Part shown: in pieces, positions 1 through 45,979 of the stretch
Layout of the letters: every line of letters starts with the position of its first letter
Numbering within the stretch: position 1 is the first letter of the stretch
Virus record (IMG/VR): IMGVR_UViG_3300031521_000114
Span: 1-45,979 of that record
Reading direction: 5' to 3' (one strand)
DNA from: a virus
Length of the DNA stretch: 45,979 nucleotides
The notes under the pieces: model-generated
Database searches by the model: none
Seen by the model: the letters and a program-made list of their open reading frames with translations, nothing else
What the model was told of the DNA's origin: nothing
Position numbers and translations under genes: made by a program

Positions 1-2402
1 ATTCTGAAAATCCTAAATTAAAACAAAGTATAGTAAAAGATTTAGCAGATAGTGAGCATCCATTAAGTAAAATTTATCAGCAACAAAAAAATACTAGAGA
101 TTCATTAAACTCTATAATAAGTAATAAACCCCAAGATGAATCTACAGAACTAGCTAAAAGGTTAGTTAATAGAACTTTTAAGGATGCTGATGAAAATACA
201 GACATAGCAGATATTAATAATAGGAATTATAATAAAGATTTAGAATTAGATGATAATGGACAACCTTATGATAATACTACTTTAAATAGTGCTAAAACAC
301 ATGTAATTCAAGCTATTAACACTATAAATAATAGTAGAAAAAATAAAGCAAATGCTGAAGTATTAACTCCACAAACTGAAACTGAGACAGTTAAACCTGT
401 TAAAACTTCTATTACTCCTGTTGTAGAAACTACTAAAGAGGATGTAAACAAAGAAACTACAGTTTTAAACAAAGATTTAAAAGTTAAAGAGGCTACAAAA
501 TTACAAGAAGTAAGTAAAGATTCTAATAACAAAGAATTACTAAAATATTGGATTCCTACTATATCTGAATATCCTATCACTCCTAAAAATGAAGGGGATT
601 TTAGTAAAAATACAGCAGAAGCAATTCCTTCTTTAGAAAAAGTATATGAGTATTTAGAAAAAAATGGTGCTTTTGCTTACGTAAATGAAGGAAAATTAAA
701 ACCTGGTGATAAGATATATTTTGTTATTAATAATGAAATTAAAGAAATTACAGGTGAAAAATTCTCTCCTATATTAATAGCTACAGAAAATAAAAATTCT
801 ACGGGGGCTAATGATAAGTATCAAATTTTAGGGTTACTTTCTGATAAAAAGTCTATATCTGATAAATATATAGGTATGTCAGATTTAAGAAGGAGAATTA
901 TTGAAAAATATGATTCTTTAAATCCTTCAGAAAAAGAATTTTATGTTCATGATGAAACTACAACAGTAGGAAGTGTTGAACCAGGTAGATTAAAAATTAC
1001 TAAGGAAGATAATAATTTAAATGAAGTAAATGGAGTTGTTAATTCTAATGGTATAGTAAATTCTAATTTAAAATTTGGTATAATAACAAGCAATCAATTT
1101 AAAGTTCCTAATACTTCAAATCTACAATTTATTTCTCCACAAGATTTAAATAATGGTAGATTATATTTAGCTATTAAAGGGGGGGATAATAAATATTACC
1201 CTTTAATGGTTAGAACTAAAAATTTTGACAGTTCTTTCAATCCTAGTGATATGTCTATTATTAATGCTAATATTAGAAAAGTATTAGAAAATGTAGTAAA
1301 TGGTGCAGATATTACTGGAACAAATGGAGGATTAAAAGGGGAATTAAGAAAAATTTTATACTTTGATGAAGATAAATTCTTTATTGATAAAATACAACAA
1401 AATTCATTCTCTTTAGATACAGATGAAGAAGGTAATTGGGATCAAAACAAAAATAAAACTTCTAATGAAATTATTCAATTTAGACTTCAAAATGATGATG
1501 GTAGTGAAATTACTAAGCAATATAAAATAGATTCATCTAAATCTATAGATGAGAATATAGATAATTTGATGTCTTTATTACAATCTTATGGATTTCATTA
1601 TCAAGTAAATGCTAATGAATTAAATACTCCTTCTTATAATAGTTATTTAGTTAAAGCAAATATTCTTACTGCTAATACAGATAGATTGAATACTGTAGCT
1701 AATTATCCATTCATTAATCCTATATTATCAGATGGTAGTAAAATAGAAGCAGAGTTACCTAAATATACTAATGAAACTACCCCAAGTAATTCAAATGTAC
1801 CTACAGCAACTGGTACTAATGAACCTAATTACACTGAAATTGTACATAAAGAAGGTAAATTATTTGTAGATTTAACTAATAATAAAATATATAAACAAGA
1901 TGATAAAAAAGGTTACATAGAACAGGATATTAAAGATGCTATAGAAAAAGATACTATAAGAGCAAAAGCATTTATTAAATCTAATTGGAATGATCTACAA
2001 TGGAAAAAAGAAAGAGTCAATGGTGATAATGTTCTTGTTAATAAAGAGTTTAATAAAATTTTTAATATAAAAACAGAATCTTTTTTAACATCCGAAGAAG
2101 AAATTAAGAATTTTTATAATAAACTTTATAATGTAAAACAAGATAAAGCCCCTTCTACCTCTTCTCCTTCTTTATTTAATAGACTGGGAAACAATAGTTT
2201 AAAAGTTGATAATAAAACTGAAGAAACTTTAACAAAAAATAACATAATTAATAGTGAAGAAGTCGGTAAAATTGCTAAATTTGCAAATCTTTCTCAAGAA
2301 ATAAAAGATTCTTTAAGTAAATTTGATGTTTCTGATAATGATTGGGATAATGTCTTTACTGAAGAAGAAAGAAAAAATACTTTAGATTGTCTAGGATTTT
2401 AA
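1..2402 (+). CDS. Large virion/transcription-module protein, 5' partial
   Basis: The frame is open from base 3 to the TAA at 2400-2402, so about 799 residues are visible and the gene starts before the window. The first ATG in frame is at 876, but the 290 codons before it have the same lysine, asparagine, aspartate and glutamate-rich composition, so 876 is an internal methionine. I see no catalytic motif. The N-terminal visible part is low-complexity and probably disordered; the rest looks globular. It lies 10 bases upstream of the RNA polymerase gene on the same strand. In crAss-like phages the polymerase is flanked by other giant proteins that are packaged and injected with it; membership of that set is inferred from position and size only. 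Confidence 0.8.
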   Translation, partial: SENPKLKQSIVKDLADSEHPLSKIYQQQKNTRDSLNSIISNKPQDESTELAKRLVNRTFKDADENTDIADINNRNYNKDLELDDNGQPYDNTTLNSAKTHVIQAINTINNSRKNKANAEVLTPQTETETVKPVKTSITPVVETTKEDVNKETTVLNKDLKVKEATKLQEVSKDSNNKELLKYWIPTISEYPITPKNEGDFSKNTAEAIPSLEKVYEYLEKNGAFAYVNEGKLKPGDKIYFVINNEIKEITGEKFSPILIATENKNSTGANDKYQILGLLSDKKSISDKYIGMSDLRRRIIEKYDSLNPSEKEFYVHDETTTVGSVEPGRLKITKEDNNLNEVNGVVNSNGIVNSNLKFGIITSNQFKVPNTSNLQFISPQDLNNGRLYLAIKGGDNKYYPLMVRTKNFDSSFNPSDMSIINANIRKVLENVVNGADITGTNGGLKGELRKILYFDEDKFFIDKIQQNSFSLDTDEEGNWDQNKNKTSNEIIQFRLQNDDGSEITKQYKIDSSKSIDENIDNLMSLLQSYGFHYQVNANELNTPSYNSYLVKANILTANTDRLNTVANYPFINPILSDGSKIEAELPKYTNETTPSNSNVPTATGTNEPNYTEIVHKEGKLFVDLTNNKIYKQDDKKGYIEQDIKDAIEKDTIRAKAFIKSNWNDLQWKKERVNGDNVLVNKEFNKIFNIKTESFLTSEEEIKNFYNKLYNVKQDKAPSTSSPSLFNRLGNNSLKVDNKTEETLTKNNIINSEEVGKIAKFANLSQEIKDSLSKFDVSDNDWDNVFTEEERKNTLDCLGF

Positions 2403-2412
2403 AATAAATAAA

Positions 2413-5400
2413 ATGAGTTGTATAAATAAAAATTCAAAATTAATAACTAATATTTCAGATAAGTTGGGATTAAAACCTATAGTGGTTTCTTCCCAACTTG
2501 CTGTATTTTCAGAAAAAAATAATATATCCTTAGATGATAAAGATATTGAATCTAAGTTTGTAGAATATTTATCTACAAGTGATAAACATAAACATCTTAA
2601 TATTAGAGAATTAAATACTGATAATAAATCTACTATAAATGTAGAAGGAGATGTGAAACAGTCTATTATTAATAGTATTAAAAATGCTAAAGAATCTGAA
2701 GATAAAGTCTATATTAGTAATGACGTATTAGATAAATTACAAGATAGTAAAGATGTATTAAATGAAATAAATGATACTATAGGTATTCCAGACAATGTTA
2801 TTTTACCTTATAGTGTTGAAATGCGTCCTATTACTACAAGTAAAATATTAAGTAAATTAAAATCTAAACAAGATATTTACATTAAATTTACTCCAGAGGA
2901 AAGGAAAAGAAGAGTAGATTTACTTGCTAATTTATTTGTAGAAAGAGTATCACAATTAAATGAAGCACAACCAAATAAATCAAGAATTGATATTATACAA
3001 GAATATAATCCATCTGAAATATTTAATGATATTAAAAATGAATTTAAAGGATTATTAGATTCAGATATAGATCAAAGTATTAAAGATAAAGTAAGTAAAA
3101 TAATAGATCATTTTAGTGATTTATCTAAGTTATCTGCTAATAAAATAGGATGGGAAGAGAATATAAAGTTATCTACTGTAGATACTACTGATTCTTATAA
3201 TAAGTATAATAATCCAGATGATTTAGATAATAAAGATGACCTTTTTAAAGAAGAGGAAGAAAAAGACAGGTGGATGACTAATTATATGGAATCTTCTAAT
3301 TTAAGTTCTTTATCTACACTAACTAGAAAAGTATTAGGAAGAATACCCATGTTAGATTATAAAGGACAAATTAGTACAGATGATTTAGGATTTCCTGTGT
3401 ATATGGATGCTGATTATGCTCATGCAGAACTAATAGAAGGTTTAAAAAATATGACTTCTGGAACAGACTTAGTACCTATGCTTAAAGATTTAAGTATAAG
3501 TAAAAAATGGATTCAAGGAGTTGTAGATAAATTAGATTCTACTAATGGTGTAGATGAAAAAAATAGTAAAGAAATAGCTAGAACTAAAGCTTTATTTTAT
3601 AAGGATTTTAGAAAGGATGCTGCAAACTTTTATATACAAAAGAAACAAATTGCTCCTGATGGTACTGTCAAAATACAAACAATTTCTTTAAATGCTCCTA
3701 AAGGTATCCTTTATCTTATTAACAAATGGAGAGATAATTTAGATAATGATATAACTTTAACTAAATCATCTATTTATAATAAAGATGGATTGTTTAATAA
3801 AGACAATATTCAAAAAAATAGTAATATTGTAACAGAATTAAAAAAGGATATTACTACAATAAATAATTCTAATAAATCTTTTGAAGAAAAAGTAAGTGGT
3901 ATTCAAGATTTAACAAATAGAAATAATGATAAAGTATTTGATTTACTAAGAAGTGTTGGAGTAGATGTTACTTCTGATGAAGTAAATAAAATTACTTCAT
4001 TTAGACCTTCAGAACTATCATATCCTTCTTATGAGAATATATTAAATACATTGCAAACTATATTAAGTGTAGCATCTAAACAATCTGACAGAGAAAGAGT
4101 AGATAAATTGCATTTATTAAATAGTCAATATAAAAGTATGGCTAATTTAATAGCTCCTTTTGTAGATGAATATTTTGAAAGTTCTGTACATCAAGGTAAT
4201 AAGATGTTATACTCTCATTTAGTACCTAATTATTTTGGAAAGTTAACTAAATTACTTAGAAATGCTAAAGCAGATAGTATAGAAAAATATATAGATTGGG
4301 TTAAACAAGAGTATGGAAAGGCTCAATTATTTTTTAAAAATGGATACCGAAATGAATGGCTTAGATTATTAACTTTAAAAGATGAAGTAGGTAATGATCT
4401 AGGAGAGAAATATAGAAATATGTTGGATGATAGTTTATTATTATCTTCAAATAATATAGACTATACTGATTTAGATAGTGTAGGATACACTTCTGCTTTA
4501 ATACATGAGTTCTTTTCAGACCCTAATAATAAAACTGCTAAGTATCATATTCCAATTATGGCTGATGCTCCTATAGCTAGATTTATTAAATTTGTAAGAT
4601 ATACAAATGGTTCTGATATGGATGAAAATTATAAATCATTGGATTATGAAGATACTATTGTTAATAAATTATTACAAGTTGCTCATCAAGAAATAGATAG
4701 AATTAATTTAGTTAATGTTAGAAAAACAATGCCTAATATTGCTAAAATTAAAAACTTTGATGCTAATGGAGATAAATTTCAATTTCTAAAGTTTCTAAAT
4801 GAAGATTTAGATACTATACAAGAAATGTATAAAGATAAAAAAGAACAAGCAGAAATTGATTTATTTATTAAAAATAAAATAGAAAATGGATTAGATGAAG
4901 CTTTTACTTCAGCTGTAAATAAATGGAATAAATCTGGATTATTTAACATGGATGAAAAAGGTAATTTTACAGAATTAGATACAAAAGCTTTAAGAAGTAA
5001 AGATATAAATACATTAACTAACACTGATTCTACTAAAATAGGAGATAGAAGAAGTAATAATAATAACCCATTAAAAGAATATTTCTTTAATACTTATTTT
5101 GCAGAAAGTCAAATTATTCAATTATTAACTAATGATTTAGCTCAATATAAAGATACAATTGATTTTCAAAAGAGATCTAAAGAATGGAATGCTCCAGGAC
5201 TTAAATTAGATACTACTATAGATGGTGGAAGACAATTTGAACATACTGTATATCTTAGAGATTCTGAAGTAACTTCTAGTAAAGAAACATTAGATAATTT
5301 AAAAACTGCTTTGGATACTATAGTTAAAAAAGGCAATCTTAATACTTTTGAAAGAGATACTATTTTAGCTAAATATGGTGCATATAATGCTAAAATATTT

Positions 5401-8400
5401 ACTTTAAATGAAGATAAATATAAAGAAGTAGTATCAAATGATAGCATCACTAAAGGATATACTAAAAATGGAGTTAAAATTAGTAAGGATAATTATAACA
5501 ATGCTTTAAATCAATATGGGAGAGAACCAACTCCAGTGTTATATAGAGATAATAAAGGATTTATTCCTTCATCTACTATTAATTTAACTGATGCTCAAGC
5601 ATATAGAAGTTGGGACTCTTATAAAGCAGTATTAAATATGGCAGGTAAATTAACTACTGCTATTGAAGAATCTATGAATAGAATTAAAACTGGAAATTGG
5701 AATCTTAATGATTTTAATACTGTTTTGAATGCTTTTAAACCTTTTTTATTTACTAATACTATGATAAATAGTCATGTAAATGATGAAAATGGTTCTCCAA
5801 TTTATTTAAGACAGGCTAATCAAAATAAAAACTCTGAGTTTATGTTATTACTTCAAGGAGTAATAACCAATTCACCTAAATTAAGTGCTTTAGAAGAATT
5901 TATGTCTAAAGAACATACTTTTTCTGATGGTTCTAAAGGTAATATAGATGTAGTACAATTTAACTCTGCTGTTAAAGTAGGAGAACAAGGTGTTTTAGAT
6001 ATAAATAATTTAAATAATAAAGAAGATGTTTCAGATTACTTAAATCAAGCAGTTAAATATCCTGATATAGTACATACATTTGATTATGATGATTATGGAT
6101 TACAACAAGAAATTCCAGAACATTATCAAGATACTCAACAATTATTTGGTACACAGATTAGAAAATTAATTCATTCAGATTTAGATTCTAATATAAAAAT
6201 ATCTTTAACAATTAATGGTAAAGATAAAACACTATCTAAAAAGGAGTGGATGTCTTGGTATAATCATGCTATTGTTGAAAATGTAATTAAATCTTTTGAT
6301 GATACTCAAAAAGTTATAGGAAATAAATATGAATTAGAAAGATTACTTAAAGATGAAATAACAAGTAAAAATAATTACAATCAAGATTTAGTAGATGCAG
6401 TAACTTTAAATGCAAATGGAGAATTTAATATACCATTATTTGAACCATCACAATCTTTAAAAATTCAAAATTTATTAAATTCTGTAATTAAAAATAGAAT
6501 TACTAAACAAAAAATTAAAGGTGGTTCATTAGTACAAGTAAGTGCTTTTGGATTACAAGATGATTTACATATAGTATATGAAGGAGAAGATTCAAATAAA
6601 CATATTAAACACTATGAATGTTACATGCCTTGGTACTCTAAACAATATGTAGAACAACTTATAGGAGATAATGGAGAATTAGATATAAATAAATTTCCAG
6701 AAGAGTTAAAAAGTTTAGTTGGTTATAGAATACCTACAGAAGATGCTTATTCTATGATGCCTTTATATATTAAAGGGTTTTTACCTCAAAACTCTGGAAG
6801 TGCTATAATGTTACCTGCAGAAATTACAACTATTGCAGGTTGTGACTTTGATATAGATAAATTATATTTTATTGCTCCAGAGTTTACAATAAATAATAAT
6901 AAAATATCTAAAATACAAGTTGATGTTAATACACCTGAAGAATTAAAAAATTGTTCAGTAGAGCAAAGAAATAATTTACTTTTAGATATGTTAACTTCTA
7001 TATTACAACATCCTGATACAATAGCTAAATCTATGAATCCAGGTGGTTTTGATAAGTGGATTGATGCTATGAACAAATATAAGTCTGAAAAATCTAGTTT
7101 TAACTCATTAGACCCTACTACTCAAGTAGAGTTGCATCAGCAAAATATGGGAGCTAAGAAATTAATTGGAATATTTGCAAATCATAATGTAAATCATTCT
7201 TTATTACAGAATACTGATACTCATATTAATGATGATTTTAAATTTACTTATAATAATAAGGTATTTACACAGTTAAATCAGATTAAATCTAAAGAAGGAC
7301 ATTATATAAGTAGGACTTTAGCAGGATTAGTTGCTTCTTCTGTAGATGCAATCAAACAACCAGTATTAGGTACTTTAAATATTAATACTTTTACTGCTGA
7401 TACAGCATGTTTATTAGCTAGATTAGGATATAATGAATTTGAAGTAGCAGCACTTTTAGTACATCCTGCTATAAAAGAAGTAGTAGATAGGTATATGAAA
7501 ATACAAAATACTGCTCCTATTAAAGCAAATATTATTAAGGATGTTATAGATGATTATTCTAAATTACTATCCACACCACAAAGTAATGATATAAAAGATA
7601 AACCTTTCTTAGTAGAAGAATTAGATAGAGATACTAAATTAGGGTTAACTTTACAAGACTTTAAAGATAATAAAGAAGATTCACAAGAATTAATTAAACA
7701 TCATATTGAGGTATTATCCTTGTATGATAAAATATCTACTATAGCAGAAGATTTATCAGATGTTGTATCTATTTTAAAATCAGATACTTCTAATGGTGGT
7801 GCAGGTCCATCTATAGCAGATAATATAAATAAATTAGATAAAATTATTGATTTTTCTTTAAGCAGAGAAACTCCAGATGCTAAAATTATAGGATTAGAAC
7901 CTTTTGTAAATGGGATACTTGATGTATATAATAATGATTATACACAAACAGATTTAATGGATTATGATAAAATGAGAGAACATATTTATAAAAATTCTTT
8001 AGCATATCCATTGGCTTTTAATTTGTATGGAGTACAATCTACTATTCCTTTATTTTTCAAGTATTTTCCACAATATTCTGATAATTTTAGAAATTTAGTT
8101 AGAAGTTTTAAAGATTTAACAAAGTCTGAGAAGATAAATGTTAAAACTATGAATGATATATATAATGATTATTTCTCTTATATAGCATCTTCTATTAATT
8201 CTTTTGGAGGAGAGGCTAATGAAATATTAAATAAAAATAATTATTACATTAATGAATTTCCTAAAGAATTTAAAAGTTTATTAGAATCTAAAAAATATGC
8301 AGATAATTCGTTTATATCTAAATTAGCAGTATCTAAAATAAAAGGTACAGAGATAGAAAAAATATGGTTTAATAATGTTGGAAAGTTAACCCCTTCTACT

Positions 8401-9177
8401 AGAGAATCAGTTATGGATGGGTGGAATAGTTTGTTATATGGTAATGAAGAAGATAAAAAATTAGCAAAAAATTTATTCTTTTATAACTTTCATAGAAATG
8501 GATTTGCTTTTAGTCCAGAAACTTTTATACATTTAGCTCCAGTAGAGTTAAAAATGCAAATAGAAGGATATATTGACACTATGAATTCTTTATTAAGAAA
8601 TCCTAATTTTGAAAATATTCATTTTGTAAATCAATATTTATTAAATAACTTAGATAATAGAAAATTTACTCCTTTATTAGATGATATAGAAGAAAAAAAT
8701 ATTCAAAATACTATATCTTTTAAATATGATTCTACTAATTATGACAGTAATGTTTCTAAAATTACTAAATTAAATAACCAAGGTGATATACAATGGAATA
8801 CTACTTTAGGAATTAAAGATAAAGAAGGTAAAATTAATTATTATATTAAAAATACAGAATCTTCTACAGATAATATAAAAGAAGCAACATATTCTAAAAT
8901 AGATTCTTTAGGAATGAAAAATGAGTTTCAAGAATACTCATATAATACAGCAATTGAAGATTTTAAATCTGTTATAGATGGAAGTAAACAAGAAGATACA
9001 TTTAAAAATCCAGATGAAGAATCTTATTATAATGATGAGGATAGTATGGAAAATACTCATCAAGATGATATAATGAGCTCCTATGATAGTAATTCTTTAG
9101 GAGTAGATAATAAAGAAGATTTTTTTGAAACTAATAATAAAGCAGTAGATCCAGATTCTGGTGAAAAACTCTGCTAA
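2413..9177 (+). CDS. Giant single-chain DNA-dependent RNA polymerase
   Basis: This 2254-residue protein carries the DFDID signature at residues 1478-1482, in the context AGCDFDIDKLYF. This is the DxDxD metal-binding loop of the second double-psi beta-barrel in multisubunit-type RNA polymerases. About 100 residues upstream, IKGGSLVQVSAFG looks like the first barrel, so both lie on one chain as in crAss-like phage polymerases and YonO-type enzymes. Downstream, a segment containing SVDAIKQPVLGTLNIN fits the conserved helix region after the active site. In characterised crAss-like phages this polymerase travels in the virion and transcribes early genes in the new host; that role is by family. The C-terminal 150 residues are acidic and repetitive. 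The start follows the preceding stop by 10 bases. No intein or intron is visible. Confidence 0.88.
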   Translation: MSCINKNSKLITNISDKLGLKPIVVSSQLAVFSEKNNISLDDKDIESKFVEYLSTSDKHKHLNIRELNTDNKSTINVEGDVKQSIINSIKNAKESEDKVYISNDVLDKLQDSKDVLNEINDTIGIPDNVILPYSVEMRPITTSKILSKLKSKQDIYIKFTPEERKRRVDLLANLFVERVSQLNEAQPNKSRIDIIQEYNPSEIFNDIKNEFKGLLDSDIDQSIKDKVSKIIDHFSDLSKLSANKIGWEENIKLSTVDTTDSYNKYNNPDDLDNKDDLFKEEEEKDRWMTNYMESSNLSSLSTLTRKVLGRIPMLDYKGQISTDDLGFPVYMDADYAHAELIEGLKNMTSGTDLVPMLKDLSISKKWIQGVVDKLDSTNGVDEKNSKEIARTKALFYKDFRKDAANFYIQKKQIAPDGTVKIQTISLNAPKGILYLINKWRDNLDNDITLTKSSIYNKDGLFNKDNIQKNSNIVTELKKDITTINNSNKSFEEKVSGIQDLTNRNNDKVFDLLRSVGVDVTSDEVNKITSFRPSELSYPSYENILNTLQTILSVASKQSDRERVDKLHLLNSQYKSMANLIAPFVDEYFESSVHQGNKMLYSHLVPNYFGKLTKLLRNAKADSIEKYIDWVKQEYGKAQLFFKNGYRNEWLRLLTLKDEVGNDLGEKYRNMLDDSLLLSSNNIDYTDLDSVGYTSALIHEFFSDPNNKTAKYHIPIMADAPIARFIKFVRYTNGSDMDENYKSLDYEDTIVNKLLQVAHQEIDRINLVNVRKTMPNIAKIKNFDANGDKFQFLKFLNEDLDTIQEMYKDKKEQAEIDLFIKNKIENGLDEAFTSAVNKWNKSGLFNMDEKGNFTELDTKALRSKDINTLTNTDSTKIGDRRSNNNNPLKEYFFNTYFAESQIIQLLTNDLAQYKDTIDFQKRSKEWNAPGLKLDTTIDGGRQFEHTVYLRDSEVTSSKETLDNLKTALDTIVKKGNLNTFERDTILAKYGAYNAKIFTLNEDKYKEVVSNDSITKGYTKNGVKISKDNYNNALNQYGREPTPVLYRDNKGFIPSSTINLTDAQAYRSWDSYKAVLNMAGKLTTAIEESMNRIKTGNWNLNDFNTVLNAFKPFLFTNTMINSHVNDENGSPIYLRQANQNKNSEFMLLLQGVITNSPKLSALEEFMSKEHTFSDGSKGNIDVVQFNSAVKVGEQGVLDINNLNNKEDVSDYLNQAVKYPDIVHTFDYDDYGLQQEIPEHYQDTQQLFGTQIRKLIHSDLDSNIKISLTINGKDKTLSKKEWMSWYNHAIVENVIKSFDDTQKVIGNKYELERLLKDEITSKNNYNQDLVDAVTLNANGEFNIPLFEPSQSLKIQNLLNSVIKNRITKQKIKGGSLVQVSAFGLQDDLHIVYEGEDSNKHIKHYECYMPWYSKQYVEQLIGDNGELDINKFPEELKSLVGYRIPTEDAYSMMPLYIKGFLPQNSGSAIMLPAEITTIAGCDFDIDKLYFIAPEFTINNNKISKIQVDVNTPEELKNCSVEQRNNLLLDMLTSILQHPDTIAKSMNPGGFDKWIDAMNKYKSEKSSFNSLDPTTQVELHQQNMGAKKLIGIFANHNVNHSLLQNTDTHINDDFKFTYNNKVFTQLNQIKSKEGHYISRTLAGLVASSVDAIKQPVLGTLNINTFTADTACLLARLGYNEFEVAALLVHPAIKEVVDRYMKIQNTAPIKANIIKDVIDDYSKLLSTPQSNDIKDKPFLVEELDRDTKLGLTLQDFKDNKEDSQELIKHHIEVLSLYDKISTIAEDLSDVVSILKSDTSNGGAGPSIADNINKLDKIIDFSLSRETPDAKIIGLEPFVNGILDVYNNDYTQTDLMDYDKMREHIYKNSLAYPLAFNLYGVQSTIPLFFKYFPQYSDNFRNLVRSFKDLTKSEKINVKTMNDIYNDYFSYIASSINSFGGEANEILNKNNYYINEFPKEFKSLLESKKYADNSFISKLAVSKIKGTEIEKIWFNNVGKLTPSTRESVMDGWNSLLYGNEEDKKLAKNLFFYNFHRNGFAFSPETFIHLAPVELKMQIEGYIDTMNSLLRNPNFENIHFVNQYLLNNLDNRKFTPLLDDIEEKNIQNTISFKYDSTNYDSNVSKITKLNNQGDIQWNTTLGIKDKEGKINYYIKNTESSTDNIKEATYSKIDSLGMKNEFQEYSYNTAIEDFKSVIDGSKQEDTFKNPDEESYYNDEDSMENTHQDDIMSSYDSNSLGVDNKEDFFETNNKAVDPDSGEKLC

Positions 9178-9188
9178 AATATAACTAT

Positions 9189-12100
9189 ATGGAATCATGT
9201 GTATATAAAGGAACAATTAAAGGAGAACCTATACAATTGTTTGAAGACATTAAAAAAATAACTAACAATAGAGAATTAGCTTCAAAAGTATTAGCTTACG
9301 CTCAAAGTGAAGATATTAAAAGTAAATTTAGTGAATACCCTGTAGATAGGCAGGGTAATCCAACACTAGAATTTTTAATGTCTAAATGGCCTGATGGATG
9401 GAGAAAAAGAATAGATTTTAATAATGGAGAAGTAAGAAAAGCTGTAGCAGATTATAGTGGATTTACTAATGAAATTGGGGATCATACTGAATTTACAGTT
9501 TTAGATAATAATCAAAAAAATTGGAATACTCTACAATCACAAACAACAAAATTTAATAATAGTAACCCACTTAGATTCTTTTATAAAGCTAGAGTGGGAT
9601 TAGGAGGTAATAACAGAATAAATGGTATAAAAGTAAATCTAGACTACATAGAAGCCCCCCTCTCTCCTTCCTCTTCTTTTGATTTAGATGTTAAAAATAA
9701 AATATATAATGAAAAAGTAAATAGTAGAATAAGAACTATTCTACAGGATGCAAAAGTTAGTATTGGAGCTATCAATGAGTTAGAGCAAAGAATTGGTGCT
9801 AATGGAGTATTTGATTCTAGTAAATTAGATTATGAAACTAAAGAATTAGTAGAACTAATCAGATTAGCTCCGGGAATAAATGGAGAAAAAGCATTACCTG
9901 AAGAATTTGCTCATTTTGCAGTTGAAGCTTTAATAGATAGTCCTTTAATAAAAAGAGCAATTAACTATATACAATCTAATGAAAGTTATGTAGATACTTT
10001 AGGAGATTCTTATTCTAAATATAATGAATTATATGAAGGAAATAAAGAACTTTTAGCTAAAGAAGCTTTAGGTAAAATGTTAGCTTCTAATTTAGTTAAC
10101 ACTGATCTAAACACTTCTTTGTTTGATAGAATTATTAATTTAATTAAAAACTTCTTTCAAGGTTTGAAAGATAAAGGAGTAGATGATAAAATATTATCTT
10201 CAAAAGAACAAATAGAACAAGATTTAGGTAAATTATCTACAGATATACTAAGTAATAAATTTAAAAGTGTACTAAAAGCATCTAATATTAGGAATAAAGT
10301 AACTTTAAATAGTTTAGAAAAATCTACACAAGATTATAGTGAAGTATTAGATAAAATAATTCAAACTGAAATTAAAAAATACAATGTATTTTCAGAAAGA
10401 AACTATAAATTTGATAAAAAACAAAAACAAGAAATTATAAATCTTCAAAAGAACTTAGCTGATAATGAAGTAATTTCAGGTATTAATACATATACTGAAA
10501 GAGCTATAAAAGATTTAAAAGCTGTACAAGAAAGATTTGATACTTTAACTAAAACTTACACTACATCAGATGCCTTAGAAACAGCTAAAACTTTAAGGAT
10601 GATGAAAGACTATGTAGATGCTTATAAAGAAACATTAGAGTTACTCCAAGGAGCTTTAAACAGTGCAAGAAATAATGAAGATACAGATTTTATAGATAAA
10701 ATACAAGAAAATGTTAAAAATTTAAATAATCTAACTTCCCAAACAGATAAAGCATATAAAGATATAATATTACCATTATTTGCAGAATTTGCTTCTAAAT
10801 TTGTAGATAAAAAAGCATTAACTAATCCATTCCAAAAAGATGAAAATGGCAATTTTAAAACTTCTACTTTAGAAGAATTACTTAAAGAATCTCAAGATGG
10901 AGATATTGGGATTTTAGACAAATGGTTTAGTGCTTTAAGTAACAGTAATGATGCTTCTTTAAGATTATTTGATTCTATAGTTAAAGATAGTCATGAAAAT
11001 AAAAGACTTAGAGCCATTGATGCTAAAAAAGCACTTCAAGCAGCACAAATAGAATTAGAAAAATCAGGTATAAAAGACACAAAATGGGTACATGAGCTAG
11101 ATAATGAAGGTATTCCAACTGGTAAATATATATCTGAAATAAAGTATTATAAATTTCAAGAAAATTTAAAAGAGGCTGAAAAGAAAGCAGAAGAAGTTGT
11201 TAAAAGTTTAGATTCTAATATTGCTAACATTGAGTATAAAAAAATAATGGCTCAATGGTATAGAGATAATATGGATACTAAAGATGATTTTAAAACTCCT
11301 AAATTGTCTATATATGGAAATACTACTTATAATAATTTATCAGAAGCACAACATACTTATCTAAAAACTATAAAAGAAACTAAAGAACTATTAGATTCTT
11401 ATTTACCAGATAAATACAAACAAACTGGAAAAGTTCCCTTCATAAGAAAAGATGAATTAGAGAGATTTTTATCTAATCCTAAAGATACTTTTATTGAGGG
11501 AGTTAAGGATAAAATATTAAGAAGAGAAGATGATGATGAGTTTGGAACTAGAAGTGTTGTAACTGATTTTGAAGGTAAAGAAGTTAAAGTAATTCCTGTT
11601 TATTTTACTTCCAAATTAGATAATATGAAAGATTTATCTTTAGATGCAACTTCTAATCTAATTGCTTATGCAGACATGGCTATAAACTTTGATGAAATGA
11701 ATAAAGTTATAGATATGTTAGAAATAGGACATAATGTAATAAATGCTAAGCAAGTAACTTCTAAAAAAGGAGGTAAAGTACAAGAAGAATCTATAAGAAG
11801 TTTTGGTCAAGACGTTAAAAGAAAACTTACTAAAAAAGGTGTAGAAAGTAATATAGGTTCTAAATTAGAAGGTTATTTAGATGCTCAAGTATATGGAGAA
11901 TTAAAAGTAGATCAAGGAACAATTGGTAATACTAAAATAGATAAAGCTAAACTTATGGATACTGTAAGTGGTATGACTGCTACATATAGTTTAGGATTGA
12001 ATGTTTTACAAGGTATAGGTAATGTTGTTACTGGAAAGACTTTAGCAGGAATAGAAGCTTTATCTGGACAATATATTAATGTAAAAAATTTAGCTAAAGG

Positions 12101-13187
12101 AGATAAATATTATGGTCAAGGATTATTAGATTTACTTGGAGAAGTTGGAAATAGAGTTAAAATATCTAAATTAAATCTATTTATTGAGAAATTTGATTGC
12201 TTAAATGGATCTAATTCAAAAAATAGAGACATTAACATGGATAGAAAGACATGGTTGGCTAGAGGTTTAAAATTAGAATCTTTACAATTTATGTCAACTT
12301 GTGGGGAGCATTACATGCAAACTAGAACATATTTAGCTTTAGCAGATAGATATAAAATGTTATCTCCCGAAGGTAAAGAAGTTCCATTATATGAAGCCTT
12401 AGAATCTAAATACATAGATGATAACAATAAAAACAAAGGTGCTACATTAGAAGTAAAAGAAGGCTATACTAAATTAGATGGCACTCAATTCACTAAAGAG
12501 GATGTTAAAGACTTTACTTTAAAAGGTAGAGAAATTAATAATAGATTACATGGCCTTCATAATAAAGCAGACTTAGCAGAGATACAAAGATATGCTGAAG
12601 GTAGAATGATAATGTTATTTAGAAAATGGATTCCTATCGCTATATCTCAAAGATATGGTCAAGCACAATATAATTATGCATTAGGAGAATGGACTGAAGG
12701 TTATTATAGAACTACTGGTAAATTCTTATTACAAACTGCTAAAGATTTAAGAAAAATGGATTTTTATGTAAAAGCTAATTGGGATAAACTTAATCCTACA
12801 GAAAAATCTAATGTAAAAAGAGCTTCTATAGAAATGGGAGTGTTTCTTGCTTCTGCTTTAGCAATAGGATTAATAGATTTTGGAGATAAAGATAGACCGT
12901 GGCTTGCTAAAATGTTAGAATATCAATTATATAGAATAAATAATGAAATGGCATTTTATACTCCAACACCTGCTGCTATTACTCAAGGATTACAAATAGT
13001 ACAATCTCCTACTGCTAATATTGGGTATGCACAAAGAATATTAAAAATTATATCTTTAAAATCATTCCAAACAGATAAACAAGGAGATTTAAATGGTCCT
13101 AATTGGATATTACAAGCTATTCCTACTTATAGAAGTATTGAAGGTGCCATAGACCCATCTACAAGACTTACATTCTTTAAACATTGA
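9189..13187 (+). CDS. Large virion-associated protein next to the RNA polymerase
   Basis: This 1332-residue protein begins 11 bases after the polymerase stop. The middle third is strongly helical and charged (coiled-coil-like, roughly residues 400-680). Near residues 1215-1235 a hydrophobic stretch, GVFLASALAIGLIDFG, could be a membrane or amphipathic segment. At residues 238-242 the sequence EEFAHF resembles a zincin HExxH helix in which the first histidine is replaced by glutamate, so protease activity should not be assumed. In crAss-like phages the third giant protein near the polymerase is thought to be part of the ejected virion proteins; I infer this from position. It is the last gene of the plus-strand block and ends in front of a strong hairpin. 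Confidence 0.75.
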   Translation: MESCVYKGTIKGEPIQLFEDIKKITNNRELASKVLAYAQSEDIKSKFSEYPVDRQGNPTLEFLMSKWPDGWRKRIDFNNGEVRKAVADYSGFTNEIGDHTEFTVLDNNQKNWNTLQSQTTKFNNSNPLRFFYKARVGLGGNNRINGIKVNLDYIEAPLSPSSSFDLDVKNKIYNEKVNSRIRTILQDAKVSIGAINELEQRIGANGVFDSSKLDYETKELVELIRLAPGINGEKALPEEFAHFAVEALIDSPLIKRAINYIQSNESYVDTLGDSYSKYNELYEGNKELLAKEALGKMLASNLVNTDLNTSLFDRIINLIKNFFQGLKDKGVDDKILSSKEQIEQDLGKLSTDILSNKFKSVLKASNIRNKVTLNSLEKSTQDYSEVLDKIIQTEIKKYNVFSERNYKFDKKQKQEIINLQKNLADNEVISGINTYTERAIKDLKAVQERFDTLTKTYTTSDALETAKTLRMMKDYVDAYKETLELLQGALNSARNNEDTDFIDKIQENVKNLNNLTSQTDKAYKDIILPLFAEFASKFVDKKALTNPFQKDENGNFKTSTLEELLKESQDGDIGILDKWFSALSNSNDASLRLFDSIVKDSHENKRLRAIDAKKALQAAQIELEKSGIKDTKWVHELDNEGIPTGKYISEIKYYKFQENLKEAEKKAEEVVKSLDSNIANIEYKKIMAQWYRDNMDTKDDFKTPKLSIYGNTTYNNLSEAQHTYLKTIKETKELLDSYLPDKYKQTGKVPFIRKDELERFLSNPKDTFIEGVKDKILRREDDDEFGTRSVVTDFEGKEVKVIPVYFTSKLDNMKDLSLDATSNLIAYADMAINFDEMNKVIDMLEIGHNVINAKQVTSKKGGKVQEESIRSFGQDVKRKLTKKGVESNIGSKLEGYLDAQVYGELKVDQGTIGNTKIDKAKLMDTVSGMTATYSLGLNVLQGIGNVVTGKTLAGIEALSGQYINVKNLAKGDKYYGQGLLDLLGEVGNRVKISKLNLFIEKFDCLNGSNSKNRDINMDRKTWLARGLKLESLQFMSTCGEHYMQTRTYLALADRYKMLSPEGKEVPLYEALESKYIDDNNKNKGATLEVKEGYTKLDGTQFTKEDVKDFTLKGREINNRLHGLHNKADLAEIQRYAEGRMIMLFRKWIPIAISQRYGQAQYNYALGEWTEGYYRTTGKFLLQTAKDLRKMDFYVKANWDKLNPTEKSNVKRASIEMGVFLASALAIGLIDFGDKDRPWLAKMLEYQLYRINNEMAFYTPTPAAITQGLQIVQSPTANIGYAQRILKIISLKSFQTDKQGDLNGPNWILQAIPTYRSIEGAIDPSTRLTFFKH

Positions 13188-13211
13188 TTAGGCGATAGTA
13201 AAAAAAACTTA

Positions 13212-13234
13212 AGGGGTAGAATTAATCTACCCCT
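13212..13234. terminator. Bidirectional intrinsic terminator between converging blocks
   Basis: A perfect 9-bp stem, AGGGGTAGA paired with TCTACCCCT around the loop ATTAA, is preceded by a run of seven A and followed by a T-rich tract. It therefore has the form of a rho-independent terminator on both strands. It separates the end of the plus-strand block (13187) from the end of thyX (13243). Confidence 0.85.
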
Positions 13235-13242
13235 ATTTTTAT

Positions 13243-14148
13243 TTATACTTCATATCCTAATTTTATAAACTCTTCTCTCAAAGGTATAGTTAATTCTAAC
13301 ATTTGAGGATGGCAATCTTTAGCACATCTTAATTCAAAAAATTGTTTCCAATCACTCACAAAACCAGTCATAATTATTTCTGTTTTTAAAGCATTTGGTA
13401 ATATATTCCTTGCTTGTTGTGGTGTACATTTATATTGATCTATTAAATTTAAATAATTACTTTCAGACAAAGCTAAACTTTCTAAAAAAACATAATCAAT
13501 ATCAGTAACATGAGTATTTTCTGTTTCTAAATAAAATACAGGATCATAACCATAATTATAAGAATTTTCTTTTAATTCTGTCCAATTTGGTATAATAAAA
13601 GTAAGTTCATTACCAAATTTATCTTTTGAATAATTACAAAACCTTGTACTTTCTTGTACAAAACTAAATATTCTTGACCTAACTAACTCATGTGATACGC
13701 CTCTGTCACAAACTAACTTGACACTAATTCTTTTCTCATGAAGTTTTGTACACTCACATTGATATTGTAAATCATCTAACCAATCATTCTCTACTAAAAC
13801 TCTATAATTCGTAGTAATATAAAAATCAAAATTAATATCTTCTGTATAATCAATTAGATTAACTTTAGAATAGGCATTTAACAGATATTTATCTATTAAT
13901 TCAACTCCAGTTAATGCATCCTTATCTGGATTATAACTATTCAAGGTGAAATTTTCAAATATAAGATAAATAGTACCATGTTCTAATACTGCACCATGTT
14001 TTCTGTTTTTAATATTTTCTACAAATTTAGTTGCAGAATCTTCAGTTATTTTATTTTCACTTTTATAAGCAACTCTCCCACATAATTCAATGTGTTTAAA
14101 TAGATCTTTTTGCTCTAAGATCTCTGTGTAAGGTTTAATTAGTCGCAT
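13243..14148 (-). CDS. thyX: Flavin-dependent thymidylate synthase ThyX
   Basis: ThyX makes dTMP from dUMP using FAD, NADPH and methylene-tetrahydrofolate. The signature RHRxxSxxxxSxR appears at residues 157-169 as RSRIFSFVQESTR, with histidine replaced by serine in the first triplet but both arginines and both serines kept; HELVR comes just before it. Length (301 residues) is at the upper end for the family. This is the last gene of the minus-strand block. dUTPase and dNMP kinase lie just upstream, so dUTP to dUMP to dTMP to dTDP can be handled by phage enzymes. Family assignment is firm; the non-canonical RSR triplet is worth noting. Confidence 0.9.
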   Translation of the reverse strand: MRLIKPYTEILEQKDLFKHIELCGRVAYKSENKITEDSATKFVENIKNRKHGAVLEHGTIYLIFENFTLNSYNPDKDALTGVELIDKYLLNAYSKVNLIDYTEDINFDFYITTNYRVLVENDWLDDLQYQCECTKLHEKRISVKLVCDRGVSHELVRSRIFSFVQESTRFCNYSKDKFGNELTFIIPNWTELKENSYNYGYDPVFYLETENTHVTDIDYVFLESLALSESNYLNLIDQYKCTPQQARNILPNALKTEIIMTGFVSDWKQFFELRCAKDCHPQMLELTIPLREEFIKLGYEV

Positions 14149-14198
14149 CTAATACATTTTAATTTTAAAAGTTCTAAACTCATATGTTTAATAATTTA

Positions 14199-14237
14199 AA
14201 ATTCTTGAACATATGCTAAAAACATGTTCAAGAATTT
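14199..14237 (-). terminator. Long hairpin upstream of thyX
   Basis: AAATTCTTGAACAT pairs with ATGTTCAAGAATTT (14 bp, loop about 11 bases) in the 108-base gap between thyX and the gene upstream. The sequence following it on the minus strand is only weakly U-rich, so it may be a weak terminator or an mRNA end or processing structure. No other coding sequence is visible in the gap. Confidence 0.5.
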
Positions 14238-14256
14238 ATATTTTTTGTACTTATAA

Positions 14257-14577
14257 TTATTTTAATAAATCATAGCTTAACATTCCTATTCTAAAAGCCT
14301 CTTCAAATATTTCTAATAATTCCTCTTTATCATTTTTTAAATACTTCTCCATTCCTTCTATATCTTGTTTTAAAAAGTCTTTAGATATATCATTACTTTT
14401 ATTTTGTAAATAAGGATATACAGCATTTAATAAAAAATAAGGACTATCATAGTAATCTACTTCCTTATGGTCTTTTGTTATTGTAAAATCTGGCATTTCT
14501 ATAAACTTTTCATTTTCTACACTATCAGAAAGTCTAAAAACACCATCATCTGTTTCTATTGCTTTATATACTATCAT
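14257..14577 (-). CDS. Hypothetical acidic phage protein (106 aa)
   Basis: I do not recognise this protein. It is 106 residues, acidic, and begins MIVYKAIETDDGVFRL, predicting a small beta-rich N-terminus followed by a helical, glutamate-rich C-terminus. It sits 7 bases downstream of the dUTPase stop on the same strand and upstream of a hairpin and thyX, so it is co-transcribed with the nucleotide genes. No signal peptide or membrane segment is seen. Confidence 0.6.
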   Translation of the reverse strand: MIVYKAIETDDGVFRLSDSVENEKFIEMPDFTITKDHKEVDYYDSPYFLLNAVYPYLQNKSNDISKDFLKQDIEGMEKYLKNDKEELLEIFEEAFRIGMLSYDLLK

Positions 14578-14584
14578 ATATTAT

Positions 14585-15061
14585 TTATTTATCTGTAGAT
14601 CCAAATCCACCATTTCCTCTTTTAGTTTCTTCTAACTCCTCTACTTCTATAAATTCAGTAGGAATAACTTCTTCTAAATACATTTGACCTATTCTATCTC
14701 CTACTTTATAAGGAAATTTAGGATATTTTAATTCTGTACTTTGGTAACTACCCCAATTAATTAATTGACATAACTCAGGAATAGCTCTAAATCTAAATGA
14801 ATATTCTCCAGTATAATCAGCATCTCCTAAGCCAGGTGTATTTTGTAAAATCCATCTGGTTTTAGTTAAACTACTTCTAGGAACTAAAGTTATTTTATAA
14901 TTAACAGGAGGTTGTAAAGCAAATCCTAGTTTACATATTACAAAATCTTTATCTTCTTGTATAATCTCTGTAACTGTAACATCAAATCCCCCTGCTAATT
15001 CTGTAGCTTTCTTAGGAATAGAAGCTAATTCATGTAATTTTTTAAATTTTACTTTAACCAT
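14585..15061 (-). CDS. dut: dUTPase (dUTP diphosphatase), trimeric type
   Basis: It hydrolyses dUTP to dUMP and pyrophosphate, keeping uracil out of DNA and feeding ThyX. All five trimeric dUTPase motifs can be recognised in 158 residues: AGGFD (23-27, for AGxDL), PRSSL (61-65), LGDADYTGE (78-86, with the catalytic Asp-Tyr region), GDRIGQ, and the C-terminal P-loop-like RGNGGFGSTDK at the very end. Motif I has phenylalanine in place of the usual tyrosine or alanine before aspartate. The start overlaps the end of the dNMP kinase gene by 8 bases, indicating translational coupling. Confidence 0.92.
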   Translation of the reverse strand: MVKVKFKKLHELASIPKKATELAGGFDVTVTEIIQEDKDFVICKLGFALQPPVNYKITLVPRSSLTKTRWILQNTPGLGDADYTGEYSFRFRAIPELCQLINWGSYQSTELKYPKFPYKVGDRIGQMYLEEVIPTEFIEVEELEETKRGNGGFGSTDK

Positions 15062-15986
15062 TTACAAAGTGTTCTTTAATTAATACATCTTTTATTTTTA
15101 TTATTAATTCTTCAATAGTACCATTATTATCTATAACATAGTCAAATTTATCATAATTATCTAAAGCAGTTTCAGATATATGTTCTTCAGGATATTCATG
15201 AGTACCATCATCTAATTTTTTCCATCTATTTATTTCACTATCTCTAACTACTTTAATTAAAATACCACCTCTTTCTTTTATATAATTTGCTTCATCTGGA
15301 AATCTAACATCAGTTATTACCCAATTACTTATATCTTTTATTATCTTACCTTCTTTTCTTATTTTTTCTATACCATAAGATTCTAAAGTTTCTCCTTTTG
15401 GTATAGAACATAAATCAAAACTTACAATAGGTATATCTACATAATCTTTAAATAAAGCATTTATCCAAATTTTAGGATGTAATTGTTCTCTAAATAAATC
15501 TGTACCTATTTGTTGTAATAACATTCTAGGAGTTAAAATTTCTGATTTTATATCAAGAATATTAATAATTTTATGTTCTTTAATAAAATTTTCAGCTTCC
15601 TGTTTTGATTGAAATATACCATTTGTTATCATACAATTACCATCAAATATATTTTCATCTTCATTAATTGTATATTTCCAAATTTTCCATTCTTCCCCTA
15701 ATTCTTGTGATTTAAATTCTTGACTTTCTAAATCTTTTCTAGTACATCCTAATAATATACATACAATATCCTTTAAAGGATCAGCAAATTTCTTAATTTC
15801 AAATACACTACTTCTATCTAATATTCTATTACAATAACCATTAAAATCATCTAATATGCTGTAATCTTTACTTAAATTTTGTGTATATGTAAGACCAGAA
15901 TTATTTTTATCTATTAAATATTGTATAATTAGACCTATTGTATCTTTTCCCGAGGAAATTTTTCCATGTACACCCAGTAAACTCAT
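15054..15986 (-). CDS. Deoxynucleoside monophosphate kinase (T4 gp1-like)
   Basis: The N-terminus has a P-loop, GVHGKISSGKDT (5-16), followed further on by LLQQIGTDLFREQ and NWVITDVRFPDEANYI, the pattern of phage dNMP kinases of the T4 gene 1 type. These phosphorylate dTMP, dGMP and modified dCMP to diphosphates. At 310 residues it is longer than T4 gp1, with an insert of about 60 residues after the P-loop domain. The start ATG overlaps the stop of the upstream gene by 4 bases. Together with ThyX, dUTPase and NrdJ it completes a phage dNTP pathway. Confidence 0.88.
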   Translation of the reverse strand: MSLLGVHGKISSGKDTIGLIIQYLIDKNNSGLTYTQNLSKDYSILDDFNGYCNRILDRSSVFEIKKFADPLKDIVCILLGCTRKDLESQEFKSQELGEEWKIWKYTINEDENIFDGNCMITNGIFQSKQEAENFIKEHKIINILDIKSEILTPRMLLQQIGTDLFREQLHPKIWINALFKDYVDIPIVSFDLCSIPKGETLESYGIEKIRKEGKIIKDISNWVITDVRFPDEANYIKERGGILIKVVRDSEINRWKKLDDGTHEYPEEHISETALDNYDKFDYVIDNNGTIEELIIKIKDVLIKEHFVNG

Positions 15987-16438
15987 ACTTTCTCAATTTC
16001 AATTATTAATTTAATTCCAGTATCAAGATTTTCATATTCATATGATCTATTTTTTATAATTTTCTTTATAACTTTAGTAAATTCTTCTTCTGATAAATCT
16101 TCTCCATCTTCTTCATACTTATCTTCTAATCTATCATGTAAAAATTCAATTAATTCTTTATCATTTAATACTTTATGACCTGAATATTTACCATTAGGTT
16201 CTCCAGTATTACCATTCCATAATACTATATATCTACTCATTTCTTTATCTACCTTTTTAATTATTTTTATATTTCTACATCTATTACTACGATAAGTAGA
16301 AGTACTCCATTTGTTAGTATAAGTAAAGGAGTAACCACCATTATCATATATATTTGATATAGTAATTACTCCTAATATACAATCTACCATATCATAGTTA
16401 AAATGCCATTCTGCTAGGTATTTATCTCCTATTTGCAT
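15983..16438 (-). CDS. Hypothetical protein (151 aa)
   Basis: This is not recognised. I place the start at the ATG at 16438 (MQIGDKYLAEW) rather than an upstream ATG at 16528: the longer version would overlap the last 74 bases of polA and its first 30 residues have no sign of a coding constraint. The chosen start lies 17 bases after the polA stop. The protein has a tryptophan- and tyrosine-rich N-terminal half and an acidic C-terminal half with EEDGEDLSEEEF. It overlaps the dNMP kinase start by 4 bases. Confidence 0.6.
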   Translation of the reverse strand: MQIGDKYLAEWHFNYDMVDCILGVITISNIYDNGGYSFTYTNKWSTSTYRSNRCRNIKIIKKVDKEMSRYIVLWNGNTGEPNGKYSGHKVLNDKELIEFLHDRLEDKYEEDGEDLSEEEFTKVIKKIIKNRSYEYENLDTGIKLIIEIEKV

Positions 16439-16454
16439 ATAGTTTTTTTTGTTT

Positions 16455-17079
16455 TTAATGTACCCAATGATCTGATATTTCTGAACATGCAGGTATAGGT
16501 AGTTTTTTACAATAAATACTGGTAGCATGTTCCATTTTCTCTTGTAATATTTTTGCTATATCAGGCATACTTTTAGGATATTCTATAACTGCTTCATCAT
16601 GTACTAAATTACAAATTAATACAATGTTAAATAAATTATTTGCAACAATCCAATTAAAAAAATCTATCATAGCATGCTTTAAACAAATAATACCTGTTCC
16701 CTGGGTAGGGGAGTTGAGAGCTAATCTGTCATACTTTGAAGCGGCTTTAAAATGATAACTTACTTTTTGCCTCATAGGATGACTATTCCATTCTGAGGGA
16801 CTTAAAAAAGATTTTAATGTTTTGTATTCATCCCAAAATTCACTATTAAAAGATTTCTGTCTATCTTTCCATTCTTTCCAATCATACCAATATATTTTAT
16901 GTCCAGTATATTTACATATTAATATATAACCATTTTCTCTTACAAACTTACTGCCTTTATTTTTAAATTCTGTCACACCTTTAAAACCTTCATCATAAGC
17001 ATTTTTAAATTTTAAAGCTTCTTCTATACTACACCCTAATGCAGATGCTATAGCAAATTCTGATCCTCCAAACTGTTGG
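16455..17079 (-). CDS. polA: DNA polymerase A, exon 3 (fingers/palm C-terminus)
   Basis: This exon encodes the end of the family A polymerase. Read directly after exon 2 it completes motif B (the O helix): KPIEF from exon 2 joins QQFGGSEFAIA here, with the phenylalanine codon split as TT|C. Motif C, VHDEAVIE, is present (HDE at about residues 656-658 of the joined protein), as is LNSPTQGTGIICLKHAM. The spliced reading frame of the three exons gives about 703 residues, a normal size for a crAss-like phage PolA. In isolation this exon has no ATG start, which is explained by the intron. Confidence 0.85.
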
Positions 17080-17960
17080 CTGCTTAATTAATTATGAAAC
17101 TTTTTATTTATAGTATTAATTATATTATCTTTTTGAATTAAAGATAATTTATTAATAGCATCCTGATTACATTGAATAATAGTATGAGGAACAAATAATT
17201 GTTCCATTAAATATCTAGCAAAACAAGCTTCTTCTTGTAAATAATACATATTTGAAAAATACTGCTTTCCTTGCCATTGTAATACTGCATACCATTTTCC
17301 AGACTTTTTTTGATATACTCCTTTGTGTTGTAACCCATCTTTTAATAAATTTATCCCATTTAAAGAAGAACTAGCTACTCTTAAATTATTTTTTTTATTA
17401 TTTAATGAATTACCATCTATATGATCTATTAAAGAGCCTGGTTTAGGATTCAATATGAATCTATGTAATTTAATTCTGGAACAGCCTTCCATGGCATAAG
17501 GTTTATTTTTATATAAAGCAGTACACCATTTATGTCTACTTATTAAAGGATAATCATCAGTGTCTATTAAATATGTATAATTTTTTGTTCCAAAATTATC
17601 ATAAGTATCTAACTCTACTGTATCATTACCTATAAATCTAAATTCATTAGGTACATTTTTAGTTCTTGAATTTGTGTCTAAAAATTTACCATATTTTTTA
17701 AATTGTATATAATGTTTCCAACATAAATTACCATGTTCACTAATGGTTTGAAGCTTACCACAAACTTTACAAAATCTTTGTTTCATATAATTATTAATTT
17801 TTGGACTATTCCTTAATCTTGTGTAAAAATATTTTTACATTTAGATCCGTATTAGTAGTCTCTAGGAAGGTATATATATTATACCATCACGGAGTTCTAG
17901 CATTCTCCGTTATTTACGTTTTTACATATATATTTCTATATAAGGAGTCCAGCCTTTTTG
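17080..17960 (-). ncRNA. Group I intron 2 in polA (motif B), encodes HNH endonuclease
   Basis: The core is visible on the minus strand: P7 is formed by TAGAGACTA (17856-17864 region) and GGAATAGTCC (17803-17812), P8 is the palindrome at 17822-17839, P6 pairs GGTATA with TATACC (17869-17885), and P4 pairs ACGGAG with CTCCGT (17889-17910). P1 is formed by exon GAGTT plus intron C with the guide sequence GGACTC (17945-17950), giving the expected U-G wobble at the 5' splice site. The intron ends in G at 17080. Splicing there restores the frame and the polymerase O helix exactly. The HNH gene lies downstream of P7, in the P9 region. Confidence 0.85.
17088..17786 (-). CDS. Intron-encoded HNH homing endonuclease with AP2 domain
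   Basis: The 232-residue protein has a Cys/His N-terminus (CKVCG ... CWKH, residues 6-25) that may bind zinc. An HNH nuclease core follows at about 105-140: LHRFILN, LIDHIDGNSLNNKKNNLR, with His108, Asp121-His122 and Asn126/Asn134. An AP2-type DNA-binding domain lies at about 153-200 (GVYQKKSGKWYAVLQWQGKQ). This architecture is typical of phage homing endonucleases. It is carried by group I intron 2 of polA and stops 8 bases before the 3' splice site, so it probably cleaves intronless polA alleles at motif B and spreads the intron. Confidence 0.9.
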   Translation of the reverse strand: MKQRFCKVCGKLQTISEHGNLCWKHYIQFKKYGKFLDTNSRTKNVPNEFRFIGNDTVELDTYDNFGTKNYTYLIDTDDYPLISRHKWCTALYKNKPYAMEGCSRIKLHRFILNPKPGSLIDHIDGNSLNNKKNNLRVASSSLNGINLLKDGLQHKGVYQKKSGKWYAVLQWQGKQYFSNMYYLQEEACFARYLMEQLFVPHTIIQCNQDAINKLSLIQKDNIINTINKKFHN

Positions 17961-18145
17961 AACTCAATTGGTTTAACATCATGTCTTAAATCAGGACGTA
18001 ACTTTTTAACATCTTTTACTTCTACATCTTTTAAATCCTCATAATAAACCATCTTAGCACATAAACTGTGCATATCTCCACCACCTTCTAAAAATTCTTT
18101 TAACATAGCAGTTTCATTATATATATCTGCTCCTAATCTTGCTAC
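17961..18145 (-). CDS. polA: DNA polymerase A, exon 2 (between motifs A and B)
   Basis: This short exon (61 codons plus 2 bases) encodes VARLGADIYNETAMLKEF, then GGDMHSLCAK (the conserved DxH helix region after motif A), and LRHDVKPIEF, the first half of the O helix. The motif B spacing RxxxK is exact (R488, K492 in the joined protein), and the residue at the Phe/Tyr position that controls sugar selection is phenylalanine (F496). The right-hand boundary with intron 2 is well supported. The left boundary at 18145 is a best estimate that combines a U before and a G at the intron ends. Confidence 0.8.
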
Positions 18146-19199
18146 CACTTGTTAAGGTTGGACTATCCCTTCACCATATATAATTATTATACTTAGGTGT
18201 ACCTATTATAGTCTCTGCACGTCTCTATCTCTTTATAATTACCTAGTAGGTGAATAGATTTCGCTCAGGATTAGATTTCCATCTCTTTCCCTGAATTTAA
18301 GGTATATGCCCTTCTACTTTCATAGAAGGCGAGCCATTTATCATATTTTCTTTTTATAAAAATATGGGAATTTCCATACATTAATTCTCCTAGTTTTAGT
18401 ACCTCATTTATTTTATGAATTTCTACGTAATATAAAAATAAAGAATCAGAAATACTATTTTTTCTTTTTCTTAAATATACTGTAAAACCATATTTTAATA
18501 AAAAATTTTTAATTTGTTCAATAAATACTAATGATCTACCACAAATAAAAAAACCTAAGTGGTTACAACTAGAATGAAATCCCCCATCTCCATCAAATAT
18601 ACCTCTTAGTATATTCCATGTTATAGGAGTATATATTTTACAATCATAACTTTTATTATTAAAATTACCTTTTCTTTTTAACCATTCTTCTACTTCACAA
18701 TTAGTAAAACATACTGCATGCATGTAAGAATTATTTAAATTTTGTAATACTTTTTGTAATTTTAGATTAGGATTAATGAAATTTCTAAATTGTTCTACAA
18801 TATAACCATCTCTTTCATTTAAAGATAGACTAATAGTACTATTCTTTTTTTCTCTACCCTTACTGATACAACCATCTGTAAGAAGTAATCCTAGAAAATA
18901 TTCTGAATACTCACAATTTCTTTTAAATGGATTATTTTTACATAATCTCAAAACTTTTTCACCTTTTCTAATTTTTATATTATTTCTAATTAAAACTCTT
19001 CTTATAGAAGTATTAAAAGTATTGTAAAAATTAGCTATATCTTTTTGAGATTTTCCTAATTTATACATTTTAACAATTTCTAGTTCTTTTTCTTTTGTAA
19101 ATTTACTCATTATAACTTACTCTTTATTATTAATATGCAAAGATAAGTAAAATAATCAGTAAATACAATAGTTATAGTAAAATACTAAATATATGTAAC
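18146..19199 (-). ncRNA. Group I intron 1 in polA (motif A), encodes LAGLIDADG endonuclease
   Basis: Canonical P, Q, R and S elements can be read on the minus strand: P ATTCAGGGAAAG (18286-18298 region), Q AATCCTGAGC (18263-18274 region), R GCAGAGACTATA (18207-18220 region), S GGGATAGTCC (18160-18169). P4 pairs TTCAGG with CCTGAG, P3 pairs TACCT with AGGTA, P8 pairs CACC with GGTG, and P7 pairs GACTAT with ATAGTC. The 3' end lies just after AACAAGTG. The exact 5' site is uncertain within about 19185-19205; CTT|GTA is the only junction I found that keeps the frame, has U before and G at the ends, and leaves motif A intact, though it adds one residue relative to E. coli PolI. Confidence 0.8.
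18271..19110 (-). CDS. Intron-encoded LAGLIDADG homing endonuclease
   Basis: The protein has 279 residues. Two LAGLIDADG helices are seen: YFLGLLLTDGCI (71-82) and ILRGIFDGDGGF (167-178), each ending in the acidic catalytic residue, so it is a monomeric two-motif enzyme. The N-terminal 50 residues (KELEIVKMYKLGKSQKDIA) look like a resolvase-type helix-turn-helix. The last dozen codons lie inside the intron's catalytic core: the codons for YTLNSGKEME supply P3 and P4 strands and the TAA stop is inside the Q element. It probably targets the motif A codons of intronless polA. Confidence 0.9.
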   Translation of the reverse strand: MSKFTKEKELEIVKMYKLGKSQKDIANFYNTFNTSIRRVLIRNNIKIRKGEKVLRLCKNNPFKRNCEYSEYFLGLLLTDGCISKGREKKNSTISLSLNERDGYIVEQFRNFINPNLKLQKVLQNLNNSYMHAVCFTNCEVEEWLKRKGNFNNKSYDCKIYTPITWNILRGIFDGDGGFHSSCNHLGFFICGRSLVFIEQIKNFLLKYGFTVYLRKRKNSISDSLFLYYVEIHKINEVLKLGELMYGNSHIFIKRKYDKWLAFYESRRAYTLNSGKEMEI

Positions 19200-20501
19200 A
19201 AGTTTTATTAACTCTAAGGCACTATAATCACAACTACACATATAGTTATCTTTCTTTGAAATAAAGGCACTTCTAGTATCTTCATCTGCAGGTAGATTCT
19301 GTAATTGAGGATAAGAACATACTAAGTCACTTTGTTTATTAGAAGGTTTAATAGGTAATTTTTTAAGTTTAGCTAAATCAGTATTAATTTGTTTACTACC
19401 GCATGACATCCTAGAAGAAGAAGCACCAATTTGTTTAAATTGGGTATGTATTCTTTCAGTTAAAGGATTTATAGCATTTAAATATTTTTGTCCATAAGTG
19501 CTTACTACTTTTTCAGCTTCTTTATAATCAAAATATATTTTTAAAAAATCATCATTTATTCCTTTTTGTCCTTTTAAATGCTTTTCTAAAACACTTTCTT
19601 TATCTTCTCCTGTCTTTTTATCTACTACTTTAGTATCAAATCCTAAATATTTAGCAAGTTTTATTACTTGTTGTGAACTTGCCCAATTTATATTACATAC
19701 AGGTTCTGAATTAAAACCTTCAAATAGATCACCTTGTAAATTAGAAACATAAAATTTTGGATTATTTAAAGCTATTGTAAATATATTAAGTTTAATAGCA
19801 CCATTTTGCATATTTAACTTATCTTTTAACATCTTTTTATTCCATTTATCTACATCTAATTTTATACCACACCATTCTAAATATGATATTACAGGTACAA
19901 AATCACATTCTAATTTAGCTCCTATTATGCAGTCTTTTCTTTTACATTCTTCTATTTGTTTTTCTACTATATCTTCTAACCATTTTACATCATTAGCAGC
20001 ATAAACTATTACAGAATCATCAAGACCTCTCCATATAATTTCACCTCTAATTGATTTATCTAAATCTATATTTAAATATCTTTTAGCAATAGCTAGTAAT
20101 GAGAAACTTATTCCTCCAGGTATATTTCCAGGAGGATAACCTAAATATAATAATTGTTCTACTATCATAGTATCATATACTTTAGTAGGTATAATATTAT
20201 ATTTGAATAAAAATTGTAAATCAAATTTTAGATTTTGACCTATAATAAGTTTAGTTTCTAATAACTTCTTATAATGTAAAATAGATATAGTAGTAGTATC
20301 TACTACAATTTGAATATCTTGTTTTTTATTACCAAATTGAGCACATAATATATCACATATATGTGCATCTCTTCCAGTAGTTTCAGTATCAAATTGTATT
20401 ACATTAAAAGACTCTATCATTTTAATAGAGCCCTCTAATGTAAGTTTTGTATAATTAGAAGAATCAAATAGACTTAATTGACTACTTACTAAATATATCA
20501 T
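19200..20501 (-). CDS. polA: DNA polymerase A, exon 1 (3'-5' exonuclease and motif A)
   Basis: The exon encodes the N-terminal 434 residues of the replicative family A polymerase. A DEDD 3'-5' exonuclease begins at FDTETTG (Asp38, Glu40), with Exo II at IGQNLKFDLQFLF and a later YAANDVKWLEDIV (Exo III). The thumb and palm follow, including SSRMSCGSKQINTD, LQNLPADEDTRSAF and motif A CDYSALEL (catalytic Asp425). No 5'-3' nuclease domain is present, as in other phage PolAs. The reading frame runs into the intron and meets TAG at 19185, so without splicing the protein would end just after motif A. The ATG overlaps the stop of the upstream protease-like gene by 4 bases. Confidence 0.88.
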
Positions 20502-21049
20502 TTATTAATAGTAATTAAATAATTATCAAAATCAATTCTAAAATGATTATCATTAAAGAACTTGGTACCAAGTATTCCAATTATTTCTCTTTCATATTTA
20601 TTAGATATAACATCTAAAGTAGGCTTTATATCTAAAATAGAAAAATATTCTGTACATTTTTGAAAATAAATATCAGTTTCAATTTGAAAATCTAATTTTA
20701 CTTTGTGTACATTATTAAAACTATTAGTACCACAATTAATAGGTTCTGTACTCTCTACTTCTAAATTATCCTCCTTATATATTGCCTTTAATAAAGTGTA
20801 ATCAATAATATTATTATTAGCTCCTGTATCTAGTAGCACATAATAAATATGTTCTTTTAGAATTATAGGAATAATTGGATGTTCTGTCTTTTCATATCCT
20901 CTTTTAAACTTTATTTTACCTTTCTTCTCTTTAATTAATTTACTGTTATATTTGTTAATTCCTAAAAATAATTCATCTATTTTTTTATTGTGTTGATATA
21001 ATAAGCCACACAATAATAACAGTCCAATTAAGGCTATACCATATTCCAT
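20498..21049 (-). CDS. Membrane-anchored retropepsin-like aspartyl protease
   Basis: The 183-residue protein starts with a hydrophobic segment (residues 3-18, IALIGLLLLCGLLY) followed by a charged linker. It then has VLLDTGANNNIID (Asp74 in the DTG-type motif) and ends with IIGILGTKFFNDNHFRIDFD, the second conserved glycine-rich strand of single-domain clan AA proteases. Such enzymes act as dimers, each chain giving one aspartate. A membrane anchor with the catalytic domain probably facing the cytoplasm fits the positive charges after the segment, but orientation is not certain. It lies between nrdJ and polA; the role is unknown. Bacterial relatives include membrane-tethered retropepsin-like proteins. 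Confidence 0.75.
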   Translation of the reverse strand: MEYGIALIGLLLLCGLLYQHNKKIDELFLGINKYNSKLIKEKKGKIKFKRGYEKTEHPIIPIILKEHIYYVLLDTGANNNIIDYTLLKAIYKEDNLEVESTEPINCGTNSFNNVHKVKLDFQIETDIYFQKCTEYFSILDIKPTLDVISNKYEREIIGILGTKFFNDNHFRIDFDNYLITINK

Positions 21050-21067
21050 TCTTTTTTAATTTATGTT

Positions 21068-23257
21068 TTAATTGCATTTTGAATATCCACAATGGGGACA
21101 TTTCATACAACCACCCTCATTAATTATTTCTTCTCCACATTCTGGACATACTTCTTTAGTTACTATACTGTTATACTTTTGTAATACTCTACATATAGCA
21201 GAAGTAAAGGATACAATATTATCATCTACTTTTTTAGATGTTTTAATAACTTCTACTAAAGGTACGTTATGTCTTAGCAGCATACTTATAAATAAAGCAT
21301 GTGTTTTTTCTTCAATAGTATTTTCTGCTAATGTTATAGAAGATTCTTCATTTCTAAACTTATATACTCCTTTTTGTATTTTAATTACTTTTCCTATAGT
21401 ATTACTAATTGGGAGAGCAGTTTTTTGACAAAATATTTCATAAGGTTTTTTATCTAGTAATCCAACCACTACAATATAATCTATACCCTTAATCTTAATC
21501 TTATGTAAATTAGCAATCAGTTCATTAGGACGTTTTGATATAGTTAAAGTTTCTTTATTTTTAGTTTCTTCTGTAACTAATACCCCTTCCCTATCACATC
21601 CTGCTCGATATACTGTTAAACCTTTTAATCCTGCTTTATAAGCTTCTATATAAATATTGTATATATCTTCTACAGTTGCAGAATTTGGAAGGTTTATAGT
21701 AGAACTAATAGAAGCATCTATATATCTCTGAAATACTGACTGCATTTTGATTCTTTCTGAAGGTACTATTTTTTCAGAAGTAGTGAAATATTCAGGTAAG
21801 TTTTCTTCAGATATATTATTTTTATCCATAAACTCTTTTACAATAGGAGTATATATTTTATATACAACATCCTTATTATGTAAAGATTGAGTTTTTCTAG
21901 TGTAGTAATTAGCAAATAGAGGCTCAATTCCTCCACTTACTCCTAACATAGTAGATAATGTACCTGTTGGAGCAATAGTTAATATTTGAGAATTTCTCAA
22001 ACCATTATCTAAAACTTCTCTTTGAGTAAAACAAGAAGTTCTATTAATAAACCAATTATTTTCTAGTATTAACTCATTGTATTTTGGATAAGTACCATAT
22101 TGTTTAGCTAATTGTGCTGATGCACATAGAGATTCATTTAATAGAGTACTTGCTATTAAATCACAAATAATTAATGATTGTGTACTCCCATATTTAAATC
22201 CTAATTTAATTAACATATCAGATAAACCCATTATTCCAAGCCCAATCTGCCTCCAATCATTTACAGTATCTCTTTGTATTTGCAATGGATGTAATGGTAA
22301 TCCTTCATCTAAAACTTCATTTAAAGCAATCACTGCTTTATGAATTGTATCTGTAAAATCTTCAATATTAAAATTAGCATTATTTGTAAATGGATTAATT
22401 ACAAATTCTGCTAAATTTATACTTCCAAGTAAGCAACTCCCACCACTTGGCAATGGTTCTTCTGCACACGGATTAACTCCAGCATATTCAAACTCTGGAT
22501 TATTTGAAAGAAGATTATTATTTTCTATGTTATCCCAAAATAATATACCTGGTTCTGCCATTTTCCAATTCATCTTAGCTAATTGCATAAACACTTCTTT
22601 AGCTTTAATTACTTTTTCAATGACTTCTCCAGTTTCTTCTCTTTTAAAATGTAATGCATAATCAGTATCATTAATAACAGCTTGCATAAACTCTTTATTA
22701 ATTCTTACTGATATATTTGCTTTAGTTACTTTATGCAAATCAGATTTAATATTAATAAAATCTAATAAATCTGGGTGTGAACAATCTAAACTAATTATTA
22801 AAGCGCCTCTTCTTCCTTTCTGACTTATTACATCAGTAATTACAGAGTAAAATTCCATAAAAGATACAGCTCCAGATGTTTCTTTAGCTGCATTATTAAT
22901 TTTAGTTCCTTTAGGAGATAAATTAGATAAATCTATTCCAACTCCACCTCCATAAGAAAAAGTACGAGCTAAATCTCTACCAGTTTCAAATATACTTTCT
23001 ATATTATCATTAGGTTTAGGAAGTACGTAACAATTACTAAAAGTGGTCTTTACTCCTAAATTTTGAGTACCTCTATTAGCTAAAATCCTTCCTCCAAATA
23101 GAAACTTTTTATCTATAATTAATTGTTTAATATCTTCATTACCATTAGATATTCTTGCTAAAAATCCATCAAATGTTTCATTATTGACCCTATATTTATT
23201 CTCCCATATTTTTATACCTATCTCATTTTCTTCTCCTAACCAATCTTGTACTGTCAT
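21068..23257 (-). CDS. nrdJ: Adenosylcobalamin-dependent (class II) ribonucleotide reductase
   Basis: This 729-residue enzyme reduces ribonucleotides to deoxyribonucleotides using B12. Seen: FSNCYVLP (first redox cysteine), FSYGGGVGIDLSNLSPKG, KGRRGALIISLDCSHPD, NPCAEEPLPSGGSCLLGSIN (the Asn-x-Cys-x-Glu active-site loop near residue 280), TIAPTGTLSTMLGVSGGIEP, and a C-terminal zinc ribbon CPECG ... CPHCGYSKC in the last 25 residues. The monomeric NrdJ architecture and the lack of any NrdB or NrdG gene nearby support class II. It works with or without oxygen, useful in a gut anaerobe, but depends on host cobalamin. Its start overlaps the upstream nuclease stop by 4 bases. Confidence 0.93.
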   Translation of the reverse strand: MTVQDWLGEENEIGIKIWENKYRVNNETFDGFLARISNGNEDIKQLIIDKKFLFGGRILANRGTQNLGVKTTFSNCYVLPKPNDNIESIFETGRDLARTFSYGGGVGIDLSNLSPKGTKINNAAKETSGAVSFMEFYSVITDVISQKGRRGALIISLDCSHPDLLDFINIKSDLHKVTKANISVRINKEFMQAVINDTDYALHFKREETGEVIEKVIKAKEVFMQLAKMNWKMAEPGILFWDNIENNNLLSNNPEFEYAGVNPCAEEPLPSGGSCLLGSINLAEFVINPFTNNANFNIEDFTDTIHKAVIALNEVLDEGLPLHPLQIQRDTVNDWRQIGLGIMGLSDMLIKLGFKYGSTQSLIICDLIASTLLNESLCASAQLAKQYGTYPKYNELILENNWFINRTSCFTQREVLDNGLRNSQILTIAPTGTLSTMLGVSGGIEPLFANYYTRKTQSLHNKDVVYKIYTPIVKEFMDKNNISEENLPEYFTTSEKIVPSERIKMQSVFQRYIDASISSTINLPNSATVEDIYNIYIEAYKAGLKGLTVYRAGCDREGVLVTEETKNKETLTISKRPNELIANLHKIKIKGIDYIVVVGLLDKKPYEIFCQKTALPISNTIGKVIKIQKGVYKFRNEESSITLAENTIEEKTHALFISMLLRHNVPLVEVIKTSKKVDDNIVSFTSAICRVLQKYNSIVTKEVCPECGEEIINEGGCMKCPHCGYSKCN

Positions 23258-24297
23258 TCTTTTTTATAAGGTTTTATATTATCTATTTCAAGTAATCCAC
23301 TGTGAGTTTTTGCTACATAAGAATATGAATATTCTTTATTTTTAATATGGTAATTTAATTCAGTAATTAATGTTTTAACTCCTTTTAATTTATTACCATA
23401 ATTATCTATTAAATCTCCATCATAATGATTGAAATTATATTTATATACTAATGGAGTTAAATTGTTTTTATTAACTACTAAAAATTCATAAGGTAATATA
23501 GTAAAATCTTTAAAATACTCATCTCTACTGATAATATCTTTTAAAATCTTAGTATAAAGACTTGATTGTAAATAATATCTCCAGTCAATAAATGATTTTT
23601 TAAATTCATGTTCATCTTTACCTGTAGTTTTTAAGTCTACAGGGACTATTATTTTTGCATCATGTAGTATAATTACCTCATCCAACATGCACCTTACAGG
23701 ATGTTCATATAAACTATCACTTTTAAACTTTAATTGAAACAATTTCTCTACATTAGAAAAAGGATCTAAACTAAAATAATTTTCAGTGTAAGGAGAAATT
23801 TTTAATGCCTGTTCACAATTAACTGCTTGTTTATATTCATCTTGTGAAATAATTGCTTTGTTTTCAGATAGTTTTAACATTTTGTAGTATTCACTACCTT
23901 CATCTATAATTTTATCTATTCTAGTATCTTCTTTCCATGAAGATGAATAGTTTTCTTTTTCTATAGATGTAAATATAATATTTCTGTCTACTAATTTTAA
24001 ATCTACAATATCACTTTTAGAATGAATGTCTTTAACAATTCTAACTATAGTATCTGTAGGAACTTTAAAATCAAATATTAAAAATCTATCTTCAAATTCT
24101 TCAGGAGCAGTTAGTAAACAATCTACTAACCCTCCAAATCTTAATGCTGTACTATCTTGTTTATCAAATAGATGTGGTATACATCTATGACCTTCTCTAT
24201 CAAATCTACTTAACATAGAGTATGAGAAAGCTTCATCTTTTCTATAAGTATCTTCAGATACTTGCCAACTAATGTCTTTTAATGATTTTTTTATCAA
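23254..24297 (-). CDS. PD-(D/E)XK exonuclease (RecE/RecB-like)
   Basis: The 347-residue protein has the phage recombination exonuclease layout: YSMLSRFD, then ALRFGGLVDCLLTAPEEFEDRF, then an acidic residue in CMLDEVIIL (Asp206 region) and the nuclease core VPVDLKTTG (Asp221, Lys223), followed by WRYYLQSSLYTKIL, the typical QxxxY-type motif of RecB-family nucleases. It probably resects double-strand ends for recombination or processes concatemers, acting with the Sak4-like ATPase and SSB encoded upstream. It overlaps nrdJ by 4 bases and the next small gene by 29. Confidence 0.82.
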   Translation of the reverse strand: MIKKSLKDISWQVSEDTYRKDEAFSYSMLSRFDREGHRCIPHLFDKQDSTALRFGGLVDCLLTAPEEFEDRFLIFDFKVPTDTIVRIVKDIHSKSDIVDLKLVDRNIIFTSIEKENYSSSWKEDTRIDKIIDEGSEYYKMLKLSENKAIISQDEYKQAVNCEQALKISPYTENYFSLDPFSNVEKLFQLKFKSDSLYEHPVRCMLDEVIILHDAKIIVPVDLKTTGKDEHEFKKSFIDWRYYLQSSLYTKILKDIISRDEYFKDFTILPYEFLVVNKNNLTPLVYKYNFNHYDGDLIDNYGNKLKGVKTLITELNYHIKNKEYSYSYVAKTHSGLLEIDNIKPYKKE

Positions 24298-24550
24298 CCA
24301 ACCAATCTTTAAAGGTTAAATAACTTAGTATAATTTTAGTTTCAATTTTTTGTAATGGGTAGTACCACCATCCATTTTTATCTACCCATTTCCATCTTTT
24401 TATTACATCTTCTGTAGAAGGTACAATTAATCCTTTCTTTTTTAAAGGTTTTATAAACAACTCTCCTCTTTTTCCTTCTGTTAGTGTAGTGTCTAATAAT
24501 ACATTATACTCACATTCTTCAAAATCTTCAAATTCTTTTTTATTACCCAT
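24269..24550 (-). CDS. Hypothetical small protein (93 aa)
   Basis: This is not recognised. The protein starts MGNKKEFEDFEECEY and has a tryptophan-rich C-terminal half (VIKRWKWVDKNGWWYYPL), ending in a lysine-rich tail. It overlaps the exonuclease gene by 29 bases and the gene upstream by 8, which suggests tight coupling within the operon. No motif, signal peptide or membrane segment is seen. Confidence 0.6.
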   Translation of the reverse strand: MGNKKEFEDFEECEYNVLLDTTLTEGKRGELFIKPLKKKGLIVPSTEDVIKRWKWVDKNGWWYYPLQKIETKIILSYLTFKDWLVDKKIIKRH

Positions 24551-24845
24551 AAATTAACCAATCATCCGTGGCTACTGTGCCAGGTGTTAATAAATCTTTA
24601 GTATATAAAAGTATATTCACTTCTAATAATCTCAACATGTCAATGTTTAGCGTTTTATACTTTTCTTCATAGGGTTTTTCAAATCTAAATAATCTATTAT
24701 GTCTTAAACCTAATTTTATATCTGCTTGAACTATTTCAAGTAAAGATTGAAAATTTCTTTCTTTTAAAAAGTTATTACACAACAATCTATCTTTTATAGG
24801 TAATTCCTCTATGAGAAATTCTATCTCCTTTAATTGTTTATTCAT
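24543..24845 (-). CDS. Hypothetical helical protein (100 aa)
   Basis: This is not recognised. It is predicted to be mostly helical (KQLKEIEFLIEELPIKDRLL). It overlaps its downstream neighbour by 8 bases and begins 4 bases inside the end of the DUF1064-like nuclease gene, so it is probably translated by coupling. No catalytic motif is evident. Confidence 0.6.
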   Translation of the reverse strand: MNKQLKEIEFLIEELPIKDRLLCNNFLKERNFQSLLEIVQADIKLGLRHNRLFRFEKPYEEKYKTLNIDMLRLLEVNILLYTKDLLTPGTVATDDWLIYG

Positions 24846-25291
24846 AAATTACTTAGTATTTCTTTCATAAATATAAAATCTCTTGGATCTTGAGGCTCAA
24901 AAAATATAATTTTATTATTTTCATTGTTTTCTAATTGTTTTAAAAACATTTTTCTAACATTAGGATACCTATCATTAGGAAACCCTTTGCATTCAATATA
25001 AATATCATATCCTTTATAGTTTTTTATAGTAAAATCAGGAGTATAATCTATATCCCTGATTTTACTTTCTATTAAATGAATTGTTTGTTTATGCCCTTTT
25101 AAAGGTTTAGCATAAACTTTGATATTTTTAGGATAAAAGCCATTAAATAATTTAAACTTTTCTTCTTCATATTGAGGATTTATTTCTAAGCTTTTTAAAT
25201 GTTTATAGCAAGTTATTTCTAACAAAGATCTAAATTTTATACCTTCATATTCTTTTGGAGTTGAATTTAATATTTTTTTATTTACCATCAA
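24842..25291 (-). CDS. DUF1064-type PD-(D/E)XK endonuclease
   Basis: The 149-residue protein contains the core of the phage DUF1064 family, a Holliday-junction-resolvase-like or VRR-type nuclease fold: FRSLLEITCYKHLKSL (Glu25 on the first helix), YTPDFTI (Asp86), and YDIYIECKG (Glu100, Lys102). These families usually cut branched or modified DNA; a role in resolving recombination intermediates is inference. Two start codons are possible (25291 or 25288, MM). It lies directly downstream of the ubiquitin-like cassette's two unknown genes. Confidence 0.78.
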   Translation of the reverse strand: MMVNKKILNSTPKEYEGIKFRSLLEITCYKHLKSLEINPQYEEEKFKLFNGFYPKNIKVYAKPLKGHKQTIHLIESKIRDIDYTPDFTIKNYKGYDIYIECKGFPNDRYPNVRKMFLKQLENNENNKIIFFEPQDPRDFIFMKEILSNL

Positions 25292-25775
25292 TGAACATTT
25301 CTCTAAATTCTTTTATGATTTCTAATGCTAATTCTGCATCACATTTACAACGAAATCCTATAAAACCCGTTTTTACTTCTAAGCTATTAATATAGTAAGA
25401 TGAAATTTCATTTTTAATAGATGATATAGCCCATACTTTACCTCCTACTTCTTCTAGTAAAGAATTACAATTCTTATTGAGTTCTTTAGCAATATAAGTT
25501 AGTAATAACTTCAAATAAATATTAGGATGCTCTTGTAATAAAACATCTTCACTTTCTTTTCCAAGTAACATAAAAATATTATAACGAGCATTTATATATA
25601 ATACCCGTTTTTTATTATTAGGTGCAATCTCTTTTGATACTAATAAATCATATAAATAATCAATGTTAAATCTAGATATTACAACTTTAGTAATACCATC
25701 TGGATATTTATAACTATTTTTATTTACTAAATGTGTATAGATAACTTTACCATAAAATCTTTCTTTATTCTTCAT
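25278..25775 (-). CDS. Hypothetical protein downstream of the E1-like gene (165 aa)
   Basis: This is not recognised. I prefer the ATG at 25775 (MKNKERFYGKVIYTH), which overlaps the upstream gene by 11 bases; an ATG at 25802 would overlap by 38. A mixed alpha/beta protein is likely. The C-terminal part has TGFIGFRCKCDAELALEII, including a CKC pair that could be functional but has no known match. Being co-transcribed behind the Ubl/E2/JAB/E1 genes, it could be an accessory protein or a target; this is a guess from position. Confidence 0.6.
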   Translation of the reverse strand: MKNKERFYGKVIYTHLVNKNSYKYPDGITKVVISRFNIDYLYDLLVSKEIAPNNKKRVLYINARYNIFMLLGKESEDVLLQEHPNIYLKLLLTYIAKELNKNCNSLLEEVGGKVWAISSIKNEISSYYINSLEVKTGFIGFRCKCDAELALEIIKEFREMFIDGK

Positions 25776-26280
25776 TGTTATATTCCTTTTTAAGTTCTTC
25801 AATAAAATCTTTACTAATTTCTTCCTGTACTTCTGGTTTATAACTATCTAAAGTTATAATTAATATATTAGACCAACTATTTAATTTATCTACTGTTTCA
25901 TAACTTATATCTTTGTTAGGGTTTAATCCAAATTTTTTGAGTTCTCTTTTAATATATACTAAATGCGTAGAAGGTGCATTTTCAAAATAATTAATATTAA
26001 CAAAAAATTTAGGTTTTTCCTCCTTATAACATAGTATACCTAAAATATCATTACTGTATGCATTTAATATAATCCCTGGAGATATTAAAAATCTATATCC
26101 TTTAGGTATATACAAAATATCACCTTTTGTAGTATTAAATATAAAAGAAAAAGCTTCTTTTACACTAGGAAATTCATGATTAGATTCCTTTATCTTATGT
26201 ATATTACCTTTAATAGGAAATAAAATGTGTAAATAAGGAATCCAACCTTCATAATTTTTATTATTTTTCTTTAAGAACAT
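25765..26280 (-). CDS. Hypothetical protein directly after the E1-like gene (171 aa)
   Basis: I do not recognise this protein. Predicted mixed alpha/beta, beginning MFLKKNNKNYEGWIPYLH and containing GDILYIPKGYRFLISPGIIL, which suggests a beta-rich core. It starts 2 bases after the stop of the E1-like gene, so it belongs to the same transcript as the conjugation cassette. No membrane segment or nuclease motif is visible. Confidence 0.6.
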   Translation of the reverse strand: MFLKKNNKNYEGWIPYLHILFPIKGNIHKIKESNHEFPSVKEAFSFIFNTTKGDILYIPKGYRFLISPGIILNAYSNDILGILCYKEEKPKFFVNINYFENAPSTHLVYIKRELKKFGLNPNKDISYETVDKLNSWSNILIITLDSYKPEVQEEISKDFIEELKKEYNNEE

Positions 26281-26282
26281 AT

Positions 26283-26945
26283 TTATAGTGTTAATTTATT
26301 AAAAAACATATCTCCCAACTCTTCTATTTTAAATGGTACCACACAGTAGGGTTCTTCAGAATATTTATTTATTAAATAATTACATAATACATGTGTAATC
26401 CTAGCTCCTATAAGCATTCCAAAATAAGCAGTTTGCTTATAAGTACAAGGCATTGTATCTACCTCATTATCATCAAATAAAGTTTTTTCATATTTTCTTT
26501 CTCTTCCTTTAGTAACTACAAAGACTTCATAAAAATTAGCTCTTAATCTGCCATCAATAAGTATTTCTCTATCCTCTTTTTCTTTCCAATTATCAAAGAT
26601 TAATTTACGAGCTTTCATGTTGTCAAAGCCCATGATGGTAATAGGATTGTATTCATTTTTAACTAACTTTTTAATACCAATTATATTTTTATAATCAATA
26701 TTGTCACAACATGCTTGTACTTTAGTTTGCCCAATTTGCGATTCTCTAAAGGCTTGTGTGCCTATGTTGTGAGTTTCTACTATATCATCATCAATAATGA
26801 AGTATTTTGCAGGAATTGTTTTCCCTAAAGCCATAATAGTATTACTACCTATACCTCCTACACCAGTCAAAAGAATAGTTTCTTCCTTGGATTTTATGTA
26901 CCAAGGAGCTGTTTTAAAATTACTAAATATTTTATCTGTATCCAT
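26283..26945 (-). CDS. E1/ThiF-like adenylating enzyme
   Basis: The 220-residue protein is a single ThiF/E1 adenylation domain: nucleotide-binding loop LLTGVGGIGSN (Gly28-Ser34), FIIDDDIVETHNIGTQAF (Asp52-54 and Asn60), GQTKVQA (Lys75) and MGFDNMKAR (Asp108). These are the ATP- and Mg-binding positions of the family, which adenylates the C-terminus of a ubiquitin-like protein. A candidate catalytic cysteine lies at Cys167 in DTMPCTYKQT, the site where E1 enzymes form the thioester. It follows the JAB protease gene by 3 bases, and the pairing matches PRTRC and Bil-type prokaryotic ubiquitin-like systems. Confidence 0.85.
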   Translation of the reverse strand: MDTDKIFSNFKTAPWYIKSKEETILLTGVGGIGSNTIMALGKTIPAKYFIIDDDIVETHNIGTQAFRESQIGQTKVQACCDNIDYKNIIGIKKLVKNEYNPITIMGFDNMKARKLIFDNWKEKEDREILIDGRLRANFYEVFVVTKGRERKYEKTLFDDNEVDTMPCTYKQTAYFGMLIGARITHVLCNYLINKYSEEPYCVVPFKIEELGDMFFNKLTL

Positions 26946-26948
26946 AAT

Positions 26949-28076
26949 TTAATTTTTAAAATTATCCATGTGGAACTTAATAATATCATATAACTCTGTG
27001 TAAAAGAAAGTTTTACCATATATTTCATTATAAGTAATTAATAAATCTATAAGTAATTGCATATTAGATTTAAAATTAGTAAAATCTAAATCATCTACAA
27101 TATCCTCATAAACTAGTTCTAAATTACTATCAATGATGTCTATATTATTATCACAAGTTCTTTTATTATCAATATTATCTTTAAAACTAGATTTAATCTT
27201 AGCATCTGTAGTATTACAATCAGAAATAGATTGAGTGTCTATTAATTCTAATAAAAATTCTTTAGGATTAAAAGGCTTTCTTTCATTTTCTATATTAGTA
27301 TAAGCATTTTGTGCATAAATATCCTCTGGAAATAAATCATCTACCTCACTCCATCCTTTACTAAATGCTTTATTATTAAACCATCCATTACTAAGATCAT
27401 TTGTGTTAGCTCTAAAAGGTATATTTTTAGGTTGATAGATAGAAGATGTTTTTACTTTAGCATCTTTTTTCTTTTGTAATTCTTCTATTTTAGAATCCAT
27501 CCAATCTTCATGTGGAATTTCTTTATTATATTCTATAGTTAAATCTCCTATAGCTATAATATCATTTTCTTCACTGATAAGAGTTTCATAAGAATCTCCA
27601 TTTTCATCTATATATGAAATTACAGATTGACTTTTTTCTTTCCCTGGAAATGCTACTTTTGCACAGTATTTACCATCAAAATTAACAATTAAAGATAAAT
27701 AGAAATTGTATAACTTAGCATTTGAAGTCAGTTCATTAATGTCTGTACTACTGAAAAAAGCAGACATTTGGTGGTGCGTGTGAATTAGCCCATTAAACTC
27801 CTCTATTCCAGACTCATACAAATTATAAGCTTCTGCTATATCTCCACTAGCTTCTGTTTCTGTATAAGTAGCATTTCCAATATCTCTAGGATAAATAAAA
27901 GTAGCTTCAAATATTAAATCTTTTTTATTTTTAATATTTCCAGATATTAATTTAAAAAATAACATACCAGACCATTCTGTTGCCCCAATTTTATGATGTA
28001 AATAATCTATAATTTTTAAACATCTATCGTTAATAATTAATTTTCCTACATTGTTTAATTTTATTTCACTACTCAT
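26949..28076 (-). CDS. JAB/JAMM (MPN) domain metalloprotease
   Basis: The N-terminal 180 residues form a JAB domain with a complete zinc site: Glu34 in ATEWSGML, and HTHHQMSAFFSSTD at 99-112 (His99, His101, Ser109, Asp112) matching HxH-x7-SxxD. JAMM enzymes remove or process ubiquitin-like proteins. The remaining 195 residues are charged and probably extended (KIEELQKKKDAK), ending with a helical segment. The family resembles PRTRC protein A (Prok-JAB). It overlaps the E2-like gene by 8 bases and lies 3 bases upstream of the E1-like gene, the expected neighbourhood for a deconjugase or Ubl maturase. Confidence 0.87.
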   Translation of the reverse strand: MSSEIKLNNVGKLIINDRCLKIIDYLHHKIGATEWSGMLFFKLISGNIKNKKDLIFEATFIYPRDIGNATYTETEASGDIAEAYNLYESGIEEFNGLIHTHHQMSAFFSSTDINELTSNAKLYNFYLSLIVNFDGKYCAKVAFPGKEKSQSVISYIDENGDSYETLISEENDIIAIGDLTIEYNKEIPHEDWMDSKIEELQKKKDAKVKTSSIYQPKNIPFRANTNDLSNGWFNNKAFSKGWSEVDDLFPEDIYAQNAYTNIENERKPFNPKEFLLELIDTQSISDCNTTDAKIKSSFKDNIDNKRTCDNNIDIIDSNLELVYEDIVDDLDFTNFKSNMQLLIDLLITYNEIYGKTFFYTELYDIIKFHMDNFKN

Positions 28077-29226
28077 TTTCTTTTTTTATTAAATAATCTA
28101 ATAACTTTGGTTCTAATATTGATTGTATGGAAGTAATTAACCTGGAATGTATCTTTGATTTTTCAAATATTTTTTCTTCAGATTCAATTATTTTTAAATT
28201 TATTTTTTCATGTTTAAAGTAAACTTCAGAAATATCTATACTAGGAGTAGTAGGCACACTTTGTTTATACACATTACTACAACTTACACCTTTAAAACAA
28301 ATAAATTTATCTAACTCTTTACATGTATTTAATAAAGTTTCCATTTCGTCTAAACATTTAGATGAAAACCTAAGATTATACCTATTACAAATATCTTTAT
28401 TTAAAGTATAACCAAAAGAAAAATTATTACTTATTAAATATTTAATAGCAGTATCTGTTTGTACAGAGTAACTTCTTTCAATATCATAGTTATATATATG
28501 ATTTTCAATATTTGTAAAAGTGTAATAAGGAGTACCTTCTAAAGATTCCCAACTTAAATATCCATATAAACTAGATATAATATAATCTATAGAAGTGTAA
28601 TTAATAGTAAAAGAGTTTATACACTTTTTAACATTATTTTGCAGTACAGTATCTCCAAAGCATAAAGAACCACTATATCTTCCTAAACGAGTTCCATTAC
28701 AATGTGAAAATAAATAATGTTGATATTCATAATCTAAAACAGTAGTTCTAGCTAATAGAATATTTAATGTTTTATTGTTTATTTTTAATTTTACATATAA
28801 ATCTCTCATAATATGAGATCCTCCTTGAGAATTGCTGATAGTAATGGTAGGAAAATATATTATTATAGAATTATTCCTATTATCTTTCCATACTTTATCC
28901 TCCCCATAATAGAAAACTGCTTTTTTATAAGCAAAGTTATAATAAACATCATTATTTTTAGGTATATTATACTTATAAAAATTTTTACATTCTATATAAT
29001 CATTATAATTAAATGTTTTAACATCACAAATATCATAGTATGAGTCTACGTTTTCCCCAATTACTCTATAACTATCTTTATATCTTGGTTTTATTATGTT
29101 ATCAAAGTAAGTAAAATATTTATTTTTGAAGAAATCATCTGAATTACCTAGAATTTTTTCTACTTCAGAATCTTTCATCCTTAAAAATTCTTGAAAATAT
29201 CTGTTTGTATAATCCATATTTAGCAT
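28069..29226 (-). CDS. E2-like (Prok-E2_D / PRTRC-B type) conjugating enzyme, putative
   Basis: The 385-residue protein has the pattern of prokaryotic E2-like proteins linked with JAB and ThiF: a beta-rich N-terminal half, then YLFSHCNGTRLGRYSGSLCFGD at 171-192. The G-S-L-C-F-G-D element matches the GxxCxG catalytic-cysteine motif of this group, with Cys189 as the candidate thioester residue and His175 nearby. After it comes SLYGYLSWESLEGTPYYTF. The C-terminal 130 residues are unassigned. ATG at 29226 or 29217 could start it. It lies directly downstream of a hairpin that separates it from the candidate Ubl gene. The E2 call is by motif and context, not by alignment. Confidence 0.65.
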   Translation of the reverse strand: MLNMDYTNRYFQEFLRMKDSEVEKILGNSDDFFKNKYFTYFDNIIKPRYKDSYRVIGENVDSYYDICDVKTFNYNDYIECKNFYKYNIPKNNDVYYNFAYKKAVFYYGEDKVWKDNRNNSIIIYFPTITISNSQGGSHIMRDLYVKLKINNKTLNILLARTTVLDYEYQHYLFSHCNGTRLGRYSGSLCFGDTVLQNNVKKCINSFTINYTSIDYIISSLYGYLSWESLEGTPYYTFTNIENHIYNYDIERSYSVQTDTAIKYLISNNFSFGYTLNKDICNRYNLRFSSKCLDEMETLLNTCKELDKFICFKGVSCSNVYKQSVPTTPSIDISEVYFKHEKINLKIIESEEKIFEKSKIHSRLITSIQSILEPKLLDYLIKKENE

Positions 29227-29230
29227 TTAA

Positions 29231-29261
29231 AATATAGGGGGATTTAATATCCCCCTATATT
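29231..29261 (-). terminator. Strong hairpin between candidate Ubl and E2-like genes
   Basis: AATATAGGGGG and CCCCCTATATT form a perfect 11-bp stem around a 9-base loop in the 47-base gap after the candidate Ubl stop. On the minus strand it is followed by TTTTAAATG, a short U-tract. It looks like a partial intrinsic terminator that would lower expression of E2, JAB and E1 relative to the Ubl. Confidence 0.75.
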
Positions 29262-29273
29262 ATTAATAAATTA

Positions 29274-29786
29274 TTATTTTTTTAATTTAGAAGTAATTTC
29301 TACAGCTTCTTTTTGTAAAGTGTTTGTAGTTACAAAATCAGCTAAGTCACTAATTTCAACTACAGCACTATTTTTATTACTAACATTTGATGCTTCAGGT
29401 GTTACTACTTTTTTAGTTGTATCACTAATACTACTAACAAACTCTTGTAGTTTAGAAGTAGTTGTTTGTGTATAATTAAAATTTACCACTCCTCCTTGTT
29501 GTTTATACTCTTTAATAATAGTATATAGTTCAGATCTAGTATACACACCCGAAGAGGTTTTGGTTACACTTATAAACAAAATAGAATCAATATTTGGAAG
29601 TAGAGCAGTATCTAACTCAATTGTATTTTGAGTGGCTCTATCTACCAATTTAGATTGTCCCCAATTAATATTTAATTCTTTTACTTCAGGTAATTCTTTA
29701 AATTCTCCTAAATTTCTAACGGAAGTTTCAATAGTAACCAATTGTAATCTAGTAAGTAGTTTTAACTTTAAAATTCTTGTACTCAT
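29274..29786 (-). CDS. Candidate ubiquitin-like (beta-grasp) protein
   Basis: The 170-residue protein starts STRILKLKLLTRLQLVTIETS, two strands separated by a turn, then a helix-like GEFKELPEVK, a strand ELNINWG, KLVDRATQNTIELDTALLP and a final strand SILFISVTK (residues 68-76), the order expected of a beta-grasp fold. The rest is a serine/threonine-rich, probably flexible tail. There is no C-terminal Gly-Gly; a SSG at 78-80 ends the putative domain. It is placed first in a Ubl-E2-JAB-E1 cassette. The fold and function are inferences from pattern and context; a structure prediction would decide. Confidence 0.5.
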   Translation of the reverse strand: MSTRILKLKLLTRLQLVTIETSVRNLGEFKELPEVKELNINWGQSKLVDRATQNTIELDTALLPNIDSILFISVTKTSSGVYTRSELYTIIKEYKQQGGVVNFNYTQTTTSKLQEFVSSISDTTKKVVTPEASNVSNKNSAVVEISDLADFVTTNTLQKEAVEITSKLKK

Positions 29787-29798
29787 TTTTTTCTTTTT

Positions 29799-30806
29799 TT
29801 AATTAATTAATTTATCTAAAACGGATATAAATATTTCTTTCCCATGATTTTTATATAAATCACTAGGATCTTTAGACATATATTCTGTAGGTATTTCTAT
29901 TTGAATCAATTTAAATTCTTTAGCAATAGCTGCACCATAATTATGTCCATAATTAATAGGTTTATTAAAATCATTATCATAGAAGATAAATATTTTTTTA
30001 AACCTTCCTTTAAGTTCATTAATTACCTGTTTTTTAGGAAAGTAACCTTCAGCTTGTAAAGAAGTTGCAGGTGTACCAGTATTATTAATAATAGTTAAAG
30101 CATCTTTTCTACTGGATGTTATTATTAATGTATTTCCTTTAGCAGGTAATAAGTCCCATAAGTCCCATACAGAAGGATTGTGGTTATTTCTCCATTTATA
30201 TTCTTTACTGTATGGTTGATAAGTTTTAATACTTGGAGTATTATCTTTATACTCTATATAAGCAAAAGCATATTTTTCAGTTCCAAATGTATAAGATTTA
30301 TCTTTCTTTTTTATAATAATATGTGATATTGGGTAAGTATTACTTTTAATTAACAATGGCAGTTCAATGCCATATTGTTTCCAATACTCTAAATCAGATT
30401 CTTTCCATTCTCTGACTTTCACCTTCATCTCACTACTACTATTATAAGTAATATGATCTTTTTTAGTATCCTTTATTACTAAGTTTATATTATTATATCT
30501 TTTCTTTTTTATTTCCTCTATATCACTATAAATCTTATTTATTAATTCTTGAAAAGATATTTTACAATACAGCTTTAAAAGAGTAAATATATTTCCATTT
30601 TCTCCAGTAGCAAAATCTTTAAATTTCACTTTAAAATTTTCTGATAAAGTAATACCAAATGAAGGATGTTTATCTACTCTTAAAGGGGATTTTATTACAC
30701 AAGGTAATGAGTTAATATTAAAATAATATTTTAATATCTGATACTCATTTACTTGTGTAATTATATCTTCTAAAGAATTTTTATTAGAAATTCCCCTTGC
30801 AAACAT
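29799..30806 (-). CDS. DnaG-like TOPRIM primase
   Basis: The 335-residue protein makes RNA primers for the lagging strand. The N-terminal part, SPLRVDKHPSFGI ... KFKDFATGENGNIFTLL (40-76), corresponds to the CHC2-type region but the zinc ligands are mostly absent. The TOPRIM domain is near the C-terminus: LIITSSRKDALTI (227-239) and IFIFYDNDFNKPINYGHNYG (272-291, DxD at 277-279), followed by KDPSDLYKNHG. Where typical primases have the catalytic glutamate, serine is seen (SSRKD), as in some Bacteroidetes-phage primases. It lies between SSB and the candidate Ubl gene, separated by 3 and 12 bases. Confidence 0.82.
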   Translation of the reverse strand: MFARGISNKNSLEDIITQVNEYQILKYYFNINSLPCVIKSPLRVDKHPSFGITLSENFKVKFKDFATGENGNIFTLLKLYCKISFQELINKIYSDIEEIKKKRYNNINLVIKDTKKDHITYNSSSEMKVKVREWKESDLEYWKQYGIELPLLIKSNTYPISHIIIKKKDKSYTFGTEKYAFAYIEYKDNTPSIKTYQPYSKEYKWRNNHNPSVWDLWDLLPAKGNTLIITSSRKDALTIINNTGTPATSLQAEGYFPKKQVINELKGRFKKIFIFYDNDFNKPINYGHNYGAAIAKEFKLIQIEIPTEYMSKDPSDLYKNHGKEIFISVLDKLIN

Positions 30807-30809
30807 ATA

Positions 30810-31688
30810 TTAGAATTTCCAAGGAAGTTCTGATTCTTCTCCTTCTTTTTCTACTTCTGCAGACTTAGTAAAAGTAGTAGCTTCTATACTACATGTATGA
30901 ATTGGCTCTATAGAAAATTCAGTATTAGCATAAGCACCTGCTACCTTTTTATCATCAATAATTTTAGCAATTTTGTCATATTTATTAACTCTATTACCAA
31001 GTACAGTAGAAAATACATCTTGATACTCTTTGCCATCATCTGTAGATTTTACTCCAAAAATAGCTTGAATTTTATTATCAGGTTGATAGTTAATAATATC
31101 TTTTAATTCTTTAAAATCACCTTTAAAATAACTAGAAATCTTAGTTAATCCAGCTTCTGCTTCTTCTAAATTATTAATATTAACCCACTCTCCTTTATTA
31201 GCATCTAAACGTTTTCTTCCTGAAATAATTAAGAATGTTTTTAAGAAACTTACAATTTCTTCTTCCCCTTTATATGCAGGTTTAAATGGTATAGTGCAAC
31301 TATCATATTGTTCTGCATAGGCAGGTAATTTTCCAGCAGCTACTTCTTCTTTAGTAGCCCAAGCAGTAGAACCATATTTATCAATAATTTGTACTTTACT
31401 TGCATCTTTATTATAAAAATGTTCATTTCTAATGAAATAACTTAATTTTTTAATAAATTCCAAACCATTATTTTTCTCTGAAACTGACTTCAAATAGAAA
31501 TCAATTCTAGCAGATTTTACGCCATCTTTTTCTGTAATATATTCTGGGTCTTTCTCTATTGTAGCATTAAACAATTTAGATAATTCATCCTTAGTAGGAT
31601 TAACAGCTACTACATTTACTGTACCAATACCTTTTAATAATACACTACCTGTTCCTTCTGTTGATTCTTTTCCCTTTGCAAATCCCAT
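30810..31688 (-). CDS. ssb: Single-stranded DNA-binding protein
   Basis: The 292-residue protein begins with a glycine-rich stretch and has the large-phage SSB layout (gp32-like): OB-fold-like strands in GTVNVVAVNPTKDELS and DGVKSARIDFYLKSV, central lysine-aromatic patches, and an acidic tail ending EKEGEESELPWKF. The tail resembles the acidic-to-aromatic tips that SSBs use to recruit partners. Gene order with primase, DnaB-like helicase and Sak4-like ATPase supports the assignment. The start follows a small ORF by 2 bases. Confidence 0.75.
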   Translation of the reverse strand: MGFAKGKESTEGTGSVLLKGIGTVNVVAVNPTKDELSKLFNATIEKDPEYITEKDGVKSARIDFYLKSVSEKNNGLEFIKKLSYFIRNEHFYNKDASKVQIIDKYGSTAWATKEEVAAGKLPAYAEQYDSCTIPFKPAYKGEEEIVSFLKTFLIISGRKRLDANKGEWVNINNLEEAEAGLTKISSYFKGDFKELKDIINYQPDNKIQAIFGVKSTDDGKEYQDVFSTVLGNRVNKYDKIAKIIDDKKVAGAYANTEFSIEPIHTCSIEATTFTKSAEVEKEGEESELPWKF

Positions 31689-31690
31689 AT

Positions 31691-31765
31691 TTATTTTAAT
31701 TTAATTTGTTTTAATTTGTCTTTTTGTTTTTTTATTCTTAATATTTTTATACCTAATATATCCAT
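31691..31765 (-). CDS. Possible tiny lysine-rich ORF (24 aa)
   Basis: An ATG at 31765 (MDILGIKILRIKKQKDKL) gives 24 residues ending at TAA 31691, 2 bases before the SSB start. The same frame continues upstream for six more codons (LDYLER) to a TGA, and an out-of-frame ATG lies next to it, so a one-base frameshift at the beginning of a slightly longer gene is possible. Otherwise this 108-base gap shows no strong promoter or hairpin. It is weak evidence for a real gene. Confidence 0.3.
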   Translation of the reverse strand: MDILGIKILRIKKQKDKLKQIKLK

Positions 31766-31796
31766 TCTTTCAAGATAATCAAGTCATAATTTTTAT

Positions 31797-32126
31797 TTAA
31801 ACTGTTTGAAATATATCTACCTTAGGATCTTCTTTATCAATTTCTACTAAATCTACTGTAGCAGTTTCATCAGCCACTAAAGTAGTAGTATCAGTTTCTT
31901 CTACTTTACCATTGTTTTCAAATGTTTCCCAACTTTCACCAGTGAAATTTCCAATAGCTGTATTTAAAGAAGTAATTTCTTCTTCCAATGGATTTAGTAA
32001 ATTTTGATATTTGGTGATTACTTCTTGATACTTTTTATTAATAGTGTCAATCTTACCTTGAGTTATCTTCTTTTCTTTTAAAATATTATTTACTAACTTT
32101 TGTTGTAATTTACTTAATTCTTTCAT
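31797..32126 (-). CDS. Hypothetical coiled-coil protein (109 aa)
   Basis: The 109-residue protein has a strongly helical, heptad-like N-terminal 70 residues (LQQKLVNNILKEKKITQG, then YQEVITKYQNLLNPLEEE) and an acidic, valine- and threonine-rich C-terminus. I cannot assign a function. It is encoded between SSB and the Sak4/DnaB genes and could be a small replication accessory protein. It is separated from the upstream gene by 6 bases. Confidence 0.6.
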   Translation of the reverse strand: MKELSKLQQKLVNNILKEKKITQGKIDTINKKYQEVITKYQNLLNPLEEEITSLNTAIGNFTGESWETFENNGKVEETDTTTLVADETATVDLVEIDKEDPKVDIFQTV

Positions 32127-32132
32127 TTTTTT

Positions 32133-32522
32133 TTATTTATTTATATATGTTAATGCTAATTTATTTATTAATTCTTCTAGTTCTAATGTTTCATTTGTTC
32201 CAATTCCAGGATTTATAGAAGATAAAGAAATATCTGCTTCAATTACAGATAGATCAGGTACTTTAATTTTTGAAAATTTATCTTTAAAATTAATATTTTT
32301 AAAATTATCAATAATATAACCAAAATAATTAGTTCCTATGTATCCTGCATTATTAAACTCCTCTTGAAGTTTTAATAATTTAATAGCTAATTTATTTTTA
32401 GTTTTAAAATTCTTATATTCTATAGAATCAGTTAAAGTATTATTTTGTTTAATTTGTTCTTTACTAATAGCATCTTGTATTTTAATAGCAAGAGCTTTAG
32501 TTTGTTGTCTATTTAACTTCAT
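32133..32522 (-). CDS. Hypothetical helical protein (129 aa)
   Basis: This is not recognised. Lysine-rich and mainly helical at the N-terminus (MKLNRQQTKALAIKIQD), with a more ordered C-terminal part ending in LELEELINKLALTYINK. It is separated by 2 bases from the gene upstream. No motif that points to activity is seen. Confidence 0.6.
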   Translation of the reverse strand: MKLNRQQTKALAIKIQDAISKEQIKQNNTLTDSIEYKNFKTKNKLAIKLLKLQEEFNNAGYIGTNYFGYIIDNFKNINFKDKFSKIKVPDLSVIEADISLSSINPGIGTNETLELEELINKLALTYINK

Positions 32523-32524
32523 AT

Positions 32525-32854
32525 CTATAATATAGTTTTTAAATGTTCAATTAATTTTTCATTCATGATTTTAAGTAGTTGATCTAATTTATATACTATC
32601 TCAGTGTTTTGTTCCTCAGTTAATTCTAATATTAATAATCCTATAAAATATATATTGATTTTAAAAGTATAATTAGTACTATCCCAACCATGTTTATAAT
32701 ATTCAAATCTTCCAATATATTTATCTTTTTTTTCATTTAAAATATCATAACTTATAAAACCTTTATTAAGTGTACTACTAGAAATAGAAATTTCATTATT
32801 TAAAACTTTATCTAAATATTTACTTATAAGTGAAAACTTTTCTTCTTGATTCAT
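32525..32854 (-). CDS. Hypothetical protein (109 aa)
   Basis: This is not recognised. I choose the ATG at 32854 (MNQEEKFSLISKYLDKV), just after the stop of the Sak4-like gene, over the ATG at 32893 that would overlap that gene by 38 bases. The predicted protein is small and mixed alpha/beta, with tyrosine and isoleucine-rich strands (YTFKINIYFIGLLIL). Confidence 0.55.
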   Translation of the reverse strand: MNQEEKFSLISKYLDKVLNNEISISSSTLNKGFISYDILNEKKDKYIGRFEYYKHGWDSTNYTFKINIYFIGLLILELTEEQNTEIVYKLDQLLKIMNEKLIEHLKTIL

Positions 32855-32855
32855 T

Positions 32856-33557
32856 TTATTTAATTTTATAATATTCTCTAATGGTTGTGTCAATTAATTT
32901 TAAACTATTTGGAATTTCAAAATCACTAAACAATCCTAGGGGAGTTTTAGCTGTTGAATTACAGGCTCTAGTTTGAAAGAAATATTCATTACCACCTTCT
33001 CCATCACTTTCTACTCTAGTAAATAAACAAATAGGATAAAAACCTTCAGGCATTTGTCTTTTACTCTTTTTACCAATTACACTTAATGCTTTCTTTTCTT
33101 TTCCATCTACATCAGTAATAAGTTCAACATGCCCCATAATATAAGCAATTTGATCTTCTCTAAGAATAGTATTACATAAAGTATTAATCTCAATTAGATC
33201 ATTAGATATATCTCTCCAATTGTCAAATGTTAATTTCTTCCTATCATTATATTCTTTATAGGCTAAATATAAATTAATAGTATCTAAAGTTATACTTTTT
33301 ATATCAGGATTTTTTGCAGCAAATTGAATTAAACTTTTAATTTCTGCAATATCAGAAGTTTCTAAATAATTCTTTTGTTCTACTCCCCACATTCCTCCTG
33401 GAAATGGTAATCTTTTTTTATCCAAATTGATTATAAGATGGCTTTTTGGATCCATTCCTTTATAATCAGTTGGATTATACTTTCCATCTGGATTAATAAT
33501 TGTAGATGTTGTTTTACCATCCCCACTCATACCAAATATGCCTACAATAACTCCCAT
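32856..33557 (-). CDS. Sak4-like RecA-fold ATPase
   Basis: The 233-residue protein has Walker A GMSGDGKTT (9-17), a beta strand and Walker B SITLDTINLYLAY (Asp91), AYIMGHVELITDVDGK and a final GNEYFFQTRACNSTAKTP. This matches the AAA_24/Sak4 group of phage single-strand annealing ATPases, which work with SSB in recombination; the group has little sequence identity, so a nucleotide-binding protein of related type is possible. It is adjacent to DnaB-like helicase (5 bases). Confidence 0.72.
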   Translation of the reverse strand: MGVIVGIFGMSGDGKTTSTIINPDGKYNPTDYKGMDPKSHLIINLDKKRLPFPGGMWGVEQKNYLETSDIAEIKSLIQFAAKNPDIKSITLDTINLYLAYKEYNDRKKLTFDNWRDISNDLIEINTLCNTILREDQIAYIMGHVELITDVDGKEKKALSVIGKKSKRQMPEGFYPICLFTRVESDGEGGNEYFFQTRACNSTAKTPLGLFSDFEIPNSLKLIDTTIREYYKIK

Positions 33558-33562
33558 TTATT

Positions 33563-34711
33563 TTATTTATTTATAATTATATTATTTTTTGCTCTTTCTA
33601 TTACTTTTTTATAAGGTGTAAAATCCTCTTTAGAATTGGGTAATGGTAATTCTGCAAATAAGTTAACAGCTCCATCAAATAATAAAGCTACTACACCATT
33701 AGATTCTCCTTCTCTATTAATCATCACTTCCATAAATCTAATATTACCTCTATAATATGTAATATCATATCCTAAATAACTAGGCAACTCATGCCTAAAA
33801 GGACTAAATATACCCAAAGCAATATTACAATCCCTCATTGTATATTTAGAATCTGCAGCCCCATTTAAACTGGGTTTTAATTTACCAATTTTAAAATTAT
33901 CAGAACTTTCTGTATCAGCAGTTTGTTGTTGTATTACTACAGGAGTAAATTTATATTTATTTCTAAGTTGTACTAAGTATTCTGATGATAATTTATTTAT
34001 GGATTGTCTTAAATCCATACCTTTTTCTGTGGTAATTAAACCTATATGATCTATAATAATTAATTTATATTCATTAGGATCATTAGGTTCATAGTAATTC
34101 AATACTTCAATTTCCTTAGTTTCTTTAGTTTCATTGTTAACAATAGTTTTGCTTTTATTATGTAATTTTCCATTATTTAAAGCATAATTTCTACATTCAT
34201 TGTATATTCCAAATGGATTTCTAGAATTAGAAAATATTACTGTAGATTCATAAAATTTTAAAATATCTTGATACTCATCTGTATCAATTATTTTTAGTAT
34301 TTCTAAATCTAAAGGTTTACCCTCTGAAGTAGATTTTAAATCTAAAGGAGATATTCTAATTTTTGTATCTGTTAACATATATAAAAGAAAACAAATAAAT
34401 CTTTCAGTTATTACCTCTGGAGTTTCTTCTAAAGGGTAATAAAATATTTTTAATTTAATCTTATTTGGATTTTTAAATGCATATATTACACTATTAAATA
34501 AAAATATAAATGAACTTAATTGAGTTTTGGCACTTTTAGTATTACCAGTTACTACATAATATTTACCTTGTTCTATTCCAACAAAATCATTTGAAAATCT
34601 TTTAAAAGGAGAAGGAATACAATTAATTTTACCATCAATTAATCTATTCCTTCTGTCATTTAAAGATTGTCTTACTCTTTTTATTAAACTTTTATCTTCA
34701 TTTTCACACAT
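33563..34711 (-). CDS. DnaB-like replicative helicase
   Basis: The 382-residue protein is the RecA-like ATPase of replicative helicases: Walker A as VTGNTKSAKTQ (54-64), Walker B KLIIIDHIG near residue 220, and the DnaB-type stretch VVIQQQTADTESSD, GKLKPSLNGAADSKYTMRDCN. The usual N-terminal domain of DnaB is missing, as in many phage helicases. It would unwind DNA ahead of PolA, working with the primase. It begins 3 bases after the upstream 60-codon gene's stop. Confidence 0.82.
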   Translation of the reverse strand: MCENEDKSLIKRVRQSLNDRRNRLIDGKINCIPSPFKRFSNDFVGIEQGKYYVVTGNTKSAKTQLSSFIFLFNSVIYAFKNPNKIKLKIFYYPLEETPEVITERFICFLLYMLTDTKIRISPLDLKSTSEGKPLDLEILKIIDTDEYQDILKFYESTVIFSNSRNPFGIYNECRNYALNNGKLHNKSKTIVNNETKETKEIEVLNYYEPNDPNEYKLIIIDHIGLITTEKGMDLRQSINKLSSEYLVQLRNKYKFTPVVIQQQTADTESSDNFKIGKLKPSLNGAADSKYTMRDCNIALGIFSPFRHELPSYLGYDITYYRGNIRFMEVMINREGESNGVVALLFDGAVNLFAELPLPNSKEDFTPYKKVIERAKNNIIINK

Positions 34712-34713
34712 TT

Positions 34714-34896
34714 TTATTCAGGTTTTTCAAGTCTTCTCTCATTTATTTCTTCAAAATCAGTATCAGTAAAAATATTATTAGTCCTAACTATAGCCCAATA
34801 ATTTGTATCCATACTATTATTAAAATATGCAACTAACCATTCTTTGAATCCATTATAATATTTATACTTTACCCAATAATATCCTTCTTTTCTCAT
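34714..34896 (-). CDS. Small hypothetical protein (60 aa)
   Basis: It begins MRKEGYYWVKYKYYNG and continues with a tryptophan- and tyrosine-rich beta-type sequence, a pattern seen in small phage proteins that begin with GxYWVK and WxVAYF. The function is unknown. It is separated by 2 to 3 bases from neighbours on both sides, so it is a normal operon member. Confidence 0.6.
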   Translation of the reverse strand: MRKEGYYWVKYKYYNGFKEWLVAYFNNSMDTNYWAIVRTNNIFTDTDFEEINERRLEKPE

Positions 34897-34899
34897 ATA

Positions 34900-35262
34900 T
34901 TAATAATCATCTTTTGTATGACATTGACATTCTGTAATATCAAATTCTTTATTGAAACTTTTACCATCACTTATTATTAAAGTTAATTTATCAGAGTAAT
35001 AACCATTATTACTTGCATAACCTGGAATTTTTACTGACCCACCTTTAATAGGAATTAATTCAATACCATAACCATCAATTCTTCTAAAAAAATTATCTGT
35101 TGTTAAATCAAATTCTAAATTCTTAAAATCTTCTAAATCTAAGTGTTCAAAATCTAAATAATGTTTTTCATAATATTCTGTGTCATGATCTGAATATAAT
35201 TTTACACCATTGTCAAATTTTAAATATGTAGAGCTTATATATACTACTTTTAAATTATTCAT
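34900..35262 (-). CDS. Hypothetical protein (120 aa)
   Basis: This is not recognised. A beta-rich protein (MNNLKVVYISSTYLKFDNG) of 120 residues, ending with ECQCHTKDDY. It overlaps the upstream gene by 4 bases. Confidence 0.6.
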   Translation of the reverse strand: MNNLKVVYISSTYLKFDNGVKLYSDHDTEYYEKHYLDFEHLDLEDFKNLEFDLTTDNFFRRIDGYGIELIPIKGGSVKIPGYASNNGYYSDKLTLIISDGKSFNKEFDITECQCHTKDDY

Positions 35263-35480
35263 AATTCTTTACTTTTAAATAATTGCTTAACTTCATTAAA
35301 AAAGTCTAAATTTGTGAAATGAAAAATATAATCATTACAAATAGAAAGAGAAGTTCTATCTCTTTTACAGTGGTTAGATAGATCATTACAACCATCTGAT
35401 TGATAACTATATTCCCAAATTCTCTTATTAGTTTTAGGATAATAAAAATCCTTAGTAACCTTGAATCTGATTCTTGACAT
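35259..35480 (-). CDS. Hypothetical protein (73 aa)
   Basis: I set the start at the ATG at 35480 (MSRIRFKVTKDFYYPKTN); a longer frame starting at 35558 would overlap the upstream gene by over 100 bases. The protein is basic and has three cysteines and a histidine (CNDLSNHCKR ... ICNDY). Unknown function. Confidence 0.5.
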   Translation of the reverse strand: MSRIRFKVTKDFYYPKTNKRIWEYSYQSDGCNDLSNHCKRDRTSLSICNDYIFHFTNLDFFNEVKQLFKSKEL

Positions 35481-35655
35481 ATTGTTCTTTAGCTTTTCGT
35501 AAAATAAAATCTGAATATAAAATACATTGTTCACATTCACCTTTTTTACAAATGACATCTATATCACAATGCTCAGAGCTATAGTCATATAAACAATTAC
35601 TAGGATTATTAAAATCAAATTTTTCAGGTACATGTAAATCTAAAGTTACTTCCAT
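35452..35655 (-). CDS. Small cysteine-rich hypothetical protein (67 aa)
   Basis: Starts MEVTLDLHVPEKFDFNNP. Five cysteines occur in the central part (CLYDYSSEHCDIDVICKKGECEQC), which could bind a metal such as zinc. It lies between the Prs-NAMPT chimera and the downstream small genes, overlapping the latter by 29 bases. Function unknown. Confidence 0.6.
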   Translation of the reverse strand: MEVTLDLHVPEKFDFNNPSNCLYDYSSEHCDIDVICKKGECEQCILYSDFILRKAKEQYVKNQIQGY

Positions 35656-35660
35656 TTTAT

Positions 35661-36965
35661 TTATTTGTGTTGATTAATAATTATTTCTCTTATATCTGTA
35701 ATAGAAGTTTGATTATAAAAATTACCATTTTCATATATAACTTTTAATTCTCTTTGCTCTTCTTGCTCTTTGGTAGATTGATCTAACACATAATAATCTC
35801 CAGTTACATCATTCTGACATACTGTACATAATCCTTTTAATGATTTTTTCATACCATCATCTGTAACTGGATCTTTGTATATATCATATCCTACACCATT
35901 AGCTTCAAACCAAGCTCCTTTTGCTGCAAACCCAAATGTATCTCTAGTGTTATATTGATAAGTAAATGATCCAACTCCTAAAGTAATATTAGTAGAGGCA
36001 AATCCTTTAGTTTCAAGACTTTTATAAATTTCAACTTGTCTTTCTAAAGTAATACTATCTCCATATATAGCTCCAATATGAGAGTCTAAAACTTTATAAC
36101 CTTGTTCATTAATAGTACCACCAAATATATCCCAAAGAAGTTCTATTGCCCCTTTATGCTCAGGTTGTTCACCATTACCATTAGTAATATCTTTAATAGA
36201 ATTAGTACAATAAATTTTACTAAAATATTTATTTAATTCATCAAATCCTTTAGAAAATATACCATGTGTAACCATTAAATATAAATTACCAGCATTTTTC
36301 TTTTTAAGTTCTTGAGCTAATCCAATAAAAGTACCACCACCATCACAAATATCATCTATAATAATGCAATTTTTATGTAGTAAATCATCTGTAAATACTT
36401 CAAATCCAGTTAATTGCCCTGTTTTAGTATCTCTAGTTTTATCACATTTAACTATACTATCAAATTGATATTTTTGAGCTAATTTATTAATCTTTTTATT
36501 AGAACCTGCATCTGGAGATATTAATACTAAATCTTCAGTATCTAAACAAAAGCCAGCAATTAAAGAGTTGTTACTTGTATTTATTACATTATTTAATAAC
36601 GCAGCACCAACATCAGAATGACAATCTAATATTTTTACTGAATTGAAATTCATAAAGTTAATTATATTACAAAACACTTTTAAACTAAAAGCTTCACCAT
36701 GCTCACATCTTCTATCTTGCCTAGCATAAGGAAGATAAGGCATATATAAATGTACTTCAGTAGGTTTTAAAGCATCTAAAGCCTCTTTAACCATTAATAA
36801 TTTTACTAATTCTTCAGAATTATCAATTCTAGCTAATATTCTAAAATTTTCATTAGTAAGATCTTCATTAATCTTAACACTTACCTCTCCACCTGAAAAT
36901 GTAAAACTTTGATATTTTACAGATTTAAATACATTATATTCTACTTCTTTTTGTATATCTATTAT
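35661..36965 (-). CDS. Prs-NAMPT chimera (NAD metabolism), NAMPT part truncated
   Basis: Reading about 434 codons from 36965, the N-terminal part is a PRPP-synthetase-like enzyme: FTFSGGEVSVKI, HLYMPYLPYARQDRR, ISPDAGSNKK and IIDDICDGGGTF (PRPP loop, about 203-214). After TNSIKDI it passes directly into the last ~165 residues of nicotinamide phosphoribosyltransferase: GAIELLWDIFGGTINEQ, HIGAIYGDSITLERQ, NTRDTFGFAAKG. Normal NAMPT is near 490 residues, so about 300, including several active-site residues, are missing. No ATG exists upstream of 36794 and that ATG is inside conserved Prs sequence, so initiation must be at a non-standard codon (ATA at 36965 or 36962) or the start is damaged. It may be a remnant of the two-gene NAD salvage (NARP1-like) module. 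Confidence 0.75.
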   Translation of the reverse strand: MIDIQKEVEYNVFKSVKYQSFTFSGGEVSVKINEDLTNENFRILARIDNSEELVKLLMVKEALDALKPTEVHLYMPYLPYARQDRRCEHGEAFSLKVFCNIINFMNFNSVKILDCHSDVGAALLNNVINTSNNSLIAGFCLDTEDLVLISPDAGSNKKINKLAQKYQFDSIVKCDKTRDTKTGQLTGFEVFTDDLLHKNCIIIDDICDGGGTFIGLAQELKKKNAGNLYLMVTHGIFSKGFDELNKYFSKIYCTNSIKDITNGNGEQPEHKGAIELLWDIFGGTINEQGYKVLDSHIGAIYGDSITLERQVEIYKSLETKGFASTNITLGVGSFTYQYNTRDTFGFAAKGAWFEANGVGYDIYKDPVTDDGMKKSLKGLCTVCQNDVTGDYYVLDQSTKEQEEQRELKVIYENGNFYNQTSITDIREIIINQHK

Positions 36966-36966
36966 C

Positions 36967-37554
36967 TTATTTTAAATTAGTTGTCCATTCGTTATTAATA
37001 TTTTCTGATCCATTATTTTCAATATATGAAGCTAATTCACTAACTACCTCATCCACTCCTTTTATCTTCCATATAAAATATTTAAGAAGTTGCATATATT
37101 GATAATTACCATTAAAAGATTCTATATAAAATTTAGTAGCTTCTAATATTTGGTTAGTATTAAACTGATCTCCATATCTTTTATAAAATCCTTGTAATTT
37201 TATTACAATTTCTTTTTTACTACCTCTCCAATATAAATTGGTTCCATTCTTTTTACCTTTAGGATAAAGATTTTGCATATCTTCAGCAAGTTTTTCTAAT
37301 ATAGAATTATCTGGAATATTTGCTGTAGAATCAAATATAATTTGATTTAACTTTTCTACTCCTTTATCAGTAATAAAATAGTTTCCATTATATTTACCTT
37401 CATTCATACATTCTCCAACTAATCCTTCAGTAAGAAGAAATTGAATAGAAGCCTTTAAATCAATTTTATAATTAATAGCAAATAGAAGAAATAAATTAGC
37501 AATTTTAGTTTTATGTTTATTTAAAGCTTCTTTACTAATGTTTATAGAACTCAT
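36967..37554 (-). CDS. Hypothetical protein, possible winged-helix (195 aa)
   Basis: The N-terminal half (MSSINISKEALNKHKTKI, then LKASIQFLLTEGLV and KYNGNYFITDKGVEKLNQII) looks like a winged helix-turn-helix with a beta-wing. The C-terminal half contains LYWRGSKKEIVIKLQGFYKRYGDQF and is probably helical. Similar proteins occur in Bacteroidota phages; I cannot give a function. It overlaps the upstream gene by 4 bases, and the Prs reading frame starts directly after its stop. Confidence 0.6.
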   Translation of the reverse strand: MSSINISKEALNKHKTKIANLFLLFAINYKIDLKASIQFLLTEGLVGECMNEGKYNGNYFITDKGVEKLNQIIFDSTANIPDNSILEKLAEDMQNLYPKGKKNGTNLYWRGSKKEIVIKLQGFYKRYGDQFNTNQILEATKFYIESFNGNYQYMQLLKYFIWKIKGVDEVVSELASYIENNGSENINNEWTTNLK

Positions 37555-38036
37555 TTTACTATTTTAACTAGTTTAGAATCTACATTGAACTTTTCAGCTA
37601 TTTGATCTATAGTTAATTCTAAAACTTCTTCTTCAATATCTTCTGCATAACTCCAAATACACGTATTAGTTATAAGTTTAGCTTCTTCTAATGTTTCTGC
37701 GCTATCCCAAGCAATGTATTTATTGTTCTTTTCCATAAATACAACTCTTTTATTTATTTTTAAAACCTCAGAATAGTCACTAACCCACATTACTTTAGGA
37801 TATTTTGGATATTTCTCAAAAAATAAATTAAAGTTTTTATGCTTTATTACCCCCCTCCAAAAATTCTCTCCTTCTACAGTAGTATACCAGGTGAATCCTT
37901 TTTGACTCTTATCTGCCTCTAAATATACTTCAAAAATCTGAGCATCTTTTTCATTACCTTGTTGTACTTGGCACTCTAACATTTTATTTATAATTTCTTT
38001 AGGAAATCCTTGTAATTGCCCTTTATATTCTGTCAT
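37551..38036 (-). CDS. Hypothetical protein (161 aa)
   Basis: Begins MTEYKGQLQGFPKEIINKML, contains WYTTVEGENFWRGVIKHKNF and ends in a helix-turn-helix-like LTIDQIAEKFNVDSKLVKIVK (residues about 141-161). The first part is a pattern I associate with small hypothetical proteins of Bacteroides phages. Function unknown; the C-terminal HTH-like end might bind nucleic acid. It overlaps both neighbours by 4 bases. Confidence 0.6.
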   Translation of the reverse strand: MTEYKGQLQGFPKEIINKMLECQVQQGNEKDAQIFEVYLEADKSQKGFTWYTTVEGENFWRGVIKHKNFNLFFEKYPKYPKVMWVSDYSEVLKINKRVVFMEKNNKYIAWDSAETLEEAKLITNTCIWSYAEDIEEEVLELTIDQIAEKFNVDSKLVKIVK

Positions 38037-38506
38037 AATTTTATATATTTTCCTTTTAAATTACACTTTTCTAATACTATACTATTCTCTTTATTATAGG
38101 ATATTAATACACTAGGTGCTCCAGCAGTTCCTCCTTTTTTTCCATCTGCATGATAAAAACTTAATCTCCCTTCTATAAAAAATAGTGCATCAGCACTATT
38201 GAATATATAATTATGGAAAGCTTTAGTATCAGTTCTTGCAAATATTAATGCTATACAGTTTTTATATTTAGAACATTTTTCTAACCAAGTATTTAGATCA
38301 TTATAAGGAGGATTACAAAATACTCTTCCATACCAATTTAATATTAAACCATTATCATTAATATTATAGTGATTTTTAGCGGTATCATAAGGTCTATTTA
38401 TTGGAGAACAAGGATCTAAATCAAATTCACCTAATTCTTTTAATATATAAGGAGGAGTTAACCATTCTTGAGTTCCTGTACTAGTTCTTTCATATGAGGT
38501 ATTCAT
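38033..38506 (-). CDS. Phage DNA N-6-adenine methyltransferase (Dam family)
   Basis: The 157-residue protein carries the Dam-type phage methylase features: EWLTPPYILKELG, motif I-like FDLDPCSP (28-35), and the catalytic CNPPYN (64-69, the DPPY-type motif IV), followed by ALIFARTDTKAFHNYIF. It would transfer a methyl group from S-adenosylmethionine to N6 of adenine in DNA, probably guarding phage DNA from host restriction. The target site cannot be read from the sequence. Short for a complete methylase but normal for this family. Confidence 0.85.
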   Translation of the reverse strand: MNTSYERTSTGTQEWLTPPYILKELGEFDLDPCSPINRPYDTAKNHYNINDNGLILNWYGRVFCNPPYNDLNTWLEKCSKYKNCIALIFARTDTKAFHNYIFNSADALFFIEGRLSFYHADGKKGGTAGAPSVLISYNKENSIVLEKCNLKGKYIKL

Positions 38507-39708
38507 AATTTTAATATTTTAATGTTATTTTCATCAACTTCTTCTAATATCTTTTTTATTATAACTTCATCATGTGTGTCTTTGTAATAAAATATATATA
38601 TTATAGGTTTTTTACTTCTAAAAGCTCTTCCACTCTTCTGTATAAATGGTCTTATTCCACTATCTAATTGTACTAATATACAAGCATCTATATTATTAAG
38701 GTTTTGTCCTTCTTGTAACATTCCTACAGTAAATATATTATCTATTTTACCAGTATTAAAGTTATCTATTATAGAAGTATTATGTTTAGATACTTTTTTA
38801 GAGTTAATAGAAGTACTATCATTACCTAAAATATTAGCTTGCTCTATATTAGAACAAAAACATATATATCTTTTATCTTTACACCATCCTGAAGATAATA
38901 GTTGTTTTAGTTTATTAGTTTTACTTTCCCCTAAAAATTTCTTTCTTTCTGAACCTATTCTTAACCATTTAGTCATTAAGAATTCATTCCTAGTACTCAT
39001 ATACATTCTTTTATAATAATCCATTTGAGAATTAATATAATTGTTTTTTTCTACTTCTGTACATGATACTGTTAATTCTAAATCTTTATAAGATTTATTT
39101 TTTAAAATTGTCCACATATCTTTATATGTAGAATTAATTTTAACTCTTTTATTTTTCAATCCCCTACTTACCACAAAAGAAGTATTAACATCTTTTTTAT
39201 TTAACTCTAAAGGTATTAAATAATAAATTGGATTGGGTAAAATACCCCATTCAATAGCTTGTTTAGTAGTAACTTTATGTTTAATTAACTTTGTAAAAAT
39301 ATTACCTAAAATAGTTAAGGTTTCTTTATCCACAGTAGCACTTAGCATAACTACTTTTTTAGCTTTTATAGTACTTAAACAATCTAATCTTAAATCTGAT
39401 GTAGAATTATGTACTTCATCTAAAATTAATAAATCACATTCTAAATTAACATTCTTTTTTAAAGAAGCATAACAGAAAATATTAGTAGATTCTAATAGAT
39501 TATTTTTGTTATGCTTCTTATATTCATCTTGCCAATTCTTAATATGTGCTGTTTCAGATACTATTAATATAGTGTTAGTAGCTTTTATAAATTCTTGTAC
39601 TTTAATAGCTGCCAAAGACTTACCAAGTCCTGTACACCACTCTAGTAATATATTATTTGAAGTTTTAATTAAATCTAAAGGAATTTTTTGAATTTCCTCT
39701 CTAGTCAT
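38503..39708 (-). CDS. Superfamily 2 DNA/RNA helicase
   Basis: The 401-residue protein has Walker A WCTGLGKSLAAIK (24-36), DEVHN (Walker B, 97-101), SAT motif III (MLSATVDKETL), and later RecA-like domain 2 motifs including TVGMLQEGQNLNNIDACI and QKSGRAFRSKKP, the motif VI arginine finger region. It is a DEVH-type translocase/helicase of the kind common in crAss-like phages. Role in replication restart or recombination is inferred. It overlaps the RNA ligase and Dam genes by 8 and 4 bases. Confidence 0.85.
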   Translation of the reverse strand: MTREEIQKIPLDLIKTSNNILLEWCTGLGKSLAAIKVQEFIKATNTILIVSETAHIKNWQDEYKKHNKNNLLESTNIFCYASLKKNVNLECDLLILDEVHNSTSDLRLDCLSTIKAKKVVMLSATVDKETLTILGNIFTKLIKHKVTTKQAIEWGILPNPIYYLIPLELNKKDVNTSFVVSRGLKNKRVKINSTYKDMWTILKNKSYKDLELTVSCTEVEKNNYINSQMDYYKRMYMSTRNEFLMTKWLRIGSERKKFLGESKTNKLKQLLSSGWCKDKRYICFCSNIEQANILGNDSTSINSKKVSKHNTSIIDNFNTGKIDNIFTVGMLQEGQNLNNIDACILVQLDSGIRPFIQKSGRAFRSKKPIIYIFYYKDTHDEVIIKKILEEVDENNIKILKL

Positions 39709-40837
39709 ACTTTAATAAAAAATCAGGATTAATTACTTTAAAAGATAGTACTTTTTTACCTCCCTCAATACATCTAATTACAACTCCTTCTCTTTTAATA
39801 TCTGTTTTTATTACAGAATTACCTTTACTAAAATTAACAAAATCTTCTACTGTAGAACCAATATCAGATAATTTACAAGTTTTAATTAAAGGTACAATAT
39901 CTAGTTTATTATCTTTACAAAATCTTTCCATTTCTTGCCTATTAAAATGATAATTTTGTTTATAATCTATAATATTAAATACCCACATTTTGGGTTCTTT
40001 TAATTCATATTTATTACCTTGCACTTTACCATTACCTTGTTCTCCTTGTATAACCAAAGTAGGATTTTTTCTAAGTATGCTCTCTAAATTATATTTAATA
40101 GCAATTTGTCCATATAAACTATCTTTACTATTATTTACTAAATTTCTACTACATACAATAAATTTAAACTTTTTAGCTAAAAATTTACCAATTATAGGAA
40201 AAGTATTAGAAATCATTTTACCTGTAAAACTAGAAGATTGATAATCTATTTTTTCAGTGATATATACTTCTTTATCTTTGAATTGCTCTATTACATATGG
40301 GATATTTTGAATCCTTTCTTCATCAGTTTTTACTACCCAATAAGGAAATGAATTTTTTTGTTTTTTAGATAAAAATAATCTTCTAAAGAAATTATATCTT
40401 AGTAAAAACTTCTTTAATTTATTCTTTTCATTATTAATTGTAGCTGCTTCTTCTAAAGCTTCAAGTTTTTCTGAAGGACTTAAATATTTAGTAATTCCTA
40501 ATATTGAAGTAACATCTCCACCTTCAATATAACCCCATTTCATAGGTCTATCATTATTAGGTAATATAGTTAAAGGTAATATTAAACCTTGAGATATTAC
40601 ACCTCTTAATTTTTGAGTTTTAATTCTAAAATTATATTTTCTTGTAAATTCAAATTCTGGTCTTTCTGGTAATATAGAATCTACCTCACAATAAACTACT
40701 AAATCACCTACTTTAAATTCATTTTTTTGTACTACACATTGCCATCCTAGTACTACTACTAGTTCTAATTTATCAGCTTTTTCAATAGGGCTTATCCCAG
40801 TTATTTTTTCTATATGGGCTAATTTTCTTTCTGACAT
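39701..40837 (-). CDS. RNA ligase (nucleotidyltransferase superfamily)
   Basis: The 378-residue protein has an N-terminal OB-like domain typical of the DRB0094/Rnl5-like group (HIEKITGISPIEKADKLE, GWQCVVQKNEFKVGDLVVY). The ligase domain follows: YITEKIDYQSSSFTG at 192-206 with the adenylated lysine at K196 (KIDY instead of the usual KxDG), VIQGEQGNGK (motif III-like), REGVVIRC (motif IV) and LSFKVIN (motif V). It could repair cleaved tRNAs after host anticodon nuclease attack or seal other RNAs. A self-tRNA is encoded in the same block. The missing glycine in motif I is unusual. Confidence 0.82.
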   Translation of the reverse strand: MSERKLAHIEKITGISPIEKADKLELVVVLGWQCVVQKNEFKVGDLVVYCEVDSILPERPEFEFTRKYNFRIKTQKLRGVISQGLILPLTILPNNDRPMKWGYIEGGDVTSILGITKYLSPSEKLEALEEAATINNEKNKLKKFLLRYNFFRRLFLSKKQKNSFPYWVVKTDEERIQNIPYVIEQFKDKEVYITEKIDYQSSSFTGKMISNTFPIIGKFLAKKFKFIVCSRNLVNNSKDSLYGQIAIKYNLESILRKNPTLVIQGEQGNGKVQGNKYELKEPKMWVFNIIDYKQNYHFNRQEMERFCKDNKLDIVPLIKTCKLSDIGSTVEDFVNFSKGNSVIKTDIKREGVVIRCIEGGKKVLSFKVINPDFLLKYD

Positions 40838-41151
40838 TACATATAAATTTTAATTTGTTTTTTTATTTTTTTACCATAATCAGATTCTATATATTCTACA
40901 TGTTCTCTTATTGTATCAATAGGACAATGCAAATATAACCATCTATCTATGGTTCTATTAGTATTAGTAACAGCTAAATTCTCACTATAATAACCTTTAG
41001 ATTCTTCTATATCATTAGGTATAAAATAAAAAGAATGTAAAAGATTCATTTCTGTTTCTTTTAAACATTCCTCTTTATATTTTACACACCAACCATAAAA
41101 TTCTTTAAACTCTTTATAAGAATTTACATAAATTTTATCAAGACCTACCAT
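40837..41151 (-). CDS. Hypothetical protein (104 aa)
   Basis: This is not recognised. The protein begins MVGLDKIYVNSYKEFKEF, is helical and tryptophan/tyrosine-rich in the middle, and basic at the end. Its start and stop each share one base with neighbouring genes (TAATG-type overlaps), so it is translationally coupled. Confidence 0.6.
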   Translation of the reverse strand: MVGLDKIYVNSYKEFKEFYGWCVKYKEECLKETEMNLLHSFYFIPNDIEESKGYYSENLAVTNTNRTIDRWLYLHCPIDTIREHVEYIESDYGKKIKKQIKIYM

Positions 41152-41651
41152 TATAACAATGGTTTTGCTATTTCTATTAAATCTTTAAAATTATTTAAAA
41201 ATTCATCTCTAAGTATTTCAGATTTAAAAGCTAAAGTTCTACTATAATTATAGTTTGTAACTGAATAAATACAATCTGAGTTTGAAAAAATAACATATTT
41301 TATAGTAGCATCTTTCCAATCAGGAGTCCATCCATCATTATAAATATCTCTTAACATTAATAACTGAGATAACGCTAGTATTGCTTCTGCTAATTCTCTT
41401 GTTGGAACAACATTTTTTAATATATTATCCCCTTGATCAAATATAAATTTTCCAATATTTCCAAATTGTTTAATATCACAATCTGAATTAATAAAAAATT
41501 TATTAGAAAAAGTTTCAACATCAATATCTTCCCATCTTTTTGGGAGTTCTTTCTCAACCTTTTTAAATTTAATTACTTCAAAAGATGAATTTTCTTTATC
41601 TATTTCATACCCTTCAGGAATATTAATTTTAATTTCTTTTTGTTCTTTCAT
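41151..41651 (-). CDS. Hypothetical protein (166 aa)
   Basis: Starts MKEQKEIKINIPEGYEIDKEN, followed by FEVIKFKKVEKELPKRWEDI, a common N-terminus of Bacteroides-phage hypothetical proteins. The middle has LAEAILALSQLLMLRDIYND and DGWTPDWKD. The function is unknown; probably soluble. It lies 7 bases after the exported small protein gene's stop. Confidence 0.6.
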   Translation of the reverse strand: MKEQKEIKINIPEGYEIDKENSSFEVIKFKKVEKELPKRWEDIDVETFSNKFFINSDCDIKQFGNIGKFIFDQGDNILKNVVPTRELAEAILALSQLLMLRDIYNDGWTPDWKDATIKYVIFSNSDCIYSVTNYNYSRTLAFKSEILRDEFLNNFKDLIEIAKPLL

Positions 41652-41658
41652 ATTTTTT

Positions 41659-42096
41659 TCATTTGCTTTTATATAAATATATTTTTATAAATAGAATAAA
41701 TATACAAAATAAACTCATAGATAAAAAATCAAATTCTAAAGGAACTGATTCATTACTATATAAATTTAATTGTGTAATACCTTCTTCTATTTGTTGATAG
41801 AAATTAGCTTTCATAGCATCTGTTAAAGTACTATTTGATTTAGCTATATTTAATTGTATAAATAAACTATTATATTCAGAAGAATTAAATAGGTTATTTA
41901 CTTGTCCTACATTTGTATAATCTGTAAAATCCCATGCAGTATACTGAAATGAATTCCAATCTGTTATCCAATATTTATTATTAAAATAATTATCCATTGT
42001 GGACTCAAATTGACTCATTCCATTATCTAAATTGTATGTTACAGCATAAGAATTTATTGACAATAATAAAGATAAAATAATTAATTTAACTTTCAT
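41659..42096 (-). CDS. Exported/membrane protein, possible lysis accessory (145 aa)
   Basis: An N-terminal signal sequence (VKLIILSLLLSINSYA, about 3-18) is followed by a 100-residue asparagine- and tyrosine-rich domain and a C-terminal hydrophobic segment (FLSMSLFCIFILFIKIYLY, about 124-142). This topology puts the central domain in the periplasm. It is one gene away from the membrane-anchored glucosaminidase, so a holin or spanin-like role is conceivable but unproven. The start ATG overlaps the stop of the interrupted gene upstream (TAATG). Confidence 0.65.
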   Translation of the reverse strand: MKVKLIILSLLLSINSYAVTYNLDNGMSQFESTMDNYFNNKYWITDWNSFQYTAWDFTDYTNVGQVNNLFNSSEYNSLFIQLNIAKSNSTLTDAMKANFYQQIEEGITQLNLYSNESVPLEFDFLSMSLFCIFILFIKIYLYKSK

Positions 42097-42467
42097 TATT
42101 TCTCAATATGTTTTCCACAAGGTGAACCATCTTCAAATACATACTAATCGAACATAGATTGATAAGTAGACCAATGATGATTAAACATTGCAGAATCTTT
42201 ATTAAAGCCAATAATTTGATAACATCCATCATTATTTATATCTTTTACCCATTTACCTTTTAATAAATTTTTATCTTAATAAGTAAATGGAACTAATTTA
42301 AGTTCTGGTTTTATTCTACATTCTCTTTCTTTAATACTATCAGCAAAAATTGGATTATCACCTACATCTATCCATTTATCTTCATATATATTATGCCATT
42401 GTATAATCTTACCTTATGCAAAAGCTTGTATAAAGGGTAAAAGTTCTTTATATTCTTTTCTAGTCAT
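42096..42467 (-). pseudogene. Hypothetical protein gene with three in-frame stops
   Basis: From ATG 42467 to TAA 42096 the frame reads as a coherent 123-residue protein apart from three internal stops: TAA at 42414-42416, TAA at 42276-42278 and TAG at 42144-42146. The intervening stretches look coding (KELLPFIQAFA, WIDVGDNPIFADSIKER, PFTY, KNLLKGKWVKDI, VFEDGSPCGKHIEK). All three codons are one change from Gln (CAA/CAG) or Glu (GAA/GAG). The gene starts inside the end of the glucosaminidase gene (8-base overlap) and its stop overlaps the next start, so its place in the operon is intact. It is either decaying or translated with recoded stops. Confidence 0.6.
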
Positions 42468-43047
42468 ACTTTATAGTATTATAAATTTTAATAAGATTTT
42501 GTTTGTACTTAGGATTTTCAGCATATTTATTAGCTAAAAAATCTATGTACTGTAAATCATCCATATTATCTATATCTTGTTGCAATTGCCATAAAGCGTA
42601 ATCATTAATACTCTGCATCCAATCATCATAATATTTATATTGTCCAATATCTTTAGTTGATACAATAGAAACTCTTTGATAAGATTTCTTCATACCAAAT
42701 AAATTATGATATTGTTTAAAAACAGCAGACTCAAATTTACTTTCTTCTATAGCTTGAGCTAAAACTACTTTAGGATGTGATATATTAGATTTAATTATAT
42801 ATTCCCAACAAGCTTGTCTATTTATAGTATCTTTAATAACTACAGAAGAAGTATTAATAACAATTTTCTCTTCTTTTTTAGTATTAGAAAGTGTTATTAC
42901 TCCTGCTATCATTACAAATATAATTATTATACTAAATATACCTGAATATAAACCAATTTGTTTATATAATTTAGTTCTAACAATGTTGTCTATAATCCCA
43001 TATAGTATAGCTGTTAAAACTATTAATAATAATAATTGTGCAATCAT
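42460..43047 (-). CDS. Membrane-anchored FlgJ-like N-acetylglucosaminidase (endolysin)
   Basis: The 195-residue protein has two hydrophobic segments (3-21 and 33-53) and then a glucosaminidase domain: HPKVVLAQAIEESKFESAVF (catalytic Glu101 or 102), YHNLFGMKKSYQR and FLANKYAENPKYKQNL. It would hydrolyse the N-acetylglucosaminyl bonds of peptidoglycan. Two N-terminal membrane segments in an endolysin suggest release or membrane tethering without a separate holin, or a secreted signal-arrest type; which is unknown. The stop is TAG and overlaps the start of the interrupted gene. It is preceded by hypothetical genes. Confidence 0.8.
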   Translation of the reverse strand: MIAQLLLLIVLTAILYGIIDNIVRTKLYKQIGLYSGIFSIIIIFVMIAGVITLSNTKKEEKIVINTSSVVIKDTINRQACWEYIIKSNISHPKVVLAQAIEESKFESAVFKQYHNLFGMKKSYQRVSIVSTKDIGQYKYYDDWMQSINDYALWQLQQDIDNMDDLQYIDFLANKYAENPKYKQNLIKIYNTIKYD

Positions 43048-43050
43048 AAT

Positions 43051-43347
43051 TTATTTTAATTTTTTATATAATTTATACTCACTGCCCACTTTAGTTCCAT
43101 CTATAAGAACATAAACAGGCCTCCAATACTTTACATTATATATACCAGTATCTAGTATATTAATACCAGAATCTAAAGCTATTTTTTTCTCATATTTGCC
43201 TAAAGATTTTCCTCCTATTACACTAAAATCAAAATCTTCAAATATTATATCTGAAATTAAGGTTTCTTTTAAATTCCTGTAAGATTCTTCATGATATACT
43301 ATATCACCTTTTTCATACTCTAAATTTTCTTTTTTTAGGATAAACAT
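43051..43347 (-). CDS. Hypothetical protein (98 aa)
   Basis: Beta-rich small protein beginning MFILKKENLEYEKGDIVYH; contains KYWRPVYVLIDGTKVG. It overlaps the upstream gene by 35 bases, longer than usual in this window, but there is no other methionine that would serve as a start. Function unknown. Confidence 0.55.
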   Translation of the reverse strand: MFILKKENLEYEKGDIVYHEESYRNLKETLISDIIFEDFDFSVIGGKSLGKYEKKIALDSGINILDTGIYNVKYWRPVYVLIDGTKVGSEYKLYKKLK

Positions 43348-43546
43348 CTATAGTTATTCCTGCAGATAGTGTTTTTGATTTCAAATCATATATACAGTTT
43401 GTAAAATTAAAAAATTCCTCATTTACATCTTTAATAGTAATATATTTACCATAGTCTTCACATTCATTAAATTCTATTCTATCATCCCATATAGGTATTA
43501 ATTCCTTATTATACACAATACATGGTACTATTACATGTTTTTCCAT
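43313..43546 (-). CDS. Hypothetical protein (77 aa)
   Basis: Small protein starting MEKHVIVPCIVYNKEL with a basic C-terminus (IDVYPKKRKFRV). It is preceded by a long A/T-rich leader. Function unknown; no motif seen. Confidence 0.55.
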   Translation of the reverse strand: MEKHVIVPCIVYNKELIPIWDDRIEFNECEDYGKYITIKDVNEEFFNFTNCIYDLKSKTLSAGITIDVYPKKRKFRV

Positions 43547-43557
43547 TTTTTTTTTAT

Positions 43558-43698
43558 TTAAATATTTGAATTTATAAACTCCTTTAAAGATTTACTTTCC
43601 ATAATATGTAATAAATCTTCTAACCACTTTAATCTTTCATTATAAGACATACAACCTTTTTTTACTTTTAATACTATATCAGCTGCCTGTCTTTTACT
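43558..43698 (-). CDS. Small frame continuing in phase after an upstream TAA
   Basis: This frame starts directly after the TAA that ends the gene at 43699-44145 and stays in the same phase. It reads SKRQAADIVLKVKKGC, then an ATG at 43650 (MSYNERLKWLEDLLHIM), and ends at TAA 43558. Composition and length suggest a real small protein whose first ATG is missing, or a readthrough extension. If only the internal ATG is used the product is 30 residues. Function is unknown. Confidence 0.45.
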   Translation of the reverse strand, partial: SKRQAADIVLKVKKGCMSYNERLKWLEDLLHIMESKSLKEFINSNI

Positions 43699-44145
43699 TT
43701 ATAATTCTTCTTTTTTATTCTTATTGTATTTATGTATCTTTTGCTTATGTAAAGCATTCTGACCTTTAAACTTACCTCCATTATATGGTATATATCTATT
43801 TTGATTACACTGTATTAAACCTTTATCATCTATAATATAATCATTCCAATCATAAGTAGCAATATGATATACAGGATTTCTAAACTCTTCAATAAAATCC
43901 TTTTGTCTATATATTGGTACTAATTTGCAATAGTTCCTAAATGCTTTATCATAAGGTTTTCCTATATATCTTTTTATTGTATTGAATAGGATAAACTGAT
44001 ATTTATTATATTCTACTAGATTATCATTTCTAAGTTTATAACAAACTCTTTCATAATAATCTAAACTATTAAAATATAAAGTACCATTTTCTTTTTTAGG
44101 TAATACTAAATCTTCTATATTTGCTAAATTCTTTATCCATGCCAT
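43699..44145 (-). CDS. Hypothetical protein (148 aa)
   Basis: Begins MAWIKNLANIEDLVLPKK. It contains many aromatic residues (YYERVCYKLR) and a basic C-terminus (LHKQKIHKYNKNKKEEL). No nuclease or other motif is definite. It follows the exported protein gene by 1 base. The in-frame continuation downstream is described separately. Confidence 0.6.
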   Translation of the reverse strand: MAWIKNLANIEDLVLPKKENGTLYFNSLDYYERVCYKLRNDNLVEYNKYQFILFNTIKRYIGKPYDKAFRNYCKLVPIYRQKDFIEEFRNPVYHIATYDWNDYIIDDKGLIQCNQNRYIPYNGGKFKGQNALHKQKIHKYNKNKKEEL

Positions 44146-44146
44146 A

Positions 44147-44473
44147 TTATAATTTAATTATTTCTAGTTTATAAATGTTATTTTTATCTACTATTAATTT
44201 GTAAATATTATTCTCTGACAATAATTTAAAAGAGTAAAAATGATTTTTAAAATCTACAACATCATAACTAACAGCATTTTCACTCTCCCAATAGTTAAGT
44301 ACTGTTAGTATTATAGTATTATTATTACTTTTTAAAGTTATGATACTATCATTATTTATAGTAATATATGTAATTTGATTATTCCATCTATTAGAAGAAT
44401 TAATCTTAAAAGATTGTGCTTTTAAATTCAATAATAATGTTATAAATATAAATGAAATAATTAATTTTTTCAT
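44147..44473 (-). CDS. Exported protein with signal peptide (108 aa)
   Basis: An N-terminal signal peptide is clear: MKKLIISFIFITLLLNLKAQS, with likely cleavage after Ala19, before QS, as is common in Bacteroidota. The mature ~89 residues are beta-rich with asparagine/serine repeats (NNDSIITLKSNNNTIILTVL). It is presumably periplasmic; such proteins in this position may alter the host envelope. Overlaps the upstream gene by 4 bases. Confidence 0.7.
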   Translation of the reverse strand: MKKLIISFIFITLLLNLKAQSFKINSSNRWNNQITYITINNDSIITLKSNNNTIILTVLNYWESENAVSYDVVDFKNHFYSFKLLSENNIYKLIVDKNNIYKLEIIKL

Positions 44474-44757
44474 AATTTTAAACTTTTAATAAATCTATTA
44501 TAATTTCTTATTTTTAACACTTTTTCTCTTCTATTTTGTTTAGAAGTTAAAAATTTATATTTTAAATGCACTAATAAAGTTTCTTTTGATTGTACTTTTA
44601 ATTGATTATTACATGCTCTAACAATTGCTTCTGACAAATATAAATACTTATGAAATGTAAACCCTAGTATTTTAATAGGATATTTGTAATACAAAGATAC
44701 TATAGAAGAATTATATTCATTCTTATTATCTTTTATTTTTAATTTATATTTACACAT
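44470..44757 (-). CDS. Hypothetical basic protein (95 aa)
   Basis: A lysine- and tyrosine-rich protein starting MCKYKLKIKDNKNEY, ending with basic residues (RREKVLKIRNYNRFIKSLKL). It could bind nucleic acid by charge, but there is no motif. It is separated from its upstream neighbour by 11 bases. Confidence 0.55.
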   Translation of the reverse strand: MCKYKLKIKDNKNEYNSSIVSLYYKYPIKILGFTFHKYLYLSEAIVRACNNQLKVQSKETLLVHLKYKFLTSKQNRREKVLKIRNYNRFIKSLKL

Positions 44758-44768
44758 GTTTTAATGTT

Positions 44769-45227
44769 TTAAATAGGTGAAGATAATTTAATATTTTTCT
44801 TTTTTAATACCTCTTGTAAATCTTCTTTATTTCTTATACACTTATTTATATCTTTTGTATCTTCTAATATCTTATTTAAAGGATTATAAGTAAATAACCA
44901 CATGTTTAGTGCTGATAAATCATCTGTAAATATACTTGTGTATGTATGTACATCTGAATATATAGTAAGTCTTTTAGTAAATATCCACCCATTCCACACT
45001 TTAAAAATAGAATATAATGGTGTAATTATTGATTCTCCTTCTTTTAAAATTTTACATTTCTCTATTGTTTCTTTCATAAATTTATTTTGTTTAAAATATT
45101 CATCACATGTAGGACCTACATCATTCCATTTAGAAGCCTTTTTCCAAGCAATTAAAATTTCTTTTTTTGGTGTATTTTCAAAATAGTATCTTAATTCATC
45201 AAAAAAGTTTTTACATTTTTTTTTCAT
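44769..45227 (-). CDS. Hypothetical protein (152 aa)
   Basis: The N-terminal stretch FFDELRYYFENTPKKEILI, then WNDVGPTCDEYF, resembles short hypothetical proteins of many phages (ending in VGPTxxEF). The central part contains WNGWIFTKRLTIYSDVHTY. I cannot assign a function. It is the first gene after the tRNA in transcription order, separated by about 20 bases. Confidence 0.6.
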   Translation of the reverse strand: MKKKCKNFFDELRYYFENTPKKEILIAWKKASKWNDVGPTCDEYFKQNKFMKETIEKCKILKEGESIITPLYSIFKVWNGWIFTKRLTIYSDVHTYTSIFTDDLSALNMWLFTYNPLNKILEDTKDINKCIRNKEDLQEVLKKKNIKLSSPI

Positions 45228-45248
45228 ATTTACTTAATTAAATATTAG

Positions 45249-45322
45249 TGTGCCCTACAGGACTTGAACCTGTGATCTTCTCATTATGAGTGAGCTGCTT
45301 TAACCAACTAAGCTAAGGGCAC
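45249..45322 (-). tRNA. tRNA-Ile2 (anticodon CAU)
   Basis: On the minus strand a 74-base cloverleaf is seen: acceptor GTGCCCT/AGGGCAC, D arm with TAGCTTAGTTGGTTAAAGC, anticodon loop CTCATAA (anticodon CAU), T arm with GGTTCAAGTCC and a discriminator A. CCA is not encoded. The overall resemblance to E. coli tRNA-Ile2 (including CTCATAAT in the anticodon arm) favours isoleucine reading AUA after lysidine modification by host TilS; an elongator Met tRNA is the alternative. The outer anticodon-stem pair is a mismatch. Confidence 0.9.
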
Positions 45323-45325
45323 TTA

Positions 45326-45363
45326 TAAAAGGTTAAATAATATTACTATTACTTAACCTTTTA
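45326..45363 (-). terminator. Hairpin upstream of the tRNA
   Basis: TAAAAGGTTAA pairs with TTAACCTTTTA (11 bp, loop of 16 bases), followed on the minus strand by TTATAAG. It lies between the 117-residue gene and the tRNA and could terminate transcription of the former, or mark processing before the tRNA. Confidence 0.6.
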
Positions 45364-45380
45364 ATAAAAATATACAAATA

Positions 45381-45734
45381 TTAGTCTTTTTTCAAAGTTT
45401 CATATTCTTCTTTTAAAAAAGTAATTTGTTCTTGTAAACTAACCAAGTCTTCTTCTGCTTGTGTAAGTAAATTCTTTTTGTAAATTAAATTACTAACATA
45501 AGAACTTCTATCTGTAATTAATTTACCATCATTAACTCTAGCAATTGTTAATGCTTCTTTTGCTTCTTCTACTTTAGTTTCATAATCAATTTGATCTCCA
45601 GATAAAGCATTAATTTGAGAACTTAAAGCTGAATCAACTTGTCTCCATACCTTTTGTGCTAATACTTCATTGTCATCACCTTTTAAAGTAGCAATGAATT
45701 GTTTAATAAAACTGTTTGTCTTTGTAGTTGCCAT
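45381..45734 (-). CDS. Hypothetical coiled-coil protein (117 aa)
   Basis: Starts MATTKTNSFIKQFIATLKGD; the C-terminal 60 residues are a clear coiled coil (LLTQAEEDLVSLQEQITFLK). No catalytic motif. It is separated by 21 bases from the partial gene upstream and followed by a hairpin and the tRNA, so it ends a transcription unit. Function unknown. Confidence 0.65.
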   Translation of the reverse strand: MATTKTNSFIKQFIATLKGDDNEVLAQKVWRQVDSALSSQINALSGDQIDYETKVEEAKEALTIARVNDGKLITDRSSYVSNLIYKKNLLTQAEEDLVSLQEQITFLKEEYETLKKD

Positions 45735-45755
45735 AATTTTTAATTGTATAATAGT

Positions 45756-45979
45756 TTATTTAGTTAATTGTGTTCTTAATTGTTTATTTTTGTTTTTTGT
45801 TGTTAATTTTATTTTACTTACAGATGGATTAGTAAGTACTAAATCTTCATATGTATATATATTTAGAATATCAAACCCTACTAATTCAGCACTGTTAATA
45901 TTTTTTAAATCAGTAGTTGATGAAATTTCTTTTTTAGGATAGTATTTAAAAAATAAATCAAAATCTTTATACTTTAATA
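45756..45979 (-). CDS. Hypothetical protein, 5' partial
   Basis: The minus-strand frame is open from the window edge (first full codon at 45977) to the TAA at 45756-45758, giving 73 residues. It includes LKYKDFDLFFKYYPKKE, AELVGFDILNIYTYEDLVL and a basic end with KNKNKQLRTQLTK. The start lies beyond the window. Not recognised. Confidence 0.65.
   Translation of the reverse strand, partial: LKYKDFDLFFKYYPKKEISSTTDLKNINSAELVGFDILNIYTYEDLVLTNPSVSKIKLTTKNKNKQLRTQLTK

Follow-up and report, generated by a model that had tools for sequence, protein, structure and literature searches.

The window analysed here is a stretch of 45,979 nucleotides, positions 1 to 45,979 of the IMG/VR viral record IMGVR_UViG_3300031521_000114. 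Between positions 26283 and 29786 its minus strand carries four consecutive open reading frames that, in the order Ubl-E2-JAB-E1, correspond to a ubiquitin-like protein (Ubl) precursor of 170 residues (29274-29786), an E2-like protein of 385 residues (28069-29226), a JAB/JAMM metalloprotease of 375 residues (26949-28076) and an E1/ThiF-type activating enzyme of 220 residues (26283-26945). Inferred from sequence and models, this would be a complete-looking set: a tag, an activating enzyme, a conjugating enzyme and a tag-cutting protease. On one side lies a DnaG-type primase gene (29799-30806, minus strand; phrog_12622, E=2e-49, and synteny), which forms the upstream edge of an exchange slot, and on the other a fifth gene, X5 (25765-26280, minus strand; 171 residues), whose family is conserved after E1; a DNA polymerase is encoded at 19185-20501. 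An earlier note, made without database searches, had described the four genes as a conjugation cassette set between primase and DNA polymerase, and had named Cys189 of the E2-like protein, Glu34, His99, His101 and Asp112 of the protease and Cys167 of the E1. The gene order, the setting and every one of these residues were confirmed.

Three parts are fused in the Ubl gene: a Ubl, a Ser-Gly pair and a small HeH-like helical protein. The beta-grasp (ubiquitin-like) domain occupies residues 1-80 (29547-29786, minus strand) in the AF2 model of the 170-residue protein (m898724fdd048), for which pLDDT was mostly 95-98 over residues 1-70 and VIA returned Z scores of 8.4-9.3 to ubiquitin, UBX and DIX folds. 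Several of the VIA rows pair residues up to 79-80 with ubiquitin residue 76, and the conserved Ser79-Gly80 (codons at 29547-29552) superposes on the C-terminal Gly-Gly of ubiquitin; in the relatives' alignment Gly80 is conserved in 75 of 75 rows and Ser79 in 72 of 76. The single protein had no match in Pfam, PHROGs, NCBIfam or PADLOC, the family of 61-62 members found nothing convincing in Pfam, and the profile retrieved only chance matches among PDB sequences.

The HeH-like helical domain follows at about residues 81-126 of the model (29409-29546, minus strand). The same HeH protein is the product of a standalone gene in rIIAB-carrying relatives, starting just past the fusion junction, and the beta-grasp is missing from all 19 rII and all 13 amidoligase loci examined. 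Some fusions read RSG-MDRQEAY at the junction, with a vestigial Met, and there are natural near-standalone Ubls (cr106_1, ending in KSGKF, and L085, ending in KSGEVV) that stop 2-3 residues past the SG. Because the HeH partner stands alone in cassette-less relatives, the JAB probably cuts after Gly80, and the mature Ubl is likely to end at this residue, the cleavage itself being inferred. As a separate observation, the tail of this Ubl is SG and not GG, which counts against a role in conjugation.

For the 385-residue protein, an E2/UEV fold is predicted by the model, with support that is moderate and weaker than that for the Ubl fold. The UBC-type core is predicted at about residues 88-228, and the AF2 model (mc11df4921397) has a mean pLDDT of 75. 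With VIA, ranks 1-19 were all E2 or UEV proteins (Z 6.6-4.7), the best of these scores falling below the Z of 8 that VIA treats as safe. Foldseek found nothing significant for the model in the PDB; in BFVD the matches that reached significance were all from phages, and the named ones among them were uncharacterised crAss-like or podovirus proteins. Neither the single protein (Pfam, PHROGs, NCBIfam, PADLOC) nor the profile compared with PDB sequences gave more than chance matches, the former giving none, and the 61-62-member family had no convincing match in Pfam and hit no E2 family there. The candidate catalytic Cys189 lies within SLCFGD (codon 28660-28662) and is present in every one of the 79 relatives that are ungapped; Cys189, Gly191 and Glu227 are invariant over 62 sequences, and a motif Y171-x-H/F-S-H175 precedes them (28702-28716).

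The two remaining enzymes are more readily recognised by their motifs. The JAB protein has Glu34, His99-x-His101 and Ser109-x-x-Asp112, the stretch from the histidines onwards lying at 27741-27782, and all five residues are present in nearly all rows of relatives. Its Pfam match to Prok-JAB (E=1.4e-4, 22.2 bits) is under the cut-off of 25, and its best PDB match is CSN5/JAMM1. The E1 matches Pfam ThiF (E=1e-10, 41.6 bits) above the cut-off of 28.1 and has UBA5 as best PDB match; its GxGGIG (26847-26864) is conserved in relatives, and the candidate catalytic Cys167, within C[ST]xKQT (codon 26445-26447), is conserved in 82 of 82. The four protein assignments of the earlier note were thus upheld: the JAMM zinc site is complete, with Ser109 in addition; the ThiF/E1 domain with its near-invariant Cys is confirmed; and neither of the outcomes that would have refuted the other two was met, as the predicted Ubl model has a ubiquitin-like fold, and the best fold matches of the E2-like protein are all E2/UEV with Cys189 conserved. 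That note had missed the fusion of the Ubl to a helical protein, the fifth gene travelling with the set and the use of the locus as an exchange site common to rIIAB and amidoligase modules.

Dozens of IMG/VR contigs repeat the order Ubl-E2-JAB-E1, as do the cultured phages crAss001, where the cassette spans gp79-gp75, DAC15 and FpV4, the last a Flavobacterium phage. Counting split genes, the same four genes in the same order were found in 85 of 97 loci carrying E1, the remaining 12 being mostly truncated contigs. The relatives share only some 14-40% identity with the window proteins, yet the catalytic residues, counted over distinct, ungapped rows, are near-invariant; this, together with the recurring gene order, indicates that the cassette is more than a chance assembly. 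The carriers form a large family of crAss-like phages, both gut and environmental. Scanning IMG/VR with E1 or E2 as single sequences yielded no matches, and family alignments used as queries worked for E1 and Ubl and not for E2; CrAssphage ZA was used instead of p-crAssphage (NC_024711/JQ995537). Bacterial chromosomal copies were considered and rejected, the two genome matches looking like phage contigs binned in MAGs.

X5 is almost always the next gene after E1, and the two usually touch or overlap. The X5 family is present in 66 of the 97 E1 loci, nearly all others having an unrecognised ORF at the same position, and loci with rII or amidoligase have lost both X5 and the cassette. Between the Ubl and E2 genes, a terminator-like hairpin (29225-29267, minus strand) shows as a self-match of the sequence and scores z = -7.8. 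A hairpin with z<-2 occurs in 52 of 63 cassette loci and 13 of 14 rII loci, and in none of 24 primase-Ubl gaps, its structure being conserved and its sequence not. Since it is also present after standalone HeH genes, the hairpin belongs to the slot and not to the Ubl system. The idea of a cassette-specific element setting a high Ubl dose was rejected, the hairpin following standalone HeH in 13 of the 14 rII loci.

The position after the primase is filled by the cassette, by rIIA-rIIB or by an ATP-grasp/amidoligase operon, never by two of them together: 28 loci had the cassette, 18 rII, 12 amidoligase and 3 other contents, without co-occurrence. An amidoligase block is present in cr108_1. The cassette is exchanged as one block, with at least 18 switches inferred on a primase tree, although the tree behind this count was built quickly and leaves many forks unresolved.

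One of the closest known systems is PRTRC, found on plasmids, in which the Ubl is protein C, the E2 protein B and the JAB protein A, together with a ThiF; it has the same relative gene order, Ubl...E2-JAB-E1. By profile comparison the phage E1 and JAB are clear relatives of their PRTRC counterparts: hhalign gave 98.2% for E1 against PRTRC ThiF, in an alignment of 177 columns that pairs the Cys residues (E=3e-14), and 94.6% for JAB against PRTRC A. In addition, PRTRC C of Rhodoferax continues past its GTKG in a precursor-like manner, as the phage Ubl does. The phage system differs in being phage-encoded, in having its Ubl fused to a HeH protein, and in that its E2 and Ubl cannot be recognised as PRTRC B and C; hhalign found no relation for either pair, the PRTRC alignments having only four sequences each. 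The NCBIfam cut-offs were not reached (E1, 30.2 against 144.75 bits for PRTRC_ThiF; JAB, 14.7 against 101.8 for PRTRC_A), and no ParB, protein E or protein F of PRTRC was annotated in the phage neighbourhoods. The E1 and JAB count as PRTRC-like, and the E2 and Ubl belong to no library family searched; of the resemblance to PRTRC proposed earlier, gene order and E1/JAB kinship held and membership was not supported.

Prokaryotic E1-E2-JAB-Ubl operons were catalogued by Iyer et al. 2006 (PMC1779556), and those in row 6d of their table follow the same four-component logic with separate Ubl, JAB, E1 and E2. Whereas the E2s of row 6d have no histidine at the usual place ahead of the Cys, most members of the phage E2 family have a conserved H-S-H 14-16 residues before Cys189. 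The phage cases in that work are the lambda/T1 tail assembly proteins TAPI/TAPK, without E1 or E2. The E1-E2-JAB logic is also shared with Bil (BilA-D), a bacterial anti-phage defence, and with Cap2/Cap3 of type II CBASS, likewise an anti-phage defence. Cap2 was retrieved both by structure with the E2 model (Z 5.6) and with the E1 profile, but it is an E2-E1 fusion that works by CD-NTase conjugation. In the phages the E1 and E2 have an ORF each, and the annotated neighbours of the cassettes include no CD-NTase, leaving the type II CBASS criterion unfulfilled. In eukaryotic ubiquitin-ribosomal protein fusions, an N-terminal Ubl is joined to an independent small protein and split off after its last Gly. 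By analogy, the phage carrier would be HeH-like, the protease would be the adjoining JAB and the tail is SG instead of GG. No description of a Ubl conjugation cassette in crAss-like phages was found in the open literature searched, subscription papers being outside the search.

The cassette is most likely a phage-encoded ubiquitin-like conjugation system (probability about 0.77), conjugation and target being inferred without biochemical data. Sequence and models do show a Ser-Gly pair conserved at the C-terminus of the Ubl, ATP-site and Cys motifs in the E1, a Cys that never varies in the E2-like protein, the full zinc site of the JAMM protease, a fixed gene order and exchange of the set as a single block. 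In the probable, though inferred, mechanism, the JAB would cut the Ubl-HeH precursor after Gly80 to release the HeH protein and a Ubl some 80 residues long; the E1 would adenylate Gly80 and carry the Ubl as a thioester on Cys167, from which it would pass to Cys189 of E2 and finally to target lysines, X5 being perhaps a target or an adaptor. The JAB would also be able to strip the tag. The final element, a role in host takeover or counter-defence during infection, is the least certain, its chances being evenly balanced; it is argued from location only, because close relatives have rIIA-rIIB or the ATP-grasp/amidoligase operon in place of the cassette, rIIAB being anti-Rex in T4. The earlier inference that a phage Ubl is conjugated to proteins is supported by motifs, order and folds and remains an inference; of the two roles then suggested, the exchange slot favours inhibition of host defence and disfavours modification of replication proteins.

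This last alternative, in which conjugation would modify the phage primase, polymerase and exonuclease as part of the core programme, remains possible. It is favoured by the location between primase and DNA polymerase and by the fusion to a helical SAP/HeH-like, maybe DNA-binding, protein; against it, the cassette is missing from relatives that share the primase, the exonuclease and usually the UDG, its place being taken by rIIAB or amidoligase or left empty, and such repeated swapping is unlike a core replication part. A sulfur-carrier pathway of the CysO/QbsE type, where the ThiF-like enzyme makes a Ubl thiocarboxylate that donates sulfur to a metabolite or RNA and the JAB merely trims the precursor, could be expected from the ThiF/MoeB-like E1 and from the Ubl-JAB-E1 trios known in sulfur clusters (PMC1779556). 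It is nonetheless very unlikely, given the dedicated E2-like protein with its invariant Cys in every complete cassette, an E1 Cys motif aligning with that of a PRTRC E1 that adjoins an E2, and the absence of any annotated rhodanese, ThiG or sulfur gene in the slot.

The phage proteins could instead act as decoys that poison Ubl-based host defences (CBASS Cap2/Cap3, Bil) or strip their conjugates, without any cascade of their own. The best defence-library matches are indeed PADLOC CBASS-type E1-E2 and JAB models, and exchange with rIIAB fits counter-defence; the proposal is improbable, however, as the phages retain an apparently intact full cascade, down to a processing site in the Ubl itself, and a decoy would have no need of a Cys in its E1. 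That the genes are accidental neighbours, the 385-residue protein being no E2 and the Ubl a structural domain only, finds some basis in the weak Foldseek result for the E2 model and the lack of a family match, but is made highly improbable by the fixed order across distant phages, the near-invariant Cys189, Gly191, Glu227 and Gly80, and the occurrence of the beta-grasp only where the enzymes are found.

A bolder version of the conjugation reading, with the odds as a whole leaning slightly against it, is that Crassvirales run their own Ubl pathway while infecting the host, with a modifier born fused to a helical protein and released by the JAB, and that this pathway is an interchangeable takeover weapon, swappable for rIIAB or a peptide-ligating amidoligase system. 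If true, two protein-ligation chemistries and rIIAB would fill one role. The rIIAB/amidoligase link offers a direct genetic test, and the carriers include cultured phages (crAss001, DAC15 and Flavobacterium phages such as FpV4), so these ideas are testable in culture. The exchange slot is a ready route to further takeover modules, and under the conjugation reading, genes that currently bear the labels ‘thiamine biosynthesis protein’ and ‘hypothetical’ would gain a function. Bacterial Ubl conjugation is known from plasmid operons and anti-phage defence; a complete and conserved phage cascade, if true, would put Ubl chemistry on the attacker's side, in the order Crassvirales.

Four adjacent minus-strand ORFs occupy positions 26283-29786 of the window, a viral record of 45,979 bases, and encode, in transcription order, a ubiquitin-like (Ubl) candidate of 170 aa, an E2 candidate of 385 aa, a JAB protein of 375 aa and a ThiF/E1 protein of 220 aa. 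The primase gene (29799-30806) lies directly upstream of the Ubl gene, with genes for a Holliday resolvase, an exonuclease, ribonucleotide reductase and DNA polymerase found downstream of the cassette. The E1 score exceeded the cut-off of the Pfam ThiF family and that of the JAB protein was slightly below the Prok-JAB cut-off, with the Ubl and E2 proteins having no match in any library searched. The block claimed in the earlier note was therefore upheld as to its ORFs, their order, the proximity to the primase and the ThiF domain, the Prok-JAB assignment being just short of its threshold. Elsewhere in the window (35661-36794), a single 377-aa ORF matches PRPP synthetase families over its N-terminal half and nicotinamide phosphoribosyltransferase over the C-terminal half, and could conceivably be an NAD+-restoring counter-defence gene.

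The two unmatched proteins were compared by their predicted structures. The Ubl model is confident across residues 1-70 (pLDDT 95-98) and resembles ubiquitin, UBX and DIX domains (Z 8.4-9.3), so that the beta-grasp fold proposed earlier held as a model prediction. Several structural alignments extending to residues 79-80 reach ubiquitin residue 76, placing the conserved Ser-Gly at the position of the ubiquitin Gly-Gly. In its core (residues 90-200), where pLDDT is mostly >85, the E2 model presents a helix, a strand meander, the Cys after a short strand and further helices. Its VIA ranks 1-19 were all E2 or UEV folds, Cap2 included (Z 6.6-4.7, rmsd 3.1-4.5, 106-135 residues), the first unrelated folds appearing at Z 4.5. 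As Z stayed below 8 and Foldseek alone gave no significant match, the predicted E2/UEV fold, and with it the proposed E2 identity, has only moderate support. Cys189 is kept in 79/79 distinct ungapped rows. In profile searches, UBA5 was the top match of the E1, and the JAB protein matched CSN5 and JAMM1.

E1 relatives were detected by tblastn in Steigviridae (crAss001, DAC15, cr111, cr85 and others), FpV4-group Flavobacterium phages and unclassified gut phages, with gene set and order identical in every neighbourhood opened from these groups; the cassette was absent from the neighbourhoods opened in two Intestiviridae phages and one phage of the Suoliviridae. Scanning IMG/VR with the E1 alignment provided 80 loci, and family HMMs recovered the Ubl-E2-JAB-E1 order in 85/97 E1-bearing loci, including those where insertions or ORF calling had broken up a gene; the remainder were mostly truncated contigs. 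Among distinct rows ungapped at the residue, E1 Cys167 was kept in 82/82, Ubl Gly80 in 75/75, Ubl Ser79 in 72 of the 75 having a letter there, and the JAMM Glu/His/His/Ser/Asp set in nearly all. Since the relatives share no more than about 14-40% identity with the proteins of the window, this conservation reflects selection rather than recency.

Group I introns interrupt JAB at, or close to, the GLIH-SHN zinc-motif codons (L023, L037, L040, L046) and the E2 gene at YMH-SH (L039), so that introns target the HSH-coding stretch of both genes. In L050, L059, L091 and L094 a break in JAB falls at roughly the position of its introns. An E1 relative in the Xanthomonas jumbo phage PhiXhv-15 (L015:5956-6639) has no recognisable JAB, E2 or Ubl nearby. 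Two contigs binned in Clostridium and Spirochaetia MAGs, one with a phage primase and the full cassette set (L106), the other with E1-X5 (L107), are likely phage contigs.

The Ubl protein consists of the Ubl domain, Ser-Gly and a helical HeH-like domain. In relatives carrying rIIA-rIIB (rII) instead of the cassette, the first gene past the primase is usually standalone and matches only the part after Ser-Gly, its start codon coinciding with the fusion joint in alignment; some fusions even retain a Met there (L204, QVRSG-MDRQEAY). HeH was found in 16/19 rII loci, and the beta-grasp part in none of the 19 rII or 13 amidoligase loci checked. Two natural variants have a Ubl that stops by itself just past Ser-Gly: cr106_1 (KKIKSGKF), where an HNH gene separates the halves, and L085 (VKSGEVV). 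The simplest mechanism would be cleavage of the precursor after Gly80 by the neighbouring JAB, the cleavage itself being inferred, much as ubiquitin-ribosomal protein fusions are split after the modifier. Many cassette-type fusions (L004-L014, L195, L204, L256) end in a motif like S-x-x-EI-x-x-MF, possibly a docking peptide, which is missing from rII-type HeH and from the window protein.

The cassette occupies an exchange slot downstream of the primase. Pfam and PHROGs confirmed rIIA and rIIB in the cr116_1 slot, and an operon of ATP-grasp, amidotransferase, COOH-NH2 ligase and amidoligase in that of cr108_1. Of the IMG/VR primase loci, 28 had the cassette in the slot, 18 had rII, 12 had amidoligases and 3 had something else or nothing; two modules never occurred together, and 18 further loci were too short to assign. 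A recount including UDG-anchored loci, with some contigs counted twice, gave 40, 25 and 14, none shared. Mapped on a 75-primase tree, the module label must change at least 18 times, and the strongly supported branches by themselves require no fewer than 7 changes for the cassette; these are approximate counts, from a quick tree with many open forks. Some slots hold no recognised module: in L233, L235, L225, L226 and L229, UDG or an exonuclease soon follows the primase or HeH gene, and in L240, 6.4 kb of unidentified genes extend from primase to UDG. The gene after E1, X5, matched its HMM in 66/97 loci, nearly all others having an unrecognised ORF at that position, and is counted as a fifth cassette part because it vanishes along with the cassette.

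A strong terminator-like hairpin (29225-29267) lies between Ubl and E2. Its structure is conserved but its sequence is not, and in 52/63 cassette loci it separates the HeH-bearing gene from the variable module. The idea that it serves to raise Ubl output above that of the enzymes was rejected: it also follows standalone HeH genes in 13/14 rII loci and occurs in 0/24 primase-Ubl gaps, and hence belongs to the slot, not to the Ubl system.

Iyer et al. 2006 (PMC1779556) described E1-E2-JAB-Ubl operons of bacteria, as well as Ubl-JAB pairs of phage tails in which E1/E2 are missing. Profile comparison related the phage E1 to PRTRC ThiF (98.2%, E=3e-14 over 177 columns, with the catalytic Cys in register) and the JAB to PRTRC A (94.6%); no relation was seen between E2 and PRTRC B or Ubl and PRTRC C, with only four PRTRC sequences each. 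The phage proteins miss the curated PRTRC cut-offs and no ParB, PRTRC E or F genes are annotated. The cassette is not classed as PRTRC, but it is inferred to work like a PRTRC-type cascade. In deposited records the E1 is labelled "thiamine biosynthesis protein" and, once, "E1 enzyme family protein". No description of the cassette in crAss-like phages was found in the open-access literature searched; subscription papers were outside its scope, and priority is not claimed.

The components, motifs, gene order and block exchange of the cassette are shown. Conjugation of Ubl to proteins, as claimed in the earlier note, remains inferred: JAB would mature the precursor, the Ubl thioester would be relayed from E1 to E2 and conjugated, and JAB may also remove the tag. 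Regarding its purpose, the same note had offered inhibition of host defence or modification of replication proteins. A core replication role is argued against by the exchange of the cassette with rIIAB, which are anti-exclusion genes in T4, and with amidoligases predicted to ligate proteins or peptides. This exchange favours host takeover or counter-defence, a role that we would hold at a probability of roughly one half.
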